From Oscillospiraceae bacterium (GTDB lineage: Bacteria > Bacillota > Clostridia > Oscillospirales > Ruminococcaceae), in assembly GCA_017432285.1 (NCBI GenBank), contig JAFRJM010000008.1, forward strand, positions 44,153 through 108,152: a DNA stretch of 64,000 nt, given 5' to 3'. Positions 1 through 64,000 of the stretch are shown here, piece by piece. Every line of letters starts with the position of its first letter. Within the stretch, counting starts at the first letter, position 1. The position numbers and the translations under genes are program-made. The notes beneath the pieces were generated by a model. It was not told the DNA's origin and ran no database searches. It saw only the letters and a list, made by a program, of their open reading frames with translations.

Positions 1-3000
1 CTTTGTGCCTCCGAGGCTGACCGCAGCAGCTGCAGTTACCAGCTCGCTGGAAGTATCAGTGAGAATGTTGACATCTCTGGCCGCTGTGATCTTTACACCG
101 TCCTCAACAGTGACATTTGCCGCTGTCTGGGAAACAAGCACGCCGACGTTTCCTGCGATGACTGCCTCTCCGGAAGGAGCTGCAGACGCTGCCGCAAGGA
201 CGTTGATGAGCTTCTCATTGTTGATAGCTTTTATATTTACATCTTTATATGTGCTCTTGAGAACCGAGCCTGCTCCGACGGTCGTCTTGGCGCTTGCCTT
301 ATCGATAACGACCGCTACCGTTCCGCCTGCAGCTACTTTTGAGTTGCCGCCGGATGCGGACAGGGAGATCAGAATCGAGGAGTTCTCTGTGGAGCTCTTT
401 ACTGTGAGGTCTTCTGCAGATGTGATCTGAGAGCTTGCTCCCACTCCGCTCGTTACCTTGCTTTCGGACGAGATAACGTTCAGCGCTCCGCCTGCAGTCA
501 GTTCGGACTGCTGTGCTCCTGTAGATATCGAAGCTGCGACCGTGAGCACCATAGTGTTGGCCTTCGCTCCTGCGCTCTGTTCATATCCGCCGCTGTCGAC
601 GGTGATCTTCGTGCCTTCTCCTACGGAAGCGTTCACGGTGTCTTCGTTATCCAGCCATGCTGCCGTGATTCCCACGCCGAACTTGGACGGTGCTGCTGAG
701 AGCGATCCGGCTATGATCCGGATATTCGCTTCGTCATCCGCGCGGAGGATCATTCCGCGGTCTACCGTCTCGTCTGTCTCGTATCCGTTGATGATGGACA
801 TCGTTACATTGGATCTCTCCAGCTTGCCGTTGACCATCTCCCATACGCGGTTCTTGTATACGTAGAAGATCCTTTCTCCTACGACATACTGATCATATTT
901 TGCTCCGTTGATCTCCGCCTGCTCTGCCTGAGCCGTCACTCCGAACGTTCCGGTCTCGAAGCCTGCTTCCTCAAGGAGTCCGTTCTCCGCTTCTGTGTAT
1001 ACCGTATCATCAAGGACATAGTAGATATTGCCTTCTGTATCCTTATAGATCCTGTATGTGCATCCCGAAGCAGTAATTCTTGCATGCTCTCCAATGGATG
1101 CATTGACGTTGTTCCTGAACACCACCAGGGCTACAGAGCCGGCAACGCTCGCCTTACTCTGCTCGCCTGTGCTGCCGGAGGTCATGATGGAACCTGCTAT
1201 CGCTTCTGCGTAGTAGTTCTGGCTGGACAGCACGTTCAGTGCGTCGACAAGATTCACCGCATCTGCAGTGGTCACGTTGATATCCACTGTATATGAAGCA
1301 TCCGGATCGTTCTTGTCCTTATCCAGATTGATGAATCCCTTCGGGGCATTCGGCTTGTCTTCAGGCTCGAGATCCGATGTGTCTGTGATGAATGTTGAGA
1401 GATCGATCGCGCTCTCGAAATCAGAGAAGTCGACTTTGGTCTTCTCTGCGTTGATCACGATGCTGGATCCGTCGATTCTTGCGTAATCACCTATGCTCAC
1501 ATCGATGACATTGTTCGCATAGATCATGGCGAACGCCACGCCTACGCCGACGTTGGAGCCCTTGGATACGCTGACACCGCCGGCCCTGATAGCCAGTTTT
1601 GTTTTATCCTTGGCTTCGATCGTCACTCTGCCGCCTGTGACCTCAGCCGGTTTGTCTTCACTGGAGACGATGGTGACCTTTGTCTTCGCATCGTCTGTAA
1701 CAACTGACATGCTGCCGGCAATGGAAAGTTTGCCCTGTCCGGAAACAGCGCCTGCCAGAGACTGGGCGGCCAGAAGTCCTTTATATTTGCCGTCCATGTT
1801 CTGCGTTGTGTGCGCAGTGATATCCACATCGCCTCTATTGCCTTTTTCATCTGCCTTGGCGATGACTTTTCCGTCTATCTCGACTGTTGCTTCGTTCTTG
1901 TCCACGCTGACGGATACGCCGGCGGCGATGGAGTTGGAATTCTGCGCAAGGCTCATCGCGATACCAGTTCCCTTTGTCAGGAAGTTACCGCGGTTCTCAG
2001 CAGCTATGATGATGTTTCCGTTAGCTATCAAGCTGCCTTTGAGTACTGTATTTGCTTTGTGCTTTGTGATATTGAGACCGACAGCAGCTGCGACCTGGAA
2101 GTTCTGGCTCTTGGTCGCTGATCCGTTCTGCAGCGTCGTGTTGTTGGGATTATTGTTGTTTGCCTCAGTCATACCGTTGTTGCCGGTTGTTTGGGCTTTC
2201 TGAGTGGACTCGCCCTTGGCATCCTGAGACCTCAGGGCATTGGAAGACAGGTTAGCTTTTTTGTCTGTGCTACCAGTGCCGCTCTTATTCTTATCGAGCG
2301 TATTGTTGACCTTGTCCTGAGTTCCTGTTGTCTGCTGATTGTTATTCTGATTCTGGTTCTGATCCTGGCCGGACTGTCCGAAGTATTCTCCGGCAAGCAG
2401 CCTGTTGGCTGTGTCCTGAGTCTTCTGTGCTCCGCTTGCGAACTTGTTGAGATACCTGTCAAGGTCTGCTCCCATCGCTGTGGCGAGAGCTTCCGAATCA
2501 TCACGGTTGAATGTCTTCGCGCTGAGGTTCGCGCTGCCGGAAGCATTCACGATGCCGTTGAGTGTAGCTGCCACTGCAGAATCTGTGATATTCACTGTTA
2601 CGGCTGCGCCGACTGCGGTAGATTTGCCTGCTGCGAAGGAGCTGGCTTTAGTAACAGCCTGGCCCTTCTGATATGCCGACAGGTTGAAGCTTACCAGTGC
2701 ACTCTTCGGATCTTCCGGATCGACTGATACTTCATCTTTGCCTGTAACGGTCACTTTAGAACCGTTGTCTACTATTGCTTTGACGACATCGTCCACTACT
2801 GTGACTGCAACGCTGGCGTCAAGTGAGATGTCCTTTGTTGTCTGTGTCTGCTCTCCGGAAGCAGATGCTCCTGCAAGAGGATCTGTTCCTGCGACACCCG
2901 CTGTCTGTGTTGAGTGCACCGAAACAGCGCGGATATCTGCCGTTCCTGCGGAAACGGTCCTGTTCTCTCCGATACCTGCTGTAACGTTGAGTTCAGTATA

Positions 3001-6000
3001 GGTCATCGCGAATCCTGCACCGGCACCGATGGTCTTGCCGCCCTGGGTCTTCTGCTGACCTGCATCCTGAGCTGCCGGGTTGGAATCTGCCTCGAACACT
3101 GCAACTATCTCAGTGTTTGCAGCCGGCATGTAGAAGAGATATGCTGTACCGCCGTCAGGATCAATGATCGAGCTGTCCGTAGTGACGATATCCTGCTTCT
3201 TCTCTGTAGGCTGCTCGGTACTGTTCGGATCCTTTTCCGGTGTGTATTTGATATAGAGTTTAGTGAGCTTGTATCCGGCTGCAGGATTGACTATGATCGC
3301 TATCCTGTCCTCATACTCTGCTCTCGGCTCAGCTCCCTGTCTGGCCGCATTGACATTGAGGATCTTGACTGTTCCTCTGACAGTCGCTGTCGACTGGCCG
3401 CTCTGTGTCACCTTATCCTCATATGTGACAGTCCAGGTGTTGTCGGAGTTCTCCTCTTTCTTGGTCATATCCATGCCGGCATATCCGGTACCGCTCTCAC
3501 CGACTTTTTTCTCCTTCTTTACCGAGAGGGTCGTCTTGCTTATGAATATGAGCTCCGCACTGACAAGAGAGCCGTCTTTGATGTCATATGACTTATTGTC
3601 GGAGTTGATGTCGAGTTTGAGCTTGCTGGTCCAGTTGCCGTCATCGTCCTTTGTGCGCACGATGGTGAAAGCATAGCCGCTTTCGCTGTAGATGGACTCC
3701 GGTCCTACACTCACAGTCACCGGCGAGCCGTCCGGCTTCGTGTATGTGAAGTATACCTGCTTAGTATCCAGCTCATATCCGGTCTCCGGTTTGGCGGTGA
3801 GATAGTAGTACTGTTCTACCATGCCCTCACTTAAACCGCCGTGTGTGTTTCCGGCCTTAAGCGTTCCGGATCCTTTGCCTTCGACCGTGAGATCCACGTC
3901 TTTCACAGACTGTGTATCTTCGCTGACGAACACCACTCTATACTCAAGCATCGAACCCGCTTTTACTTTGACGTTCCTGCCGGCGAGAATGATATCCACC
4001 TCTTCACCGGTGGTTCCGATCTCGGGAGAAGTAAATTTGTTGTCGCCGAAAATCGGAACCTCTACCATGACTTTGGTTCCGTCTTTCTTCTGATATGTAA
4101 CTGTAACTCTGCGGATCCTCATGCCGGGGTCCGGTGTGAGCGTTACTTCACGTCCGTCCACCTCTGCTTTTCCGCCGGCAGATACTGAAATGGTCGTATT
4201 GGAGATCTCAGCGGGCTTGATAACTGCAGGAGGTGTCTGTGTCCCATCAGCACCATTGACTCCTGTGCCCTGCCCTGCGTTGAGGTTGGCGTTTGCTTTT
4301 CCTCTGGAATCTTCCGCTGCGGAAGCTGTTGTCTTCTCGATCTGGTTGCCTTCAGCCTTGATTGTGAGGTCTCCGGTCACTGTCACGTACTTGGTGCTTG
4401 CGATCTTCGTGCCGGCGATCGTTGCAGCTGTTGTTCCTTTGATCACAGCGATAGCTACGGATCCGGCGACAGCTGCCTGCTTGCCGCCCGCTCCGGCTAT
4501 AGCGTCTGTTGTGAATGTGTGGGAATTAGGAACTTCCTCAACAGCAACCTTGACTCCCAGGATACCTGTGAGTTCATCGATAGCTGCGTTGGTAAGAGCC
4601 TTGCCCGCTTCCTTGAGGGCGTCCATGAGATTCTGCTTGAGGATCTCGCCGACTCTTCCGGATCTCAGGAAGTTCTTAAGTTCGGTTATATTGCAGATGC
4701 CGTCTGTGAGCGTTCCGCCGACCTTGAGAGCGATAGCTTTCAGGGAGTCAGTGACTGCTGTCTTGAATCCCTCAGCGTTCATGTTCTCCCTTGACGGGAT
4801 GGAGATGCTGTATTCAGCTGCCACTTCGGTGATCTTTGCGATAAGGTCATCGATGATCTTGTCTCTTGCTGTGATGAGGATGCCGTTCTCCCCGATGAAT
4901 GCCTCCTTAAGGCGCTGTCCGAGCTGGCTGTTCTCAGGCACCTCCCCTCCTGTGTTGGCAGGATTGAGGAAATCCGCAAGCATCGGTCTCACGACCTGTA
5001 CGATGTTTGTCAGGATAGCATCCTGGATGACCGGCCATGCATCAGTCTTCAGGTAATTGAGAAGGACTGCCTTCACTCTGTCCCAAACAGTAGGACCGGG
5101 TTCGCCGAGCAGTGAATCGACTGTCTCTTTGAGCTTGTCCGGGATGCTGAGGAACATGGTGACGAAATCAGCAAGATTCTCCTTCACCTTCTCGTACGGA
5201 TTGCTCTCGAGGAGCTGTTCCAGACCGGTTCCCTTCAGTAACTCGTCCTTTGCGGCGTCGAAAGCATCGCCGACCATCTTCGCGATGACCTGCTGGGCAC
5301 TTTTGCCGAAGATATCTGCAATACCGAGAGCATCTGCGATATCCTTTGCAAGATCAGCGACTGCCTTGTAGAGCAGATCCGTCAGCCAACCGTAATTGGT
5401 ATCCGGCGCTGAGCTCTCTCCGTCTCCGCTGCCGGAGTCTGACTCGATCATTCCGGCAATGAGGACAAGCTTATCAGCGGTAACACTGGAATCCCCAATG
5501 ACCGCTATGTTCTCGTATGTAACTATATTGATTGCTACTGCTACGCCGACGCCGATCTTTCCGTTGCTGGCGCTGCCGTTAGCAGTAATGTTGTCTTCGT
5601 TCTTGGCGAGAGCCATGACTATGACTGCACCGCCGTCACCGTCTACGCCTTTTGCTGTTACTGTGAGATCAGGATCGATCTCGGCCTTGGCATAGATCTT
5701 GTGAATATTGAGTGTGAATGCGGCTGCAACATCTATGCTGCCTTCTGTGGTGCTGGCTCCCTGTCTGGAAGCTGTGCTGCCGCGCATTGATGACGGATCC
5801 GTGCCGCCCGCATTGACGTGGGACGAGAGCTTGCCGGCTCCGCCGAGCATACCGTCAGCCTGTTTGTCCGCCCCCGATTTCCCGTCAGGGTCAGACGACC
5901 CCGAGTCAGAGGATCCGGAATCGGAGGATCCGGAGCCGGATGACGGAGACGATGCCGCTCCGCTCGCGCTCGCCTTGGAGCTGGAGCTCGTGCGGTTCCT

Positions 6001-9000
6001 TGCTGTTGTTGTCACGCTGAGTCCCTTTGTGTTGACGCTGCGTGAAAGTTTTGCGTTCGTGACATCTTTCAGTACGGAGATCGCGAATGATCCGCCGACT
6101 GCAACGCTTCCGCCTGCTGCGGCCGCGTCTGCTGTAAGGGTCCTGGTAATATCGCTGTTGGCTGCGATCTTGATGTCTCCGGCACAAGTGATCTTCTTTG
6201 TTCCGGATCCAAGCTTTGCCCTTGTCTCTGTTCCTGTCACCAGGAGTGAGAGAACAGGGGTCACCGAGATACCGCCGGCTGATCCTGCAGCTGCGTCTAC
6301 TCTCTGTGTATCCGAAGATGTTGCGGATATCTCCATTCCGGAGAGATCCTCGGTTATTGTTATAGGTGTTTTGTCTTCGATCTCTGCGATGGTCTCGATA
6401 CCAGTGACCTGCACCGCGATACCTGCGCCTACGCCTACGCTCTTGGACGTCTCTTTGCCCTGAGCGTCTCCCTTTGTGGCAAATGCCGTCTTGGAAGAAG
6501 CTGTTGCGTTGAGTTCGCCTCCGGAGAGCTCAAGTTTGGCAGTTGAATATACGACAGCGTGAGTCTTTGCCTTGCCGACATTGACCGCAACGGCACCGCC
6601 GATACCGATATCGCCCTGGCTGTATCCGGCCAGCGCTTCCACGGTGCCTGTCGTTTCAGAAGCAGCATTGACTGTGAGTCCCTGTGCTTTGACAGTTGCA
6701 TTCTCGACTTCCGCTGTAATGGTATTCTTTACGACACCGACCGCTACGGATACGCCTGCGGAAACGGTGCTCTTTCCTCCGGCTCCTGAGCCGGCATTCT
6801 GCTGAACGCCAGGGGTGAATCTCGCCCTGACCTCAGCCGTTGATCCTTCGGCGATGTTAGCCGGAAGTTTGCATGTATATTTCGTTCCGACTCCAGTGGC
6901 CTTGACTACCTGAGTCTGTGCGCCGGAGGTGATGGACACCTCTACGCTTCCGTTGACGATCTTATAGCCGTCGCCGGGCTGGACTGTGAAGGAGATGGTG
7001 TCTCCGGAATCCGCCTTTGAAGAATCGAGCGTGATCTGTCCGTTGGTGGATGCCCCTGCTTTGAGCGTCAGAGCCTTAAGAGCAAGGACAGGTCTGAAAT
7101 TGAATGTGTAATCGACCTCATCGAAGTCGTACTGCAGATTGTTGTACATGTACTTGGGAGCGATCTTCCAGCTCCAGGTACCGTCTGCATTCTTTGTTAC
7201 ATCTATCTCGGGGATAATAGTGTTATCTTCTCTGGTGACGCTGATCGTGAGACCTGTGATCTTGTATCCTTCCGCTGCCGCTTCAGGTGTAACGGAAATG
7301 GTGATCGTCTCACCCGCAGACGCCTTCGTATGCGAGGCCTTTACATTGCCCGCCGCATTTGCGCCTGTGGTATCAAGGGCGATGGTGTGCATCTGATCGA
7401 AGAAATCCGCGCTGATTGTGACGTCAGTATCGGGCATCTCGAATGAATACCATCCGTCTGCACCTGCTTCTTCAAACTCCTTGACAGTCTCCTGTCCGTC
7501 CAGAGTGTATTTCACCGTGATCTTGACAAGCTGTCCGTTGACTGAGGAAGTGGCATCGAGTTTGAATTTTACTGTCGCTGCTTCTACAGCCTGTGTCGGC
7601 GTCTCGCCCTCTGCCGGAGTGACTGTTGATGTCTCAAAGACGATCGATCCGGCTGTGGTGGACGGTGTTCCTCCCTGCAGGACTGCTGTATTGACGTTGT
7701 GCTTGTTCTGTACGAAGACCACTCCGACTGTGATGGCGGATCCCTTCTTGAGTCCTGTCAGCTCGGCAGGCTTGAAGAAGTAGTTGCCGTTTGAGTCCTT
7801 ATTGAGAGCGATCTTTACTGTTTCTTCCGTCGCTGCTGATTCCGCTGTTGCAGCTACAGTCTTAACATATGTGAGGTACGCGCCTGTCGGAGCGGGTGTC
7901 TCATCTTCTGTTCCAGTGCTTTCCGCTGCAGCGGGGACAGTATATCCGGTATCAGGAGTGATCTTGAAGGAGTACACTGAGCTTCCCGGTCTGCCGCTTG
8001 TGTGGGTGATGGTGCCGTTGGTGGTGCTCTCAATTGTGACCGTGTTGGCTATGAGATACTCGCCGACGACTTCCGCACCTGTGGTGAAGTCCTGGAGCTT
8101 GATGTTGACCTGTGTTCCGGATTTGATCTTGAGCGTGGAGAGGTCTACGACATAGGTGCCCTTTGTTGTATCGAGAGTCGCCTTGCCGGTCTGGACCGCG
8201 CCAGCTTCATTTGTGTATGTGAATGTGACTTTTCCGTCATCGTTGGAGAAGTTGTTCGTCGGGCTTACGACCTTGAGCACGAATATTCCCTTCTCTGCGT
8301 CTCCGCCTGGGACCTGCTTGAGAGCAGCTCCCTTGGAAGGCTCGATGTATACGGTGTAAGGAACAATAGCCTGAGCTGCTGTCACCTGGCCGGGGCCGGC
8401 AGGTGTGCTCGCAGGTCCGGTCGGGCTGGCTGCTGCGGCTGTTGCCGGATTGGCTACAGCTGTTCCGTCTGCCTTGACTTCCGCTTTGGCTGAACCAGTA
8501 GCGTCCACTGTGATGGATCCTTTGGCTTCGACTGTTCCTGTTGTGTCTATCTTTGCATTGTTTGTGTTGAGGTTGACGCCTCCGGCGAGAGCACCGGATG
8601 ATTGCGCGGTAGCTGCGTTGGTAGCTGTTGTCTGCTGTGTATCCTGTCCTGTGACTCCGGCCTTCTTCCCGAATGTGGCGTTGAGGAAGATTCCGTCTTT
8701 GCTCACGCCTGCCGGAACTGTGTATGCATATGCTCCGCTCTCGTTCTTCGTGATCTCTTCGGTCACTGTGCGAAGCTTGTTTTCGTCTTTGACGTAATAC
8801 ACCTTGTCTTTCGGGATCTCAGCTCCCATCTTGACACCCTGTATTACATATGCTCCGTCTTCGATGCAGTAATAATCGACTTCCGCCTGGAACTTATCTT
8901 CCGATGCAGGTGAGAAAGGAGTCTCATATACGGCGTACAGTCCGGTGAGAGTGTATCTCAGAGCCGGGTTGACTATAACTGTGAACTCCTGGCCGACGTC

Positions 9001-12000
9001 CGCTTTTGTGATCTGGGAGATGATAGCTCCGTGCCTCTCATAGTATGTGTTCGGCATGGAGGACACATCCACTCCTTCAGACGGAGATGCTTTTTCATAA
9101 GTTCCTGATGCGAGCCTTACGAAATACTCTGTATCCACCTGGAACTGCAGATCGTCTGTTACCTCGAATGCACTTGCGCGTGAGTAATATGTCACGCCTT
9201 CCTGAGGCGTTTCATTCTCTGCCAGAGCTGTATATCTGTCTTCCGCCAGCTTCTTGTAATATGTTCCTTCATATGTGCCGGTGATCTCTGTGTAGATGTC
9301 GCGGTATTTGATACCTACCGGCACCGCCTCGGCGGATTCGGAATCCTTCTCTTCTTTCTGCTCCTCTGCGCCTTCAGTTGCCTCGTTGAAGAGATCGTCA
9401 AGTCCGGCATCTGTCTCTTCCTCTTCAGGAGTCTGGGTGCTGGTGCCTTCCTTGAATTTGACCTCTATCGTGACGTCGCATTCCGGCATGCGGAATATGA
9501 ATGATCCGTCTGCCTGCTGTCTGAGCGCCAGCTCATTGTTTCCGAGCAGGCTGTCGACCGTCTTGAATGCTGATGCGCCTTTCGGCAGATAGGAGATGAT
9601 GACTCTGTCGACCGTGTAGCCTGAATCCGGTTTGGCAATAATCTTGACCGGATCAGCAAGGGTGTAATAAGCTTCGTTCTTCGGGATAACTGCTCCCGCT
9701 GTCACTGACATATCCTGAACGTACTTATTGTCATCTGTATATTTGAAGTACTGGACGTTAGCCTTGAACTTCTCGTCCAGGCACGGCTCATATCCGTTCG
9801 CTGAGGAAGGAGCCGTAACGCTTCCGTTCGTTGACTCTTTGACTGTTACCTTGTATGTCTTGCCGGCGATGTGCTCCGCTACTCCGTGGATCCTCGCGGC
9901 GAGCCTCGATCCGGTGTCTCTGAACAGCTTGAGGGAGATGTCCTTGAGCAGTGTCTTTACAGATGCAAGACCGCTGCCTGCGGAGTTGTCATCCTCACCG
10001 TCTGCTCCGCCTTCTCCGGCAGCGACAGGCGGCATAGCGCTGGTTGCCACAGCGGATCCGCTGAGATCTGCTGCGGATGAAAGTGTGATGTCTCCTCCGG
10101 CATCAACAGTTGCCTCGTTGGTGATCTTGACCTCGCCGTCCTGCACTGCTGCTTCGATGGCGATGTAAGCGCTTACGTTGTTCGGTATGGAGCTTCCGGT
10201 CGAACCTGTGCCTGTTGCGACGTTGCCTCTTGCCGCTTTGGCTTCGGCTGTTGTCACGGCCTTGGAGATCAGCTCGACATCTCCTTCCGTTTTGATCTTG
10301 GACTTTCCGCCGACAGTGATGTGTGAATCGTTGACTGCAACGGCAACTGAAAGAGCTACCGGAAGTTTACCTGTGGTAGCTGTCGTCTTGATGCCGACTG
10401 TGGATTCCGTGTTGACTTTCAGATGAGAGCCGGATGTGATCTTAGCATCCATGATCTCAACTGCTGCCTCTGTGACCGTAACGATGAAGGCCAGCGGTAC
10501 GAACAGTTTTGCCAGCATCTCATTGGATACTTCCAAGAGAACGTTGGCCGCTGCCGAGATTATCGTTGAGGCCTTGGAAACGATCTCGCCTGCCAGACTG
10601 ATGAAAGCTGTTCCGACTTTGACATTGAAACAGTTCAGACTGTCAGAGACAGATCCGAGAAGATCTATGATGTTCTTGGTCTGATCTGTAGAAGCTGTCA
10701 TAGTGACTGCTCCGGACTCGGCCTTGATCTTCGCATTTTTTGTTACATTGATCTCTGCAGTGGCGACGAAGTCGAACAGGCTTCCTGAGAGAGCCTCCCC
10801 TCCGATACCTCCGGTCATGTCGCCAAGATCGAACAGAACGTCAGAGTCTGCCGCTTTGATCGTGACCGATGCTGCATCGACCGTTCCGTCTACTGTGACC
10901 TTCTGAGCATTTACGGTAAGGTTGACTGTCGGGATGTTGATGCTGCCCAGCAGTACGGATGAACCGGTAATGATGAGGTTCGTAAGCAGTACGGTATAGT
11001 TTGTCCAATCCGCGCTGACCGGGATCTCATCGCCGGTATCCGGATCGGTCTGCTTTGTATATTTATATGTATAGTTGGTAAATGACTTGATCGTTGTTCC
11101 GCTCAGCTTTTTGAGTTCCACTGTCGGCTTGCCCTCGAGGGTATCCTGCATGAACTCGAACGATGTGACGGACACTTTGAAATCCTTGTCCATTCCGCTG
11201 GCTACCATGCGGATCTGACCGGAGTAGCTCTCGTCTGTCTTTGTCAGAGTTCCTGACAGCGGATTGTCGTTGCCGCTGTTGAGCTGACCGGTGAGCATCA
11301 GGACATCGTATCCTGCTCCGGCTATGACCTGCGCTACGCTGTATCCGTTGGCGAGCACTGCGTCCAGCGAGATCGTGTTGTCTCCGTCTCCGACATTCAC
11401 ATCCAGACTTCCGGTGACGCTGACGCTGTCCGCCTCTTTGCTCCTCTTCGCCGCCGCAGCTCCTGTCAGCGTGACCGTATCATTTCCTGCACCTGCAGTG
11501 ATATCCATATCGGCTGTTCCCGCATTGTGTGCAAAAGTGATGTCGTTATTTCCTTCACCGGTCTCGATGTCGGCTATCACCAAAGAACCTGCATGGGTGA
11601 AGTTCACGGTGTCATCTCCGCTTCCGGTCTTGATGTCTGCCTCTATCACTCCAACGCCGTTCGTGACAGAAACTGTGTTGTCTCCCTCTCCGGCATTCAC
11701 GTCAACAGTATTGGTGAAGTCCTCGCCGGAACCGAGGGTCCCGTATTTGGTCTCGACCTTGACTGTATCATCTCCTTCGCCAGTGATGACTTTGAGACTG
11801 TTTTCCTGATGGTCCATGGTGACATCAATGCCATCGTCGCCATTCGTGCCGTAGACAGTAACATCTGCGCCGCCCTCGATGTTGACCTTGTGGTCAAGCG
11901 AGAGATAGATGCCGGCAAGTATGACATTGATGCCGTCGATGTTGATCGTGCCTCCGACAACGACGGATGGCTCTGCTTTCTCATTAATCGTGCTCTTATC

Positions 12001-12741
12001 TATGAGCTCTCCTTCTGCAGGCTTCGTATATGAACCTTCTCCCAAAATATACAAGACCAGATCGTCACTCACCGTGTCGATCGGTCTTGCTTTAATGTTT
12101 ATATCTCCGTTGTATGTTCCCGCAGCAACAGTTACAGCGATCTCCTTTGTGTCGGAGGTCGCTTTGCTCAACGCTTCCTTTACAGCCTTGCTGATAGCGT
12201 TCTCGGATTTGGTAACTGTTGTTTTGGTGATCGTCACTTGAGGATCCTGAGTTTCTGTCGATCCTTCAGGTGCTTCAGGTACTGCAGGTTCCGACGCCTC
12301 AACGTTGACTTCGGCGCCGACGGTATTTACTTTTGCCTGACTGTTCTTGTCAATTGGTTCACCTGTGTCGGTGAGTGTGTATGTGGTCTCTGTAGGATCC
12401 ATCCCGTAGATCTTGTCTTCTGGGTCTGTTTCGGATGTATCGTTTGTGATATAGGTCTCAGTGATCGTTACAGACGGAGCGTCATTCTGGAACGATTTCT
12501 GATCATCCTCAACGACATTAACATCACCCGACCCGGATTCTTCAACTACTTCAGCTACAGTCGCAGATCCGGATGGTGTTACCATTTCGACAGGAGTCAC
12601 CTCTTCATCAGCGACTTCTTCAGCCATAACGGCAGGTGTGGGCACAGTTAAGATGAACAGCATCATGAGCAATAGAGCCAAGATGCTTTTTCCCGCCTTT
12701 CCTTTTTTCATCGTTCCTTTGCGATCGCAGCTAGTAGCCAT
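1..12741 (-). CDS. Giant secreted repeat adhesin (partial, C-terminus beyond left edge)
   Basis: An uninterrupted minus-strand frame of 4,247 codons begins at an ATG (12741) with AAAGGAG seven bases upstream and is still open at position 1. Residues 1-40 form a signal peptide: basic start, hydrophobic LALLLMMLFILTV core, cleavage probably after AVMA. An acidic linker follows. Residues about 300-460 hold six or so RTX-like motifs (GEGDDTVKV, GSGDDTVNF, GAGNDTVTL). The rest is a mosaic of Ala/Val/Gly/Thr-rich beta-repeat units (pattern VAVN...A.I....A.G.V.V.A), resembling LktA-type filamentous adhesins, interrupted by InlB B-repeat-like patches (GYTVDRVIISY, FRMPECDVTIEVKF near 9.45-9.6 kb; others near 7.4 and 3.1 kb), by a helical block (about 4.5-5.4 kb) and by a Ser/Gly/Asp linker near 5.9 kb. 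It probably acts as a surface fibre in attachment. Any sortase signal or anchor lies outside the window. It is last in the sigma/PrsW operon-like array. Confidence 0.88.
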   Translation of the reverse strand, partial: MATSCDRKGTMKKGKAGKSILALLLMMLFILTVPTPAVMAEEVADEEVTPVEMVTPSGSATVAEVVEESGSGDVNVVEDDQKSFQNDAPSVTITETYITNDTSETDPEDKIYGMDPTETTYTLTDTGEPIDKNSQAKVNTVGAEVNVEASEPAVPEAPEGSTETQDPQVTITKTTVTKSENAISKAVKEALSKATSDTKEIAVTVAAGTYNGDINIKARPIDTVSDDLVLYILGEGSYTKPAEGELIDKSTINEKAEPSVVVGGTINIDGINVILAGIYLSLDHKVNIEGGADVTVYGTNGDDGIDVTMDHQENSLKVITGEGDDTVKVETKYGTLGSGEDFTNTVDVNAGEGDNTVSVTNGVGVIEADIKTGSGDDTVNFTHAGSLVIADIETGEGNNDITFAHNAGTADMDITAGAGNDTVTLTGAAAAKRSKEADSVSVTGSLDVNVGDGDNTISLDAVLANGYSVAQVIAGAGYDVLMLTGQLNSGNDNPLSGTLTKTDESYSGQIRMVASGMDKDFKVSVTSFEFMQDTLEGKPTVELKKLSGTTIKSFTNYTYKYTKQTDPDTGDEIPVSADWTNYTVLLTNLIITGSSVLLGSINIPTVNLTVNAQKVTVDGTVDAASVTIKAADSDVLFDLGDMTGGIGGEALSGSLFDFVATAEINVTKNAKIKAESGAVTMTASTDQTKNIIDLLGSVSDSLNCFNVKVGTAFISLAGEIVSKASTIISAAANVLLEVSNEMLAKLFVPLAFIVTVTEAAVEIMDAKITSGSHLKVNTESTVGIKTTATTGKLPVALSVAVAVNDSHITVGGKSKIKTEGDVELISKAVTTAEAKAARGNVATGTGSTGSSIPNNVSAYIAIEAAVQDGEVKITNEATVDAGGDITLSSAADLSGSAVATSAMPPVAAGEGGADGEDDNSAGSGLASVKTLLKDISLKLFRDTGSRLAARIHGVAEHIAGKTYKVTVKESTNGSVTAPSSANGYEPCLDEKFKANVQYFKYTDDNKYVQDMSVTAGAVIPKNEAYYTLADPVKIIAKPDSGYTVDRVIISYLPKGASAFKTVDSLLGNNELALRQQADGSFIFRMPECDVTIEVKFKEGTSTQTPEEEETDAGLDDLFNEATEGAEEQKEEKDSESAEAVPVGIKYRDIYTEITGTYEGTYYKKLAEDRYTALAENETPQEGVTYYSRASAFEVTDDLQFQVDTEYFVRLASGTYEKASPSEGVDVSSMPNTYYERHGAIISQITKADVGQEFTVIVNPALRYTLTGLYAVYETPFSPASEDKFQAEVDYYCIEDGAYVIQGVKMGAEIPKDKVYYVKDENKLRTVTEEITKNESGAYAYTVPAGVSKDGIFLNATFGKKAGVTGQDTQQTTATNAATAQSSGALAGGVNLNTNNAKIDTTGTVEAKGSITVDATGSAKAEVKADGTAVANPATAAAASPTGPASTPAGPGQVTAAQAIVPYTVYIEPSKGAALKQVPGGDAEKGIFVLKVVSPTNNFSNDDGKVTFTYTNEAGAVQTGKATLDTTKGTYVVDLSTLKIKSGTQVNIKLQDFTTGAEVVGEYLIANTVTIESTTNGTITHTSGRPGSSVYSFKITPDTGYTVPAAAESTGTEDETPAPTGAYLTYVKTVAATAESAATEETVKIALNKDSNGNYFFKPAELTGLKKGSAITVGVVFVQNKHNVNTAVLQGGTPSTTAGSIVFETSTVTPAEGETPTQAVEAATVKFKLDATSSVNGQLVKITVKYTLDGQETVKEFEEAGADGWYSFEMPDTDVTISADFFDQMHTIALDTTGANAAGNVKASHTKASAGETITISVTPEAAAEGYKITGLTISVTREDNTIIPEIDVTKNADGTWSWKIAPKYMYNNLQYDFDEVDYTFNFRPVLALKALTLKAGASTNGQITLDSSKADSGDTISFTVQPGDGYKIVNGSVEVSITSGAQTQVVKATGVGTKYTCKLPANIAEGSTAEVRARFTPGVQQNAGSGAGGKSTVSAGVSVAVGVVKNTITAEVENATVKAQGLTVNAASETTGTVEALAGYSQGDIGIGGAVAVNVGKAKTHAVVYSTAKLELSGGELNATASSKTAFATKGDAQGKETSKSVGVGAGIAVQVTGIETIAEIEDKTPITITEDLSGMEISATSSDTQRVDAAAGSAGGISVTPVLSLLVTGTETRAKLGSGTKKITCAGDIKIAANSDITRTLTADAAAAGGSVAVGGSFAISVLKDVTNAKLSRSVNTKGLSVTTTARNRTSSSSKASASGAASSPSSGSGSSDSGSSDSGSSDPDGKSGADKQADGMLGGAGKLSSHVNAGGTDPSSMRGSTASRQGASTTEGSIDVAAAFTLNIHKIYAKAEIDPDLTVTAKGVDGDGGAVIVMALAKNEDNITANGSASNGKIGVGVAVAINIVTYENIAVIGDSSVTADKLVLIAGMIESDSGSGDGESSAPDTNYGWLTDLLYKAVADLAKDIADALGIADIFGKSAQQVIAKMVGDAFDAAKDELLKGTGLEQLLESNPYEKVKENLADFVTMFLSIPDKLKETVDSLLGEPGPTVWDRVKAVLLNYLKTDAWPVIQDAILTNIVQVVRPMLADFLNPANTGGEVPENSQLGQRLKEAFIGENGILITARDKIIDDLIAKITEVAAEYSISIPSRENMNAEGFKTAVTDSLKAIALKVGGTLTDGICNITELKNFLRSGRVGEILKQNLMDALKEAGKALTNAAIDELTGILGVKVAVEEVPNSHTFTTDAIAGAGGKQAAVAGSVAIAVIKGTTAATIAGTKIASTKYVTVTGDLTIKAEGNQIEKTTASAAEDSRGKANANLNAGQGTGVNGADGTQTPPAVIKPAEISNTTISVSAGGKAEVDGREVTLTPDPGMRIRRVTVTYQKKDGTKVMVEVPIFGDNKFTSPEIGTTGEEVDIILAGRNVKVKAGSMLEYRVVFVSEDTQSVKDVDLTVEGKGSGTLKAGNTHGGLSEGMVEQYYYLTAKPETGYELDTKQVYFTYTKPDGSPVTVSVGPESIYSESGYAFTIVRTKDDDGNWTSKLKLDINSDNKSYDIKDGSLVSAELIFISKTTLSVKKEKKVGESGTGYAGMDMTKKEENSDNTWTVTYEDKVTQSGQSTATVRGTVKILNVNAARQGAEPRAEYEDRIAIIVNPAAGYKLTKLYIKYTPEKDPNSTEQPTEKKQDIVTTDSSIIDPDGGTAYLFYMPAANTEIVAVFEADSNPAAQDAGQQKTQGGKTIGAGAGFAMTYTELNVTAGIGENRTVSAGTADIRAVSVHSTQTAGVAGTDPLAGASASGEQTQTTKDISLDASVAVTVVDDVVKAIVDNGSKVTVTGKDEVSVDPEDPKSALVSFNLSAYQKGQAVTKASSFAAGKSTAVGAAVTVNITDSAVAATLNGIVNASGSANLSAKTFNRDDSEALATAMGADLDRYLNKFASGAQKTQDTANRLLAGEYFGQSGQDQNQNQNNNQQTTGTQDKVNNTLDKNKSGTGSTDKKANLSSNALRSQDAKGESTQKAQTTGNNGMTEANNNNPNNTTLQNGSATKSQNFQVAAAVGLNITKHKANTVLKGSLIANGNIIIAAENRGNFLTKGTGIAMSLAQNSNSIAAGVSVSVDKNEATVEIDGKVIAKADEKGNRGDVDITAHTTQNMDGKYKGLLAAQSLAGAVSGQGKLSIAGSMSVVTDDAKTKVTIVSSEDKPAEVTGGRVTIEAKDKTKLAIRAGGVSVSKGSNVGVGVAFAMIYANNVIDVSIGDYARIDGSSIVINAEKTKVDFSDFESAIDLSTFITDTSDLEPEDKPNAPKGFINLDKDKNDPDASYTVDINVTTADAVNLVDALNVLSSQNYYAEAIAGSIMTSGSTGEQSKASVAGSVALVVFRNNVNASIGEHARITASGCTYRIYKDTEGNIYYVLDDTVYTEAENGLLEEAGFETGTFGVTAQAEQAEINGAKYDQYVVGERIFYVYKNRVWEMVNGKLERSNVTMSIINGYETDETVDRGMILRADDEANIRIIAGSLSAAPSKFGVGITAAWLDNEDTVNASVGEGTKITVDSGGYEQSAGAKANTMVLTVAASISTGAQQSELTAGGALNVISSESKVTSGVGASSQITSAEDLTVKSSTENSSILISLSASGGNSKVAAGGTVAVVIDKASAKTTVGAGSVLKSTYKDVNIKAINNEKLINVLAAASAAPSGEAVIAGNVGVLVSQTAANVTVEDGVKITAARDVNILTDTSSELVTAAAAVSLGGTK

Positions 12742-12817
12742 AACGCGCTCCTTTTGGTCTTTTGACCTGTTGTTATGTTATACCGTCCAGCGGTGTATTT
12801 TTTATAAGAGATCAGAC

Positions 12818-14179
12818 TCAGTCTGATTCATTTATTTCACTTAATGCCTCCAGTGCTTCTTGGGCCTGCACTGTAAGTTCGGAATCATCATTTCTTTCTA
12901 TCACTGCGGTGAAATCTTCTTTAGCTCCGTCTACATCATCAAGATTGAGTCTGCACACAGCTCTGTTATATAGACTGGCTGTAACATCTTCGTTTCTACT
13001 GATAGATTCTGTATAGAGGGAGGCTGCCCTATCGTACTCCTCCAGGCTCATCGCACAAAGCGCAAGGTAGTATTTCGTATCCGCAAGATCCGGATCCTCG
13101 TCCAATGCTGCCTGGAAATTAGCTTCTGCTTCTGCATATTGTCCGTTTACCAGATTGCAGAGACCTATTATGATCTCTGTTGAAGCTATCGCTTCACCAG
13201 TGGCTTTTTTTGTCTCGACTGCTTTCAAACCATCTTTGATTGCAGTCTCATAATCCCCCGCTATGTAAGAACACATCATTGCCTGCTCGTGCATAAGATG
13301 CGGCGTAGCGTATCCGTGCTCTACAGCTGTTCTAAATTCTTTGGCCGCTTCCTGATACTCTTCAGCATTCATGAGGCAGACACCAAGCATCGCGGACACC
13401 TCACCGCCGCGATCTTCCGATGAGTAACCTCTGAATATCTCCAAACATCTCTTCGCCTTGTCGAAATCCTCTGTCATAATCAGGCATCGAGCTCTGTCTA
13501 CATATGCGTGAACATCCGTCTCTGTAGCCATCGCGTAGCACTCTGCAGCTCTTGCCGGATCCCCGGTGCTCTCATATAGCTGTCCGAGACTGGCCATGAT
13601 CACAGGGTCTCCACCGTCAAGCTCGATATATCTATTAACGTCCTCTGTCGCTCCTTCCATATCTCCGAGCACCATTCTCATCTCAGCTCTCATGAAATAT
13701 GTGGCTGACAGGCTCTCATCAAGTTCTTCTGCTTTATCCAGATATTTTACAGCCTTCTCATATTCCTCGGTAAGAACGAACAAGCTTGCCTGCCTCAAGT
13801 AAAGGACAGCCAGTTCTTTATCACTGCCACCATCGTAATTATCGATGCAGCCCTGCATATACTGAACAGCGTTTCCGTAATCTTCTCTAGCAATCGCTAT
13901 TGATGCGTACAGATCATAATCGTCATATGTTCTGGGTTTCCTGATAAGGGTCTTGAGTACATCCCACGCTCTGTCGAGATTTCCTTTTGAAAGATACTTA
14001 GTATTATCTTCCGTAACACTTGCAGCATATTCGGCAACTTTTCCCACAAACTGTCTTTCTGAAAACCTGATCTGAGCTTCTATGGTCAGGAACAGGTTGA
14101 AAAAGATGATTACCGCCAACACTAATGCCAGCAATCTGAGGCCTATTCTGTTTTCATATCTAGACTCAGCGTTATCCAT
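12818..14179 (-). CDS. Membrane-anchored TPR-repeat protein
   Basis: 453 residues. One N-terminal membrane segment (about residues 14-34, LLALVLAVIIFFNLFLTIEA) is followed by an exported helical domain made of about ten tetratricopeptide-like repeats (for example AVQYMQGCIDNYDG, AVKYLDKAEELDESLSATY, AAECYAMATETDVHAY, YDRAASLYTESISRNEDV). No catalytic domain is visible, so the role is protein-protein contact. It sits 20 bp after a small membrane protein gene and 76 bp before the giant adhesin. A periplasm-like or wall-zone scaffold for adhesin export or assembly is an inference from that position. A short dyad (12811-12827) covers its stop codon on the minus strand and could be a weak attenuator ahead of the adhesin. 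Confidence 0.8.
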   Translation of the reverse strand: MDNAESRYENRIGLRLLALVLAVIIFFNLFLTIEAQIRFSERQFVGKVAEYAASVTEDNTKYLSKGNLDRAWDVLKTLIRKPRTYDDYDLYASIAIAREDYGNAVQYMQGCIDNYDGGSDKELAVLYLRQASLFVLTEEYEKAVKYLDKAEELDESLSATYFMRAEMRMVLGDMEGATEDVNRYIELDGGDPVIMASLGQLYESTGDPARAAECYAMATETDVHAYVDRARCLIMTEDFDKAKRCLEIFRGYSSEDRGGEVSAMLGVCLMNAEEYQEAAKEFRTAVEHGYATPHLMHEQAMMCSYIAGDYETAIKDGLKAVETKKATGEAIASTEIIIGLCNLVNGQYAEAEANFQAALDEDPDLADTKYYLALCAMSLEEYDRAASLYTESISRNEDVTASLYNRAVCRLNLDDVDGAKEDFTAVIERNDDSELTVQAQEALEALSEINESD

Positions 14180-14199
14180 GTGAAGATCCGTTTCCCGTC

Positions 14200-14493
14200 T
14201 TATTTATTTTTCCTGTAAATTCCTACAGTGAGGCCGGAGGCGACAGTGAACCCTACTACAGCAGACAGCACATATCCCCCCGTCAGTTCATCCATCATAA
14301 GAGCACCGAACTGTGCAAACACTACACCTACCGGCGAGGCATGTACAAAAACGGACGAAACAAAACAAAGCGCCAAAAGCAACATACCGCTCAGGCTTGT
14401 AAGCAGTATGGTTGTTCCAGCGCTCTTTCTCTTTTTTATCTCTTCACTGCGTTTAGTTATCTCTATTAAAGCAGTATCAGTATTATATCTCAT
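14200..14493 (-). CDS. Small two-TM protein with KRS-IK juxtamembrane motif
   Basis: 97 residues from the ATG at 14493, which is 13 bases from GGAGG; a GTG four codons earlier almost touches the ribosome site and is less likely. The cytosolic start carries LIEITKRSEEIKKRK, then two hydrophobic segments (about residues 28-50 and 68-90) and a basic end (YRKNK). The same arrangement occurs in the product of 16032-16334 of this cluster (LVEIEKRSSSIKRVRRQKK), so the two look like paralogues flanking the PrsW gene. No family recognised. A role as an anti-sigma-like or protease-substrate membrane protein is inference from the neighbours (ECF sigma factor, PrsW protease). Confidence 0.65.
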   Translation of the reverse strand: MRYNTDTALIEITKRSEEIKKRKSAGTTILLTSLSGMLLLALCFVSSVFVHASPVGVVFAQFGALMMDELTGGYVLSAVVGFTVASGLTVGIYRKNK

Positions 14494-14560
14494 TAAAAAG
14501 GGCACCCCTCCGAATAGAATAAATCATCTATACATTAGTGCCCTGTTTTTTTATTTTTTC

Positions 14561-15238
14561 TCAGTTGCTTTTATAAATTTTATACCGCTCGTTCTCTTCC
14601 GGTATCTTCTCATCGATAACTATACTCCTTCGTAAAACAGTGAGGAGCAGAAGAGATGAAACGAAAGGCATTCCATATCCTATTTTAGATGATAATCCGG
14701 GCTCTGATACCAGAAGATTATACAGCGCATGAAGTGTTGAAGACATTGCCAGAGCCCCAACAAGAGCAGGCAGTGATACTGCACCGTGTTTTCTCACTAT
14801 AATGATAGTTCCTGAAAGGATCACAATGCTCGCTACATGCATGATCCCCACTGCCAGTCCGCGCACTAGCACAAACGACATCTTTACATCTCCGTTCGAC
14901 ATAAGGTAACAAATGTTTTCGAACGTCGCAAATCCCGCTCCTATCGCTATCGAGGCTACCAAAAGCTCATTGTCGTCTGCTTCAAGTACACAAAGGATAA
15001 AAAGTACCGGAAGGAATTTCATCACCTCTTCAATTAAGGGAGAAATATAAACTGCTGTATCTTCTGCAGACATCCCGGATACCACTTTTGCGAATCCGCT
15101 TATATATGCCGACATTAGGCAGCATATCATCCCGAAGACGAAAGATTCCATAACCTTCCTTGCCATACCTTGGAGGAAAAGGATGGTGATCACTAGAGGT
15201 ATCGTCAGACAAAGCAATACATTTTCGGAATATATCAT
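14561..15238 (-). CDS. PrsW-family intramembrane protease
   Basis: 225 residues from the ATG at 15238, which overlaps the upstream stop codon as ATGA and has AAGGAGG a dozen bases before it; a longer reading from 15280 is less likely. About seven or eight hydrophobic segments. All signature motifs of the PrsW glutamic-type membrane protease superfamily are present in order: PLIEEVMKFLP (EExxK), GFATFENICY (FxxxEN), GIMHVAS (H) and TLHALYNLL (HxxxN). PrsW of Bacillus subtilis is known to cut the anti-sigma factor RsiW and release SigW. Here the gene lies in one array with an ECF sigma factor (16321-16878) and two small membrane proteins that could be its substrates, so regulated release of the sigma factor is a reasonable inference. 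Confidence 0.82.
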   Translation of the reverse strand: MIYSENVLLCLTIPLVITILFLQGMARKVMESFVFGMICCLMSAYISGFAKVVSGMSAEDTAVYISPLIEEVMKFLPVLFILCVLEADDNELLVASIAIGAGFATFENICYLMSNGDVKMSFVLVRGLAVGIMHVASIVILSGTIIIVRKHGAVSLPALVGALAMSSTLHALYNLLVSEPGLSSKIGYGMPFVSSLLLLTVLRRSIVIDEKIPEENERYKIYKSN

Positions 15239-16029
15239 TCTTTCTCTGCCTCCTTCTCCTTCTTCCTCACAGCCAGACAAATCATAGCTAGTGAAAAGAC
15301 AACCAATACTTCAGCTACAAAGTAGACAGGCTCATAACTCAAATATTGCGTCACCAGCCCCATGGTATACGTAGTTGCAGCAAGGGCAATGGCTCTGTCT
15401 GCGTTTCCATTCCGAAGGACATCCACTGTTTTGAAAATTAGAAACATATCGCATGAGAAGAGCAGAATGTAACACAAGACATCCAAAACGGTATACACAT
15501 TCCCACGCGTGAAATACAAGACGCTCTCCAAGACAGCTATTACCATGGTAGCCGAAGCAAAAGATAGACGATCGACTTTTATCAAAGATCTGCTCTCCTC
15601 AAGAGAACGTCCACACATGAACAGAAGGTATATAAACGGAAGCGCATTCATCAGGTTCCCAAGCAATTTACCAGACCACAGGATCCAAAGCCATATATTC
15701 AACGCTCCGAATAGTGCTCCTTCCACACTTGGCCATGTCAGTTTCTTTAAATTGACTGAGAAATTGCTTTGAAGAACAGCCCCCAGCAAAGTATATATTC
15801 CCATATCAACTATATCCATAGCGGAGAAAGGAAGATACAGCCCCTTGTTCTGGAGTGCGTGAGTTAGGTAATACAGATTGCTCGTAAAGAGTGTAGCTGA
15901 CCAAAGAAGATAAAGTACCCTTGTGACAGGGTGTATTCTCTTGAGTCTTAAGCTGTACAGAAAAATATACAGAAGAACAACAAACTCAAGAGCCATAACT
16001 AATGAGGGAATAAGAGTTCCTGAAGTCAT
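15235..16029 (-). CDS. Seven-TM membrane protein of unknown function
   Basis: 264 residues with seven to eight predicted hydrophobic segments (for example LVMALEFVVLLYIFLYSL, ALNIWLWILWSG, MVIAVLESVLYF, FVAEVLVVFSLAMICLAV) and a charged tail (KKEKEAEKE). No recognised catalytic or binding motif. It is separated by two bases from the upstream small membrane protein and overlaps the downstream PrsW gene by four bases, so the three are translationally coupled. The topology would suit a sensor or an adaptor for the protease; this rests only on context. Confidence 0.65.
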   Translation of the reverse strand: MTSGTLIPSLVMALEFVVLLYIFLYSLRLKRIHPVTRVLYLLWSATLFTSNLYYLTHALQNKGLYLPFSAMDIVDMGIYTLLGAVLQSNFSVNLKKLTWPSVEGALFGALNIWLWILWSGKLLGNLMNALPFIYLLFMCGRSLEESRSLIKVDRLSFASATMVIAVLESVLYFTRGNVYTVLDVLCYILLFSCDMFLIFKTVDVLRNGNADRAIALAATTYTMGLVTQYLSYEPVYFVAEVLVVFSLAMICLAVRKKEKEAEKE

Positions 16030-16031
16030 AG

Positions 16032-16334
16032 TTATCTCCTATTGTGTTTTTGGACATGCAGACAAAGCATAGTGAATGTGATTCCAAGCAGAAATGAGAT
16101 GAAACCTACAATGAAATATCCAAGATATGGACTTGATAAAACCAGACTTCCGAACATGAGATTTTCGCCAAATTCATGACTGCCAACAGGCATCCTCGCG
16201 ACAAAAGAGGAGATAGCAATAATAATTGCCATGCACACAAATACCCCAAGAGATGTCTTCTTCTGACGGCGCACCCGTTTTATGGAAGAACTTCTCTTTT
16301 CGATCTCAACTAATTGTTCTTCAATATTCCGCAT
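16032..16334 (-). CDS. Small two-TM protein, candidate anti-sigma factor
   Basis: 100 residues. The N-terminal cytosolic stretch is charged and helical (IEEQLVEIEKRSSSIKRVRRQKK), followed by two membrane segments (about 29-48 and 66-93) and a basic end. Its ATG lies inside the end of the sigma factor gene (14-base overlap), the usual arrangement for an ECF sigma/anti-sigma pair. There is no zinc-binding HxxxCxxC (ZAS) motif, so it is not a standard zinc anti-sigma. The name is therefore an inference from gene position and topology. Confidence 0.6.
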   Translation of the reverse strand: MRNIEEQLVEIEKRSSSIKRVRRQKKTSLGVFVCMAIIIAISSFVARMPVGSHEFGENLMFGSLVLSSPYLGYFIVGFISFLLGITFTMLCLHVQKHNRR

Positions 16335-16878
16335 CTTTTATACCTGCTTCTTCAAGCAATCCTTTTAATGTTTGTTTTCCTCTAAACACAAGATTATATA
16401 CCTGTTTCCTGGTCTTGTGCATTACTTCTGCTACTTCTTCGTGGCTCATATCTTCGAAGTATACCAGATACAGAGCATTCTTGTATTCATCAGGAAGCTT
16501 ATTCATGGCATCATAAAGTTCCCTACGTGACTCGCCTCTTATCAGTTCGTCCTCTGCTTCCTCCAAACTCGTTTCCTCCAAGGCATCGCTCACCCAAAAC
16601 TGCAGTTTTTGCTTTCTCAAGTGTTTTCGGGCAAGATTCCGCCCTATCCCGAACAACCATGTCTTGAAGGTGCTTTTTCCTGAAAATCCCGATTCTTCAG
16701 CAGCGGCTATCGCAAACGCGTTGAGCATTATGTCCTCCGCATCTTCCATGTTGCGAACATATCCGTAGATGAACAATGTGAGACTCTCCCTGTGTCGCTC
16801 CAAGAGCGTCCGCATAGCCTCACTGTCCCTGTCCTTAAGGAAACGGCTATATATGATTTCGTCTGATTCAATGGCCAA
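16321..16878 (-). CDS. ECF-type sigma-70 family factor
   Basis: 185 residues from a TTG at 16878 with GGGGTGA about eight bases upstream. Region 2 is at about residues 10-85 (LLERHRESLTLFIYGYVRN, AEDIMLNAF, TFKTWLFGIGRNLARKHLRK) and region 4 at about 115-175 (MNKLPDEYKNALYLVYFEDM, SHEEVAEVMHKTRKQVYNLV, RGKQTLKGLL). There is no region 1 or 3, which fits group 4 (ECF) sigma factors. First gene of the array that ends in the giant adhesin. Autoregulation is common in the family, but I could not pick out a convincing promoter; the 5' flank (16880-16950) is very AT-rich. Confidence 0.88.
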   Translation of the reverse strand: MAIESDEIIYSRFLKDRDSEAMRTLLERHRESLTLFIYGYVRNMEDAEDIMLNAFAIAAAEESGFSGKSTFKTWLFGIGRNLARKHLRKQKLQFWVSDALEETSLEEAEDELIRGESRRELYDAMNKLPDEYKNALYLVYFEDMSHEEVAEVMHKTRKQVYNLVFRGKQTLKGLLEEAGIKDAEY

Positions 16879-16993
16879 AAAACGGTCACCCCATATTTCA
16901 AAACTTATTACTGTTTATATTATACATTATACATTATGCTTTCACTAAACAATCATCAGGATCCTTCTTCACAACTATGCAGATAAATAAAGT

Positions 16994-17023
16994 CCTCTCT
17001 TCACCTATAAAGATGAAGAGAGG
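16994..17023 (-). terminator. Rho-independent terminator of the carboxylesterase gene
   Basis: A perfect 10-bp stem (CCTCTCTTCA and its complement) around a 10-base loop. Read on the minus strand it is followed by a T-rich run (ACTTTATTTATCT). It lies 83 bases past the stop of the carboxylesterase gene and upstream of the sigma factor gene, so it separates the two units. Confidence 0.65.
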
Positions 17024-17105
17024 AACCCGAATGAATTTTATGAATTCACCTATATCTTATTTAGTAGTTTTCTCGCAAAAGTCTGTTCTTTGAGTAAACT
17101 TTTTA

Positions 17106-18728
17106 TTAGGAATTGACTACAGGCGGTACCCCACCTTCATCTGCAAGTTTGAATCCACCCATACCTGCCATAGCAATAGCCTTAAATACAGTTGGTAGTT
17201 CTCCTCTTGATAACTCCCCTTTGTAATATTTTGTTAGGGTTTCTTCAAGATCTGTGCAGAGGCCCTGCGTCATCCCTATAGTCTCATCTCCAAAAAACAT
17301 AGCTTCTTTATAGTCTGAAGAAACCGGTCTCCATTCAGGCATCGGCGTTCCATCGCTGTCCAGTCCGTTAGGATCTCCGGTTTTTGCGAAGTTAGTCCAG
17401 TAATTGCACATTATTCTGGCAAGATCGTAGTGTTTGCCTTTAAATGGTCTCCAACACTTTGCGAGCGTCTCGAACACAAACCAGAGTTCACTGGAATGGA
17501 ATGATCCAGCGTTATCGCCCGGGATCTCCGGGTCGAAACGGTAATAATACATCGGAACATAATCATTCTCTGTGTTGGAATCGATCCACATATAGTTCCC
17601 TATCTGGAATCCGTTGTATCTGATTCTGTCACACATAGTCTTAACATCAGAGGTTCCCTCTTCCGTGATTTTCAGAATCTCTTCAGCACAGTCACCATAG
17701 CATAGCCTGACATAATTTTCATAGGCTTCGACAGAAGGGAAATTAACAACGATCGGGAATTCTCCTCCGGTATTTCCAAGCATCACCGGCACTCTGTTGA
17801 ATTCGCCTCTCATCAGCATCCTTACAGGGTAATCAGGCAAGAACTTGTAGTCCACCACTGTACCCCAGCGGAAACCGATTGTCTTGAGCTTATCGCCCAT
17901 AGCTGCTTCCCAAAGTGTCTTGGCATCTACTTTGCGTGCTTCTTCCAATGACTTTACACCAAGCACCTCAAAAAGTTCTTCGCCAAGCTTTTCTGCCTGG
18001 GGAAGAGTCAATCCCATATTGCTTGGCGGCAGGAATCCTCCTCCGCTTTGTGGAATAGCTTTCTGGAACAGGCCTTTATTCATTGGACTGCACATCTGTA
18101 CCATCGTACTTCCAGCGCCAGCGCTCTGTCCGAAAATGGTGATGTTCTCCGGATCTCCGCCAAATGCAGCAATGTTCCTCTTGACCCATTGGACCCCTGC
18201 CCTCTGATCCAGATGCCCGAAGTTAGCAGGCGTTTCAGGACTTTCTGCAGTGATCTCCGGATGGCACATGAAACCAAAGACATTTACTCTGTAATTCACA
18301 GATACCAGGATGACACCCCTTCTGGCAATCCTTTCTCCATCAAACTCCATCTCAGATGGATACCCTACATTCAGTGCTCCTCCGTAGAAGAGAACCATGA
18401 CAGGAAATTTCTCATCTCCAGTCTTAGCAGCTGTCCAGATATTCAGATTGAGGCAGTCCTCGCTCATTGGCACATCCGGATCCACATGCCACTCTTTAGT
18501 GTAGAAGCTGTCTGCAACGCTTGTGCTGGGCACCTCCTGCATTGCAATGTTCCCAAAGGTATAGCAGTCACGGATCCCTTCCCAGTCCTCTGCGGGCTGC
18601 GGAGCGCGCCACCTAAGTTCCCCAACCGGTGGTTTTGCGAAAGGAATCCCTTTGAATGCTGTGATCCTTGGATCTGCGGCCGATATCCCGCGGACCCAGC
18701 CATTTTCTGTTTTAACTACCCTTAACAT
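17106..18728 (-). CDS. Type-B carboxylesterase
   Basis: 540 residues, the usual length of the carboxylesterase/para-nitrobenzyl esterase family (alpha/beta hydrolase fold). Motifs in order: FKGIPFAKPPVGELRWRAPQ near the start, SEDCLNLNIW, the nucleophile elbow FGQSAGAGS, a likely acid residue in GNTGGEFP, and the His in SFHSSELWFVF. No signal peptide, so cytoplasmic. Hydrolyses carboxylic esters; the substrate is unknown. AAGGAG lies seven bases before the ATG. It stands alone between two terminators. The window carries four further esterases, so this may belong to the same ester-degrading physiology (inference). Confidence 0.88.
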   Translation of the reverse strand: MLRVVKTENGWVRGISAADPRITAFKGIPFAKPPVGELRWRAPQPAEDWEGIRDCYTFGNIAMQEVPSTSVADSFYTKEWHVDPDVPMSEDCLNLNIWTAAKTGDEKFPVMVLFYGGALNVGYPSEMEFDGERIARRGVILVSVNYRVNVFGFMCHPEITAESPETPANFGHLDQRAGVQWVKRNIAAFGGDPENITIFGQSAGAGSTMVQMCSPMNKGLFQKAIPQSGGGFLPPSNMGLTLPQAEKLGEELFEVLGVKSLEEARKVDAKTLWEAAMGDKLKTIGFRWGTVVDYKFLPDYPVRMLMRGEFNRVPVMLGNTGGEFPIVVNFPSVEAYENYVRLCYGDCAEEILKITEEGTSDVKTMCDRIRYNGFQIGNYMWIDSNTENDYVPMYYYRFDPEIPGDNAGSFHSSELWFVFETLAKCWRPFKGKHYDLARIMCNYWTNFAKTGDPNGLDSDGTPMPEWRPVSSDYKEAMFFGDETIGMTQGLCTDLEETLTKYYKGELSRGELPTVFKAIAMAGMGGFKLADEGGVPPVVNS

Positions 18729-18808
18729 TAACTCCTTTTCTCCTTATTTGATGCGGATGGGTAACCCGCAAAAATATTATATCATTTCTTTCAGCATCAG
18801 AATAAAAA

Positions 18809-18842
18809 AGCCCAGCAAGGCGTGTTGAATTCCTTTGCTGGG
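18809..18842 (-). terminator. Terminator of the ABC transporter/D-cysteine desulfhydrase operon
   Basis: Inverted repeat CCCAGCAAGG / CCTTTGCTGGG. On the minus strand the stem is followed directly by CTTTTTTATT. It lies 22 bases after the end of the PLP enzyme gene and 80 bases before the carboxylesterase start. Confidence 0.8.
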
Positions 18843-18864
18843 TTTGTTTATTTGTTTGCAATGT

Positions 18865-19875
18865 CTATAATACTTCCGCTATCTGCTCTTGCTTCGGAAA
18901 GAGGCCGTATTGTCCCCCGGTATGTATAAACAGGATATTTTTACAGGAATCGAATGTGCCTTTTTTAACTTCGTTGTATAGGCCATAAAATGCTTTTCCT
19001 GTATACACCGGGTCCAGTATTATGCCTTCCTTTGCGGCGATACTGGCAATAAATCTCAGCTCATCCTCTTTTGAGATGGCATATCCGAGCCCCTTATAGC
19101 CATCGATGAAAGTGAAATCTTTATCTTCGTCCGGTCCTTCACCAAGAAGACCCAGCGTCTGGTCCACGATCGTTCCGCAGACTTTTGTGAAATAGTCCTT
19201 GTTGTCGCACACTGTGATCCCGACGATCTTTTTGCCGGCTTCGAAGATCTTGTTTCCAAGATACAGACCACTGTATGTCCCTCCTGACCCTACAGCACAA
19301 ACTATAGTGTCAAAAGTTACACCAAGTTTTTCTTCCTGTTCAATGATCTCGCGGACCGTGTTCAGATATCCGAAGTTGCCCACTCCGTTAGATGCACCGA
19401 CCGGAATGATATACGGTTTGTAGCCATTCGCTCTGTACTCGTCTGCCACCTGCTCCATCTTTTGAGAAAGAGTGATGTCTCCGTTTTCATCCAGAAGGGT
19501 AATCTCCGCTCCTAACATCTTGTCCAGCAGATAGTTTCCTTCTGTCTTTGGCGGGGCTGATATATTCAGCACCAGATGTGACTTTAGTCCCAACCGTGCA
19601 GCAGCCGCTGCTGTCGCACGCGCATGGTTGGACTGAATACCTCCTGCCGTTATGAGCACATCCGCTTCTTCCTTCAGCGCCTGAGCGATGGAGAATTCAA
19701 GTTTTCTGACTTTGTTCCCCGACATCTCAGTACCTGTGAAATCGTCTCTCTTTATCCAGATGTTCTTTCCCAGTTCCCGGGACACCTTATTGAGTCCATA
19801 TACAGGTGTCGGAAGATTCGCAAGCTCTATTCTGTCGATCTTATTCAGTTTCTCTCTGACTGTCGGATAATCCAT
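18865..19875 (-). CDS. dcyD: D-cysteine desulfhydrase / ACC deaminase family PLP enzyme
   Basis: 336 residues, fold type II PLP enzyme. Motifs: LPTPVYGLNKVSRELG, IKRDDFTG, SGNKVRKLEF (contains the PLP lysine), GGIQSNHARATAAAAARLG (phosphate/carboxylate site), GSGGTYSGLYLG, and FIHTGGQYGLF at the C-terminus. D-cysteine desulfhydrases convert D-cysteine to pyruvate, sulfide and ammonia; ACC deaminases and some D-Ser/D-Ala enzymes share the fold, so the substrate is a family-level call. It is the last gene of a five-gene operon with an amino-acid ABC transporter of the polar amino acid/cystine type, which supports a sulfur amino acid. Confidence 0.82.
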   Translation of the reverse strand: MDYPTVREKLNKIDRIELANLPTPVYGLNKVSRELGKNIWIKRDDFTGTEMSGNKVRKLEFSIAQALKEEADVLITAGGIQSNHARATAAAAARLGLKSHLVLNISAPPKTEGNYLLDKMLGAEITLLDENGDITLSQKMEQVADEYRANGYKPYIIPVGASNGVGNFGYLNTVREIIEQEEKLGVTFDTIVCAVGSGGTYSGLYLGNKIFEAGKKIVGITVCDNKDYFTKVCGTIVDQTLGLLGEGPDEDKDFTFIDGYKGLGYAISKEDELRFIASIAAKEGIILDPVYTGKAFYGLYNEVKKGTFDSCKNILFIHTGGQYGLFPKQEQIAEVL

Positions 19876-19896
19876 GGCTTTTCCCTCAATGCGATA

Positions 19897-20283
19897 TCAA
19901 TAGCCGTAGTTGACCTCAATAACAATATCTTCAAACGTTACCGCGCGCACCTCGCCAGGGCCGTCCGGTTTTGACGGTTCATACTGGATCGTGTAACCGT
20001 CCTCCTTAAACCTGGCAATAATAGTGTTGAGCTGCTCACGGGTATCAGCGCAGATACAGATGTGTGCAAGTCCGAGGCGGTTGGGATCCGATCCCAGATC
20101 AACCATCTCCGGTTTGTTCATCAGCTCTATCCAGCCCGGTCCGTTGAGCTCCATGATGTAGGAGTAATAGTTCTTAGCCGGGTTGTCATACGTCTTAAGT
20201 ACTCTTGCTCCGAAATAGCTCTCAAAGAAGGATCTGGCACCTTCAAGATCTTTTACAAAAATTCCTACGTTCCTGAGATACAT
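19897..20283 (-). CDS. VOC (glyoxalase/dioxygenase-fold) family protein
   Basis: 128 residues with two paired beta-alpha-beta-beta-beta units: MYLRNVGIFVKDLEGARSFFES at the start, then NYYSYIMELNGPGWIELMN, GLAHICICADTREQLNTI and AVTFEDIVIEVNYGY at the end. Metal-site residues would be at the His of LAHI and the Glu residues near WIELM and IVIEVN. It may be an isomerase, a lyase or a thiol-adduct enzyme. GGAGG lies nine bases before the start. It sits between the ATPase and the PLP enzyme of the transporter operon, so it probably acts on the imported compound or its breakdown product (inference). Confidence 0.75.
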   Translation of the reverse strand: MYLRNVGIFVKDLEGARSFFESYFGARVLKTYDNPAKNYYSYIMELNGPGWIELMNKPEMVDLGSDPNRLGLAHICICADTREQLNTIIARFKEDGYTIQYEPSKPDGPGEVRAVTFEDIVIEVNYGY

Positions 20284-20316
20284 GATTTATTCCTCCACTA
20301 TGTAAATACATATTTG

Positions 20317-21093
20317 TTAATCAGCCTGTTCTTCTTTGGCCTTATCTTCCGTTGAAGCCCATGTCAGCGATTTGTATATGAATTCCTTCGTTCTTTCTTC
20401 CCTGGGATTCTCAAAGAACTCTTTAGCGGTGTTCTGCTCCACGATCTCTGCGTTTTCCATGAACACCACTCTTGTGGCGACCTTCCTGGCAAATTCCATC
20501 TCGTGTGTAACAACTATCATAGTCCTTCCTTCATCAGCAAGCTGCTTGATGACATTAAGGACCTCACCGGTAAGCTCCGGATCCAGTGCTGATGTAGGTT
20601 CGTCAAAGAAGACCACTTCGGGGTTCGTCGCGAGCGCTCTCGCTATTGCAACCCTCTGCTGCTGGCCACCAGACAGTTTCGACGGATAATAATCCATCCT
20701 GTCTGCAAGTCCGACAGTCTCCAGCAGTTCCCTGCCGATCTTTTCGGCTTCATCTTTCGGCATCTTCTGTGCGACCGTTAGACCAAGAGTAACATTGCCC
20801 AGCGCTGTTTTGTTGCCGTACAGATTGAAGTTCTGAAATACGAAACCTACCTTTTTCCGATATTCTCTCAGATCCTTGGAGGAGATCCGCCTCATATCAT
20901 ACTCTTTGTCGTCCATGACAAGTGTTCCGCTGTCTGCCTTGGTAAGGTAGCCGGCACATCTGAGCAGTGTGGTCTTTCCGGATCCGCTGGGGCCAAGTAT
21001 AGCTACTACATCCCCCTGATTAACATCAAGGCTGACATTGTTCAGGACGACATTGCTGCCAAATTTCTTATACACGTTGCGAAGACTCAGCAT
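20317..21093 (-). CDS. Amino-acid ABC transporter, ATP-binding protein
   Basis: 258 residues, polar amino acid uptake (PAAT) type. Walker A GPSGSGKTT (about residue 35), Q-loop FQNFNLYGNKTALGNV, signature LSGGQQQRVAIARAL, Walker B VVFFDEPTSALDP, H-loop VTHEMEFA. A C-terminal tail of charged residues is slightly longer than usual. It starts one base after the permease stop, with GAGGAGGAG as ribosome site. It powers import with the permease and binding protein encoded just upstream. Confidence 0.92.
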   Translation of the reverse strand: MLSLRNVYKKFGSNVVLNNVSLDVNQGDVVAILGPSGSGKTTLLRCAGYLTKADSGTLVMDDKEYDMRRISSKDLREYRKKVGFVFQNFNLYGNKTALGNVTLGLTVAQKMPKDEAEKIGRELLETVGLADRMDYYPSKLSGGQQQRVAIARALATNPEVVFFDEPTSALDPELTGEVLNVIKQLADEGRTMIVVTHEMEFARKVATRVVFMENAEIVEQNTAKEFFENPREERTKEFIYKSLTWASTEDKAKEEQAD

Positions 21094-21094
21094 A

Positions 21095-21757
21095 TCATCT
21101 CCTCCTCTCTATGGCAGCCTCTGCTTTTCTCTGTATAACAGTGAGAACTGAGCAGAATATCAGGTAGATAACACCGGCTTCTATATAGAGCCAGAAGTAG
21201 TCATAAGTCCTTGAAGCTATCCTCTGCGCTGTAGCAAGCACCTCCACCAGGGCGACGTTATAAGCAAGGGATGTGTCCTTTACAAGTCCGATAACGGAGT
21301 TGGACAAGGGCGGAAAAGCGGTACGCAGCGCCTGCGGTACAACAACATGGATCATTGCCTGCCAGAAAGTAAGTCCATCACAGTAGCAAGCCTCAAGCTG
21401 TCCCACCGGGACAGATTCAATAGCAGCCCTGACCGTTTCCGAACAATACGCCCCAATGCTAAGCGACATGACGATCCACGCGCTGACAAAGGAAGAGAAC
21501 TTGATCCCTATACTGGGAAGTCCGAAATAGACTATGAAAAGCTGCACTATCATCGGCGAGCATCTTATGATCCACACATATACTCTCACCAGATATCTCA
21601 TGACAGGCACCTTAGCTATCTGCATCAAGGCAACTATAAATGCGATCACCAGCCCTGTGGAAAAAGATGTGATGGTAAGGGGGATCGAGACCTTGATCCC
21701 TGCCATGAACAGCTTCCCGAATGATTCAATTAATTCGTTGATTATTCGTTCATTCAT
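21095..21757 (-). CDS. Amino-acid ABC transporter, permease
   Basis: 220 residues, HisM/GlnP-type permease with about five membrane segments (IPLTITSFSTGLVIAFIVALM, WIIRCSPMIVQLFIVYFGLP, and C-terminal LYIEAGVIYLIFCSVLTVI). The EAA-like coupling loop reads EACYCDGLTFWQAMIHVVVPQALRTA, in which the usual EAA-G order is recognisable. The family has one type of permease acting as a homodimer, in line with the single permease gene here. Confidence 0.92.
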   Translation of the reverse strand: MNERIINELIESFGKLFMAGIKVSIPLTITSFSTGLVIAFIVALMQIAKVPVMRYLVRVYVWIIRCSPMIVQLFIVYFGLPSIGIKFSSFVSAWIVMSLSIGAYCSETVRAAIESVPVGQLEACYCDGLTFWQAMIHVVVPQALRTAFPPLSNSVIGLVKDTSLAYNVALVEVLATAQRIASRTYDYFWLYIEAGVIYLIFCSVLTVIQRKAEAAIERRR

Positions 21758-21846
21758 GCGATTTTTCTCTGCTTTTTGTTAATCCGTCTGCCGGGATAAC
21801 CCAGCAGACGGATAGTATTTAAACTATTCAGTTTTATTATACAGCA

Positions 21847-22644
21847 TCAGCCCTGAGTTGTGTCGACATCGAAATATTTCAGCGCCAGTTTTGACAGCGT
21901 GCCGTCTTTCTTTGCTTGTTCAAGAGCTTTGTCTATTTCTGCCACAAGGTCTTCATTTCCCTTGAGGACCGGGACGAATCCTGTCGGTGCAGGATCGCTT
22001 GCGATAATCACTTTAAAATCATCCTGGTCTTCCGGATGCTGCTTGAAATAGTCCGCCAGTCCAACCAGTGTGCTGAACATGACTTCGGCACGGCCATTTC
22101 TAATCTCGCTGAATGCCTGAGCGGTCTCTTTAACTTCGTCAAACTCCACTCCGGCAGCCTCGGCAAACTTTCCGATATTGCTTGTCGGGTCGTTTGCAGC
22201 GATTCTTCCCTTTACGTCTTCAAGACTGTTGATATCATCATTCTCGACCAAAGTCATAAAGGCATACTGGCTGTAGTTGTACGGAATAGAGAAGTCATAC
22301 TTCTCAGCTCTCTCATCAGTATATGCCACACTGTTAACGACGATATCGATCTGCCCTGCGTCAAGAGCTGCGAAGATGGAGCTCCAGGCAGTCTCTGTAT
22401 AATGAACATCGACACCCAGATAGTCGGCGATGTATTTTGCTACTTCGACTTCAAATCCGACGAGATTATCGTTTTCATCATGATAGGTGTAAGGACTCCA
22501 TGTTCCTTCCGTACCTACGATTATATATCCGCGCTTTTTGATGTCAGCAAGCAGTCCGCCGGATTCCTCTTTTTTGCCGCAGGCAGAAAAAGAAAGGACA
22601 GCAAACACCAACAAAAGCAACAACGCAATAATCCTTCTTTTCAT
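21847..22644 (-). CDS. Amino-acid ABC transporter, substrate-binding lipoprotein
   Basis: 265 residues. Type II signal peptide with lipobox LSFSACGKK (lipidated Cys about residue 22), so anchored to the outer membrane face. SBP family 3 features: IIVGTEGTWSPYTYHDENDNLVGFEVEVAKYIADYLG (a run with YTY and GFEVEV), IDIVVNSVAYTDERAEKYDFS, and LALKYFDVD at the end. This subfamily includes cystine- and polar amino acid-binding proteins. With the D-cysteine desulfhydrase-like enzyme in the same operon, a sulfur amino acid is the likeliest ligand (inference). First gene of the operon; AGGAGG precedes the start. Confidence 0.9.
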   Translation of the reverse strand: MKRRIIALLLLLVFAVLSFSACGKKEESGGLLADIKKRGYIIVGTEGTWSPYTYHDENDNLVGFEVEVAKYIADYLGVDVHYTETAWSSIFAALDAGQIDIVVNSVAYTDERAEKYDFSIPYNYSQYAFMTLVENDDINSLEDVKGRIAANDPTSNIGKFAEAAGVEFDEVKETAQAFSEIRNGRAEVMFSTLVGLADYFKQHPEDQDDFKVIIASDPAPTGFVPVLKGNEDLVAEIDKALEQAKKDGTLSKLALKYFDVDTTQG

Positions 22645-22768
22645 GTTTATTCCTCCTGATTTATGAATATGAAAGATGACTTGAAATAACCTTACTTACG
22701 AGTTAAAATGATACAGCATTACAATGATATGTACAAGTACTATCTTTTTGTATAGTGAGGCACCACAA
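22645..22768. promoter_or_regulatory. Divergent intergenic region between transporter operon and HxlR regulator
   Basis: 124 bases that must hold both promoters. A perfect 10-base palindrome GTACAAGTAC (22731-22740) is followed by a TACTAT...GTATAG pair with rough dyad symmetry, similar in kind to the short TACT/AGTA half-sites bound by HxlR regulators such as YodB. I could not assign -35/-10 boxes with confidence. Control of the operon by the divergent HxlR protein is inference. Confidence 0.4.
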
Positions 22769-23155
22769 ATGAAATGGGAAGAAAAATATCAGGAGATCCT
22801 GACACGTATCCGCGAAGGAGATGACATATGCCCCATCATGTATGCCGTGTCCGTCATAGGACAGAAATGGAAGATCCCGATCCTGTGGCAGCTGAGCAAA
22901 CATGACCAGCCAATGCGTTTCAGCGAGATCCGCAGAGCACTAGATCTGACAGATGCCATGCTTTCAAAAACACTGGATGAACTGGAAAACAACGGACTGG
23001 TTGAAAGGATACAGTATGACTGTATCCCTCCAAGAGTGGAGTATACCCTAAGCGACAAAGGACAGACTCTGCTGCCCGTCCTCCTGGCACTTAAAGACTG
23101 GGGTGAGGCTCAGATCCAGGAGGAAAGCCGGATATGCCGGAAGAAAGACGAATAA
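22769..23155 (+). CDS. HxlR-family winged-helix regulator
   Basis: 128 residues from the ATG at 22769; an upstream reading begins at 22724 but its extra 15 residues are unlike the family and lack a ribosome site. Family core: DDICPIMYAVSVIGQKWKIPILWQL, MRFSEIRRAL, MLSKTLDELENNGLVER, VEYTLSDKGQTLLPVL. The N-terminal Cys of the CPI motif is the conserved thiol used for redox or electrophile sensing in several HxlR members (YodB, HypR). Divergent from the ABC transporter/desulfhydrase operon, which it probably controls. Confidence 0.85.
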   Translation: MKWEEKYQEILTRIREGDDICPIMYAVSVIGQKWKIPILWQLSKHDQPMRFSEIRRALDLTDAMLSKTLDELENNGLVERIQYDCIPPRVEYTLSDKGQTLLPVLLALKDWGEAQIQEESRICRKKDE

Positions 23156-23182
23156 CGACTTAAACATATATTCAAAATAATA

Positions 23183-23214
23183 AGCAGAGACACATCATGG
23201 TCTCTGCTTTTTTG
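23183..23214 (+). terminator. Terminator of the HxlR gene
   Basis: Stem AGCAGAGAC / GTCTCTGCT around an eight-base loop, followed by TTTTTT on the plus strand, 28 bases past the HxlR stop. Confidence 0.85.
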
Positions 23215-23223
23215 CGTATAACA

Positions 23224-23247
23224 ACCGCCCCTCAATTGAGGGGCGGT
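23224..23247 (-). terminator. Perfect GC-rich palindrome at the end of the methyltransferase operon
   Basis: A 24-base perfect palindrome (ACCGCCCCTCAA and its complement) lies 11 bases past the stop of the minus-strand URO-D gene. There is no T-run directly behind it on the minus strand, so it may work together with the neighbouring hairpin at 23183-23214 as a bidirectional end point for two converging genes. Confidence 0.55.
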
Positions 23248-23258
23248 AAGCCTAACGA

Positions 23259-24341
23259 TTAGTCACCGTCTTCTTCAGAGTATTTGATTCTTGTCAGTCT
23301 GTAGACCTCTATGGCAAAATCATTGCCCGGTCTGTCATATCCGGAGATCAGAGCCGGTTTTTCTCTGACAGCGAACTCCTCAACATATTTGGCCGCAAAC
23401 TCCTTCTGAGCTTCAGCATCGGCACCTGTAGGACATTCTGTACCGGGCACTGCCATTATAAGCTGATCGCCGTACTGCTCATAAAGTGCATGGTAATCAT
23501 TGATAGCCATTCCGTCCCAGGAATCCCAGCCTGCCTCTATGATGCATGGGATCAGTCTTTCAACTTTTCCGCAGGAGTGAAGGTCACATGTATAGCCCAA
23601 ATCGTGGATATGGTCGGTGACTTTGCGCATGTAAGGTACGAGCATCTCTCTGACTACTCTCTCATTGAAGAACGGTCCATCCTGGGCGCCCCAGTCATCG
23701 TGGAAGGTGAATCCATCGAAATGGTGTCCAAAATACTTGTGACAGTGATTCACGATATCGATCCAGAGATCTGACAAAGCATCCATCAATGCCTTAACGT
23801 CATCTTTTGTTTTCCTGTTCATGAGAGCATATGCTGCCGGGCCGAAATCCATAAATGAGATAAGTCTTTCGAACCATCCGGTGAATATGCAGATGTTCTG
23901 GTAGATCGGAATATTGTCAAGATACTCTATATTCTCTGCTGCGCATTTTTCCCATTCCCAGCTGTCTACATCCGGGAAATGGATGACCTCTCTCCATTTT
24001 GTTATATCGGTGAGTGTCGGGTTTCCGGGACGTACGATCGAACCGCGAGCAGACGGAACATACTCCCAGTAAATACCAAACATGTCATCTCCGCCTACCG
24101 GGCCTTCATACTTGGGACCCTGGATAACGAACGCTCTAGCCGGATTGTCCGGAATAATATAAGGGCAGAACCAGTTTTTATCACCGGCAGAAGGCATCCA
24201 AAGCTGCTTTTTCTGGAAAGCCAGTCTCATGTTCTCTCTTGGAGTAATTGGAGATGCGAACTGCACGCCGCCACGCCTGCGGACAGCCATATCCGGAGTC
24301 GAGATTATAGCGTTGTCTATCTCTTTCTGATCGAATTTCAT
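23259..24341 (-). CDS. URO-D family methyltransferase (corrinoid-dependent type), HxC present
   Basis: 360 residues, uroporphyrinogen decarboxylase (TIM-barrel) superfamily. Not a heme enzyme by context: it lies in a corrinoid methyltransferase operon, where this superfamily supplies the first methyltransferase acting on a methylated substrate (as in MtaA/MtbA-like and O-demethylase systems). Landmarks: SPITPRENM, FHDDWGAQDG (213-222), and DLHSCGK with His255 and Cys257 as likely zinc ligands; a Cys near 304 could be a third. About 60 percent or more identical by eye to the product of 54914-55948. A separate promoter lies upstream, so expression can be partly independent of the rest of the operon. 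The methyl donor is unknown. Confidence 0.8.
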   Translation of the reverse strand: MKFDQKEIDNAIISTPDMAVRRRGGVQFASPITPRENMRLAFQKKQLWMPSAGDKNWFCPYIIPDNPARAFVIQGPKYEGPVGGDDMFGIYWEYVPSARGSIVRPGNPTLTDITKWREVIHFPDVDSWEWEKCAAENIEYLDNIPIYQNICIFTGWFERLISFMDFGPAAYALMNRKTKDDVKALMDALSDLWIDIVNHCHKYFGHHFDGFTFHDDWGAQDGPFFNERVVREMLVPYMRKVTDHIHDLGYTCDLHSCGKVERLIPCIIEAGWDSWDGMAINDYHALYEQYGDQLIMAVPGTECPTGADAEAQKEFAAKYVEEFAVREKPALISGYDRPGNDFAIEVYRLTRIKYSEEDGD

Positions 24342-24401
24342 CTTACTACCTCTTTTTTGTTTATTTTTTCTCTACGGAATAAATAAGCTTTTTATGGCTA
24401 T

Positions 24402-24430
24402 TTTATATCATTTTTAATTTGCCGTGTAAA
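24402..24430 (-). promoter_or_regulatory. Sigma70-type promoter for the URO-D gene
   Basis: On the minus strand, TTTACA (24425-24430) and TATAAA (24402-24407) are separated by exactly 17 bases within AT-rich DNA, about 60 bases before the start codon at 24341. It lies between the 42-residue ORF and this gene, so the last gene has its own promoter. Confidence 0.6.
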
Positions 24431-24494
24431 GTTAGGGACAGGCCGTTAATACCCGCTTGTCATATAAATCAACGTTCCCATAAACATACAGCTA

Positions 24495-24623
24495 TCAGCC
24501 GTCTACCAGAATGGTGATCAGCAGCCGCATCAGCATATCTTTTACGGGACGCATATACCACGGGATGATATCTCTTGCAACTCTGTTGTATCCTTCAGGA
24601 TAACTTGTATATTTCTTACTCAT
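24495..24623 (-). CDS. 42-residue peptide in the methyltransferase operon
   Basis: A short frame from ATG 24623 to TGA 24495, preceded by GGAAGGA at a good distance. It starts MSKKYTSYPEGYNRVARD and ends MLMRLLITILVDG: a polar, aromatic and basic first half (YPEGY, IIPWYMRP) and an amphipathic or short hydrophobic end. Located 36 bases after the URO-D gene at 24660-25829. No family recognised. It could be a small subunit or a membrane-associated partner of the methyltransferase; this is inference. Codon use and the ribosome site favour a real gene. Confidence 0.55.
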   Translation of the reverse strand: MSKKYTSYPEGYNRVARDIIPWYMRPVKDMLMRLLITILVDG

Positions 24624-24659
24624 ATCTGTCTTCCTTCCTATCTTCCAGCTCATTTCTCA

Positions 24660-25829
24660 CTAGATCCTGTAATCTCTGACAAACTCGTTGACAGCAAGCA
24701 TGTTTTCAGACCTTGCATCATTGCGGTAAGAGACCATCTTGTTCTCACTGAAAATGAATCCACCATCTTTTCCAAGTTCATCGCACAGCCGTTTAGCATA
24801 AGCAACACACTCTTCAGGCGTTCCGTTAGATAAGAGATCTGTAGTCATTCCGCCCATGATAGCCACATTCGGAAGAGCTTCACGGAACTCAAATGGGTCG
24901 TCCTGTTCAATGTGGAATGTCAGGAGGCCTTTAGGATAATCTTTGAAGTACTCGGCCAGTCTCAGAACACTTCCTTCGGTAAAGATGCGAATATTCATTT
25001 TGTTTTCTGCATAGACGTCTAGCAGTTTCTTTAAATATGGCCAGTAGAAGCGCTCAAACTGTTTTTTGTTCATCATGTTGTGTGCAAGCATGAGAATAGA
25101 TGAATCGAAGCAGTATTTGTAATTCGGGCCTTTGGCATCCCTTATCTTCTGATAGATAGGTTCCATGCGCTCGACTTCCCATCTCTGTATAAACGTATCG
25201 AGAAGTTCGGGGCTACGTCTCATAGCTACAGAGAACTGCTGCAATCCCAGAAGATCGCTCATCATGATCTCCACTGCGGGTACCACAGCGCCTTTCATGG
25301 GGTTGTTCGGTGACAGCCCCGGAAGACCGTATCTGTCCATCACTTTTGCCATATGAAGGATGAACTTTATATAAGCCATGTATTCCTTAAAGGTGTTTTT
25401 CCATATGGCCTTGTCTTTTTTCTCCCAGCTTTCGCCGTATTTTTTCGGGAGGATCACTTCCCATGCATATTTTATAGGGTCATCTAGATACTCCAGCAAT
25501 GTCTCCGGCGTGCAGTGCGCATGGTCGTGGATACCTATGACTTCCTTGTCGTAATAATAGTATCCGCCCTCTCCGAATGCCTCGGTAACATTGAACTGAT
25601 TGCGTATACCTACATCAAGGATCCCGTCTATTGGATACTTGTCAAGAAAGTGCAGCACACACTCTTCCATGACATCAAAATTGGTCATCGCTTCATCAAG
25701 AGTATGTCCGGCATCAAATACTTTCCAGGTCACGACATTCGCAAAATGCGGGATCCTTTCCGTCTTCTTGAAATTTGCTGCATCCCGGAACAACCGGACA
25801 CGTTCTGCTTTCAGTTCTTTTGCATTCAA
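24660..25829 (-). CDS. URO-D family methyltransferase lacking the HxC zinc motif
   Basis: 389 residues from a TTG at 25829 with GGAGGGA upstream. URO-D superfamily: early segment RIPHFANVVTWKVFDAG, NNPMKGAVVPAVEIMMSDLLG, FDSSILMLAHNMM, and the barrel end GGMTTDLLSNGTPEEC. At the place where the zinc-binding HxCG is expected it reads IRIFTEGSVLRL, so the metal ligands are absent. It therefore belongs to a different branch from the two 350-residue paralogues in this window. Its place after the corrinoid activator gene and before a second URO-D gene suggests it works on the corrinoid protein of this operon, either as methyltransferase I with another chemistry or as a paired subunit (inference). 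Confidence 0.75.
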   Translation of the reverse strand: MNAKELKAERVRLFRDAANFKKTERIPHFANVVTWKVFDAGHTLDEAMTNFDVMEECVLHFLDKYPIDGILDVGIRNQFNVTEAFGEGGYYYYDKEVIGIHDHAHCTPETLLEYLDDPIKYAWEVILPKKYGESWEKKDKAIWKNTFKEYMAYIKFILHMAKVMDRYGLPGLSPNNPMKGAVVPAVEIMMSDLLGLQQFSVAMRRSPELLDTFIQRWEVERMEPIYQKIRDAKGPNYKYCFDSSILMLAHNMMNKKQFERFYWPYLKKLLDVYAENKMNIRIFTEGSVLRLAEYFKDYPKGLLTFHIEQDDPFEFREALPNVAIMGGMTTDLLSNGTPEECVAYAKRLCDELGKDGGFIFSENKMVSYRNDARSENMLAVNEFVRDYRI

Positions 25830-25883
25830 TTTTTTACTTCCCTCCGATCAGGTATCATTATCACCTATTGAGGTGGCTGGGAA

Positions 25884-27365
25884 TTATTTCAGGGTTTCCC
25901 GGAAATTCATGGCTCTGGCGAACGTGCCGGAAAATTCTTTCAGACTTGCCAGCTCCAGGAACTCGATCTTTTCTTTCAGCTCCTGGGCACGCGCTATCTC
26001 AGTCTTGTCACGGGCCATCAGCTTAGCACCACTGCCGGCAGCATTACCTACGGCAGTGATCCGGCCCTGAAGTTCTTCAGGCAAAAGGCCAATGCGACAG
26101 GCACTGTCCGGATTCATAAAACTTCCGAAAGCCCCTGCCAGGAGCACACGCTTGATATCGAGCACTTCTCTGCCAAGCTGTTTCGCCATGAGCTGCACAC
26201 CGGCGCATATAGCTCCCTTCGCCATCTGAACCTGCCTGATATCTTCCTGGTTCAGATATATGCCGTCACGAAGAGGTATGTATCTCTGTCCGTCGATCTC
26301 TTCTGTTGAACTTATACGGCCCCGTTTATTGATCAATCCGGCCTCCAGGCTGACCGCTACAGCATCGATGAGCCCTGAACCGCAGATCCCCTCTGCTTTT
26401 CCGCCTCCGATAACACTGCAGTGAAATACACCTTCCTCATACTTCACATGATCTATGGCTCCGTCTGTACCGCGCATGCCGAAAAGGATATTCGCTCCTT
26501 CCAGCGCCGGTCCGGCCGCCGTGGAACAGGCTATCATCCGCTCCCTGTTCCCCAGAACCATCTCTCCGTTGGTGCCGATATCCACCATCAGCGTCAGCTC
26601 ATCAGCATCGTACATTCTTGTGGAAAGCACACATCCCATCGTATCAGCACCGACATACCCTGAAATGTCCGGCACAATAAGTAACTGAGCATTTTTACAG
26701 ATGGGCAGTATATCTCTGCAGGGAACGGTCTTCGCCTCATTCAGCACCGGACCAAAAGGAATGGTAACAAGGTTCTGCGGCGATATGCCGAGGAAAAGCT
26801 GCTGCATAGCAGGGTTCCCCACAACAGACACCAGTCCAATCTCGGCAGGCTCGACTTCTGCCTGTCTGCAGACATCCTGAATAAGTTCGGTCAGTTTCTG
26901 CCTGATGACATCCCTCTCTGTCTCAAGCTTGCCGGCCAAAGCCTCCCGGATACGGGATATTACATCCGCTCCGAAAGCTATCTGAGGGTTCAGCGCACTG
27001 GCTGACGCTATCTCTCGGCCGCTTGTCCCGTCAAGCAAAAAGCACACCACAGAAGTGGTGCCTATATCTATTGCCACAAGCATGCCAGGACACAAAGGAT
27101 CCACACGTCCCTCTGTCTCAATCCCGACACGCATCACATGCAGGTCCTTCTTCTCGGGAATAAGGACCTGCATGTTTTTCTCTATTATTGTCTGGCATGC
27201 AAGCGCTTCCGTCCCATCAACGATCACGGTGCACTTGCCGCACTTTCCATTTCCTCCGCAAGGCGCATCCAACAGGATCCCAGCAGAGCGAAGGGCTTCC
27301 ATTACACTCGTTCCCTCTGCAACATCCTGGAAGATGTCTGCAGGAAGGATGTGGATCACAGGCAT
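25884..27365 (-). CDS. Corrinoid protein reductive activator (2Fe-2S plus ASKHA domain)
   Basis: 493 residues. N-terminal plant-type 2Fe-2S ferredoxin domain with Cys36, Cys42, Cys45 and Cys57 (APCGGNGKCGKC...C). Then an actin-like ATPase (ASKHA, DUF4445) region: VAIDIGTTSVVCFLLDG, NPQIAFGADVISRI, VVGNPAMQQLFLG, MVDIGTNGEMVLG, CGSGLIDAVA, VLLAGAFGSFMNP. Such proteins (RACo, RamA-like) use ATP to reduce inactivated Co(II) corrinoid back to Co(I). It lies in the corrinoid methyltransferase operon, whose corrinoid protein is the presumed client. A second copy for the acs system is at 36208-37881. A strong hairpin (27389-27417) precedes it. Confidence 0.9.
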   Translation of the reverse strand: MPVIHILPADIFQDVAEGTSVMEALRSAGILLDAPCGGNGKCGKCTVIVDGTEALACQTIIEKNMQVLIPEKKDLHVMRVGIETEGRVDPLCPGMLVAIDIGTTSVVCFLLDGTSGREIASASALNPQIAFGADVISRIREALAGKLETERDVIRQKLTELIQDVCRQAEVEPAEIGLVSVVGNPAMQQLFLGISPQNLVTIPFGPVLNEAKTVPCRDILPICKNAQLLIVPDISGYVGADTMGCVLSTRMYDADELTLMVDIGTNGEMVLGNRERMIACSTAAGPALEGANILFGMRGTDGAIDHVKYEEGVFHCSVIGGGKAEGICGSGLIDAVAVSLEAGLINKRGRISSTEEIDGQRYIPLRDGIYLNQEDIRQVQMAKGAICAGVQLMAKQLGREVLDIKRVLLAGAFGSFMNPDSACRIGLLPEELQGRITAVGNAAGSGAKLMARDKTEIARAQELKEKIEFLELASLKEFSGTFARAMNFRETLK

Positions 27366-27388
27366 ATTTTGTCTCTCATTCTAATTTG

Positions 27389-27417
27389 GGGAGCAGTCAC
27401 TGAAGGTGACTGCTCCC
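27389..27417 (-). other. Intercistronic hairpin before the corrinoid activator gene
   Basis: Perfect 12-bp stem (GGGAGCAGTCAC and its complement) with a five-base loop, between the stop of the methyltransferase gene (27437) and the start of the activator gene (27365). It has no T-run on the minus strand, so it looks more like an mRNA-stability or partial-attenuation element than a full terminator. Confidence 0.6.
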
Positions 27418-27436
27418 GCTTATGGTATCCGATTTA

Positions 27437-28246
27437 TTATTTCTTCTGTCCGAACAATCCCTTACGGAAAGCCCTGTTGTATTTTCTGCCGGATTTGTCT
27501 CTCAGTGTCAAAGCCTCGCAAGCATAGATCGTTCCGATCATATCCTCATCGCAAGGATCCATGATGGCGCTGTCAAGACCGGCCGCCAATGCATAAGCCA
27601 TGCAGTTGCGGTTGATGTACTTTCTGGCAGGCATCTCAAAACTTATGTTGGAGATAGCACCGGTGACCTTTACTTCCGGTGCAAAGGCATGAATGTGCTC
27701 AATGCAGTAGACGAAATCATCCATAGCGCTCGGCATCGTGGCAAGAGCCATGACGCAAGGATCTATGTGGACCTGATTCAGCGCAACGCCATACTTGTTG
27801 GCCTTATCGATTATGCGCTTGGCGATCTCAACTTTCTTTTCAGAATCTGAAGGAATACCGTCCTTGTCGCATGTAAGACCAATTACTTCCCAAGGGGTGC
27901 CTGCTATGATGGGGAATATCGTCTCGCACTTCGTTCCTTCTTCGTTGACTGAGTTAACAAGACCCGGTTTGTTCACATGCCCTTCTTTAAGTATCCTTGC
28001 AAGAAGTTCCGCGTTAGGAGAGTCGATGCAGATCGGTACGTCTGTTGCTCCCTGGATCAGGTTTATCAGCCACACCATTGTATCGTACTCGATATCGGTT
28101 TCAGTGCTGGGAGAGCAGTCAATAAAGTTTGCACCTGCCTCTGCCTGTGCGATAGCACGCTTAATGATGACCTTCTCGTTCTTCTCAGCAATAGCCTTCT
28201 TAACAGCCGGTATTGCTCCATTGATCTTTTCGCCAATGATAATCAT
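27437..28246 (-). CDS. Methyltetrahydrofolate:corrinoid methyltransferase (MT II, AcsE/MtrH-like)
   Basis: 269 residues, pterin-binding (dihydropteroate synthase-like) TIM barrel. Motifs: MIIIGEKINGAIPAVKKAI, AEAGANFIDCSPS, VPICIDSPN, KPGLVNSVNEEG, GAISNISFEMPAR (Asn ligand of the pterin), and AMDPC-like IMDPCDEDM. It moves the methyl group between the corrinoid protein and tetrahydrofolate. Related to AcsE at 33185-33970 of this window but in the demethylase-type operon, so it probably delivers substrate-derived methyl groups to tetrahydrofolate. Directly follows the corrinoid protein gene. Confidence 0.88.
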   Translation of the reverse strand: MIIIGEKINGAIPAVKKAIAEKNEKVIIKRAIAQAEAGANFIDCSPSTETDIEYDTMVWLINLIQGATDVPICIDSPNAELLARILKEGHVNKPGLVNSVNEEGTKCETIFPIIAGTPWEVIGLTCDKDGIPSDSEKKVEIAKRIIDKANKYGVALNQVHIDPCVMALATMPSAMDDFVYCIEHIHAFAPEVKVTGAISNISFEMPARKYINRNCMAYALAAGLDSAIMDPCDEDMIGTIYACEALTLRDKSGRKYNRAFRKGLFGQKK

Positions 28247-28274
28247 TCCTTTTTAATCTCCTTTTTCATAAAAT

Positions 28275-28306
28275 TGGCGCGTCAGATAAATATCACCAAC
28301 GCGCCA
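28275..28306 (-). other. Hairpin between corrinoid protein and methyltransferase genes
   Basis: Eight-bp GC-rich stem (TGGCGCGT / ACGCGCCA) with a 16-base loop, in the 76-base gap between the two genes. Behind it on the minus strand comes ATTTTATGAAAAAG, a poor T-run. It may tune expression so that the abundant corrinoid protein exceeds the downstream enzymes (inference). Confidence 0.45.
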
Positions 28307-28322
28307 TGAAATGTCTATAGAT

Positions 28323-28958
28323 TTATGCCTCTGCTGCCCACTCTTTGCAGACATTGATTGTCTTCTGCGGTGAGTGTGCCCACTCGTCAGCTCCCATAGC
28401 TGCACAAGCCTCCGGGCTAACCGGTGCTCCGCCAATAATGATCTTGCAATCCAAACCTGCAGCTCTTATAGCATCCACTGTTTCCTTCATAGAATCAAGT
28501 GCGAGCGTAAGAACGCCTGAAAGGGCAACGATCTTGATGTTCTGCTCTTTGGCAACTTCAACGACCTTCTCCGGTGCCACATCGATACCGAGGTCAACGA
28601 CATCAAACCCTGCTGCTTCAAGCATGGATCTTACGATGTTCTTGCCGATATCATGCAGGTCGTCTTTTACAGTGCAGAGGATCATCTTTGTCTTGGGGCC
28701 GGCACTTTCAGAACCGACAAGAGCAGGTGTCAGGATCTCCACAGCCTGAGTCATAAGCTCACCGGCGTAGATAAGGTCACCGACGAAATACTCGCCTTCC
28801 TCGAAGAGAGAACCGACTTTCTCCATGCCCTTCTGGCAAGCTTCCATAGCTTTTTCGGCCTCTGATCCGCCGTCTTCCATGACGCCTTCAAGGATCTCTA
28901 TCATAGCATCTTCGTCGAGATCTCCCATTACGTCTACCAAGTTATCAAAATCCAGCAT
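28323..28958 (-). CDS. Corrinoid (B12-binding) methyl-carrier protein
   Basis: 211 residues, MtaC/MttC-type. An N-terminal helical cap (about 1-90, AMIEILEGVMEDGG, LIYAGELMTQAVEILTPAL) is followed by a Rossmann-like B12 domain with DLHDIGKNIV, in which His102 is the lower cobalt ligand, then VVDLGIDVAPEKVVE, IVALSGVLTLALDSMKE and IIIGGAPVSPEACAAMGADEW. It carries the methyl group from the URO-D type methyltransferase to the MT II protein. First gene of the operon, start preceded by GGAGG. Confidence 0.93.
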   Translation of the reverse strand: MLDFDNLVDVMGDLDEDAMIEILEGVMEDGGSEAEKAMEACQKGMEKVGSLFEEGEYFVGDLIYAGELMTQAVEILTPALVGSESAGPKTKMILCTVKDDLHDIGKNIVRSMLEAAGFDVVDLGIDVAPEKVVEVAKEQNIKIVALSGVLTLALDSMKETVDAIRAAGLDCKIIIGGAPVSPEACAAMGADEWAHSPQKTINVCKEWAAEA

Positions 28959-29003
28959 TATCTAACCTCCAAAATGATGAATATATATTGATTGCATAGC
29001 TAT

Positions 29004-29012
29004 ATTATACCA
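29004..29012 (-). promoter_or_regulatory. Extended -10 promoter of the methyltransferase operon
   Basis: On the minus strand TGGTATAAT, an extended -10 box, lies about 45 bases before the corrinoid protein start codon. No good -35 box is visible at the right distance, as is usual for extended -10 promoters. No sigma54-type GG-N10-GC element was recognised. Confidence 0.45.
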
Positions 29013-29112
29013 GCAAATTTAAGCGATGATCTTTCGTTTCCGTTCCTGCTTCCTGGATGCTACAGGACTTTCAACCTCAGCACATCACTTAGATGTACTT
29101 ATTGTAAAGCAG

Positions 29113-29142
29113 AGGTAACAGCATGTCAATTTGCTGTTACCT
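29113..29142. other. 11-bp inverted repeat in the divergent region
   Basis: AGGTAACAGCA and its exact complement are separated by eight bases, in the 349-base region between the methyltransferase operon and the acs operon. It has no T-run and sits between the two assigned promoters. It may be an operator shared by both operons or the end of a leader transcript. The rest of the region is AT-rich and shows no gene. Confidence 0.4.
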
Positions 29143-29182
29143 ATTTAATGTAATATTATTTTGATACTACTTTATTTTTTCT

Positions 29183-29211
29183 TTGCTATGCAGTATATAC
29201 AAGTATATAAT
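29183..29211 (+). promoter_or_regulatory. Promoter of the nickel-protein/acs operon
   Basis: TTGCTA (29183-29188) and TATAAT (29206-29211) are 17 bases apart, about 100 bases upstream of the first gene. Around the -10 box a CAGTA...TACTG pair gives partial dyad symmetry, so a regulator could bind there. Confidence 0.5.
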
Positions 29212-29307
29212 AGTACTGTTATACGTATGCTGTCTGATAGCCATCTTCTAAAGGCGCTTCAGATATACATAAAATGATAAATAATCACCAAAGAAGAGGC
29301 TATTATA

Positions 29308-29574
29308 ATGCACGAAATCGGACATCCGCATCATGAACATACCCATGAGAACATCACAGCCTTTGAAAGCGTGGAACAGGCTGTAAAAGTTCTCGATTAT
29401 ATGCTCGACCACAACAAGCACCATGCAGAAGAAGTACACGAGATCTGCCACAAGCTGGAACTGTCCGGCGAAGCGGAAGCCGCAGAGTTTCTCGATAAGG
29501 CAGTTGATGCTTTCAGAGAAGGCAATACTTTGATGGAAAATGCTCTTCGTCTTCTGAAAAAAGAGGAAAACTGA
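29308..29574 (+). CDS. Histidine-rich small protein, candidate nickel handling
   Basis: 88 residues. The N-terminus is a metal-binding type cluster (MHEIGHPHHEHTHE: His 2, 6, 8, 9, 11, 13), with more His at 35, 38, 39, 44 and 48 and Cys47 in a helical segment (DHNKHHAEEVHEICHK). The remainder is an acidic amphipathic helix hairpin. No named family recognised. It is the first gene of an operon that continues with a CooT-like nickel protein, CooC and the acetyl-CoA synthase genes, whose A-cluster needs nickel. Nickel storage or delivery is therefore a fair inference. Confidence 0.65.
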   Translation: MHEIGHPHHEHTHENITAFESVEQAVKVLDYMLDHNKHHAEEVHEICHKLELSGEAEAAEFLDKAVDAFREGNTLMENALRLLKKEEN

Positions 29575-29576
29575 CA

Positions 29577-29783
29577 ATGTGTCTTTCTACACTATATAAG
29601 ATCAAAGACGATAACGAAGAACGCGAAAAGATCGCAGAATATATCAGTAATGTAGTCTGCCGTGATGGTAAATATGTCTTCACCGATGTCATGGGTGATG
29701 AATTCTCCGTTAGAGGCAGCATCCGTTCACTGGACCTTGTCAAGAACGAGATAACCATAAAGGTCGACAAGGAAACTGCATGA
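29577..29783 (+). CDS. cooT: CooT-family nickel-binding protein
   Basis: 68 residues, the usual CooT length. It begins MCLSTLYKI with the conserved Cys2 that binds Ni(II) in the CooT dimer and ends with an SH3-like beta barrel (KYVFTDVMGDEFSVRGSI, SLDLVKNEITIKV). CooT acts in maturation of nickel enzymes of CO metabolism. Two bases separate it from the His-rich gene and it overlaps the next gene by four bases. Confidence 0.78.
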   Translation: MCLSTLYKIKDDNEEREKIAEYISNVVCRDGKYVFTDVMGDEFSVRGSIRSLDLVKNEITIKVDKETA

Positions 29784-30004
29784 GATACGAACTTATTCGC
29801 GAGATATACAACAAATGCTCTGGGAACCAGATGCGGGATGTTTTTATAAGCAACCCCGATACTGATGACCCGGAAATGTTTGTGCGCGATATGCTGAAAG
29901 GAAAAGAAGTCCAGATCGAAAGAGAAGACCTTCCTGACGGCACCGTCGTCATCAACGCCGTTGTTGCAGGACTGGAGCAACGGTTCACTTTCTCTCCGGA
30001 CTGA
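29780..30004 (+). CDS. 74-residue conserved-looking protein of unknown function
   Basis: 74 residues starting at an ATG that overlaps the cooT stop (ATGA), so it is translationally coupled to cooT. Sequence is mixed alpha/beta: MRYELIREIYNKCSGNQMRD, an acidic middle (NPDTDDPEMFVRDML) and a beta end (DGTVVINAVVAGLEQRFTF). One Cys (13). No family recognised. Given its position between cooT and cooC it is a candidate accessory factor for nickel insertion. Confidence 0.55.
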   Translation: MRYELIREIYNKCSGNQMRDVFISNPDTDDPEMFVRDMLKGKEVQIEREDLPDGTVVINAVVAGLEQRFTFSPD

Positions 30005-30047
30005 TAAACAGATCCTGACAAACTACATTAAATAATTGGAGGCACTT

Positions 30048-30821
30048 ATGGCAACATATACCCTGGCGGTTGCCGGCAAAGGCGGAACAGGCAAGACCAC
30101 AATATGCGGCATGCTTATCGACTGGCTCTGCAAAAACGGAAAGACTCCTGTTCTTGCTGTTGATGCTGACGCCAACTCAAACCTTAATGAGGTCCTTGGC
30201 GTTGAGATAGAACACACTCTGGGTGAGATCAGAGAAATCATCGCATCGGCGGACAAGGCTGAGGTCAGCCCCATTCCTGCCAGTATGAGCAAAAAAGAAT
30301 TTATGGACGCAAAATTCCACACAGCACTTATCGAAGAAGACGACTTCGACATGCTGGTTATGGGACGCACGCAGGGCAAAGGATGCTACTGCTTTGTAAA
30401 CGATCTTCTGAGCGCTGAACTGAGAAAACTTCAAGGCGCATACAAATACATGATAGTCGACAACGAGGCAGGCATGGAGCACATCAGCAGAGGTGTCCTT
30501 CCCTCAGTCAACTGCATCATCCTTGTCTCAGACTGCTCAAGGAGAGGCATTCAGGCAGTAGCCCGCATTGCGGAACTCGTAAAAGAGGTCGACATCGGCG
30601 TCGATCACGCATATCTCATCGTTAACCGTGCACCTGGCGGAGTTCTGAACGAAGGTGTAAAGGAAGAGATAGAAAAAAATGGTCTTGATCTTATCGGCGT
30701 CGTCCCTCATGACGAATTGGTCTATGAATATGACTCCGAAGGCCGGCCTACTGCAAAACTGCCGGATGATTCACCTGCAAGAGCAGCAGTAAACAAGATC
30801 GCGGAAAAACTATTTGCATAA
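30048..30821 (+). CDS. cooC: CooC/AcsF-type nickel-insertion ATPase
   Basis: 257 residues from the ATG at 30048, behind TTGGAGG; a TTG at 30036 lies inside that ribosome site and is rejected. SIMIBI-class P-loop with deviant Walker A (AGKGGTGKTT, residues 9-18), VDADANSNL, the Ni-binding CXC motif Cys113-Tyr-Cys115 (dimer interface in CooC1), MIVDNEAGMEHISRG (switch), and SDCSRRGIQA. It loads nickel into CODH or acetyl-CoA synthase. Placement directly before acsD supports an AcsF-like role in ACS maturation. Confidence 0.9.
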   Translation: MATYTLAVAGKGGTGKTTICGMLIDWLCKNGKTPVLAVDADANSNLNEVLGVEIEHTLGEIREIIASADKAEVSPIPASMSKKEFMDAKFHTALIEEDDFDMLVMGRTQGKGCYCFVNDLLSAELRKLQGAYKYMIVDNEAGMEHISRGVLPSVNCIILVSDCSRRGIQAVARIAELVKEVDIGVDHAYLIVNRAPGGVLNEGVKEEIEKNGLDLIGVVPHDELVYEYDSEGRPTAKLPDDSPARAAVNKIAEKLFA

Positions 30822-30886
30822 GGCAGCACTGACCTGCCAATTAAATAAGAAACAATATCATATGTTTATGATATGGAGGTAAAAAC

Positions 30887-31828
30887 ATGGCTTTTACACG
30901 CAAGCCACAGGTCTATTCCTCATCTATCAATGAAGTTACAATAGGTGTTGGGGAAAAAGCTGTGACATTCGGCGGCTCAAACATCATGCCGCTGTACACC
31001 TTTGACGCTCCGGCAAAGAACAAAGTTGCTATCGGAGTCGAGATCACTGACTCGGGCGTGGATAGGACACTTCCCGGAATCGCTGCCTATTATGAAGGCG
31101 CTGAGACCATCAGTGAGATCGCAGCACGCGCTGCCGAGATGCCCGGTGCCGATTTCGTCGTGCTGGCTCTCAACGGAGCAGATCCCAACGGGGATAACCG
31201 CCCTGTAGAGGAATGTGTCGAAATCGCCAAGCAGGTCGCTGATGCGATCGATGTACCGCTGGCTATAGTCGGTGCAAGGAACGTTGAAAAAGACACAGCT
31301 CTTTTCACGGCCATTTCTGAAGCTCTTCAGGGAAAAAACGTTCTCTTCGTCTCAGCAAGAGAGGAAGACTATAAGACGATTGCCGCTTCTGCAGTTATGG
31401 CTTACAGCAACAAGATCTCTGCAGAATCTGCCGTTGACATCAACCTCGCAAAACAGCTGAACGTACTGCTGTCCCAGATGGGGATCAAACCCGAGTCATA
31501 TGTGATGAACGTCGGCGCAGCAGCTGCCGGATACGGCTATGACTATGTTGCCTCCACCCTTGACAGGGTAAAAGATGCAGCTCTTGCCCAGAACGATGTG
31601 ATGCTGCAGATGCCCATTATCACACCTGTCTCTCAGGAAGCCTGGGCAGTCAAGGAAGCTATCGTCACTGAAGAAGATTACCCTGACTGGGGCGACAGAG
31701 AGACCCGCGGCGTCGATATGGAAGTATGCACAGCTGCCGCTGTTATTGCCGGCGGATCTGATGCAGTGATCCTGAGACATCCACAATCTGTGGCAACAAT
31801 CTCCGGCTTGATAGCCGATCTTATGTAA
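30887..31828 (+). CDS. acsD: CODH/ACS corrinoid iron-sulfur protein, small (delta) subunit
   Basis: 313 residues, the usual size. TIM-barrel subunit of the corrinoid/iron-sulfur protein (CFeSP): PLYTFDAPAKNKVAIGVEITDSG, ADFVVLALNGADPNG, QMGIKPESYVMNVGAAAAGYGYDYV, and AVILRHPQSVATISGLI at the end. With AcsC it carries the methyl group from AcsE to the A-cluster of AcsB. A small hairpin (ATATCATA / TATGATAT, 30855-30874) ends directly before the ribosome site GGAGGT and could modulate translation. Confidence 0.93.
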   Translation: MAFTRKPQVYSSSINEVTIGVGEKAVTFGGSNIMPLYTFDAPAKNKVAIGVEITDSGVDRTLPGIAAYYEGAETISEIAARAAEMPGADFVVLALNGADPNGDNRPVEECVEIAKQVADAIDVPLAIVGARNVEKDTALFTAISEALQGKNVLFVSAREEDYKTIAASAVMAYSNKISAESAVDINLAKQLNVLLSQMGIKPESYVMNVGAAAAGYGYDYVASTLDRVKDAALAQNDVMLQMPIITPVSQEAWAVKEAIVTEEDYPDWGDRETRGVDMEVCTAAAVIAGGSDAVILRHPQSVATISGLIADLM

Positions 31829-31843
31829 AGGAGGGATCATTCC

Positions 31844-33172
31844 ATGGCATTAAAAGGATTGGACATTTTCAAACTTACACCTAAAACCAACTGCAAAGAA
31901 TGCGGAAATCCCACCTGTATGGCATTCGCCATGAAAGTAGCTCAGGGAGCTATTCCAATTGAAAAATGCCCGCACATGTCTGCTGAAGCTCTTGCTACCC
32001 TTTCAGAAGCAACAGCCCCACCAATGAAATCTCTTAAGGTCGGCACCGGTGCTGCCGAGCACACTCTTGGCGGTGAGACGGTCCTCCATCGTCATGAGAA
32101 GACCTTTGTTTCCGAGAACCTTTTCGCCGTTTCTGTCAGCGCTGACAGCATAGATGCGAAACTTCCCGAGATCGAGAAAGTGGATTATGAGCGAATCGGC
32201 GAGCGCATGTATGTAGAAGCCCTGAACCTTGAGTACACAGACAAGGATTCATATGTACAGCTTGTGGAGAAGGCTAAGGGAAAAGGCCGTCTCCTCATCC
32301 TCGATGTAAAAGATGCTGAAGCAGCAGAAGCTGCCTTAGAGGTCTGCGCTTCTGAAAAGCCCGTTCTAAACGGTGCTACACCTGAAAACTATGCACAGTT
32401 CGTCGAGATAGCCAAGAAACACAGTGTCGTATTGGGCATCAGCGCATCGGATCTTGATTCTCTGCATGACACAGTTGCAGCAGTCGAGGGGTTAGGCTAT
32501 AAAGATCTCGTTCTCGATGTAACAGGCCCTACGGTAAAGGATACTTTCTCCAACGCAGTACAGGTCCGCAGAGCCGCACTGAAAGACGGAGACAGAACAT
32601 TTGGCTATCCGTCCATCGTCAATTTGAAGAAGATAGCTGAAGGAGACTTGCATAAACAGACTGCTCTGGCGACCCTGTTTGTCATCAAATATGGTTCCAT
32701 CATTATCATGGAAGGCATGTCATATGCGCAGGCTCTTCCGCTGTATGGCTTGAGGCAGAACATCTTCACCGATCCTCAAAAACCGATGAAAGTCGCACCC
32801 GGTCTATATCCGATCAACAAAGCTGACGAGAACAGCGTATGTGCAACGACTGTTGACTTCGCCCTTACCTACTTCGTAGTTTCCGGCGAGATGGAACGCA
32901 GCGGAGTGCCAATCAACCTCCTTATTTCTGATGCGGGCGGTTACTCAGTTCTTACCGCATGGGCTGCCGGAAAATTCAGTGCAGGCAGCATAGCCAAGTT
33001 CATCAAGGAGAACGACATCGAGAACAAGATCAAGAACCGCACATTGATCATCCCCGGAAAAGTCGCTGTCCTCAAAGGTGAACTTGAAGAGAGACTTCCG
33101 GAGTGGACCATCGTCGTAGCTCCGAACGAAGCAACAAATCTGGTAAAATTCTTAAAAGAATTAAACGTATAA
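31844..33172 (+). CDS. acsC: CODH/ACS corrinoid iron-sulfur protein, large (gamma) subunit
   Basis: 442 residues. N-terminal 4Fe-4S domain with Cys17, Cys20, Cys25 and Cys42 (TNCKECGNPTCMAF...EKCP), central TIM barrel, and a C-terminal B12-binding domain (VVSGEMERSGVPINLLISDAGGYSVLTAWAAG). It holds the cobamide that accepts methyl from AcsE and passes it to acetyl-CoA synthase; the cluster helps reduce cobalt. 15 bases after acsD with AAAGGAGG. Confidence 0.95.
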   Translation: MALKGLDIFKLTPKTNCKECGNPTCMAFAMKVAQGAIPIEKCPHMSAEALATLSEATAPPMKSLKVGTGAAEHTLGGETVLHRHEKTFVSENLFAVSVSADSIDAKLPEIEKVDYERIGERMYVEALNLEYTDKDSYVQLVEKAKGKGRLLILDVKDAEAAEAALEVCASEKPVLNGATPENYAQFVEIAKKHSVVLGISASDLDSLHDTVAAVEGLGYKDLVLDVTGPTVKDTFSNAVQVRRAALKDGDRTFGYPSIVNLKKIAEGDLHKQTALATLFVIKYGSIIIMEGMSYAQALPLYGLRQNIFTDPQKPMKVAPGLYPINKADENSVCATTVDFALTYFVVSGEMERSGVPINLLISDAGGYSVLTAWAAGKFSAGSIAKFIKENDIENKIKNRTLIIPGKVAVLKGELEERLPEWTIVVAPNEATNLVKFLKELNV

Positions 33173-33184
33173 AGGAGAACAGTC

Positions 33185-33970
33185 ATGGGCAAATTCGTTA
33201 TCATCGGTGAGCGCATTCACTGCATTTCACCAATCATCAAAAAGGCTATGGAAGAAATGAATCCTGATCCCATTATCAAAAGAGCAAAGGATCAGATAGC
33301 CGCAGGGGCCACCTATATCGATGTTAACATCGGACCTGCTGAGAAGAACGGACCCGAACTCATGAAATGGGCTGTTCAGACCATTCAGGAAGCATGCGAC
33401 AACGTTCCTCTGGCTCTGGATACCGCAAACCGTGCAGCTATTGAAGCCGGTATCTCGGTATATAACCGCTCAAAAGGCAAACCGATCGTCAACTCCGCCG
33501 ACGCAGGCGACAGGATCGAGAACGTCGATCTTGCAGCCGCCAACGATGCCATCGTCATCGCTCTCTGCTCAAAGGCAGGCGTTCCTGCTGACAATGACGA
33601 ACGCATGACCTACTGCCAGGAGCTTCTCGAGCGCGGCATGAATGCCGGAATGGATCCGGAAGACATGTGGTTCGACCCGCTGTTCCTTGTCATCAAGGGC
33701 ATGCAGGACAAGCAGATGGATGTTCTGGACTTCGTCGGCCAGCTCTCAGATATGGGCCTCAATTCTACCGGCGGACTCTCCAACGTTTCCAACGGCACAC
33801 CGAAGCACATCCGTCCAATCCTTGACAGCGCTACCGTCGCTATGGCAATGTGCAAAGGCCTTACATCCGCTATCATGAACCCCTGCGACACAAGACTGGT
33901 CGAAACGATCAAAGCAGCGGATATTATCAAGAACAATTTCCTGTATGCTGACTCCTTCCTGGAGCTCTAA
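33185..33970 (+). CDS. acsE: Methyl-THF:corrinoid iron-sulfur protein methyltransferase
   Basis: 261 residues, same length as the family. Pterin-binding barrel: FVIIGERIHCISPIIKKAM, AAGATYIDVNIGPAEKNGPELM, VPLALDTANRAAI, KPIVNSADAGDR, and STGGLSNVSNGTP with the conserved Asn. Transfers the methyl group from methyl-tetrahydrofolate to the CFeSP (AcsCD). Twelve bases after acsC. Confidence 0.95.
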   Translation: MGKFVIIGERIHCISPIIKKAMEEMNPDPIIKRAKDQIAAGATYIDVNIGPAEKNGPELMKWAVQTIQEACDNVPLALDTANRAAIEAGISVYNRSKGKPIVNSADAGDRIENVDLAAANDAIVIALCSKAGVPADNDERMTYCQELLERGMNAGMDPEDMWFDPLFLVIKGMQDKQMDVLDFVGQLSDMGLNSTGGLSNVSNGTPKHIRPILDSATVAMAMCKGLTSAIMNPCDTRLVETIKAADIIKNNFLYADSFLEL

Positions 33971-34005
33971 ATATATACATAAATCTTAAGAGAGGAAAAA
34001 ATAAT

Positions 34006-36147
34006 ATGAGCGTTTTAACAGATCTTATTTACGGCGGCTCTAATGCGGTAGCTGGCCTTACCGAAGGCGCGGTAAACGACGCGATCGCCAAATACGGAGC
34101 GGATAAGCCCGTAACCATGCCCGGCACGGCATACTTCCTCCCCACTATCTACGCTGCAACAGGCGTTAAGGTGGAGAAACTTGGTGACCTGCCTGCCTGC
34201 GTGGGAGTACTGAAATCCCTTATTACAAACCAAGAAGATCTCGGTCAGGCTCTTAATGCCGGCCTCGCAACAGCAGTTGGTGCTGAGATTCTCGAAGCAC
34301 TGAAATATGTTGAAAGCGCAGATCCGTATGCAGACGAACCCGGAATCGGATTCGTACCGGACCCAATCATCAGGTCTCTCGGTGTTCCGCTGGTTACCGG
34401 AGACATCCCAGGCGTTGCTGTCGTTCTCGGCGAAGCAGAGAATCCGGATGATGTAGCTGCTGTAGTCAGAGACTATCAGGACAAAGGTCTTCTGACATTC
34501 CTCGTCGGCAATGTCATCGACCAGATCCTTGAAAAGAACGTCAAAGTCGGTCTTGAATACCGTGTTATCCCGCTCGGACATGCAGTCACCGCTGTCATCC
34601 ACGTTGTGACCGTTGCCGTCCGTGCAGCCCTTATCTTCGGCGGACTGACCCCCGGCGATCTTCCCGGACTTCTTGCATATACCAAAGACAGAGTTCCTGC
34701 ATTCGTCAACACCTTCGGTGCTCTTGACAGCGTAGTGGTGTCTGCCGGTGCAGGCGCTATCGCTCTCGGTTTCCCGGTAATCGTTGACATCGATCTGGGC
34801 GAAAATCAGGTCCCAGGTGCATTGGTATCCGTACTTGATCATTCCGAGACAGTAAAGACCTCTCTCGAGCTTCGCAACATCAAGGTCAAGGCAAAGGCCG
34901 TTTCCCTTCCGGTAGGATTCGCCTCCGCTTTCGAGGGTGAGATCATCCGCAGACCCAACACCTATGTCGAGTTTGACTCTGACCACAACCCGACTTGCGA
35001 GCTCCTCACCATGGTTGATAATCCTGATGAGATCGAAGACCATAAGATCGAGCTCATCGGACCTGAAGTCCCCGAAGGACTGACAGAGCTTCTCCGCCTC
35101 CCCCTTGCCACCAGAGTCAAGGTGTACGGCGCAAAGATGCAGAAAGACTTCGAGTCTGTTATTGAGAGAAGAATCCATACATGGTTCAACTATATTGAAG
35201 GTGTCATGCACACTGGACAGAGAAACCTGTTCCGTATCCGTATAAGCAAGGATACTTTCAACGCCGGATTCCGCCTCCGCGATCTTGGTGAAGTTCTCTA
35301 CAGCATGATCATGGATGAGTTCGGAAACGTCGTCGACAAATGCCAGGTAGCTCTTATCACAGACAAAGCACTGGTTGAAAAGATGCTCGAAGAAGAAGGT
35401 ATGCCAACATATCGTTTCCGCGATAACAGGCTCTCTTCTCTCAGTGATGAGAGCGTTGACCAGTTCTACACCTGCATTCTGTGCCAGAGCTTCGCTCCTG
35501 CACACTGCTGCGTTGTTACCCCTGAGCGTCTCGGACTCTGCGGTGCAGTTTCCTGGCTTGATGCTAAGGCTACCTATGAGCTGAATGCCACTGGCCCGTC
35601 CCAGCCGATCCCGAAGGAAGGTCTTCTCGATGAGAGACTCGGAAGATATGAGGCTGTAAACCAGGCAGTCGGTATGGCAACACACGGCGCAGTAGAAAAT
35701 GTTACCCTTTACTCCCTGATCGAGGATCCAATGACCAGCTGCGGCTGCTTCGAGTGCATCTGCGGTATTGAGCCGTTCTCCAACGGTGTTGTCATCGTCA
35801 ACCGTGAGTATTCCGGTATGACCCCGACAGGTATGACTTTCGGCGAGCTGGCCTCCATGACCGGCGGCGGCGTACAGACCCCAGGATTCATGGGACACGG
35901 CCGTCACTTCATCGCCTCCAAGAAGTTCATCAGCGCTGAAGGCGGCACAGCCCGTATCGTCTGGATGCCCAAAGAGCTGAAAGAGGACCTCAGAACCCGT
36001 CTGAACAAGACAGCAAAAGAGACCCTCGGCATTGATGATTTCGTAGATATGATCGGTGACGAGACCATTGCAACCGATCCGGAAGCCCTGCTTGAGTTCC
36101 TGACCGAAAAAGGCCACCCGGCACTGAGCATGGATCCGATCATGTAA
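34006..36147 (+). CDS. acsB: Acetyl-CoA synthase (CO-methylating), full length
   Basis: 713 residues, close to the 729 of the Moorella enzyme, including the N-terminal CODH-contact domain that archaeal homologues lack. A-cluster ligands match exactly in spacing: cubane Cys490, Cys493, Cys502, Cys512 (CX2CX8CX9C) and the distal nickel site CGC, Cys579 and Cys581. It joins methyl, CO and CoA to acetyl-CoA. The full-length N-terminal domain implies a partner CODH (AcsA), which is not encoded in this window. A 718-codon open frame lies antisense but is a codon-bias shadow. Confidence 0.97.
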   Translation: MSVLTDLIYGGSNAVAGLTEGAVNDAIAKYGADKPVTMPGTAYFLPTIYAATGVKVEKLGDLPACVGVLKSLITNQEDLGQALNAGLATAVGAEILEALKYVESADPYADEPGIGFVPDPIIRSLGVPLVTGDIPGVAVVLGEAENPDDVAAVVRDYQDKGLLTFLVGNVIDQILEKNVKVGLEYRVIPLGHAVTAVIHVVTVAVRAALIFGGLTPGDLPGLLAYTKDRVPAFVNTFGALDSVVVSAGAGAIALGFPVIVDIDLGENQVPGALVSVLDHSETVKTSLELRNIKVKAKAVSLPVGFASAFEGEIIRRPNTYVEFDSDHNPTCELLTMVDNPDEIEDHKIELIGPEVPEGLTELLRLPLATRVKVYGAKMQKDFESVIERRIHTWFNYIEGVMHTGQRNLFRIRISKDTFNAGFRLRDLGEVLYSMIMDEFGNVVDKCQVALITDKALVEKMLEEEGMPTYRFRDNRLSSLSDESVDQFYTCILCQSFAPAHCCVVTPERLGLCGAVSWLDAKATYELNATGPSQPIPKEGLLDERLGRYEAVNQAVGMATHGAVENVTLYSLIEDPMTSCGCFECICGIEPFSNGVVIVNREYSGMTPTGMTFGELASMTGGGVQTPGFMGHGRHFIASKKFISAEGGTARIVWMPKELKEDLRTRLNKTAKETLGIDDFVDMIGDETIATDPEALLEFLTEKGHPALSMDPIM

Positions 36148-36163
36148 TATATCACTAACATCA

Positions 36164-36192
36164 AACATCACCGGGAATCTCCCGGTGATGTT
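36164..36192 (+). other. Perfect hairpin between acsB and the corrinoid activator gene
   Basis: 13-bp perfect stem (AACATCACCGGGA and its complement) with a three-base loop, ending just before the ribosome site TAGGAG of the activator gene (start 36208). No T-run. It is probably a partial attenuator or mRNA-stabilising element that lowers activator levels relative to AcsB (inference). Compare 27389-27417, in the same place relative to the other activator gene. Confidence 0.6.
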
Positions 36193-36207
36193 CTTGTAGG
36201 AGTTAAT

Positions 36208-37881
36208 ATGTTCACGCTTACTTTTAAAGTTGAAAATCAGCCGCTTGACATCAAGTGTCAGGTCGATGCGGGAGAAAACGTGCTGAGAGCAGCTCAGCGC
36301 GCAGGAATCGAGATAGATGCTCCCTGCGCAGGAAACGGCACCTGCGGCAAATGCAGGGTAAGGCTTATCTCAGGTGCGCTTGAAATGCAGCCGAATCCGC
36401 GTCTTCCCTATATCGATTATGAGGAAATGTGGAGACTCGCCTGTCAAAGCAAGGTGATAGGAGATGCCGTCGTATGGGTGCCTGCAACAGCCAGCGCATT
36501 CAAGCAAGATATCGCCACTGCTGACCTCTCCAGCCCGGAAGAACTTGCGAGATATGAACATGCCATACAGGGGATCTTTTCTTCTGGCTTATCTCCTTCT
36601 TCCAGCGAAAGCTGCGGTATAGCCATAGATATCGGCACAACGACAGTTGCGGCTGCCCTTCTGGATCTGAAGACCTGTAAGGTCCTTTCCAAAGCCAGCC
36701 GAGGCAACGGCCAGATACGTTACGGTGCCGATGTCATCAACAGGATAATCCAGCAGATGAAACCGGGCGGAAAGGAAAGGCTCCAGAAAGCAGTTAGAGA
36801 AGAAACCATCATTCCCATAATGCAGACGCTCTTAAAGGACAGCGGGAAATCCGCATCAGATATATCGCGCATCGTAATCGCCGGCAACACAACGATGGAG
36901 CATCTGTTTATCGGCGCAGACGGCGATTCCATACGGCTCGAACCATATGTCCCTGAGTTCCTTGAACTGACCGGTGTAGATGCGAACAGAGCCGGTTTGC
37001 CGGTACCCCCGGATTCCCCGGTGATATTCGCGCCAAACGTAGGAAGCTATGTCGGAGGCGACATCACTGCCGGTGTCCTGGATACTCTGATGTGGAACTC
37101 CGACCTTATGACACTGTTTATAGACCTTGGCACAAACGGTGAGCTGGTCTTCGGAAACAGCGAATATATGCTCTGCTGTGCATGTTCCGCAGGCCCTGCC
37201 TTTGAAGGCGGCGATATCAGCTGCGGTATGCGCGCTACTACAGGCGCAATCGACAGTGTCTATATTAACGAAGATACGCTGGAACCTGAATATACTCTTA
37301 TATCCGGCGAAAAGCCTCTCGGCCTCTGCGGAAGCGGACTGATAGATATCATCAGTGAACTGTTCCGCACCGGTGCTGTGAACTCTAAAGGCAAATTCGT
37401 CAGGGAATCTCCCAGGATCCGCTATGACGAATACGGCGGCAACTATATCGTTGCATTTGCGTCGGAAAGCGGTACCGGAAAAGATATCGAGCTGAATGAA
37501 GGCGACCTTGATAACTTCATTCGCGCAAAAGCTGCCATCTTCTCGGCTATCCGCACTATGCTGAAGTCTCTGGCCATGAGCGTTGATGACATAGATAGAG
37601 TCATCATTGCCGGCGGTATCGGAAGCGGTATAAATATTGAAAAAGCTATCAGCATAGGCATGCTACCGATGATACCTACTGATAAGTATTCCTATATAGG
37701 CAACTCCTCCCTGACAGGAGCCTGCGCAATGCTTCTTTCAGATGAAGCGGTGGAAAAGGTCTTTGATATAGGCAGAAACATGACATATATCGAGCTCTCC
37801 ACTGAACCAGGCTATATGGACGAGTTCCTGGCAGCCTGCTTCCTGCCACATACCGATCACAGACTGTTCGAACAAACCTGA
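36208..37881 (+). CDS. acsV: Reductive activator of CoFeSP (RACo)
   Basis: 557 residues. N-terminal 2Fe-2S domain (Cys40, Cys46, Cys49, Cys79; APCAGNGTCGKC and RLACQS), linker, then the ASKHA ATPase (DUF4445): IAIDIGTTTVAAALLDL, NGQIRYGADVINRI, VIAGNTTMEHLFIG, FIDLGTNGELVFG, CGSGLIDIISE, VIIAGGIGSGINIEKAI. It re-reduces Co(II)-CFeSP to Co(I) with ATP, so it repairs AcsCD after accidental oxidation. It lies right after acsB. About 35-40 percent alike by eye to the activator at 25884-27365. Confidence 0.92.
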   Translation: MFTLTFKVENQPLDIKCQVDAGENVLRAAQRAGIEIDAPCAGNGTCGKCRVRLISGALEMQPNPRLPYIDYEEMWRLACQSKVIGDAVVWVPATASAFKQDIATADLSSPEELARYEHAIQGIFSSGLSPSSSESCGIAIDIGTTTVAAALLDLKTCKVLSKASRGNGQIRYGADVINRIIQQMKPGGKERLQKAVREETIIPIMQTLLKDSGKSASDISRIVIAGNTTMEHLFIGADGDSIRLEPYVPEFLELTGVDANRAGLPVPPDSPVIFAPNVGSYVGGDITAGVLDTLMWNSDLMTLFIDLGTNGELVFGNSEYMLCCACSAGPAFEGGDISCGMRATTGAIDSVYINEDTLEPEYTLISGEKPLGLCGSGLIDIISELFRTGAVNSKGKFVRESPRIRYDEYGGNYIVAFASESGTGKDIELNEGDLDNFIRAKAAIFSAIRTMLKSLAMSVDDIDRVIIAGGIGSGINIEKAISIGMLPMIPTDKYSYIGNSSLTGACAMLLSDEAVEKVFDIGRNMTYIELSTEPGYMDEFLAACFLPHTDHRLFEQT

Positions 37882-37895
37882 AGAAAGGGCTACTG

Positions 37896-38504
37896 ATGGA
37901 AGTCGTAAATAACAAAACCGAAAATCCGCTGAAATATTACAGGGAAAAAGCAACCGAATTCGATCCGCAAACGCTCTCCCTGAAAAGCGGAGTCCCCTTT
38001 GACGGAAAGGAATTCCATCTGACCATATTGAACAGACCTGTCAGTATGGAATGGCCAGAGCTCATCTGCCGGTATGAAGACGACGGAAATGAGACCGGAA
38101 GCGCTTACATCATCCTGATGGCCCGTCTTATCATGTACGGTGTGCTGTCCCCGGGAAACGGAAAGATGCTTTCCTATATGGAGATCCCATGGGGTGCTCA
38201 CTATTACAAAGCTTTCAAAGGAAGATGTCTGGACCGTTTGGCAAGAACATACGGGCAGAACGCAAAAAAGCTTGCCGCTGACGCATCAGCGTTTGGAGCT
38301 TCAGAAGTCTCCGGAGGAGATTGTTCGATAGAATTTGATTTCATTCCAGGCTTAACTGTACGGGCAACAGTATGGGAAGGCGACGAGGAATTTCCAGCAA
38401 ACTCCCAGATCCTATTCTCGGACAGTTTCCTGCTGGCATTTTCTGCTGAGGAAATTGCAGTCGTCGGCGATACTTTTATGAATGCGCTAAAGGGTCGCTG
38501 GTGA
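37896..38504 (+). CDS. DUF3786 protein associated with CODH/ACS
   Basis: 202 residues. Features typical of DUF3786: NPLKYYREKATEFDP, VPFDGKEFHLTILNRPVSM, ILMARLIMYG, and near the end ATVWEGDEEFPANSQILFSDSF. Members of this family often occur beside CODH/ACS or corrinoid activation genes; their biochemical role is not known. It starts 14 bases after the activator gene and ends the operon before a strong terminator. Confidence 0.78.
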   Translation: MEVVNNKTENPLKYYREKATEFDPQTLSLKSGVPFDGKEFHLTILNRPVSMEWPELICRYEDDGNETGSAYIILMARLIMYGVLSPGNGKMLSYMEIPWGAHYYKAFKGRCLDRLARTYGQNAKKLAADASAFGASEVSGGDCSIEFDFIPGLTVRATVWEGDEEFPANSQILFSDSFLLAFSAEEIAVVGDTFMNALKGRW

Positions 38505-38518
38505 ATGATTTGAACCTA

Positions 38519-38549
38519 AAAAACCGGTCCAAATGGACCGGTTTTTTGT
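38519..38549 (+). terminator. Terminator of the acs operon
   Basis: Stem ACCGGTCC / GGACCGGT with a four-base AAAT loop, flanked by A-run and followed by TTTTTTG on the plus strand, 15 bases after the DUF3786 stop. The A-run/T-run pair also allows use from the minus strand. Confidence 0.9.
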
Positions 38550-38563
38550 TTTAAGTAAAAATC

Positions 38564-39067
38564 TTAACTAATCTTTGAGTAGATCAGCAGCATATTTATA
38601 AGGAATGCTCCCTGCGCGACTGTATTGCAGCTCTGCTCTATCCAGTTCGCTTTAGCCTCAGCTGAGTCCAGCTTGCGCCCGCACATTACCATTGCCGCTG
38701 TTCCCGCGAAATACAATAAAAGAAATAGGATAGGCGCTGGTTTGAGCGCTGCGTTCCAGAAAGTTTGCATGTTCCTGGTAAAACAGGCAACAACAAACCC
38801 TATCAGGACAAGCATAAGACCTGCCGGCAGTCCGATACGCATCTGCACAAAAAGAGGCCAGATGTTCTTCTTTTTAACTACTACGATGATCTTCCACAGC
38901 ACCTTCAGTGTTCCGGAGATGAAGCTTACCAGACCGCCGAGAAGAACGAGAACGCTTCCCGTCATCTTCCATAACAGGTAGCAAGCTACTCCGAAAAACA
39001 GGACAGGTACAAAATCGTACAAAGCCAATCCCATGGTGTAGTTTTCCGGCACGGTATCCTTATTCAT
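38564..39067 (-). CDS. Multi-pass membrane protein of unknown function
   Basis: 167 residues with five hydrophobic segments (FVPVLFFGVACYLLW, SVLVLLGGLVSFISG, GLPAGLMLVLIGFVVACF, PILFLLLYFAGTAAMVMC, AQGAFLINMLLIYSKIS). No motif or family recognised. Converges on the acs operon terminator and stands alone. AAGGA lies eight bases before the ATG. Confidence 0.65.
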   Translation of the reverse strand: MNKDTVPENYTMGLALYDFVPVLFFGVACYLLWKMTGSVLVLLGGLVSFISGTLKVLWKIIVVVKKKNIWPLFVQMRIGLPAGLMLVLIGFVVACFTRNMQTFWNAALKPAPILFLLLYFAGTAAMVMCGRKLDSAEAKANWIEQSCNTVAQGAFLINMLLIYSKIS

Positions 39068-39207
39068 CAGTTTGTTCCTTCTTTTCTGTAAGATTTACGC
39101 CATATTGTTGTTGAATTCATCATATTCCATATCTAGCTTTGATTTCAATCCTGTATCTTTTTTTCAGCGGGAGTCTCGCTGTTCCTCTGCCGTGTTCCAA
39201 TACCATG

Positions 39208-39241
39208 CTCTCTATTTTTGTTGTACAATTCTGATAGAGAG
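39208..39241 (+). promoter_or_regulatory. Concentric dyad, probable operator of the esterase/MoaF-like operon
   Basis: Outer arms CTCTCTAT (39208-39215) and ATAGAGAG (39234-39241) share the same centre as an inner palindrome TTGTACAA (39221-39228). Such nested symmetry is typical of a dimeric regulator site. It lies about 75-105 bases upstream of the esterase start at 39315. No regulator gene is nearby. Confidence 0.5.
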
Positions 39242-39314
39242 TAGAGCACATTAAATCTATACATTCTCAATGCTACCCCAGAAAAAACAACATATTTACA
39301 ATGGAGGAACGCTC

Positions 39315-41165
39315 ATGCTGAATTACTGGAACCGGCAAGATAACCCTGCTACATTCGAGACGCTTGAAGAGGTCCGCGCGCATGCGCCTGGTGTCACTTC
39401 TAAATTGTCCGGCGCTCATCGTTTTAAACAGATCCTCAACCCTGTTTTTGAAGATTTCCCGAATGACATCGCATATTTCTACCGTTCTCCCAATATCTAC
39501 GGCGCTGAGACCGGTGCAAGAAACAATACAACGTTCATAGTCTTTGCGCCTCACAGGCTTGAGACCAAAGAGGAAGGCAAAGCATATCTGGAAGATCTCG
39601 GTCTGATAAAGCTGATCGATGAAGCTATCGGAACGATAATCCTTCAGATGCCCGAAAAAGCAGAAGGTTACACTGAGAACGATCTTCAGTACAGCTACAC
39701 CCTGTATAATGCACTTCTCAGCCAGAAAGCCTTTATCGAGATCGACGGCGAACGTTGTGTTCCCGCAGAAAGTGAATATTGTGGTGGATACGGCAAGACC
39801 TATATGTTCGGTGTGGATGAAGCCGCTACCTTCATGAACAACTTCGTTGCTGGTTCTCGCGAAGAACTGATCGGCCGTATTGCAGGATATTTCACCTACG
39901 GTGGCGAGATGTCCGAAGAAGTAGCTGTCAGCCTGTATGTCCCCGCATTCATAGTCAACGGCACATCGACCGAGATCCGCAAATTCCGTGAAGCAAATGG
40001 AACAGATGCATACGGACTCGCCGACGGTATATCCCGTTTCTTCAATCAGGAGCTTCCTATCCGTGAAGTCCGGACTGCTGAAGATAAGACCGGCAACGTC
40101 GCATGGTGGGTAGAAAAGGCTTTCCGCAGCATGTTCATTTTCATTCAGCGGTCTGCCAATGTTCAGACCAAATACCTCGAGCCGCGCGTGACTAACTGCT
40201 ATCAGGGTTACGTTCCAGCTCCTTCAATAACCCGCTTCGCACTCTCCCGCCGCAATCCCGTCTTCAACGACCGGACCGTCATCGGAGACCTTCAGGTGAC
40301 TTTCGTCAGAGATTCCAAGACTTTCAGTGATGAAAAGAGTCCCGGCGGGCTCATGTCTGAACCTGGCGATTATCTTGACACCTGGTATGAGGTGCTCCCA
40401 CAGGATGTTCTCAATAACACAGCTCCCGAACATAGCGTACCTCTTTTGCTTGCGAATCACGGCGGCGGTGACGATGTGCTTATGTTCCTTGACGAGACTG
40501 GCATTCTGCTGACAGCTGGAGAACAGCATTTCGCTATTGCAGCACCGATGCACAGCGGTCTGACTATCATAGGCGGAGAACTTCTTCCTCGATTTGCAAA
40601 ATACATCCTGGCTAAATATCCCGCACTCGACCCCGAACGCGTATGGGTCACCGGATACTCAATGGGAGGCTGGGCGACATATCACTGCATAGCGCATCAT
40701 CCTGAAGTTTTTGCTGCTGCCGCTCCGATGGCGATGCCGCTGCGGGATCTGCCGGATTCAGCTGAAGAACTATACAAAACGATCGATATGCCGGCGATGC
40801 TCCTCTCCTCCACATATGACTTTGCAGCATGGGATTCCGAGAACAACCACCTGAACGAAGGCGGACGTGATTTCCTGCAAACCTACTGCAAATTCAACGA
40901 GATCGATCCTGTCGACGAATTCGACTATGTCAGATACCCTGTGATCGGCCGTCCGTTCGACTCTCTGCAGATCACAACTGTCAACGGCGAATGGCGCAAC
41001 GCTGAGTGGCTTATCAAGAACGAAAAAGGTGTTCCTATGATCGGCCTGAATGTTACTGAATATCTTATGCACTCGCTGTGGCCTGGATACGGCGATATCG
41101 CTTTCAATTTCCTGAAGCATTACCGTCGTGACCAGAAGACCCTAGAGACCATTTATACGGAATAG
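39315..41165 (+). CDS. Two-part alpha/beta-hydrolase esterase (PHB depolymerase/CE1-like C-terminus)
   Basis: 616 residues from the ATG at 39315 with GGAGG seven bases upstream; a reading from 39270 has no ribosome site. The C-terminal part (about 330-616) is an esterase of the polyhydroxybutyrate depolymerase/feruloyl esterase type: PLLLANHGGGDDVLMFLDETG (oxyanion region), GYSMGGWATYH with Ser449 as nucleophile, and a likely His in YLMHSLWPGYG. The N-terminal 330 residues show no recognised domain. No signal peptide. First gene of an operon with two MoaF-like proteins. The substrate is unknown; a phenolic ester is a guess from context. Confidence 0.72.
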   Translation: MLNYWNRQDNPATFETLEEVRAHAPGVTSKLSGAHRFKQILNPVFEDFPNDIAYFYRSPNIYGAETGARNNTTFIVFAPHRLETKEEGKAYLEDLGLIKLIDEAIGTIILQMPEKAEGYTENDLQYSYTLYNALLSQKAFIEIDGERCVPAESEYCGGYGKTYMFGVDEAATFMNNFVAGSREELIGRIAGYFTYGGEMSEEVAVSLYVPAFIVNGTSTEIRKFREANGTDAYGLADGISRFFNQELPIREVRTAEDKTGNVAWWVEKAFRSMFIFIQRSANVQTKYLEPRVTNCYQGYVPAPSITRFALSRRNPVFNDRTVIGDLQVTFVRDSKTFSDEKSPGGLMSEPGDYLDTWYEVLPQDVLNNTAPEHSVPLLLANHGGGDDVLMFLDETGILLTAGEQHFAIAAPMHSGLTIIGGELLPRFAKYILAKYPALDPERVWVTGYSMGGWATYHCIAHHPEVFAAAAPMAMPLRDLPDSAEELYKTIDMPAMLLSSTYDFAAWDSENNHLNEGGRDFLQTYCKFNEIDPVDEFDYVRYPVIGRPFDSLQITTVNGEWRNAEWLIKNEKGVPMIGLNVTEYLMHSLWPGYGDIAFNFLKHYRRDQKTLETIYTE

Positions 41166-41173
41166 GTGATACC

Positions 41174-42034
41174 ATGCCTGATGAAAAGAAACTGAGACCC
41201 GACAACCATGAAGGTCTGTCGATATTTCGCCCGCCGCTTTGCACAGAACTGGCCGGAAACAGCTTTGAGCTCGTCATGGACGACGGCTTTGACAAGAATC
41301 TCATCGTACAGGACGGGAAAACACTGCTGTTCGGCGATCCGGGCAAAGAAGAAAACTACGAATACGACTGCATCAAGATGGACGACCAGTGCTATCTGGT
41401 GAATTTTGAACACAGGCCGTTCCCGAATCCAAGATACGGAGTCGCTATAGTTCTGGATACACGGGAAAGCCTCGTGACTGTCTGCTATGCAACGCTCGGT
41501 AAGAATCCCAAGCTTCCAAGGATGCCATATACAGAGATCGTTTTCGGAGCTGTCAGACGTCCGGACGGTTCAGTCCCAAGAATAAGACACGGATACACCA
41601 ACGAAATGGCCGGCACTTCTATCGACTGGGACTACGGTGCATTTAACATTGCTCATATATATCAGAGCGAAAGACTGTACAGAGTCGCTTTCACTCCCAG
41701 AGCTATCGAAAGATGCCTCAGGAACTCCCCGGAGATGCTGGCAGGCGCAGACAAGATGCCTCCAAGACAGGAGATTTATGAGGATTACGGTGACTTCGTA
41801 AAAATCAGAGATGGCATTTACGCAGTAAATATTCTGGAGACCAACCTGTGCAGAAGAGTTGGGCACGGCAACAGCCTGTTCTTCCTCATGAACCTCAACG
41901 AGATGCACGATGCGGGAAGGTCCTTCGGCTCCAATACAGATGGTGAGGACGAGAACTATACCTTCGGGGCATTTGGTACCTGGTACGATGCCACTGAGGA
42001 AATAAACCGTCCCAGCATGTATTATATCCACTGA
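41174..42034 (+). CDS. MoaF-like protein (copy 1)
   Basis: 286 residues, two-domain lipocalin-like protein. The first half has LAGNSFELVMDDGFD and beta strands up to YATLGKNP; the second carries the MoaF C-terminal pattern RIRHGYTNEMAGTSIDWDYG, HIYQSERLYRVAF, VKIRDGIYAVNILE, FFLMNLNEMHDAGRSFG. MoaF was named for a molybdenum cofactor gene cluster, but its fold resembles small-ligand calycins including phenolic acid decarboxylase. No moa or moe gene occurs here. A ligand-binding or lyase role on the esterase product is inference. About 45-50 percent alike by eye to the next gene product. Confidence 0.7.
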   Translation: MPDEKKLRPDNHEGLSIFRPPLCTELAGNSFELVMDDGFDKNLIVQDGKTLLFGDPGKEENYEYDCIKMDDQCYLVNFEHRPFPNPRYGVAIVLDTRESLVTVCYATLGKNPKLPRMPYTEIVFGAVRRPDGSVPRIRHGYTNEMAGTSIDWDYGAFNIAHIYQSERLYRVAFTPRAIERCLRNSPEMLAGADKMPPRQEIYEDYGDFVKIRDGIYAVNILETNLCRRVGHGNSLFFLMNLNEMHDAGRSFGSNTDGEDENYTFGAFGTWYDATEEINRPSMYYIH

Positions 42035-42048
42035 GAGAGGAGAGAATA

Positions 42049-42903
42049 ATGGATAATTCTTTTGAAAGCCCCAAGATATTCGAGGGCATGTCCCAGTACA
42101 GGCCCCCTCTCTGCTTTGAACTGACAGGTAAAACACTGGAGCTGGTCATGGATACCGGTTATGACTATGAGCTCGCGTTCACTGACAGGAAGGTTCTCCG
42201 TTACGGCGAGAAGGACGGGAACTCGGAAGAATATGCATATGAGTGCCTCAAGGTTGAAGACGACACATATTTTGTAAACTTTGAACTCACCGGCGCCAGC
42301 CCCAGAGCTTGTATGACTTTTGTATTGGACCTGGAGCAGAGCCTCGTTACAGCCTGCCATTGCACGGTCGGTCAAAATCCCAGATGGCCCAAAATGCCTA
42401 AGCCGTTTATATTCTTCGGGGCGATCCGCAAAGCAGACGGAACACTCACCCATTTAAGGCACGGTTATACCTCCGATATGGCCGGCAAAGCGATCCACTG
42501 GAACTACGGCAATCTGGAAGTAGTCCATGTGTATTACAGTGAGAGATACTACAGGCTTACACAGACCAAAGCCGGTATGGAAAGGCTTAAGGAGGAAAAA
42601 CCTGACGTCTATGAGATGCTCTCTAAGAGGAACATCGAGACTATCCTCGAAGATCCCTGCAGCATGATCAAGATCAAGGACGGCATCTATGTCTTCGCGG
42701 TGAATGAGGAGACGATGAACAGGCAGAGAGGATCAGGCAATCACCTATTCTTCCTCATGAACCTGAACCGTATGTATGATGTCGGAAGATCGTTCGGCCA
42801 TAACTGGGAAGGCCTTCCGGAGAACTACACCTACGGTGCTTTCGGTGAATACTACGACGCGAGCGAACTGCTCGCGCGGGAAAGCACAGAATTCATAAAA
42901 TAA
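42049..42903 (+). CDS. MoaF-like protein (copy 2)
   Basis: 284 residues, tandem paralogue of 41174-42034 and collinear with it throughout: YRPPLCFELTGKTLELVMDTGYD, TACHCTVGQNPRWPKMPKPFIFFGAIR, HLRHGYTSDMAGKAIHWNYG, MIKIKDGIYVFAVNEE, HLFFLMNLNRMYDVGRSFG. Aligned invariants (RPPLC, RHGYT-MAG, FFLMNLN, GRSFG) point to kept function in both copies. Starts 14 bases after copy 1 with GAGAGGAGAG as ribosome site. Confidence 0.7.
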   Translation: MDNSFESPKIFEGMSQYRPPLCFELTGKTLELVMDTGYDYELAFTDRKVLRYGEKDGNSEEYAYECLKVEDDTYFVNFELTGASPRACMTFVLDLEQSLVTACHCTVGQNPRWPKMPKPFIFFGAIRKADGTLTHLRHGYTSDMAGKAIHWNYGNLEVVHVYYSERYYRLTQTKAGMERLKEEKPDVYEMLSKRNIETILEDPCSMIKIKDGIYVFAVNEETMNRQRGSGNHLFFLMNLNRMYDVGRSFGHNWEGLPENYTYGAFGEYYDASELLARESTEFIK

Positions 42904-42916
42904 GGCAGGTGCGGAT

Positions 42917-43369
42917 ATGACAAGATTATTTAATGCAATATCAGACGGCGGGCAGAAAAAGCCGTACGGCATGACCCTAAGTCTTGAGATCAAAGATAAG
43001 ATCCCTGAGGGATACGAAGCAGTCAAGTGCACAGACAGTCTTTATCTGATCCGTACAGCAGATGGTGCTAAAATATACGATATTTCTACCGGAAAACTGT
43101 CCGTCCCACAAGATTATCCCGAAACAGACAGAGCTAATGGTTTCGTAACAGAGATTTCTCTAGCCCCCGGTGTGATCCTGAAGGCTGAATTCACCCCCGA
43201 CCAGCTGGTTCTGGAAGATGGGAAACTTCCTGTCACCGTAAGAGAAGCGGGCGGAAACGTTCTCCTGATGGAAACAGATGAAGGAGATGTTCTCCTTATG
43301 GATGTTTCAAGATTCCTCCTTTATGCGCTGGTCGACGGACAATTTGTCTGCGGATATGTTGAGGTCTGA
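42917..43369 (+). CDS. 150-residue protein of unknown function in the MoaF-like operon
   Basis: 150 residues, mostly beta strands by composition (GYEAVKCTDSLYLIRTADGAKIYDIS, GVILKAEFTPDQLVLEDGKLPVTV, NVLLMETDEGDVLLMDVSRFLLYALVD). No signal peptide, membrane segment or recognised motif. Thirteen bases after copy 2 and last in the operon, directly before a terminator. Could be a further small calycin-like partner; not shown. Confidence 0.55.
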   Translation: MTRLFNAISDGGQKKPYGMTLSLEIKDKIPEGYEAVKCTDSLYLIRTADGAKIYDISTGKLSVPQDYPETDRANGFVTEISLAPGVILKAEFTPDQLVLEDGKLPVTVREAGGNVLLMETDEGDVLLMDVSRFLLYALVDGQFVCGYVEV

Positions 43370-43398
43370 AACAGTATTAGCAAGAACATGTATCATTA

Positions 43399-43436
43399 GA
43401 GCCACTACAGCAGTTGCTGCAGTGGCTCCTTGTTTT
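43399..43436 (+). terminator. Terminator of the esterase/MoaF-like operon
   Basis: Stem GAGCCACT / AGTGGCTC with an inner GCAG/CTGC pairing, followed by CTTGTTTTCC on the plus strand, 29 bases after the last stop. Confidence 0.75.
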
Positions 43437-43448
43437 CCACCTAAATAA

Positions 43449-43479
43449 AAGTACCCTGACTCTACGAATCAGGGTACTT
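43449..43479 (-). terminator. Terminator of the thyA-folA operon
   Basis: 11-bp stem AAGTACCCTGA with its complement. Read on the minus strand the stem runs into TACTTTTATTTAG. 32 bases after the folA stop. Confidence 0.78.
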
Positions 43480-43511
43480 AAACAATCGTCAGATCGTTTT
43501 TCAGTAAACAG

Positions 43512-44018
43512 TTATCTGGTAGGAATACAGCGCGGTTCCTTCGCGCATTGCTTTTCTTTGCGGCGCAGCTCGCGATAGATAAATTCATCGTGTTCTTCTT
43601 CGACAGCAATGTCCCAGTCGTCGGGATCATATGCGTCAAAGTAGGTGTCCACATCGTATTCCTTTTTAATAAAGGATATATATGCTTTTTTAGCGTAGGG
43701 GTATGACTGCCTGTAGATAGATGCTCCGCCGCAGATTATGTATTCTATGTCGTCATCCTTGTGCTCTTCCAGAAATGCGATGAGATCGTGCACGACAGTG
43801 ACACCTTCCCTCTCATATTCCGGATCTATAGAAACGACCGTGATATACCTGTCCTTGAGCTTACCGGGAAGATTGTCATAGGTAGTTTGACCCATGACGA
43901 TATTCTTGAACATTGTATTTCTTCTGAAGACCTTGAACTCTTCCTTGATGTGCCACGGCATAACGCCCTTGTAGCCAATTCCGCAGTTCGTGTCAACTGC
44001 AACAGAAAAACTGATCAT
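43512..44018 (-). CDS. folA: Dihydrofolate reductase
   Basis: 168 residues from the ATG at 44018 (AAAGG upstream); a longer reading from 44069 would overlap thyA and is unlikely. Motifs: MISFSVAVDTNCGIGYKGVMPW, HIKEEFKVFRRNTM (acidic active-site residue), NIVMGQTTYDNLP, ITVVSIDPEY, IICGGASIYRQSYPYAKKAYIS. Reduces dihydrofolate, the by-product of ThyA, to tetrahydrofolate, which also feeds the one-carbon pathway of this organism. Coupled to thyA, 34 bases downstream. Confidence 0.92.
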   Translation of the reverse strand: MISFSVAVDTNCGIGYKGVMPWHIKEEFKVFRRNTMFKNIVMGQTTYDNLPGKLKDRYITVVSIDPEYEREGVTVVHDLIAFLEEHKDDDIEYIICGGASIYRQSYPYAKKAYISFIKKEYDVDTYFDAYDPDDWDIAVEEEHDEFIYRELRRKEKQCAKEPRCIPTR

Positions 44019-44052
44019 AAAACATATACCTTTCTTTTTTTCGGTTAATACT

Positions 44053-44904
44053 TCAGATTCCGAGATCAAGAACGAGCTGTGGTTTCATAGCCTTATAATT
44101 CTGGATCTTGAAGTCATCTATCGTGAACTCATAGAAATCTGTTTTGTCGGTGTCGAGAAGGATCTCGGGATCGGGTGCTCCCTCCTCCTCGTTTGCCGCT
44201 TTCTCATCGTATCTGCGCAGCATCTCATGAGCTGCTTCTGTATGGCGATCATAGATCTGTTCGTTCGCAACAACATGGGTAAATACGCCTGGTTTGTACC
44301 CAGTGTGCTTTGCGATCATCATCTGAAGCGCAGCATACTGGATCTCGTTCATTCCGCCGGCTCCGCTGGCAGTAAGCATGTCGCCACTGCGCTGCACGAG
44401 CATCATATCAAGATACTCTCCGCGGACGTTCCAGATAGTCAGGAATGCACATGGCGCCAGTCCAGCTGTTTCGTGCAAGTCCGTCTCCTGCCAGAGCGAC
44501 ACCACTTTCCTTCTTCCATATGGATCCTTTTCGATGTCCTTTATGAGGTTGTTGATCAGGTCATATCTGCTTACGGTAGCGCCGTATCTCTGTCCGATAG
44601 TGCCGTCACCGATGTCCCACGGTCCCCACCAGTTGACTTTCATCTCTTCCATCTCAGAAATGACATTAGTGGGATGCTGATAGATAACGAAGATCTCACG
44701 GATCGCAGTCTTCCATGCCATAGGGCGGAGCGTACAGACCGGGAACTCTCCCTTGCTGAGATCATACTGTCTCGTGACGTGATTGACGGAGAGCGTATGT
44801 GCAGGCGTGCCGTCCGAATATCTCGGTCTGGGATTCACATCCAGAAATCCATCGGCAAGGATGTGTTCAATATCTGATTTCATATAACGATCGGCTTTGT
44901 TCAT
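44053..44904 (-). CDS. thyA: Thymidylate synthase, divergent clostridial type
   Basis: 283 residues from the ATG at 44904 with GGAGAG ten bases upstream. Methylates dUMP with methylene-tetrahydrofolate. Recognisable blocks: GTIGQRYGATV, GRRKVVSLWQETDL, the nucleophile in GLAPCAFLTIWNVRG, QRSGDML and THVVANEQIYDRH. Differences from the textbook enzyme: the His after the catalytic Cys is Ala, and the LGxPFN block is replaced by TASGAGGMNEIQY. A compact variant of this kind is familiar from Clostridia, so it is probably active. Forms an operon with folA. Confidence 0.88.
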   Translation of the reverse strand: MNKADRYMKSDIEHILADGFLDVNPRPRYSDGTPAHTLSVNHVTRQYDLSKGEFPVCTLRPMAWKTAIREIFVIYQHPTNVISEMEEMKVNWWGPWDIGDGTIGQRYGATVSRYDLINNLIKDIEKDPYGRRKVVSLWQETDLHETAGLAPCAFLTIWNVRGEYLDMMLVQRSGDMLTASGAGGMNEIQYAALQMMIAKHTGYKPGVFTHVVANEQIYDRHTEAAHEMLRRYDEKAANEEEGAPDPEILLDTDKTDFYEFTIDDFKIQNYKAMKPQLVLDLGI

Positions 44905-45215
44905 ATATTTAGCTCTCCTTTTTATCTGCATTTGTCAACCAGTTCATTTTATCATAAATCTATGATTTGTTGCGCTAAAACCAAAGTATTTTCATCTAAT
45001 CGTTATGGATTGCCGCTGATATGTTCTATAGATATTACTCGTTTCTCTTGGGAATCAACTGCATAGTAAGGCCTTAGCAGTTATTACAAAAGAAAAGCAA
45101 ACTACTGTGTAATATCGCTGAAATTCTTTAATAGCATCACCGTAAAGTTGACAAATAGCACAAACAGAAGCACAATTTACTTAAGAAAAACGCTTTTATG
45201 AAAGGGGTTGATAAT
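44905..45215. other. Divergent intergenic region between thyA and the CE1-like esterases
   Basis: 311 bases, AT-rich. It must hold the thyA promoter (a TATGAT/GATAAAAT stretch about 50 bases before thyA is the only -10 candidate I see) and the esterase promoter described separately. No gene or RNA was recognised. Confidence 0.4.
45148..45176 (+). promoter_or_regulatory. Promoter of the tandem esterase genes
   Basis: TTGACA (45148-45153) followed after 17 bases by CACAAT (45171-45176); perfect -35 box with a weak -10 box, 40 bases before the esterase start at 45216. Confidence 0.45.
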
Positions 45216-46166
45216 ATGCTTGAATTCAGAAAACTTGTGACCCTGCCTGGAGAGGTGATCGACTTTGAAACCGTGTTTGAAGAGAATCCCCTGATGAGGA
45301 CTGGCGTCCCCACCAAGCCAGGCAAAGTAGAGAGACTGGATTATACCACCACGGTTTATGGCGACCAGGTCTTCAACAAGACCGCATATGTATATCTGCC
45401 ATTCGGTTACAATCCGGAAGACAAAGAAAAGAAGTATAACGTACTATACTTCCAGCACGGCAATACATGTGAACCAGCGATGTTCGCCGTGGGCGGAAAC
45501 AAACCAATGTTCGACATGCTGTTCGAAAACAGCAAGATAGATCCATGCATCATCGTCTTCATAACCTACTACATGAACCCCATGGGAGACGCCGAGCAAA
45601 GGACCTTTGGCGGACAGGCTCCAGCGGGCGACGGACAATATGAAAGCATTCCTGGTCTATATTACAGGGAAGTGGTGGAAGACATAGTCCCCGCAGTGGA
45701 ACTGAAGTACAACACTTATCTCACCGAAGGAACTGATGAAGCGATCAAGGCAACCAGAGATCACAGATGCTTCGCAGGCTACTCTAGAGGGAGCGCCATG
45801 ACATGGAGGATGATCCACTATGATCTGGAATACTTCAGATGGTTCTGCCCCATGAGTTGCTTCTGTTGGGGAGATGAAAAAGCTGGAACTATCCTTTCAG
45901 AGGAAGAGGCAATCAATTACGTTACTGCCGGCATGAGAGCACATCCGGAGCTTCCTTTCTTCATCTTTGCGTCCAATGGGTATAAGAATGACGTTGTTCC
46001 AATGAATACGCAGATGAAGTATCTTACCAAAGCTCCGGGATTCAGTTTCGGCCCTGATCCCGAAAAGAACAACATCTATTTTGCACTTTCCGATTTCTAT
46101 CACACCGACTATCTGGTGCCATACTATCTCTGGAACTCCATGAAGGTAGTGTTCAAAGGCATCTGA
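45216..46166 (+). CDS. CE1-like (feruloyl esterase/esterase D fold) esterase, copy 1
   Basis: 316 residues from the ATG at 45216 with AAAGGGG upstream; a reading from 45198 starts inside the ribosome site. Alpha/beta hydrolase of the CE1/esterase family: TAYVYLPFGYNPEDKEKKYNV, YFQHGNTCEP (oxyanion region), FAGYSRGSAMTW with Ser190 in an unusual GYSRGS elbow, and a C-terminal His in DFYHTDYLVPYY. No signal peptide, so intracellular. Families with this fold cut acetyl or feruloyl esters from sugars. Followed by a close paralogue. Confidence 0.75.
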   Translation: MLEFRKLVTLPGEVIDFETVFEENPLMRTGVPTKPGKVERLDYTTTVYGDQVFNKTAYVYLPFGYNPEDKEKKYNVLYFQHGNTCEPAMFAVGGNKPMFDMLFENSKIDPCIIVFITYYMNPMGDAEQRTFGGQAPAGDGQYESIPGLYYREVVEDIVPAVELKYNTYLTEGTDEAIKATRDHRCFAGYSRGSAMTWRMIHYDLEYFRWFCPMSCFCWGDEKAGTILSEEEAINYVTAGMRAHPELPFFIFASNGYKNDVVPMNTQMKYLTKAPGFSFGPDPEKNNIYFALSDFYHTDYLVPYYLWNSMKVVFKGI

Positions 46167-46201
46167 TCAATAACGAAAACATTTTTCAAAGGAGGAAACC
46201 A

Positions 46202-47179
46202 ATGAGCGGATTCAGAAAAGTCATCCACAAACCAGGCGAAGTAGGCAGCTACGAGACCGTCTATGAGGAGAACCCTTATCTTAGGACCGGGGTCCCGACA
46301 AGGATGGGAACGGTTGAAAGGTTGGATTATACCACCGATGTCTATGAGGACGGAAAAACATACAAGAAAACCGCTTTCGTCTATCTGCCCTACTGTTATG
46401 ACAAGGAAGATAAGGACAGGAAATACAACGTGATGTATTTCCAGCACGGCCACACATGTGAGCCTGCCATGTTTGCCGTCGGCGGCAACAAGCCAATGTT
46501 CGACATGCTGTTTGATTCTGGGGAGAACGATCCCTGCATCATCGTCTTCATCACCTACTACTTCGACCCGATGGGAGATGCAGAAGGAAGAACGACCACT
46601 GGATTTATTCCTGCCGGAGACGGATGGTGGCCGGGCATACCCGCAAATTATTACAAAGAGATAGTTAAGGATTTGATCCCTGCTGTTGAGCTGAAGTACA
46701 ACACCTATCTCACCGAAGGAACTGATGAAGCAATCAAAGCCACCAGAGATCACAGGGCTTTCACCGGTTACTCAAGAGGCTCTATCTGGACCTGGAGAAT
46801 GTTCCATTATGATTTTGAATACTTCAGATGGTTCTGCCCCACCAGCGGCGGCATCTTCTGCGACCAGGTTCCTGACATGCCTCCTGCAAGAGGACCAATG
46901 CCGGAGATCCCCACGGACAAAGCAGTCGCCTATGTCCTGGATCCGATCAAAAAGAATCCGGATCTTCCCTTCTTCATCTATGTAGCCAGCGGCGGTGATA
47001 TGGACGGTCCTAACATCAGAAATCAGGTACAAGCCCTTACTGAACAGCCAGAGTTCAGCTATGGCCCGGATCCCAAGGTAAACAACCTGTATTACTCAAT
47101 GTCTGACTATTATCACACTGACTATCTTATCCCATATTACTACTGGAACTACCTCAAGGTATTGTTCAAAGGCATTTGA
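46202..47179 (+). CDS. CE1-like esterase, copy 2
   Basis: 325 residues, tandem paralogue of 45216-46166 (roughly 60 percent identical by eye): KTAFVYLPYCYDKEDKDRKYNVMYF, QHGHTCEPAMFAVGGNKPMFD, ELKYNTYLTEGTDEAIKATRD (identical in both), TGYSRGSIWTW with Ser191, and DYYHTDYLIPYYYW. It carries a short insertion near DQVPDMPPARGPMPEIP compared with copy 1, close to the substrate side, so the specificities may differ. AAAGGAGG precedes the start. Last in a two-gene operon. Confidence 0.75.
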   Translation: MSGFRKVIHKPGEVGSYETVYEENPYLRTGVPTRMGTVERLDYTTDVYEDGKTYKKTAFVYLPYCYDKEDKDRKYNVMYFQHGHTCEPAMFAVGGNKPMFDMLFDSGENDPCIIVFITYYFDPMGDAEGRTTTGFIPAGDGWWPGIPANYYKEIVKDLIPAVELKYNTYLTEGTDEAIKATRDHRAFTGYSRGSIWTWRMFHYDFEYFRWFCPTSGGIFCDQVPDMPPARGPMPEIPTDKAVAYVLDPIKKNPDLPFFIYVASGGDMDGPNIRNQVQALTEQPEFSYGPDPKVNNLYYSMSDYYHTDYLIPYYYWNYLKVLFKGI

Positions 47180-47243
47180 TCCTGAGGGACATTACCGCTT
47201 GACAAACCAGCTGTATGTTTAATAACTAGATCTTAAAGGTATC

Positions 47244-47270
47244 AGCCGGCGTCTTCTGGCGCCGGCTTTT
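47244..47270 (+). terminator. Terminator of the tandem esterase genes
   Basis: Stem AGCCGGCG / CGCCGGCT with an eight-base loop followed by TTTT, 65 bases past the stop of esterase copy 2. The 200 bases to the next gene are AT-rich; I saw no riboswitch-like conserved core there. Confidence 0.75.
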
Positions 47271-47467
47271 ACTATGATATGGATTTGCTTCTTATCTCTT
47301 TTCTAGGAGTCTACACATGTTTTCTGACATGGGTAATTGACTAAAAAGAACAGCCTAAGGTACTGTATTTTTATATAGGTTTTCTCTATATTTTTACCGC
47401 TCCGTATAGTAGAATATTTTTGAAAAAGTTGTTTAGAAACAGCTGAATTTTAGGAGGAAATAATACA

Positions 47468-48046
47468 ATGGCAAACAAAAGCTTCGGTCAGAAACTTCTT
47501 GGCGTATGGAACACCAAGACAATAGTTGCCGTGGCCATTGGCGCTGCCCTTTTCGGCGTGCTTATGAATTACGGTGGAATCCCAGTCTTCACTAACACAT
47601 CTCTTACAACAGCAATGATTGTTCCTGTTGTTGTCGGTGCGATGTACGGTCCCGTTCCGGCTCTTGTGGCAGCCGGTGTAGGAAACGTAATTGCTGACCT
47701 GCTTGGTGGCTGGGGCCTCTGGTTCGACTGGTCAGTCGGTAACGGAGTCGCGGCACTTTTCGTCGGACTTCTCCCTCTCTATGGTGCATACATCACAGAA
47801 GGTGTCTTTGAGATCAAGCATGCGATCATCTATATGCTCTGCTGCGTCGTAGGAAACGGCGTTGCATTCGGCATCGTCACACCTATCTTAACAACACTGT
47901 TCTATGGAGGCGACCTCAACGTCACATTCCTGCAGGCACTTGCGGCAAGCCTCGGAAATATCGCAGTTGAAGTCATCATCGGAATCCCTATACTCTTCCT
48001 GCTCGCAAAGAGATATAAATCACGCACAAACCTCGAAGAAGAATAA
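47468..48046 (+). CDS. ECF transporter S component
   Basis: 192 residues with six hydrophobic segments (TIVAVAIGAALFGVLMNYG, TTAMIVPVVVGAMYGPVPALVAAGVGNVIADLLGG, GVAALFVGLLPLYGAYI, AIIYMLCCVVGNGVAFGIV, and a C-terminal EVIIGIPILFLLAKRYKS). The early segment and the GP...A...G..I.DL pattern recall the UPF0397 group of S components. It binds the small-molecule substrate and works with the fused ATPase and EcfT encoded next. Because SAM hydroxide-adenosyltransferase genes follow, the substrate could be a SAM-, adenosine- or methionine-related compound; a vitamin is equally possible. Confidence 0.8.
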   Translation: MANKSFGQKLLGVWNTKTIVAVAIGAALFGVLMNYGGIPVFTNTSLTTAMIVPVVVGAMYGPVPALVAAGVGNVIADLLGGWGLWFDWSVGNGVAALFVGLLPLYGAYITEGVFEIKHAIIYMLCCVVGNGVAFGIVTPILTTLFYGGDLNVTFLQALAASLGNIAVEVIIGIPILFLLAKRYKSRTNLEEE

Positions 48047-48062
48047 TACAAATCCGGCCGGA

Positions 48063-48132
48063 CCGTAAGCTTTAGGCTACGGCTTCAGGCTTACGGTAAG
48101 GCCTCCGCACAGAAGAGATGAGCGGGGGCTTT
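48063..48132 (+). terminator. Two consecutive hairpins between S component and ATPase genes (attenuator)
   Basis: First hairpin: CCGTAAGC (48063-48070) with GCTTACGG (48089-48096). Second: an 11-bp stem with two G-T pairs (48098-48108 with 48122-48132) followed by TACTGTTTAATTAACT. The pair lies in the 114-base gap of an otherwise tight operon, so it probably lowers transcription of the ATPase and T genes relative to the S component. Confidence 0.55.
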
Positions 48133-48160
48133 ACTGTTTAATTAACTGCTTACTATTTAA

Positions 48161-49888
48161 ATGAGGAACAAAGACTTGAAAGAACCGATTATCAGTTTCA
48201 AGAATTTCGGATTCCGTTATAAGGAACAGAAGAATCCGACACTTTTCGATATAAATCTCGATATCTATCCCGGTGAAAAGATCCTTATCATCGGTGCGTC
48301 GGGAAGTGGCAAATCGACTCTATGCAACTGCATCAACGGGCTAATTCCGTTCTCTTATGAAGGAGAGATCACCGGCAGCTGCACAGTCAACGGCATTGAG
48401 CCCCGCAGCGCTTCGATCTTCAAACTCTCCAACTATGTGGGCACTGTCCTTCAGGACAGCGATGCCCAGTTCGTCGGCCTCTCAGTAGGCGAAGACATAG
48501 CATTCGCTATGGAAAACGACATGATACCGAGAGCGGACATGCTCCCCGTCATCGAGCGTAACGCGAAAATGGTCGGTATGCAGGACTTCATAGATAAAGT
48601 CCCGTTCGAACTTTCGGGCGGACAGAAACAAAAAGTCGCCATCGCCGGTGTATTCGGCAATGACGTTGAGATCTTGATATTTGATGAGCCTCTGGCGGCG
48701 CTGGATCCACAGATGGGAATGACAGCCGTTGAGCTCATAGACGATATATCCAAAGAAAGCGGAAAGACGGTCGTGATCGTCGAACACCGCCTCGAAGATG
48801 TGCTCCATCGTCCAGTGGACAGGATCGTTCTTATGTCTGAAGGACGTATAGTCGCAGATATGGAACCGGATGAGCTGCTCAAATCATCCCTGCTCAAAGA
48901 GTGCGGAATCAGGGAACCGCTGTATATCACAGCGATGAAATATGCCGGATGCAGCCTGGAAGGAAACAGGAATCTGTGCGATCTCCCATCTCTGGAGTTC
49001 ACAGATGATAACGAGAAGAAACTCAGAGAGTTCTTCACCATGAGCAGAGAGCCTGTGAAAGAGAACGAAAATGAAACCGTCGTCTCGTTCAAAAACGTCA
49101 CATATTCATACAGCGGTGACAGAAACGAGCTGGACGATATCACTTTTGAGATCAAAAAAGGTGAAAGAGTAGCCATAATCGGTAAGAACGGTGCAGGCAA
49201 GTCAACTGCAGCGAAACTGCTTTGCGGAATAATAAGACCTGCGTCCGGAACGATCGAACTTGAGGGACAGGACATTAAAAATATGTCCGTCAAAGAGATC
49301 GGTGAGAGAGTTGGCTATGTCATGCAGGACCCCAACCAGATGATAGTCAAAGACATCATCAAGGAAGAGGTCGGACTTGCACTTAGCATAAGAGGCGTTC
49401 AAAAAGAAACGGCTGAGTCTCAGATCGCAAAGGTGCTCGAGATATGCGGCCTGTACAAGATGAGAAACTGGCCTGTGGATGCCATCAGCTACGGTCAGAA
49501 AAAGAGAGTCACAGTTGCGTCTATGATGGCTCTGGAGCCTGACGTATTCATCCTCGATGAGCCAACTGCCGGACAGGATTACAGAAGCTACACCGAGATC
49601 ATGAAATTCGTCAACACACTGAACAAAGAGTATGGCAAGACGATCCTGTTCATAACGCATGACATGCATCTTGCAATAGAGAACACGGACAGAGCTATAG
49701 TGTTTGCTGACGGAAACATGATCGCCGCTGACAAGGTGTTCACTGTCCTTGCGGATGAAGAGATAATCAAAAGGGCAAGCCTGAAGCAAACGTCACTCTA
49801 TAATCTGGCTGTGAAACTAGGACTGGATCCTGAATCAACAATCCAGCACTTTATCGAATATGAAAGGTCGGTGAAAGAGAATGAATAA
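48161..49888 (+). CDS. ECF transporter ATPase, fused A1-A2
   Basis: 575 residues with two ABC domains in one chain. Domain 1 (about 10-250): GASGSGKST, LSGGQKQKVAIAGVFG, ILIFDEPLAALDP, EHRLEDV. Domain 2 (about 305-560): GKNGAGKST, a Q-loop MQDPNQMIV, the altered signature ISYGQKKRVTVAS, VFILDEPTAGQD, THDMHLA. Fused A subunits of this type (YkoD-like) serve ECF modules with one S and one T gene, as found here. It energises the module and overlaps ecfT by eight bases. Confidence 0.9.
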   Translation: MRNKDLKEPIISFKNFGFRYKEQKNPTLFDINLDIYPGEKILIIGASGSGKSTLCNCINGLIPFSYEGEITGSCTVNGIEPRSASIFKLSNYVGTVLQDSDAQFVGLSVGEDIAFAMENDMIPRADMLPVIERNAKMVGMQDFIDKVPFELSGGQKQKVAIAGVFGNDVEILIFDEPLAALDPQMGMTAVELIDDISKESGKTVVIVEHRLEDVLHRPVDRIVLMSEGRIVADMEPDELLKSSLLKECGIREPLYITAMKYAGCSLEGNRNLCDLPSLEFTDDNEKKLREFFTMSREPVKENENETVVSFKNVTYSYSGDRNELDDITFEIKKGERVAIIGKNGAGKSTAAKLLCGIIRPASGTIELEGQDIKNMSVKEIGERVGYVMQDPNQMIVKDIIKEEVGLALSIRGVQKETAESQIAKVLEICGLYKMRNWPVDAISYGQKKRVTVASMMALEPDVFILDEPTAGQDYRSYTEIMKFVNTLNKEYGKTILFITHDMHLAIENTDRAIVFADGNMIAADKVFTVLADEEIIKRASLKQTSLYNLAVKLGLDPESTIQHFIEYERSVKENE

Positions 49889-50801
49889 CAAACTGGTTAT
49901 CAACTATACACCGGGGCCGACCTTCTTACATAAGCTTACGGGATTCACTAAGGTGTTCTCGTTTCTGATGATGACGGTCGCTATCATATGCACGTACGAC
50001 ATAAGGCTCCTGATCCCTCTCCTGATCATCAATATCTTTGAAATCATTTCAATGAAACCTGACTACAAACCGATAGTAATAATGTTTGCTATAACGTTCG
50101 TGACGGTTACTCTCATAGGAAACATAATGCTGTTTGTAGTCAGTCCCAATGTCGGACTCAACAATATAGGAGCGGAAAATATAATATGGCACAGTACCGG
50201 AAGGCTGTATCTTTCAAAGGAGTTCCTCTGGTACATGCTCGTTGTATTTATAAAGAGGACCGCATCCTTTGCTTCGGTTATAGCTTTTGCTCTCGCCACG
50301 ACTCCGTCAGAATTTGCTTCCGGACTCAACAAGGTCGGGCTCCCTTACAAAGTCTGTACGATAGTATCTCTCGCTTACAGGACGATCCCTGATATAGCCA
50401 ATGACTTCATCAACATAAGAAACAGTATGATGATGAGAGGTGTAGAGCTCTCAAAGAAAGCCAGCCTCTGGAAGCGGCTCAAAAATACCGTCCTGATCCT
50501 GGTCCCTCTGATCTTCACCGCTTTCGGAAAAGTCGGAAGCATAGCGAATGCCATGGATCTCAGAGGGTACGGAAAGAACAAGAAGCGCACCTGGTATGCA
50601 GAACGCGAACCGTCTAAGGGCGACATGGTCATCAGAGCTCTCTCTGTCGTGCTAGGCCTCCTTGCACTGTACTACATCATACGTTACAGAATAATCGATC
50701 CGTGGCCTGCAAAGATGTGGTGCCCATGGGTTAAATATGAGGACGTCATTCAAATAAACCAGATAGATACCATTTTCTTCATGAAATGGTTTAAAAAATA
50801 G
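49881..50801 (+). CDS. ecfT: ECF transporter T component
   Basis: 306 residues with about five hydrophobic segments in the first 130 residues and one near 260. Two cytoplasmic coupling motifs with the Arg-Gly pair that contacts the ATPases: MMMRGVEL and AMDLRGYGK. The C-terminus is longer than usual (KMWCPWVKYEDVIQINQID...). Overlaps the ATPase gene and is followed 25 bases later by the first SAM hydroxide-adenosyltransferase gene, so the transporter and these enzymes probably form one transcription unit. Confidence 0.88.
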   Translation: MNNKLVINYTPGPTFLHKLTGFTKVFSFLMMTVAIICTYDIRLLIPLLIINIFEIISMKPDYKPIVIMFAITFVTVTLIGNIMLFVVSPNVGLNNIGAENIIWHSTGRLYLSKEFLWYMLVVFIKRTASFASVIAFALATTPSEFASGLNKVGLPYKVCTIVSLAYRTIPDIANDFINIRNSMMMRGVELSKKASLWKRLKNTVLILVPLIFTAFGKVGSIANAMDLRGYGKNKKRTWYAEREPSKGDMVIRALSVVLGLLALYYIIRYRIIDPWPAKMWCPWVKYEDVIQINQIDTIFFMKWFKK

Positions 50802-50826
50802 CGAAACGGACGGAGGTAATTGAAAG

Positions 50827-51663
50827 TTGGCATATTTAGTCATTCAGACAGACTTTGGAACAGGATCTCTCTCAGTCAGCGCAATGCATGGAGTATGCGC
50901 TATGGTAGACCCTGATCTCAAGGTCGCCGACGGTAACAACGCTGTGGATCAGTTCAACGTGCTTGATGCCTCGGAATCACTCATGTATCTCCTGCCCTAT
51001 TGGCCGAAAGGCACAGTATTCGTATCAGTCATTGATCCCGGAGTAGGCACTGCGAGAAAAAGCTGTGTCGCGAAACTAAAAGACGGGCAGTATGTGGTTA
51101 CCCCGGACAACGGAACGCTCACATACATCAAGGAGCGCATAGGTATCGAGTCCGTCAGAGAGATCGATGAAAAGGTAAACAGACTCAAAGGTTCCGAAGG
51201 GATCAACATCTTCCACGGAAGAGACGTGTATGCATATTGCGGAGCGAGACTTGCCGCGGGAATTATCGACTTTGAAGGCGTTGGACCAGAGTATCCTGTT
51301 AGCGAGATAGTTGAAGCTCCGTATATCAAGCCGGAAAAAACCGACTCCCAGGTATCCGGAATGATAAACGAGGCCGGCGAACACTTCGGCCTTGTTGGAA
51401 CCAACATCCCGTTCGAATGGTTGGAAGAACTGGGTATGGTATACGGTGATAACGTCAATGTTACTATCATGAACGGTGACACCACTGTTTTCGAAAACAC
51501 TATCCCTCTCGCAAAATCTTTCGGATTCGTGAGCATCGGACAGACATTGCTGCTCAGTTCGGAAACAAGAACCGTCATGATGGCAGTGAACCAGGGGAAC
51601 GCTGTGACCGATTTCGGCATCGGATTCGGTCCCAAGTGGAAAATGATAGTAAGAAAGGGATGA
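50827..51663 (+). CDS. SAM hydroxide adenosyltransferase (copy 1, intact)
   Basis: 278 residues from a TTG start with GGAGGT nine bases upstream. DUF62/SAM_HAT family, which splits S-adenosylmethionine with water into adenosine and methionine and is related to the SAM fluorinase/chlorinase. Key residues present: TDFG (8-11), Asp70 and Arg77 of DPGVGTAR, PDNG (93-96) and His130 of FHGRD, i.e. the Asp-Arg-His triad with normal spacing. N-terminal catalytic and C-terminal beta-barrel domains are complete. Starts 25 bases after ecfT. Confidence 0.9.
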   Translation: MAYLVIQTDFGTGSLSVSAMHGVCAMVDPDLKVADGNNAVDQFNVLDASESLMYLLPYWPKGTVFVSVIDPGVGTARKSCVAKLKDGQYVVTPDNGTLTYIKERIGIESVREIDEKVNRLKGSEGINIFHGRDVYAYCGARLAAGIIDFEGVGPEYPVSEIVEAPYIKPEKTDSQVSGMINEAGEHFGLVGTNIPFEWLEELGMVYGDNVNVTIMNGDTTVFENTIPLAKSFGFVSIGQTLLLSSETRTVMMAVNQGNAVTDFGIGFGPKWKMIVRKG

Positions 51664-51668
51664 GCCTA

Positions 51669-52487
51669 ATGGCAAGTTCAGTAGTGATACATTCGGACAG
51701 TGGCACTTATAGCACACTGTTCGCAAAAACGGCAGGCATTATTGCCTGTCTGGCCCCGGAAGCGGAGATCGTCGATGCCAGTCAGGGATTCGAGCGTGGC
51801 AACATAAGGCAGATATCTGCATATTTATTCACATCCGTTCCATTCTGGCCGGACGGGACGGTATTCCTTTCTCTAGCAGGAGAAGGAGATCCTGTCGCAG
51901 TGAGACTTGCATCTGGCAGTTATATAATCAGTCCTAATAATGGAACTGCCACGATGTGCGCGAAGAGTTTCGGAGCTGAGTCCGTGAGGTTTATCGATAC
52001 GGAGAAATTCGGCGGAGATGAATGGGCTTTAGTGAGATGCGCTGCTGCACTCGCATCCGGAGAATCCTTTGATGACATCGGAAGACTCGCCGAAGAAGGA
52101 GAAACCGTCTATTATGATCTGTCGGTATCCATGATAGGGGACGGATACGCCGAAGGCGAGGTCAGCATGCTTCTCATGACTTTCGGAAATATTACCTTCA
52201 GCATAGGAACGGATGAGTTCGAGAATACCGGGATAAGAACTGGTGACGCTGTACGAGTCACATTCACCAGAAACGGCAGTATTGAGTGGCAGGCAGATAT
52301 GACCTATCAGCCGTCGTTCGGATATGTGCCTGAAGGAGCACCCGTCGTATTCAATGGCAGTTCAGGATATATGGACATAGGCCTTAACAAAAAGAACTTC
52401 ATCAAGAGATGCATCCCTCAGATCCTCGATGCTGATGATCCGGGAGAGTTCAAAGTAAGGATTGAAAAGATCGGAGGCAAACAATGA
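51669..52487 (+). CDS. SAM hydroxide adenosyltransferase paralogue (copy 2, catalytic residues lost)
   Basis: 272 residues from the ATG at 51669 with AAAGGG upstream. Collinear with copy 1 in length and domain order, but the motifs are changed: HSDSG for TDFG, LAGEGDPVAVRL in place of DPGVGxxR (Asp and Arg gone), SPNNG for PDNG, and GGDEWAL where HGRD is expected (His gone). The frame is fully open and has a good ribosome site, so it is not a random pseudogene. Either a non-catalytic subunit that forms mixed trimers with the active copies, or a binding protein with a new role (inference). Confidence 0.8.
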   Translation: MASSVVIHSDSGTYSTLFAKTAGIIACLAPEAEIVDASQGFERGNIRQISAYLFTSVPFWPDGTVFLSLAGEGDPVAVRLASGSYIISPNNGTATMCAKSFGAESVRFIDTEKFGGDEWALVRCAAALASGESFDDIGRLAEEGETVYYDLSVSMIGDGYAEGEVSMLLMTFGNITFSIGTDEFENTGIRTGDAVRVTFTRNGSIEWQADMTYQPSFGYVPEGAPVVFNGSSGYMDIGLNKKNFIKRCIPQILDADDPGEFKVRIEKIGGKQ

Positions 52488-53344
52488 AACCCTGTATAGT
52501 TCTTCAGTCGGACTTTGGAATTTCGACAGGTCTTCCTGCGTCTATGACTGCAGTTATCGTAAAACTGGACCCGGAGATAAGGGTGTTTGATCTCTGCCAT
52601 GAAGTCCGGGAATACGACATCAGAGAAGGCGGAAGCATTCTGGCTTCCACGTTCCCATACTGGCCTGACGGCACCATCTTCGTATCGGTCGTTGATCCTG
52701 GCGTAGGAACCAACAGGAGAAGCTGCGTTGCACTTATGGATAACGGAAGCTTTGTGGTCACTCCGGACAACGGAACGTTAAGTTATCTTTATGACAGGAT
52801 AGCATCCGTACGTGAAATAGACGAAAAAATAAACAGGCTTCCCGGTTCAGATGATCATCACACATTCCACGGAAGGGATGTCTACGCTTACACTGCTGCC
52901 AGACTTGCATCCGGGATCATAGATTTTACCGGTGTCGGGCTTGAATTCGCTAAAGAGACACTTGTGAGATTCAGCATGCCTACGGCCGAGATCATTAACG
53001 GGGTAGCATGCGGCGAGATCACAGGTGCGCACGACCATTTCGGGAATGTGGGCATTTCCATTCCTAATGAAATGATAAAAGAGGTAGGGATTAATCTCGG
53101 GGACATGTGCAGACTTGAGATTATAAAGGATGGAATAGTCATCTACGACAGGATCATGATGTTTCACAAGTCTTTCGGCTGGGTGAAACCAGGTGAACCC
53201 ATTCTCAACGAGTGCAGCAATGACTACGTGGAACTATCTATAAATCAAGGCAGTTTCTGTGAGCTCGAGATGCCTGAACTGCTCAGGGAATACGATCTGT
53301 CACAGTATAAAGTCAGAATATCTCCTTTAAAGGAGGAAATTTGA
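52484..53344 (+). CDS. SAM hydroxide adenosyltransferase (copy 3, intact)
   Basis: 286 residues overlapping copy 2 by four bases (ATGA). All family motifs: QSDFG, VVDPGVGTNR (Asp and Arg seven apart), TPDNG, TFHGRD. Region after QSDFG differs from copies 1 and 4 (ISTGLPASMTAV instead of GSAMHG), so the adenosine-side pocket may differ. Complete C-terminal domain ending QYKVRISPLKEE. Confidence 0.88.
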   Translation: MKPCIVLQSDFGISTGLPASMTAVIVKLDPEIRVFDLCHEVREYDIREGGSILASTFPYWPDGTIFVSVVDPGVGTNRRSCVALMDNGSFVVTPDNGTLSYLYDRIASVREIDEKINRLPGSDDHHTFHGRDVYAYTAARLASGIIDFTGVGLEFAKETLVRFSMPTAEIINGVACGEITGAHDHFGNVGISIPNEMIKEVGINLGDMCRLEIIKDGIVIYDRIMMFHKSFGWVKPGEPILNECSNDYVELSINQGSFCELEMPELLREYDLSQYKVRISPLKEEI

Positions 53345-54198
53345 TGAAACCAATTATCGTGATGCAGACTGACTTCGGTGTAGGAGGAGGCAGTGCCATG
53401 CACGGCACATGCCTCAAAGTAGACCCGGAGTTAGAAATATATGAAGCAAATCACAGTATTGAGAAGTTCAATGTCCAGGCTGCCAGCAGAAGCCTTCACA
53501 ACATCACCCCGTACTGGCCGGAAGGAACCATATTCGTATCGGTAATAGACCCTGGCGTCGGTACTTCAAGAAGAGCATGCGTTGCTCTTCTCAATAACGG
53601 AAGCTATGTAGTATCTCCCGACAATGGTTCGCTGACATTGCTTCTGGACAGCCCCGGTATCAAGGCAGTCAGAGAGATAGATGAGACTGTCAACAGACTC
53701 AAAGGCACCGAGAAAGTCAGCATATTCCATGGAAGGGATCTTTTCGCTTACTGCGCTGCGAAACTGGCTGCAGGGATAATAGATTTCAAAGGTGTCGGAC
53801 CGGAGTATCCAGTCGATGAGATCGTCAGGTATTCAGAGCTTGGTTACTCGGTCTCTGCCGGAAAAGTAACAGGGTTCTCAACAGCCATGATGAGGACATT
53901 CGGAAATCTGGAGACAAGTATTCCTATAGAAGCAGCTGAAAAAGCAGGGCTCGTCCTTGGGAAAGATGTTCATGTGATCATCATGAATGCCGGGAAGACA
54001 GTATTCGACAAGGATATACCGTTCAGGCCTTCTTTTGGATGGGTCAGCGAAGGCGAAGAACTCGTATACAACAGCAGCGACGGTGTTCTGGGAATCGGAA
54101 TAAACCTTGGGGACTTCATCAGTAAATATGGTATAGGCTTCGGTGAAGACTGGACAGTCATTATAGAAAAGGAGCGCGTGTCATGGGATACATTGTGA
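53344..54198 (+). CDS. SAM hydroxide adenosyltransferase (copy 4, intact)
   Basis: 284 residues; the ATG at 53344 overlaps the copy 3 stop by one base and follows AAAGGAGG. Motifs: QTDFGVGGGSAMHG, VIDPGVGTSR, SPDNG, IFHGRD. Closest by eye to copies 1 and 5 (shared GTIFVSVIDPGVGT, AYCAAKLAAGIIDFKGVGPEYP). Full C-terminal domain. Overlaps copy 5 by 16 bases. Confidence 0.88.
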   Translation: MKPIIVMQTDFGVGGGSAMHGTCLKVDPELEIYEANHSIEKFNVQAASRSLHNITPYWPEGTIFVSVIDPGVGTSRRACVALLNNGSYVVSPDNGSLTLLLDSPGIKAVREIDETVNRLKGTEKVSIFHGRDLFAYCAAKLAAGIIDFKGVGPEYPVDEIVRYSELGYSVSAGKVTGFSTAMMRTFGNLETSIPIEAAEKAGLVLGKDVHVIIMNAGKTVFDKDIPFRPSFGWVSEGEELVYNSSDGVLGIGINLGDFISKYGIGFGEDWTVIIEKERVSWDTL

Positions 54199-54683
54199 TG
54201 CAGACCGATTTCGGCAGAGGCGGATCGGGGGCTATGGCCGGTGTGTGTAAGATCGTGGACAAGTCTCTCAAAGTCTACAACATAACCCATGAGGTCCCGA
54301 AATTCAACGTGAAAGCTGCCGGGCATAATCTTACTGAAGTACTGCCATACTGGCCTAAAGGAACAGTGTTTGTATCAGTGATAGACCCAGGAGTGGGCAC
54401 TGAAAGAAAGGCTTCGGTCGCTGAGACTCAGAATGGCTACTATATAGTGACTCCTGATAACGGATGTCTAGCTGAGATAGCTGAACAATACGGAATAAAA
54501 GCAATCAGGGAAATAGACCAATCTATCAACAGATATAAAGGAAATCAATGGTCTGTAAAGTCCGATATATTCCATGGAAGAGATATATTCGCATATTGCG
54601 GGGCACGACTTGCAGCCGGCATTATAACCATTGAAGAGGTTGGTCCCGAATACCCCGCCGACGAAATAGTAGGACTGGGCTAA
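54183..54683 (+). CDS. SAM hydroxide adenosyltransferase (copy 5, C-terminal domain missing)
   Basis: 166 residues. Contains the full N-terminal catalytic domain with triad motifs (QTDFGRGG, VIDPGVGTER, TPDNG, IFHGRD) and stops with a TAA after PEYPADEIVGLG, exactly at the domain border. The C-terminal barrel of about 115 residues, which covers the adenine in the known trimer, is absent. Whether it is a natural single-domain form or a recent truncation cannot be told; 230 bases downstream show no leftover of the domain. Could pair with the C-terminal domain of another copy. Confidence 0.82.
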   Translation: MGYIVMQTDFGRGGSGAMAGVCKIVDKSLKVYNITHEVPKFNVKAAGHNLTEVLPYWPKGTVFVSVIDPGVGTERKASVAETQNGYYIVTPDNGCLAEIAEQYGIKAIREIDQSINRYKGNQWSVKSDIFHGRDIFAYCGARLAAGIITIEEVGPEYPADEIVGLG

Positions 54684-54692
54684 TCACATAAA

Positions 54693-54730
54693 TAAAAGAC
54701 CGGAAGGCTTTAGTGGCATCCGATCTTTTA
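54693..54730 (+). terminator. Terminator of the ECF/SAM hydrolase operon
   Basis: TAAAAGACCGGA pairs with TCCGATCTTTTA (one mismatch), with a short inner stem, nine bases after the copy 5 stop; followed by TAATATG. Confidence 0.65.
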
Positions 54731-54826
54731 TAATATGAACCTCTTCCCGTTCTAGATCAGTAAAGAGTCATATAGTTTTCTGTTTTTGTTGTGTGAAAGT
54801 CCTCAGGCCTATATACTGTCCTATCG

Positions 54827-54855
54827 TTCACAATTTAAACAATTAACTGTATTAT
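54827..54855 (+). promoter_or_regulatory. Promoter of the third URO-D gene
   Basis: TTCACA (54827-54832) and TATTAT (54850-54855) are 17 bases apart, about 60 bases upstream of the start codon at 54914, in AT-rich DNA. Confidence 0.5.
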
Positions 54856-54913
54856 AAGATTATAGATGTATCCGAAACCCGTATCACACAGACACACGAT
54901 AAGGAGACTCAGA

Positions 54914-55948
54914 ATGAAATTCGATCCTAAAGAGATAGAAAACGCTAAAATAATAGAAGGAAGAGGCGGCCGAAAAATATCCGTGTTTGCCTCGCCGATC
55001 ACTCCAAGAGAGAACTTTCGCAGAGCTCTCAGGCATGAAGCGATGTGGATGCCTTCTGCATTTGACAAAGGCGGCGCTCTCAACGAAATAATACCGGATA
55101 ACCCGGCCAGGATGAGAGGCGGTCTTGACATGTTCGGTATATACTGGGAATTCGTTCCTCGTGCAGGTGGATCTATAGTACGTCCTGGAAACCCGACTCT
55201 TACCGACATAACCAAATGGAGAGAAATCATTAAATTCCCTGATGTAGACAGTTGGGATTGGGAAGGACAGGTTGAGGCGGAAAGGCAGAACTTGAAAGAG
55301 GATCAGAAGTTTGTATTCTTCACGATCCTCACAGGCTATTTTGAAAGATTGATTTCCTTCATGGACTTCGGTCCTGCAGCATACACGCTGATGAACCGCA
55401 AAGTAAAGCAGGATGTGAAAGACTTGATGGATGCCTTAGCTAACCTGTGGATAGACATTGTTGACCATGTTTACAAATACTATGGCGATCTCGTGGATGG
55501 CATTACTCTTCATGATGACTGGGGCGCTCAGGATGGGCCTTTCTTCAACGAGAGAGTCGTCAGAGAAATGATCGTCCCTTACATGCGCAAAGTCACTGAC
55601 CACATTCACAGTCTTGGATATGTCACCAATCTTCATTCCTGCGGCAAAGTAGAAAAACTCGTGCCGTGCATGATAGAGGCAGGGTTTGACTGCTGGGACG
55701 GTATGGCTATTAACGACTATCATATGTTATACGAGCTATACGGCGATAAGATCCTTATGAATGTTCCCGCAAATGACTATCCGGCAGATGCAGACGATGA
55801 AGCAAAAAAAGAATGGGCAGCTCGATTTGTAGAAGAATTCGCAAATAAAGAGAAACCGGCAGCCTTATCGTTCTATAACGATCCCGGATTTGAGTTTGAT
55901 TCTGAAATATACAAACTAACAAGACTAAAATTCGATTACGACAACTGA
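54914..55948 (+). CDS. URO-D family methyltransferase, paralogue of 23259-24341
   Basis: 344 residues from the ATG at 54914 with AAGGAGA upstream; a frame extension to 54866 has no ribosome site. Same subfamily as 23259-24341: SPITPREN, DMFGIYWEFVP, LHDDWGAQDGPFFNERVV, NLHSCGKVEKL with His241 and Cys243 as likely zinc ligands, WDGMAINDYH. Monocistronic with its own promoter and terminator, 25 kb from the operon that holds the corrinoid protein, so it probably feeds another methyl donor into the same corrinoid pathway (inference). Confidence 0.82.
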   Translation: MKFDPKEIENAKIIEGRGGRKISVFASPITPRENFRRALRHEAMWMPSAFDKGGALNEIIPDNPARMRGGLDMFGIYWEFVPRAGGSIVRPGNPTLTDITKWREIIKFPDVDSWDWEGQVEAERQNLKEDQKFVFFTILTGYFERLISFMDFGPAAYTLMNRKVKQDVKDLMDALANLWIDIVDHVYKYYGDLVDGITLHDDWGAQDGPFFNERVVREMIVPYMRKVTDHIHSLGYVTNLHSCGKVEKLVPCMIEAGFDCWDGMAINDYHMLYELYGDKILMNVPANDYPADADDEAKKEWAARFVEEFANKEKPAALSFYNDPGFEFDSEIYKLTRLKFDYDN

Positions 55949-55958
55949 ACAGCCTCTA

Positions 55959-55985
55959 GAAGAGCACATGATGTGCTCTTCTTTT
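55959..55985 (+). terminator. Terminator of the third URO-D gene
   Basis: Stem GAAGAGCACA with its complement, followed by CTTTTG, 10 bases after the stop. Confidence 0.8.
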
Positions 55986-55995
55986 GCCCTACCAT

Positions 55996-56028
55996 GAAAA
56001 CACCCATGTTTTAAGCACGGGTGTTTTC
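55996..56028. terminator. Second hairpin after the URO-D gene
   Basis: Ten-bp stem GAAAACACCC / GGGTGTTTTC with a 13-base loop. A-run on one side and T-run on the other allow function in both directions, perhaps ending transcription of the lost gene that lay to the right. Confidence 0.5.
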
Positions 56029-56215
56029 GCTTTAACCTATAATTTACTGTTTTATCTTGTTTTCTTAAGCCTAATCATGTTGAAAGAAAGCTTCCTGGCG
56101 TGAACATCTATGATTCCACCGTCCATTTTGGTCTTTCTTCCATTCTGTCCAGTATAAGGGCGTGAACGCCATCGTCTCTGGCGATGGTCCAGCTGTTCTC
56201 CGGGGAATCCAGTGA

Positions 56216-56377
56216 AACAAATACAAACTCGCCGGTATCGTACTGGAGCACAATGGAGGCAATCAGACCAAAACAGCAAAAAGCCTTGGCATTAGCCGAA
56301 CAACACTCTGGAGAATGCTATGTCAACCGCTTGCAAATGGATTCGCGAGCTTTTGCTCCGAGGCCACAAGACAATAA
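56216..56377 (+). pseudogene. C-terminal stump of a sigma54-dependent regulator (Fis-type HTH)
   Basis: A 53-codon open stretch, ended by TAA at 56375, without start codon. It encodes LAGIVLEHNGGNQTKTAKS and then LGISRTTLWRML, the typical Fis-like DNA-binding end of sigma54 activators of the PrpR/AcoR type. The GAFTGA-bearing AAA+ domain and everything upstream are missing; an in-frame TGA precedes the homology and the DNA before it is unrelated. The stop runs into a strong terminator, so this is the true gene end. Sigma54 activators often control corrinoid methyltransferase genes, and the neighbour on the left is such a gene, so this may be its lost regulator (inference). Confidence 0.75.
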
Positions 56378-56417
56378 AAACCCCGTAATATGGCGATTAG
56401 CCGTATTACGGGGTTTT
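56377..56417. terminator. Strong bidirectional terminator
   Basis: 14-bp stem AAAACCCCGTAATA with its exact complement and further inner pairing (TGGC/GCC), A-run and T-run on both sides. It closes the sigma54 remnant on the plus strand and the deacetylase operon (stop 56427) on the minus strand. Confidence 0.88.
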
Positions 56418-56426
56418 GCCCTCCTG

Positions 56427-57167
56427 TTAAGTATGGCGGAACGCTTCGCTGTTGGTGCAGTAGATAATGTCCGGCTGTCCGGCAATGGCGGCAAAGAGGC
56501 GCTCCAAACCGTCCCAGCTCGCCTGTCCCTTTCCGTAGTCCATCTCATAGCCATGACCCCAGAGATATAAAAGCAGATCTCTGTCCGCTGCCTCCACCTG
56601 CTTGAAGCTCTCCACCAGAGTCATGGCATTGCCGAGAATCACAGAGGAAGAGGGACGAAAGTTCAGGGGATCAGCCGGGAATTCAAAGCTGCCGGAGGGA
56701 TAGATCGCTCTGGCATAGAGATAGCCCTGCTTTTTCAGAAAGGCCTCCGCAACCGGCGAAACAGAGCCATGGGCGTAAGCATGGCCGACGATAGGTGCTC
56801 TGGTCAAGCGCTCCAGGTTTTCCTTGTCTTTGCCCACCGAATCACGCAGTCCCTGTTCATCAAGCTTTTTCAGCGGTTCATGGCAAAAGCCGTGGCTGGC
56901 GATTTCCATGCCTTCGTATACCTGCAGGATCTCGTTATACGGGATGCGGTTATGCGGCACGTAAGAGAAAGGCCAGCGATGCTTTACGCCCTCTTCGCAA
57001 TCCCGTAAGGAGAAGCTGCCAAGCCCCATCACCTCACCGCGCTGCCCGAACAGGCCGGAGTTGAGATTGAAGGTTCCCTTCAATCCGTATTGCTTCATCA
57101 GGGCGATGATCCGCTTGTCCTGCTCGAGACCGTCGTCAAAGCTGAGCGTAAAATACTTCTTTCCCAT
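56427..57167 (-). CDS. Polysaccharide deacetylase (NodB/CE4-like)
   Basis: 246 residues, no signal peptide. NodB motif 1 TLSFDDGLEQD (Asp11/Asp12), motif 2 ASHGFCHE (metal His pair), and a late motif in LLYLWGHGYEMD. Removes acetyl or related groups from a carbohydrate in the cytoplasm or acts as a related amide/ester hydrolase. It follows the SGNH hydrolase gene without a gap (57167/57168), so the two form one operon with the GH43 gene. This region has more G+C at third codon positions, by impression, than the acs region. Confidence 0.82.
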   Translation of the reverse strand: MGKKYFTLSFDDGLEQDKRIIALMKQYGLKGTFNLNSGLFGQRGEVMGLGSFSLRDCEEGVKHRWPFSYVPHNRIPYNEILQVYEGMEIASHGFCHEPLKKLDEQGLRDSVGKDKENLERLTRAPIVGHAYAHGSVSPVAEAFLKKQGYLYARAIYPSGSFEFPADPLNFRPSSSVILGNAMTLVESFKQVEAADRDLLLYLWGHGYEMDYGKGQASWDGLERLFAAIAGQPDIIYCTNSEAFRHT

Positions 57168-58295
57168 TTACGACTCCTCACCGGTAAGCGCCGCCAGATC
57201 ATAGGCTTCTGCCATCCTTTCGCCGCCCATGGTGTTGGGATGCAGGTGGTCGCCCTGGTGGTATCGCTCATCCACTAGAGATGGCTCTTTCTCATCCCTC
57301 AGCAGCCGATCCGCGTCAAACACATAATCGAACTGCCCACAGTCCCGGATCCATGCGTTGATCTTCACGCGCAGGGCTTCCATCTCCGGCGTATAGCCTT
57401 TTTTGACAAAGCCCTCCCGCGGCGTGAGCGTCTGCATGACGACACGGACCCCACGCTCCTTCAAGGTTTTGGTCAGCTTCTGAATGGCAGCCGTGTAAAT
57501 GTCAAAGGAGATAGTCTGCTCTGTTTTCTTCGTGTAATACGCCACATCGTTGACTCCCAGAGCCAGGATCACGGTATGAAGATTGTTAAAGCTCAGAACA
57601 TCCCTCTCAAAACGGGCGACGCCCTTTTCTCCGTAAGAACTGCCCATGAAGCCAGGCACCTGGTAGAGCAGGCAGTTTCCGCCGATCCCGGCGTTCAGCA
57701 AGGTATATTTCCCGCCGAAGCGCGCAAACAGCCGCTTTTGCAGCGGTTTGACCCAGCGATTCATGGCTGTGATGCTGTCACCGAAAGCAACAATCAGTCT
57801 GCTGCACGCCTCAGATTCGATTTCCACCCGATCCAAAGAGACGACCGCGTCGTAGAGGTTATATTGCTGCTTGTAGCTCTCCTTTTTCACTTCCGGCAAA
57901 ACCTCGTCCGCAGTATGATCTCCGTGGTAAGCCACGGCTTCCTCCAAGGTCATGTTGCTGTCTTGCGCCTTGGAGGTATAGAAAAGCCGGATCTCCAGGG
58001 TCTCGCCTGCCGCAACCGACAGCTCGAGCGGATCGGAGAAAGTATACCCGCCCGTCGGGATCGTAAAGGCTCTCTTTCCGCCGCAGGTAACAGGGATCGG
58101 CTGCTCCTTGGCCCGGACAGTGACCGCGCCGATAACATAGGGCTTCTTTCCGTAGATGTTGGAAAAGCGAAAACGGATCCGCTCACCGGAAATCGGAGAG
58201 CTGACCGGGAACACCACGGTTTTCTTCTTCCCCTGCAGCATGCCCATTGCAAAAGAAGGCGCTGCTGCCTGACTCCAAATGGTCGTCCAATTCAT
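57168..58295 (-). CDS. SGNH/GDSL hydrolase, likely carbohydrate acetylesterase
   Basis: 375 residues. An N-terminal beta domain (about 1-160: FPVSSPISGERIRFRFSN, LELSVAAGETLEIRLFYTS) is followed by the SGNH domain: block I IVAFGDSITAMN (Ser), block II LNAGIGGNCLL, block III LALGVNDVAYY (Asn), block V HQGDHLHPNTMGG (Asp/His). The layout resembles CE2/CE3-like and rhamnogalacturonan acetylesterase-like enzymes. No export signal. Acts with the GH43 enzyme and deacetylase on an imported, acetylated oligosaccharide (inference). Confidence 0.82.
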   Translation of the reverse strand: MNWTTIWSQAAAPSFAMGMLQGKKKTVVFPVSSPISGERIRFRFSNIYGKKPYVIGAVTVRAKEQPIPVTCGGKRAFTIPTGGYTFSDPLELSVAAGETLEIRLFYTSKAQDSNMTLEEAVAYHGDHTADEVLPEVKKESYKQQYNLYDAVVSLDRVEIESEACSRLIVAFGDSITAMNRWVKPLQKRLFARFGGKYTLLNAGIGGNCLLYQVPGFMGSSYGEKGVARFERDVLSFNNLHTVILALGVNDVAYYTKKTEQTISFDIYTAAIQKLTKTLKERGVRVVMQTLTPREGFVKKGYTPEMEALRVKINAWIRDCGQFDYVFDADRLLRDEKEPSLVDERYHQGDHLHPNTMGGERMAEAYDLAALTGEES

Positions 58296-58314
58296 TTTTT
58301 ACTCCTCTCTATGT

Positions 58315-59778
58315 TTACACAAAAGCGATTTCCAATAAATCCAGTTTGCCTTTCCCCCGATACCGCAGGTAGACGGGGCAGCGCTTCACCGGGCACTCTG
58401 CTGTGGCTGCCAGTTCATCGGGAGAAAAAGGGATGCGGAAGGTCGTCCAGTCCATCGTAGGAAAGAGGAGAAATGCTGTGATCGCATTCCCTTCTTCTCC
58501 GCCTAGCAGCTCTAGCGTCCCGTTTCCGCCGCGCACTGTCACCGTTAGAGCTTCAGTTTCCGTCAGATCGAAATACTTATAGCCCACAACACAGCCGTTT
58601 CGGATATCGGTGATGAAGGACTTCGGCGCATTAGGTTCACTCCAGGCGTTAACAGGATGCTCTGTTGGCTCCGGAGGGTCGTAGTCCGGCCCGTCCTGGG
58701 TCACAAAAGGGCCGCCCATGGGGTTGCGGAAGCCAAGAACGCTTCGCCCACGCAAGCAGCAGGCGATGGACGCACTGTAGTTGCCCTTTCCTTTGAGCGG
58801 ACCACCGTTCAAGCCGCAGCTGGTGGCTTCCACCATGGCGATACTGCCGTCCTCCGCAAAGCTGATTGGCTCCGCGACCGCCTGCCGATTTTTCCACTTG
58901 CCGTTGGTCGTGCGATGATCGAAGACGTACCACTGTCCTTTTACGCAGACCAGGCCACCATGACTGTTCCCCATGGGATAGGCGGCATCCATCAGCTTTC
59001 GCCCCTTGTATCCGATGTCGCTGGAGGAGTGGATTGGCCCTTTGTGAATAAAGCCCTTGTCGGGGAAAAGGCTCATGGCATAGTTGAGCCCCGTGATGTC
59101 CGTTGCGGGGTAAACCAGGTAATACCAGCTTCCGATATGGCGGATGGAGGGACCTTCCCAGTAATTAGGCATTTTAGCGTTGAAATTCGCCGGGAGAAGG
59201 ATGGTGGGCTCGGACTTGATGGTCAGCATATCCCTCTCCAGCTCCATCACGAACAGCCCCACGATCTCATGTCCGAACCGACCGTTGGAGGGCTGCCCGC
59301 TTCCCACATAGAGATAGACGCGGCCATCATCATCCACCAGAACCGCCGGATCAAATGCGAACCAGTCTTCCGCCCGGGAGCCGTAGACCCTGCCGTCTGG
59401 GAAACGCACATCGCCCAGATATGAATATTTTCCTGCCGGGGTATCGCACACAGCGACAGAAGTGACGGAGGAATTGGCAACCGAATAATACAGATAATAG
59501 CGCTCGTCCGTCCCGCGGACCACATCCGGCGCGTAATAGGACTTCCGATCCTGGTTCCATGGAGTCTGCTCTTTTCGGTAAATGACTCCCTCGTAGCGCC
59601 AGTCGCTGAGATCGTCTTCCGGGGCTGACCAGGCCACATAGTCGTTGACGCAGTAGTCCTTGCTCCCGAAGCAGTCATGGCTGCCGAAGACATACAGCTT
59701 GCCGTCAAAAAGCCGGGGCTCCGCATCCGGGATATATTCCCACCCGGGGAGATACGGGTTATAGCATTGATGTTTCAA
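58315..59778 (-). CDS. Glycoside hydrolase family 43 enzyme
   Basis: 487 residues from a TTG at 59778 with AAGGAAGGA seven bases upstream; a longer frame from 59862 covers the divergent promoter zone and is unlikely. Five-blade beta-propeller: PDAEPRLFDGKLYVFGSHD (catalytic base Asp), SYYAPDVVRG, DWFAFDPAVLVDDDGRVYLY (pKa-modulating Asp), YWEGPSIRHIGSWYYLVY (acid Glu), and MGNSHGGLVCVKGQWYVFDHR. The last 130 residues form a carbohydrate-binding-like beta sandwich. Probably an intracellular alpha-arabinofuranosidase or beta-xylosidase. Divergent from an AraC-type regulator. Confidence 0.85.
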   Translation of the reverse strand: MKHQCYNPYLPGWEYIPDAEPRLFDGKLYVFGSHDCFGSKDYCVNDYVAWSAPEDDLSDWRYEGVIYRKEQTPWNQDRKSYYAPDVVRGTDERYYLYYSVANSSVTSVAVCDTPAGKYSYLGDVRFPDGRVYGSRAEDWFAFDPAVLVDDDGRVYLYVGSGQPSNGRFGHEIVGLFVMELERDMLTIKSEPTILLPANFNAKMPNYWEGPSIRHIGSWYYLVYPATDITGLNYAMSLFPDKGFIHKGPIHSSSDIGYKGRKLMDAAYPMGNSHGGLVCVKGQWYVFDHRTTNGKWKNRQAVAEPISFAEDGSIAMVEATSCGLNGGPLKGKGNYSASIACCLRGRSVLGFRNPMGGPFVTQDGPDYDPPEPTEHPVNAWSEPNAPKSFITDIRNGCVVGYKYFDLTETEALTVTVRGGNGTLELLGGEEGNAITAFLLFPTMDWTTFRIPFSPDELAATAECPVKRCPVYLRYRGKGKLDLLEIAFV

Positions 59779-59844
59779 ACCGAAATCCTTCCTTTTTATC
59801 AAGTTTTTCGTATGGTAAAATAAAAAAAATGAGGGGTGAAAATT

Positions 59845-60879
59845 GTGGAAAAAATGGTTCATCTATATTTCCGGGATATTGAGGAAGTCCGGTCGCAGAA
59901 GAGCGGTACCATCGTAAACTATCTGCGCGATCACACCGTTGACCGGGATTACTTTTCCAAGCTCTCCGTTGCGACCAGTGTTCACACCCCGGAGGAATAC
60001 CTCTTTTCCAACTACATGGACAGGCGTTCCTTCTGTTTGCACACCCCCGCCGAGAGCGGTTTATTCCAAGAAACCTACATGCATAAGCACAATTTCTTCG
60101 AGCTGATGTACATCATGCGCGGAGAAGCCTCGGTTATGATCGAAGACGAAGAAGTGCACTATTCAGCGGGGAATCTGTGCCTACTGAACCGTAGCACTAT
60201 GCACAGGGAAACCGACATGGCCTCCGCCGATATCCTCTATATCGGCATCGACCCCTCGCTCATCACGCAATGGCCAAAAGGTCTTGTCCAGCCCTTCGGC
60301 TATAAAAGCATCCTCAACCGCTTCTTCAGTGAGAACCTGTCGGAGAGAGCGGCGTGCAAGCGGGATTATGTGGACTTTCAGCTCCTGGGCAAAGACCCTA
60401 TCCCGCAGATTGCCGATGAGTTGATCCGAGCTTATTCCGAAAAGCGTGTGGGTTACCAGTTTGACGTATACTCGTCGCTGCTTCGGCTGTTTGCGGCGCT
60501 GGAGAACCCGGAACTCTATCGGGCCGAGTACGTTTCCCTCGGCTATGGGCGGGAACTAATCACTTTGGAAAAGGCGAAAAAGCTGATCGAGGAACGCCAT
60601 GGCAATGTTCGCCGTGCGGAACTGGCCAAGGAACTCCATTATTCCTGTGAATACCTCTCCCGCATTGTCAAAGAACACACAGGCTATACACTGAAAGCCT
60701 ATTGTCAAAAGGTCCAACTGCGCGAAGCAGCCCGGCTTCTCAAAGGTTCCGAACTTCCGGTGAGCAGGATTGCCGCTTCCCTGGGATATGAGAACCGCAC
60801 ACAGTTTTACAAGATATTTGAGCGTGAGTATCAGATGACTCCCACAGAATACCGGGAAAAAGCACACGCCAATCGCTGA
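59845..60879 (+). CDS. AraC-family regulator of the carbohydrate cluster
   Basis: 344 residues if the GTG at 59845 is used, which sits at a good distance from GAGGGG; a GTG at 59836 lies within that site and an ATG at 59854 is possible. N-terminal cupin sensor (HKHNFFELMYIMRGEASVMIEDEEVHYSAGNLCLL, residues about 80-120 in outline) and a C-terminal double helix-turn-helix (VRRAELAKELHYSCEYLSRIVKEHTG, SRIAASLGYENRTQFYKIFEREYQMTPTEYR). Divergent from GH43 and the likely activator of it and of the symporter gene. Confidence 0.85.
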   Translation: MEKMVHLYFRDIEEVRSQKSGTIVNYLRDHTVDRDYFSKLSVATSVHTPEEYLFSNYMDRRSFCLHTPAESGLFQETYMHKHNFFELMYIMRGEASVMIEDEEVHYSAGNLCLLNRSTMHRETDMASADILYIGIDPSLITQWPKGLVQPFGYKSILNRFFSENLSERAACKRDYVDFQLLGKDPIPQIADELIRAYSEKRVGYQFDVYSSLLRLFAALENPELYRAEYVSLGYGRELITLEKAKKLIEERHGNVRRAELAKELHYSCEYLSRIVKEHTGYTLKAYCQKVQLREAARLLKGSELPVSRIAASLGYENRTQFYKIFEREYQMTPTEYREKAHANR

Positions 60880-60885
60880 TACGAG

Positions 60886-60913
60886 GCGGGTCGAGTAAAT
60901 CGACTCGCTTTTT
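60886..60913 (+). terminator. Terminator of the AraC-type gene
   Basis: Stem GCGGGTCGA / TCGACTCGC (one G-T type mismatch) with a five-base loop and TTTTT behind it, 7 bases after the stop. Confidence 0.85.
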
Positions 60914-60920
60914 CTATTCT

Positions 60921-60950
60921 TCAATAAAACGATTAAAATCATTTTATTGA
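60921..60950 (-). terminator. AT-rich hairpin at the end of the symporter gene
   Basis: TCAATAAAACGATT pairs with AATCATTTTATTGA (one mismatch), 10 bases after the minus-strand stop at 60960. The T-run sits inside the stem, so this is a weak terminator candidate. Confidence 0.45.
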
Positions 60951-60959
60951 AGCCTGGCA

Positions 60960-62426
60960 TTATTCCTTACTCTGCCTGTCAAAATAGGCTTTCATTTCTC
61001 CGCGGACTTCGTTGGTAACAGGATACTTCCTGTAGATCAGGACAGAGATAATGCCCAGCACGGCAGGGACCAAGCCCATGATCACAATGAACCAGTTGAG
61101 CATCGTGGGGATCTGAGTGACATCCCCGGCGAAGCGGTTCCCTTCCTCCACAGTATAGCCGATCCCGGTTAGCACCAGCCCGACGATCGCCGCAGAAAAA
61201 GCCGTCTGCATCTTCGTGATGAAGCCGTCGGTCACCGTAGTCAGGGCGGAGCGGTCTTTTCCGGTTTTGTAAATGCCATAGTCCACGACCTCCATCTGTA
61301 CAAAGGTCTGCGGTACAAAGTCCGTCCCAACGCCGGTGGCCATGATGAACATGGTCGCAAAGAACAGCCAGGGAGCGTTCTGCAAAAGCCCTGTGATCTG
61401 GGCGATAAACAGGATGGCGCCGCCGACCGCCTGAATGAGCAGCAGAGTGCTGGTCATCCTGACCGGATCCTTAAAAAGCTTCAACAGCGGTCTGCCCAAA
61501 ATCGCGCCGAGGACCATGGGGACGACGGTGATTATGGCATTGATACCGTTGTAGACAGTAAATTGCTCCATATCCGCGATGCCCGTGCTCAAATCGGCGC
61601 AGAATCCCCATTTGATGTAATAGATGGGAGTGGCGAAAATCAGCGTCCAGATAAAGCCGGCAAATAGGCCTTTGAACGCAAATATGACCATAGCCTTGTT
61701 CTCTTTGAATAAATCAAAGAAATCCTGAAGGCTCAGCTTCTCGGCGCGCTCCTCCTCCACATGGTGCTTTTCCTTCACCATGAACCAGCCGACAAGAGAG
61801 ATCGCCATGGAGGCGACAACAAGGATCATGATGACTCTGGCTGCGGCATCGTGGTAGCTCACGCCGCCCGCGTTGAGCGCAACGATAGCAGCAGTAAACA
61901 CAACGTTGGCAACAACGCCGGTAAGGAAGGACATCAGCCTCGGTCCGATCACCAGCTTTGTCCGCTGGTTTTCATCGGTGGACATGGTGCGGTAAAGAAG
62001 AAGATCCTTATAAAACGAGCTTCCAATGTCATATACGAGGTAAAACACAACAACCCAGGCGATAATCAGCGCGGGCGTATTTGCCATGGAGCTGGGAAGC
62101 GAAAACAAGGCAATAGCGCCAATCGCCTCCATGATGATGCTGATGAGAAAAAAGGGCTTATACTTACCGATCCTGGTACGCTTGGAGTTGTCAATGATAA
62201 AGCCCTGGATCGGATCGTCCACCGCGTCGATCACACGAGCCGCCATCAGCAGGATCGTGGCCAATAGCGCAGCATAGCTGATGCCGGAATACTCTGTCAT
62301 GTAGACCATCAGCATGGATGACATGAGCACGCCGGTCAGCGCGTTGGTGAAAGAAAGGGTTGTCGTGCCGAAGCATTCCTTAAAGCCGATATGCTCCGGA
62401 TCTTTAGCTTTTCTCTGTTTTGTCAT
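60960..62426 (-). CDS. GPH-family glycoside/pentoside:cation symporter
   Basis: 488 residues from the ATG at 62426 with GGAGG eight bases upstream; an extension to 62531 is not needed. Twelve membrane segments and the family features FTNALTGVLMSSMLMVYMTEY, RVIDAVDDPIQGFIIDNSKRTRIGKYKPF (the DAVxDP and RTRxGKYRP signature), and DFVPQTFVQMEVVDYGIYKTGKDRSAL in the second half. Imports an oligosaccharide or glycoside with Na+ or H+. It supplies the substrate for the GH43, SGNH and deacetylase enzymes across the divergent AraC gene. Confidence 0.9.
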   Translation of the reverse strand: MTKQRKAKDPEHIGFKECFGTTTLSFTNALTGVLMSSMLMVYMTEYSGISYAALLATILLMAARVIDAVDDPIQGFIIDNSKRTRIGKYKPFFLISIIMEAIGAIALFSLPSSMANTPALIIAWVVVFYLVYDIGSSFYKDLLLYRTMSTDENQRTKLVIGPRLMSFLTGVVANVVFTAAIVALNAGGVSYHDAAARVIMILVVASMAISLVGWFMVKEKHHVEEERAEKLSLQDFFDLFKENKAMVIFAFKGLFAGFIWTLIFATPIYYIKWGFCADLSTGIADMEQFTVYNGINAIITVVPMVLGAILGRPLLKLFKDPVRMTSTLLLIQAVGGAILFIAQITGLLQNAPWLFFATMFIMATGVGTDFVPQTFVQMEVVDYGIYKTGKDRSALTTVTDGFITKMQTAFSAAIVGLVLTGIGYTVEEGNRFAGDVTQIPTMLNWFIVIMGLVPAVLGIISVLIYRKYPVTNEVRGEMKAYFDRQSKE

Positions 62427-62531
62427 CGTATTTCCTCCATATAAAAATGTGCCTTTTCTGATTTCATCATAGAAAAACGGACGGCCCTTTACAGTGTCAA
62501 AAGGCCGCCCGTTTGAGCGAAACTGTATCAT

Positions 62532-63164
62532 TTTATCGATTTATATATCTCTACGTTTCTGATTCCAAAAACTGTCACATTTCCCCGACATATTTAGGAA
62601 CAATCAGAGAGATAGGAACATATCCGGAATCTCGAATGCAGTTTTCCGGAATCGGATCGATCTGAACCGGATCCGGAAAGAATCAATAATCTGCTAATCA
62701 TGATTAGCAGAGAACTGCCATCATTTGGCAAAAAGGTTGTACAAAAGGCCGTTAGTTCAAACTATGCCAATAGCGCCCAAAAAGTGATTAGCAAAGTGAT
62801 GGCAAAAGGCAAAATGAGCACAAAAAATGAGCGAAGAAAAACCCAGTAAAAATGGCGCAAATGCCCTATTTTACTGGGTTTTCCCCTTGGCGCGCCCGAA
62901 GGAACTCGAATCCCCGACCTTCTGTTCCGGAGCGCACTAAGGCTGAGTAAATGCCACTAAAATCGGATAAAGAAAAGTGCTGCAAAGTGCCTATTTATAA
63001 GGAAAATCGGGCGATTTAAAGTAAAGGTGAAACAAGCTCGAAAAAGCTCAAAAAACGTATAAGTGATGGCAATGCCATCAACCTTCTGCCTAACCTTCTG
63101 CCGATTTTGGCGAAAGGTCAGGTGTTCAAGTAGGCACAAACGCCTTCTTCCCAGCATTTATTAC
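62532..63164. other. Non-coding region with palindrome and repeats
   Basis: About 630 bases without a supported gene; all readings here are short and lack ribosome sites. It holds a perfect 20-base palindrome at 62691-62710 (half CTGCTAATCA), a further copy of its core TGATTAGCA near 62787, several GGCAAA/GCCATC runs, and the tRNA fragment described separately. The repeats may be integrase arm-type or regulatory sites of the element. Confidence 0.5.
62888..62933 (-). other. 3' fragment of a tRNA-Arg(CCG) gene, probable attachment site
   Basis: On the minus strand the sequence from CTCCGGA through ACAGA, AGGTC, a T arm (GGGGA-TTCGAGT-TCCTT) to CGGGCGCGCCA matches the 3' half of a tRNA-Arg with anticodon CCG, including encoded CCA. 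The 5' half (acceptor, D arm, first anticodon strand) is absent; DNA upstream is unrelated. About 270 bases from a tyrosine integrase stop. Such 3' tRNA pieces are typical att sites left by tRNA-targeting integrative elements. Confidence 0.7.
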
Positions 63165-63195
63165 TCAAAAAACTGCCCTGGCCAGCGCCAGGGCA
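63165..63195 (-). terminator. Terminator of the integrase gene
   Basis: Nine-bp stem TGCCCTGGC / GCCAGGGCA with a four-base loop. On the minus strand it is followed by GTTTTTTGAG. Five bases after the integrase stop. Confidence 0.88.
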
Positions 63196-63199
63196 ATCA

Positions 63200-64000
63200 T
63201 TATTTTGTTAGGCTTTTTAGTATTTGAAGCAATTCCGGAGATTCTTTTAGTTTTCGAATAACCTTTTCTATATCCTCATCGTCAGTTTCTTCCGTTTGCT
63301 TCTTTTCCTGATAAAACATCTCCTCGAATTTCTCTGCGTTTACACGCCGGTCATCATCCAGAATATGTGCGTATCTCTCGGTGATCATGGCTGCTTCCGC
63401 ATGTCCCGTATCACCTTGGACCGCTTTAATATCTCCCCCGCTGATCTTTAGTTTATAAGTCGTGCTCGAGTGTCGCAGGCTGTGAAAGACAACCGGACGC
63501 AGATCGTTTTCTTTAATCAGATTATTGAACATCTCACGGATCTTGCCGTGCTCTATCGGCGTCCCGTTCTCATAGCAGACAACCAGATCGTAATCCTGGT
63601 AATCATCTCCGAGAATCGATTTGAACTCTCTGACCTGTTTCTTTCGTTCCTTGAGAAGAAGCGCGACAGTTTTAGGAAGAAATATCTTTCTGACACTTGA
63701 AGAAGTCTTCGGCTCCTTCAGGACCAGCCTGGTAGTAACCCGTGTGTTACTCTGAGGGAACTTCAGCATAACAGCGCTGTCACCCAATTCGTTGAACGCT
63801 TCTACCGTTACTCTCTGCAACTGCTTATCCACATAAATCCACGCAGAGTTATTGTTGATCAGATCATCACTGATATGCACACATTTCCATGTCAGTCCCA
63901 GAACTTCTCCCAAACGAAGGGAACAGGAAAAAGCCAAATTGATGCAGAGTTCCAGTATAGGATCTTCACATGCGTCAAGAGCTTTCTTCAAATCGTCCAG
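63200..64000 (-). CDS. int: Tyrosine-type site-specific integrase (partial, N-terminus beyond right edge)
   Basis: 266 codons in frame up to the right edge; a TTG at 63991 looks like a start only because the sequence ends. Catalytic domain of the phage/ICE integrase family: Arg in CSLRLGEVLGLTW, Arg-box II HSLRHSSTTYKL, GDTGHAEAAMI (His), and nucleophile Tyr in TERYAHI. The arm-binding and core-binding N-terminal domains are outside. It points toward the tRNA-Arg fragment, so the element it belongs to extends to the right. The C-terminal tail is acidic (EETDDEDIEKVI). Confidence 0.9.
   Translation of the reverse strand: MDDLKKALDACEDPILELCINLAFSCSLRLGEVLGLTWKCVHISDDLINNNSAWIYVDKQLQRVTVEAFNELGDSAVMLKFPQSNTRVTTRLVLKEPKTSSSVRKIFLPKTVALLLKERKKQVREFKSILGDDYQDYDLVVCYENGTPIEHGKIREMFNNLIKENDLRPVVFHSLRHSSTTYKLKISGGDIKAVQGDTGHAEAAMITERYAHILDDDRRVNAEKFEEMFYQEKKQTEETDDEDIEKVIRKLKESPELLQILKSLTK

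Follow-up and report, generated by a model that had tools for sequence, protein, structure and literature searches.

The window, as we call the whole stretch of 64,000 nucleotides that was analysed, contains at positions 47468-54683 a cassette of eight genes on the forward strand, in which a complete ECF importer (S, AA′ and T) is followed directly, head to tail, by five genes coding for SAM hydroxide adenosyltransferases (HATs, formerly DUF62), a family whose role is disputed. The five HAT genes are referred to here as types A to E:

47468..48046, + strand, ECF transporter S component of the PF07155/COG4720 family (Pfam 3e-27)
48161..49888, + strand, fused ECF AA′ ATPase with two ABC domains (NCBIfam ECF_ATPase_1 and ECF_ATPase_2)
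49881..50801, + strand, ECF T component (Pfam CbiQ, 1.2e-26)
50827..51663, + strand, HAT type A: N-domain live as judged by its triad; C-domain with Leu for Asn215 and Glu for Ser269
51669..52487, + strand, HAT type B: N-domain without the triad; C-domain with Asn215 and Ser269
52484..53344, + strand, HAT type C: both halves canonical (triad, Asp210, Asn215 and Ser269)
53341..54198, + strand, HAT type D: N-domain live as judged by its triad; Asp210 replaced (Arg in 13/22), Asn215 and Ser269 kept
54183..54683, + strand, HAT type E: N-domain only, with a live triad; C-domain absent

All five HAT reading frames are open, and the spacings A/B, B/C, C/D and D/E are 5, −4, −4 and −16 bases, in agreement with the initial annotation, which had described five tandem paralogues, overlapping or a few bases apart, in one operon after an ECF transporter. 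The S, A/A′ and T parts that such a transporter requires are all present between 47468 and 50801 (PF07155, two ABC domains and CbiQ). No further HAT gene was found in the window's own genome, the assembly of which is 54.6% complete. The general expectation of a single HAT gene per genome held in a sample of the phylum, where 20 of the 25 HAT-bearing genomes had one, but not in the family of genome G329 (Solobacterium title), where 93 of 107 HAT-bearing genomes, among 244 searched, gave at least two matches. A URO-D-like gene is found downstream of the array in the window and is not common to other arrays.

Pfam analysis of the window proteins revealed SAM_HAT_N in A to E and SAM_HAT_C in A to D only, the C-terminal barrel being absent from E. 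In the family test for the N-domain (PF01887 and PF20257) all five proteins scored above the Pfam cut-off, the weakest being B with 57.4 bits vs 26.3. Types A, C, D and E of the window retain the Asp-Arg-His triad (DPGVGT.R and FHGRD) while B, although full length and open, has lost all three residues and most of the surrounding loop. Motif inspection and Pfam thus bore out two further claims made from the letters alone, that four genes keep the triad and the one at 51669-52487 does not, and that the gene at 54183-54683 codes for the catalytic domain only. AlphaFold2 models were obtained for single chains of B and E. B was modelled with the full two-domain fold (pLDDT 92.9, pTM 0.80), and its best solved matches by Foldseek were chlorinases on top, a fluorinase and HATs. 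The model of E is a single N-domain (pLDDT 85.0) which matches the N-domains of HATs, with a pLDDT under 50 at residues 117-130, just before FHGRD.

In order to assess how far the cassette is distributed, protein C was used as a query against a collection of 84,980 species, each represented by a single genome. This returned 23 loci. The cassette is present in 20 of them, complete or truncated where a contig ends, and the other three are single genes of Acidobacteria. Two of the 20 cassette loci, L035 and L036, belong to the same assembly, in which a stretch of 18,858 bases occurs identically on two contigs. Arrays of these fixed types were found in three Bacillota lineages, recorded as Oscillospiraceae/Ruminococcus, Solobacterium/Erysipelotrichaceae and Clostridiales/Bacillota, with the recurrent gene order ECF-S, ECF-AA′, ECF-T, (A), B, C, D, E. 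The cassette starts with ECF-S in 17 of the 20 loci (one being the identical second copy), and the contigs of the other three start inside the operon. Where a source is recorded by name for a cassette genome, the material came from a section of the gut, the host being goat, sheep, water buffalo or water deer; the genomes with a named source are mostly from ruminants.

Among the relatives of the window's genome, at least five HAT matches were detected in 6 of 8 other genomes of the same genus, including G001, where they are split over contigs and lack C. Four of 28 other family members had a HAT, with one match each, and 0 of 24 other members of the order had any HAT match. With B as the query, one of 295 genomes of the order sample was matched and 25 of 398 genomes of the phylum sample contained any HAT, B itself occurring in both samples in the window's own genome only. 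HATs were present in 107 of 244 genomes of the G329 family, with B in 11, and in 8 of 19 genomes of the G331 family, with B in 5. This patchy spread, combined with an identity of 70-84% for type C, suggests that the cassette may have been transferred horizontally as a whole.

The conservation of key residues was then counted across the copies of each type, one duplicate contig (L050, equal to L109) having been removed from the residue and rate counts. The triad is retained in 17/17 copies of A, 22/22 of C, 22/22 of D and 21/21 of E, whereas each of its three positions scores 0/23 in the 23 distinct copies of B, so that B is not a hydrolase by motif. All 21 complete copies of E are 162-168 residues long, with the triad kept and no C-domain. 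The SAM-binding residues of the C-domain are Asp210, Asn215 and Ser269 in 1RQP numbering, as given in Table 2 of PMC2515338, and the corresponding positions in A to E were assigned by alignment to this numbering. Type C has all three (22/22 copies), while B and D have two of the three: Asn215 and Ser269 are kept in 23/23 copies of B, in which position 210 is Lys (17), Arg (5) or Met (1), and in 22/22 copies of D, in which position 210 is Arg in 13/22 and never Asp. In type A, Asn215 is replaced by Leu and Ser269 by Glu in 17/17 copies, and E has none of the three residues. The Asp of the TDFG position is kept in 20/23 copies of B. As A, B and D are changed at ligand residues, their sites may not bind SAM, and the altered residues 210, 215 and 269 would allow different ligands at the methionyl end.

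Each type forms its own clade in FastTree phylogenies of the N-domain (support: A 0.987, B 1.0, C 0.996, D 0.989, E 0.997) and of the C-domain (A 0.99, B 0.706, C 0.999, D 0.984). B has a long stem (1.115) in the tree of the N-domain and one of ordinary length (0.455) in that of the C-domain. Median amino-acid differences for the N- and C-domain, respectively, are.171 and.383 in A,.566 and.368 in B,.210 and.310 in C, and.248 and.508 in D, and.329 for the N-domain of E. The N-domain differs more than the C-domain in 250/253 pairs of B, 0/136 of A, 8/231 of C and 0/231 of D, these pairs not being independent; the rates of the two domains are thus reversed in B alone, with a fast N-domain and a slow C-domain. 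Values of dN/dS were at most 0.23 wherever dS was usable (13 chosen pairs of loci, with many comparisons saturated). Recent amplification in tandem, followed by the decay of a part of the copies, would account for tandem paralogues of which two out of five lack parts, yet the same types occur in three lineages as separate deep clades with dN/dS far below 1. We give next to no credence to such an origin, and its strain-specific form, which the initial annotation had named as an outcome that would refute its reading, is excluded by these data.

The invariant triad also speaks against a shift of the enzymes to another nucleophile (halide or other) on SAM, which had been put forward as a possible role for the array. 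The fold does include chlorinases and fluorinases: FlA and SalL share it, with an active site at the interface, and chlorinases head the matches of B, as the shared fold alone would give. However, according to PMC10491745, the water-activating triad is absent from the halogenases. FlA and SalL lack it, whereas every copy of A, C, D and E has it; B lacks it too. Use of another nucleophile is therefore unsupported and deserves very little credence, and a SAM-dependent halogenase was rejected for A, C, D and E on the presence of the triad. It is the SAM hydrolases/HATs (DUF62) PH0463, MJ1651 and StDUF62, of the same fold, that have the Asp-Arg-His triad in common with these four types, and the C-domain ligand residues of DUF62 enzymes are also kept by type C. 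The characterised DUF62 enzymes are, as described, products of one gene, in contrast to the five fixed types found here beside an ECF importer, one of them without the triad and one consisting of the N-domain only.

Types B and E occur together in the sample. A search of the 244 genomes of the G329 family with E gave, among the matches listed, ten short frames (164-208 codons, 63-73% identity), all of them in genomes with B; in the eleventh B genome of the family, G578, the contig ends within C. Weaker half-genes beyond the matches listed may have escaped detection. In the genomes G554 and G560, A and B are joined in a single frame of 571 codons, and Pfam analysis of one of the two fusions revealed two N-domain and two C-domain stretches. 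As these genomes are related (dS of about 0.1-0.6), the two fusions probably share one event. Five loci (L045-L048 and L051) have B, C, D and E but no adjoining A. Three of the genomes concerned (G331, G334 and G336) have an unlinked gene with the C-domain signature of A, which groups with A when the tree is built from the C-domain, but not when it is built from the N-domain; G332 has an extra HAT copy of another type, and no fifth copy was found in G333. In L121 (genome G434) A is present with no match to B or E, so that A at least does not need B. As arrays without a linked A exist and A is separable from B-E, we regard B-C-D-E as the steady core, in which C, D and E each contribute a live N-domain, and B, C and D each a C-domain that retains Asn215 and Ser269. 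A gene of the M20 peptidase family lies between ECF-T and the HAT genes in five loci (Pfam was run on two of the five).

The separable parts could also mean that the array codes for five separate enzymes or binders, the full-length types forming homotrimers with substrates of their own that differ in methionyl-end chemistry, B acting as a sensor or regulator and E as a chaperone-like or regulatory half. C-domain ligand positions that differ in fixed ways by type (Lys, Arg or Met at 210 in B, mostly Arg in D, Leu215 and Glu269 in A) fit such a division, as do the TDFG-position Asp of B and the occurrence of A and of B-E apart from each other. It is less easily squared with the invariant triad of E, which without a C-domain would lack half of the family's ligand residues if it acted alone, with the conservation of the C-domain ligand residues of B while its N-domain drifts, or with the A-B fusion and the co-occurrence of B and E. 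We consider five independent proteins unlikely, if well worth keeping in mind. Mixed oligomers of the HATs, for which the conserved B and E types, their co-occurrence, the reversed domain rates and the A-B fusion provide indirect support, are the reading that we prefer.

We examined next how firmly the HAT genes are tied to the importer. ECF genes adjoin HAT genes in 36 of 49 stretches from relatives (14/20, 15/19 and 7/10 in three sets), a sample whose choice favoured tandem copies and which includes two known loci again; the six misses of the first set had been chosen as extra copies that are unlinked. Exactly two HAT genes follow ECF-T in 20 of 24 non-array ECF-HAT loci of the G329 family, and the C-domain motifs of the pair differ in all 20. 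Like the array, these pairs consist of ECF S-AA′-T and HATs of different C-domain type, but they have no dead or half subunit, and they probably embody the same principle in a simpler form.

The upstream regions of 42 HAT-ECF operons (16 arrays and 26 others) were scanned for leader RNAs. A recognised leader is in place in three of the 42, including one of the 16 arrays. In L043 a SAM riboswitch (59.2 bits, 3909-3989) lies just before a five-HAT array; L099 has a purine riboswitch upstream of its HAT-ECF operon (63.1 bits, 8869-8970), which we take to be of the guanine type from the C at its specificity position; and in L140 the operon is preceded by a T-box (114.4 bits, 5584-5854) of Met type, with the specifier AUG read by eye. 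The S component of the window shares 65% identity with its counterpart in L043, 43% with that in L099 and 27% with that in L140. Two other T-boxes with a specifier read as AUG (L040 and L096) adjoin HAT genes but precede methionine-type ABC genes. On the window operon no known riboswitch was found at gathering level, a relaxed threshold giving sub-threshold matches only. Sensing of SAM, methionine and guanine, combined with an enzyme releasing adenosine and methionine, points to a salvage of SAM-like compounds. The proposal of SAM or adenosine salvage tied to an importer is thus supported indirectly, through the SAM, guanine-type and Met-type T-box leaders on three of 42 operons, the window's not being one of them.

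MetK was found in 18 of 20 cassette genomes and a PurH-type domain in 14 of 20, many of the genomes being incomplete, and auxotrophy of the carriers for SAM or purine was rejected on these counts. They suggest that the gain would lie in methionine and purine economy rather than in the supply of SAM. Switching on a SAM-splitting enzyme at low SAM would be paradoxical unless methionine or adenosine is what is gained.

The HATs could instead repair or clear endogenous (R,S)-SAM, with the importer only loosely related to them; StDUF62 hydrolyses only (R,S)-SAM, according to PMC12120602. This role in repair seems rather improbable, as ECF genes accompany HATs in 36 of 49 stretches (a sample selected in part for tandem copies), the leader RNAs precede both importer and HAT genes, and a guanine-type riboswitch does not fit. 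The importer, on the other hand, might carry a vitamin (B6, HMP or riboflavin), with the HATs acting on a by-product. Its S component belongs to the same Pfam family, PF07155, as those of the B6 and HMP transporters PdxU and PdxU2/HmpT, which PMC9997740 places in PF07155/COG4720, and is named a riboflavin S component by NCBIfam; no PDB relative was found by sequence (best E 0.83). However, the leaders on operons related to the window's point to SAM, methionine and purine and not to B6 or HMP, the only FMN riboswitch found (L118) lies on the other strand beyond the operon, and no vitamin-synthesis enzyme was seen beside an ECF-linked HAT in those flank families that were scanned with Pfam. A vitamin importer is accordingly quite a remote prospect. 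No nucleoside-processing enzymes were found among the flank families scanned in the same way.

From the observed gene content, fixed residues, clades, domain rates, co-occurrence, fusion and leader RNAs on relatives, we infer a working model that covers oligomer make-up, transported substrate, reaction and horizontal spread. In the trimers of this family, as the initial annotation also states, the N-domain of one protomer meets the C-domain of the next. For HATs, fluorinase and chlorinase, PMC12120602 and PMC2515338 describe structures built as a trimer or a pair of trimers, in which the site lies between protomers. We propose that the ECF importer would take up an adenosyl-sulfonium compound, most likely SAM including its (R,S) epimer, and that the HATs would split it into adenosine and methionine (or a methionine analogue). 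The simplest reading of the array is that the predicted hetero-oligomers are of the family's trimer type, each site combining the N-domain of one subunit with the C-domain of its neighbour, B lending its C-domain, as its own N-domain does not work, and E, which has no C-domain, lending a working N-domain. A ring X-B-E, where X is C or D and perhaps A, would contain two whole sites, N(X)+C(B) and N(E)+C(X), and one doubly empty place, at which the dead N(B) comes to lie opposite the missing C(E); this ring is a prediction and not a result.

We tentatively put the reading as a whole, in which the cassette imports an adenosyl-sulfonium compound that is split by HAT hetero-oligomers, dead B and half E complementing each other, and has spread horizontally, at a shade under an even chance. 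That the assembly is obligately mixed, with a dead N-domain in B opposite a missing C-domain in E and coupled to an ECF importer of SAM-like compounds, seems possible but somewhat doubtful. Several observations weigh against the main reading. A recognised leader is lacking in 39 of the 42 HAT-ECF operons, the window's among them; MetK in 18 of 20 genomes implies that imported SAM is not needed as SAM; the TDFG-position Asp kept in 20/23 copies of B is also compatible with a role in binding without catalysis; L121 has A but not B-E; A, B and D are altered at ligand residues; and PF07155 otherwise comprises B6 and HMP importers.

A limited search of the literature found neither a link between HATs and ECF transporters nor HAT heteromers, which does not establish their absence from print. 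The array appears to be a variant of the known HAT family with a testable physiological role, and enzymes in an importer operon, with SAM-, guanine- and methionine-type leaders on three relatives, make that role a question of uptake and assay experiments. If B and E do complement each other, they would constitute a naturally split enzyme, with a dead paralogue and a half one retained jointly. Were the proposal true as a whole, the HAT family would have a split, heteromeric member and a physiological role, the scavenging of SAM for methionine and purine.

At L033, a related locus with the same cassette, an IS605/TnpB-type gene (5040-6206) was found inserted with the fused ATPase gene ECF AA' on one side and the ECF-T gene on the other, the array being otherwise intact. 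At L034, ECF AA' was made up of two overlapping frames (4715-6423), a split that is possibly an assembly frameshift. L035 and L036 lie on two contigs of one assembly and share 18,858 identical bases, such that the whole cassette and its flanks occur twice, representing either a true duplication or an assembly artefact.

The gene directly downstream of the terminal HAT gene E was absent beside the other arrays:

Window 54866-55948: product weakly similar to URO-D/MtaA, at 24.6 bits against a cut-off of 23.9

Upstream of the cassette, the window encodes acetyl-CoA synthase (CODH/ACS beta) and a RACo-type corrinoid activator (34006-37881), which is acetogen-type carbon metabolism.

Outside the five-type arrays, L119 carried an ECF-HAT-HAT-oxidoreductase block twice on one contig as a mirror-image inverted pair. 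Another arrangement was seen at L096 and, in similar form, at L097 and L101:

L096 5187-8194: single-type HAT, then methionine-type ABC genes

The L096 ABC genes encode a NIL-domain ATPase and an NlpA lipoprotein (Pfam). A T-box was present at L096 and L101, the L096 specifier being AUG as read by eye.

Five loci (L101, L104, L115, L121 and L129) contained an M20 peptidase family gene between ECF-T and the HATs, identified by Pfam at L101 and L121 and of the same family at the other three:

L101 2964-4313: M20 peptidase, between ECF-T and the HATs

This peptidase may process an imported amide-bonded substrate.
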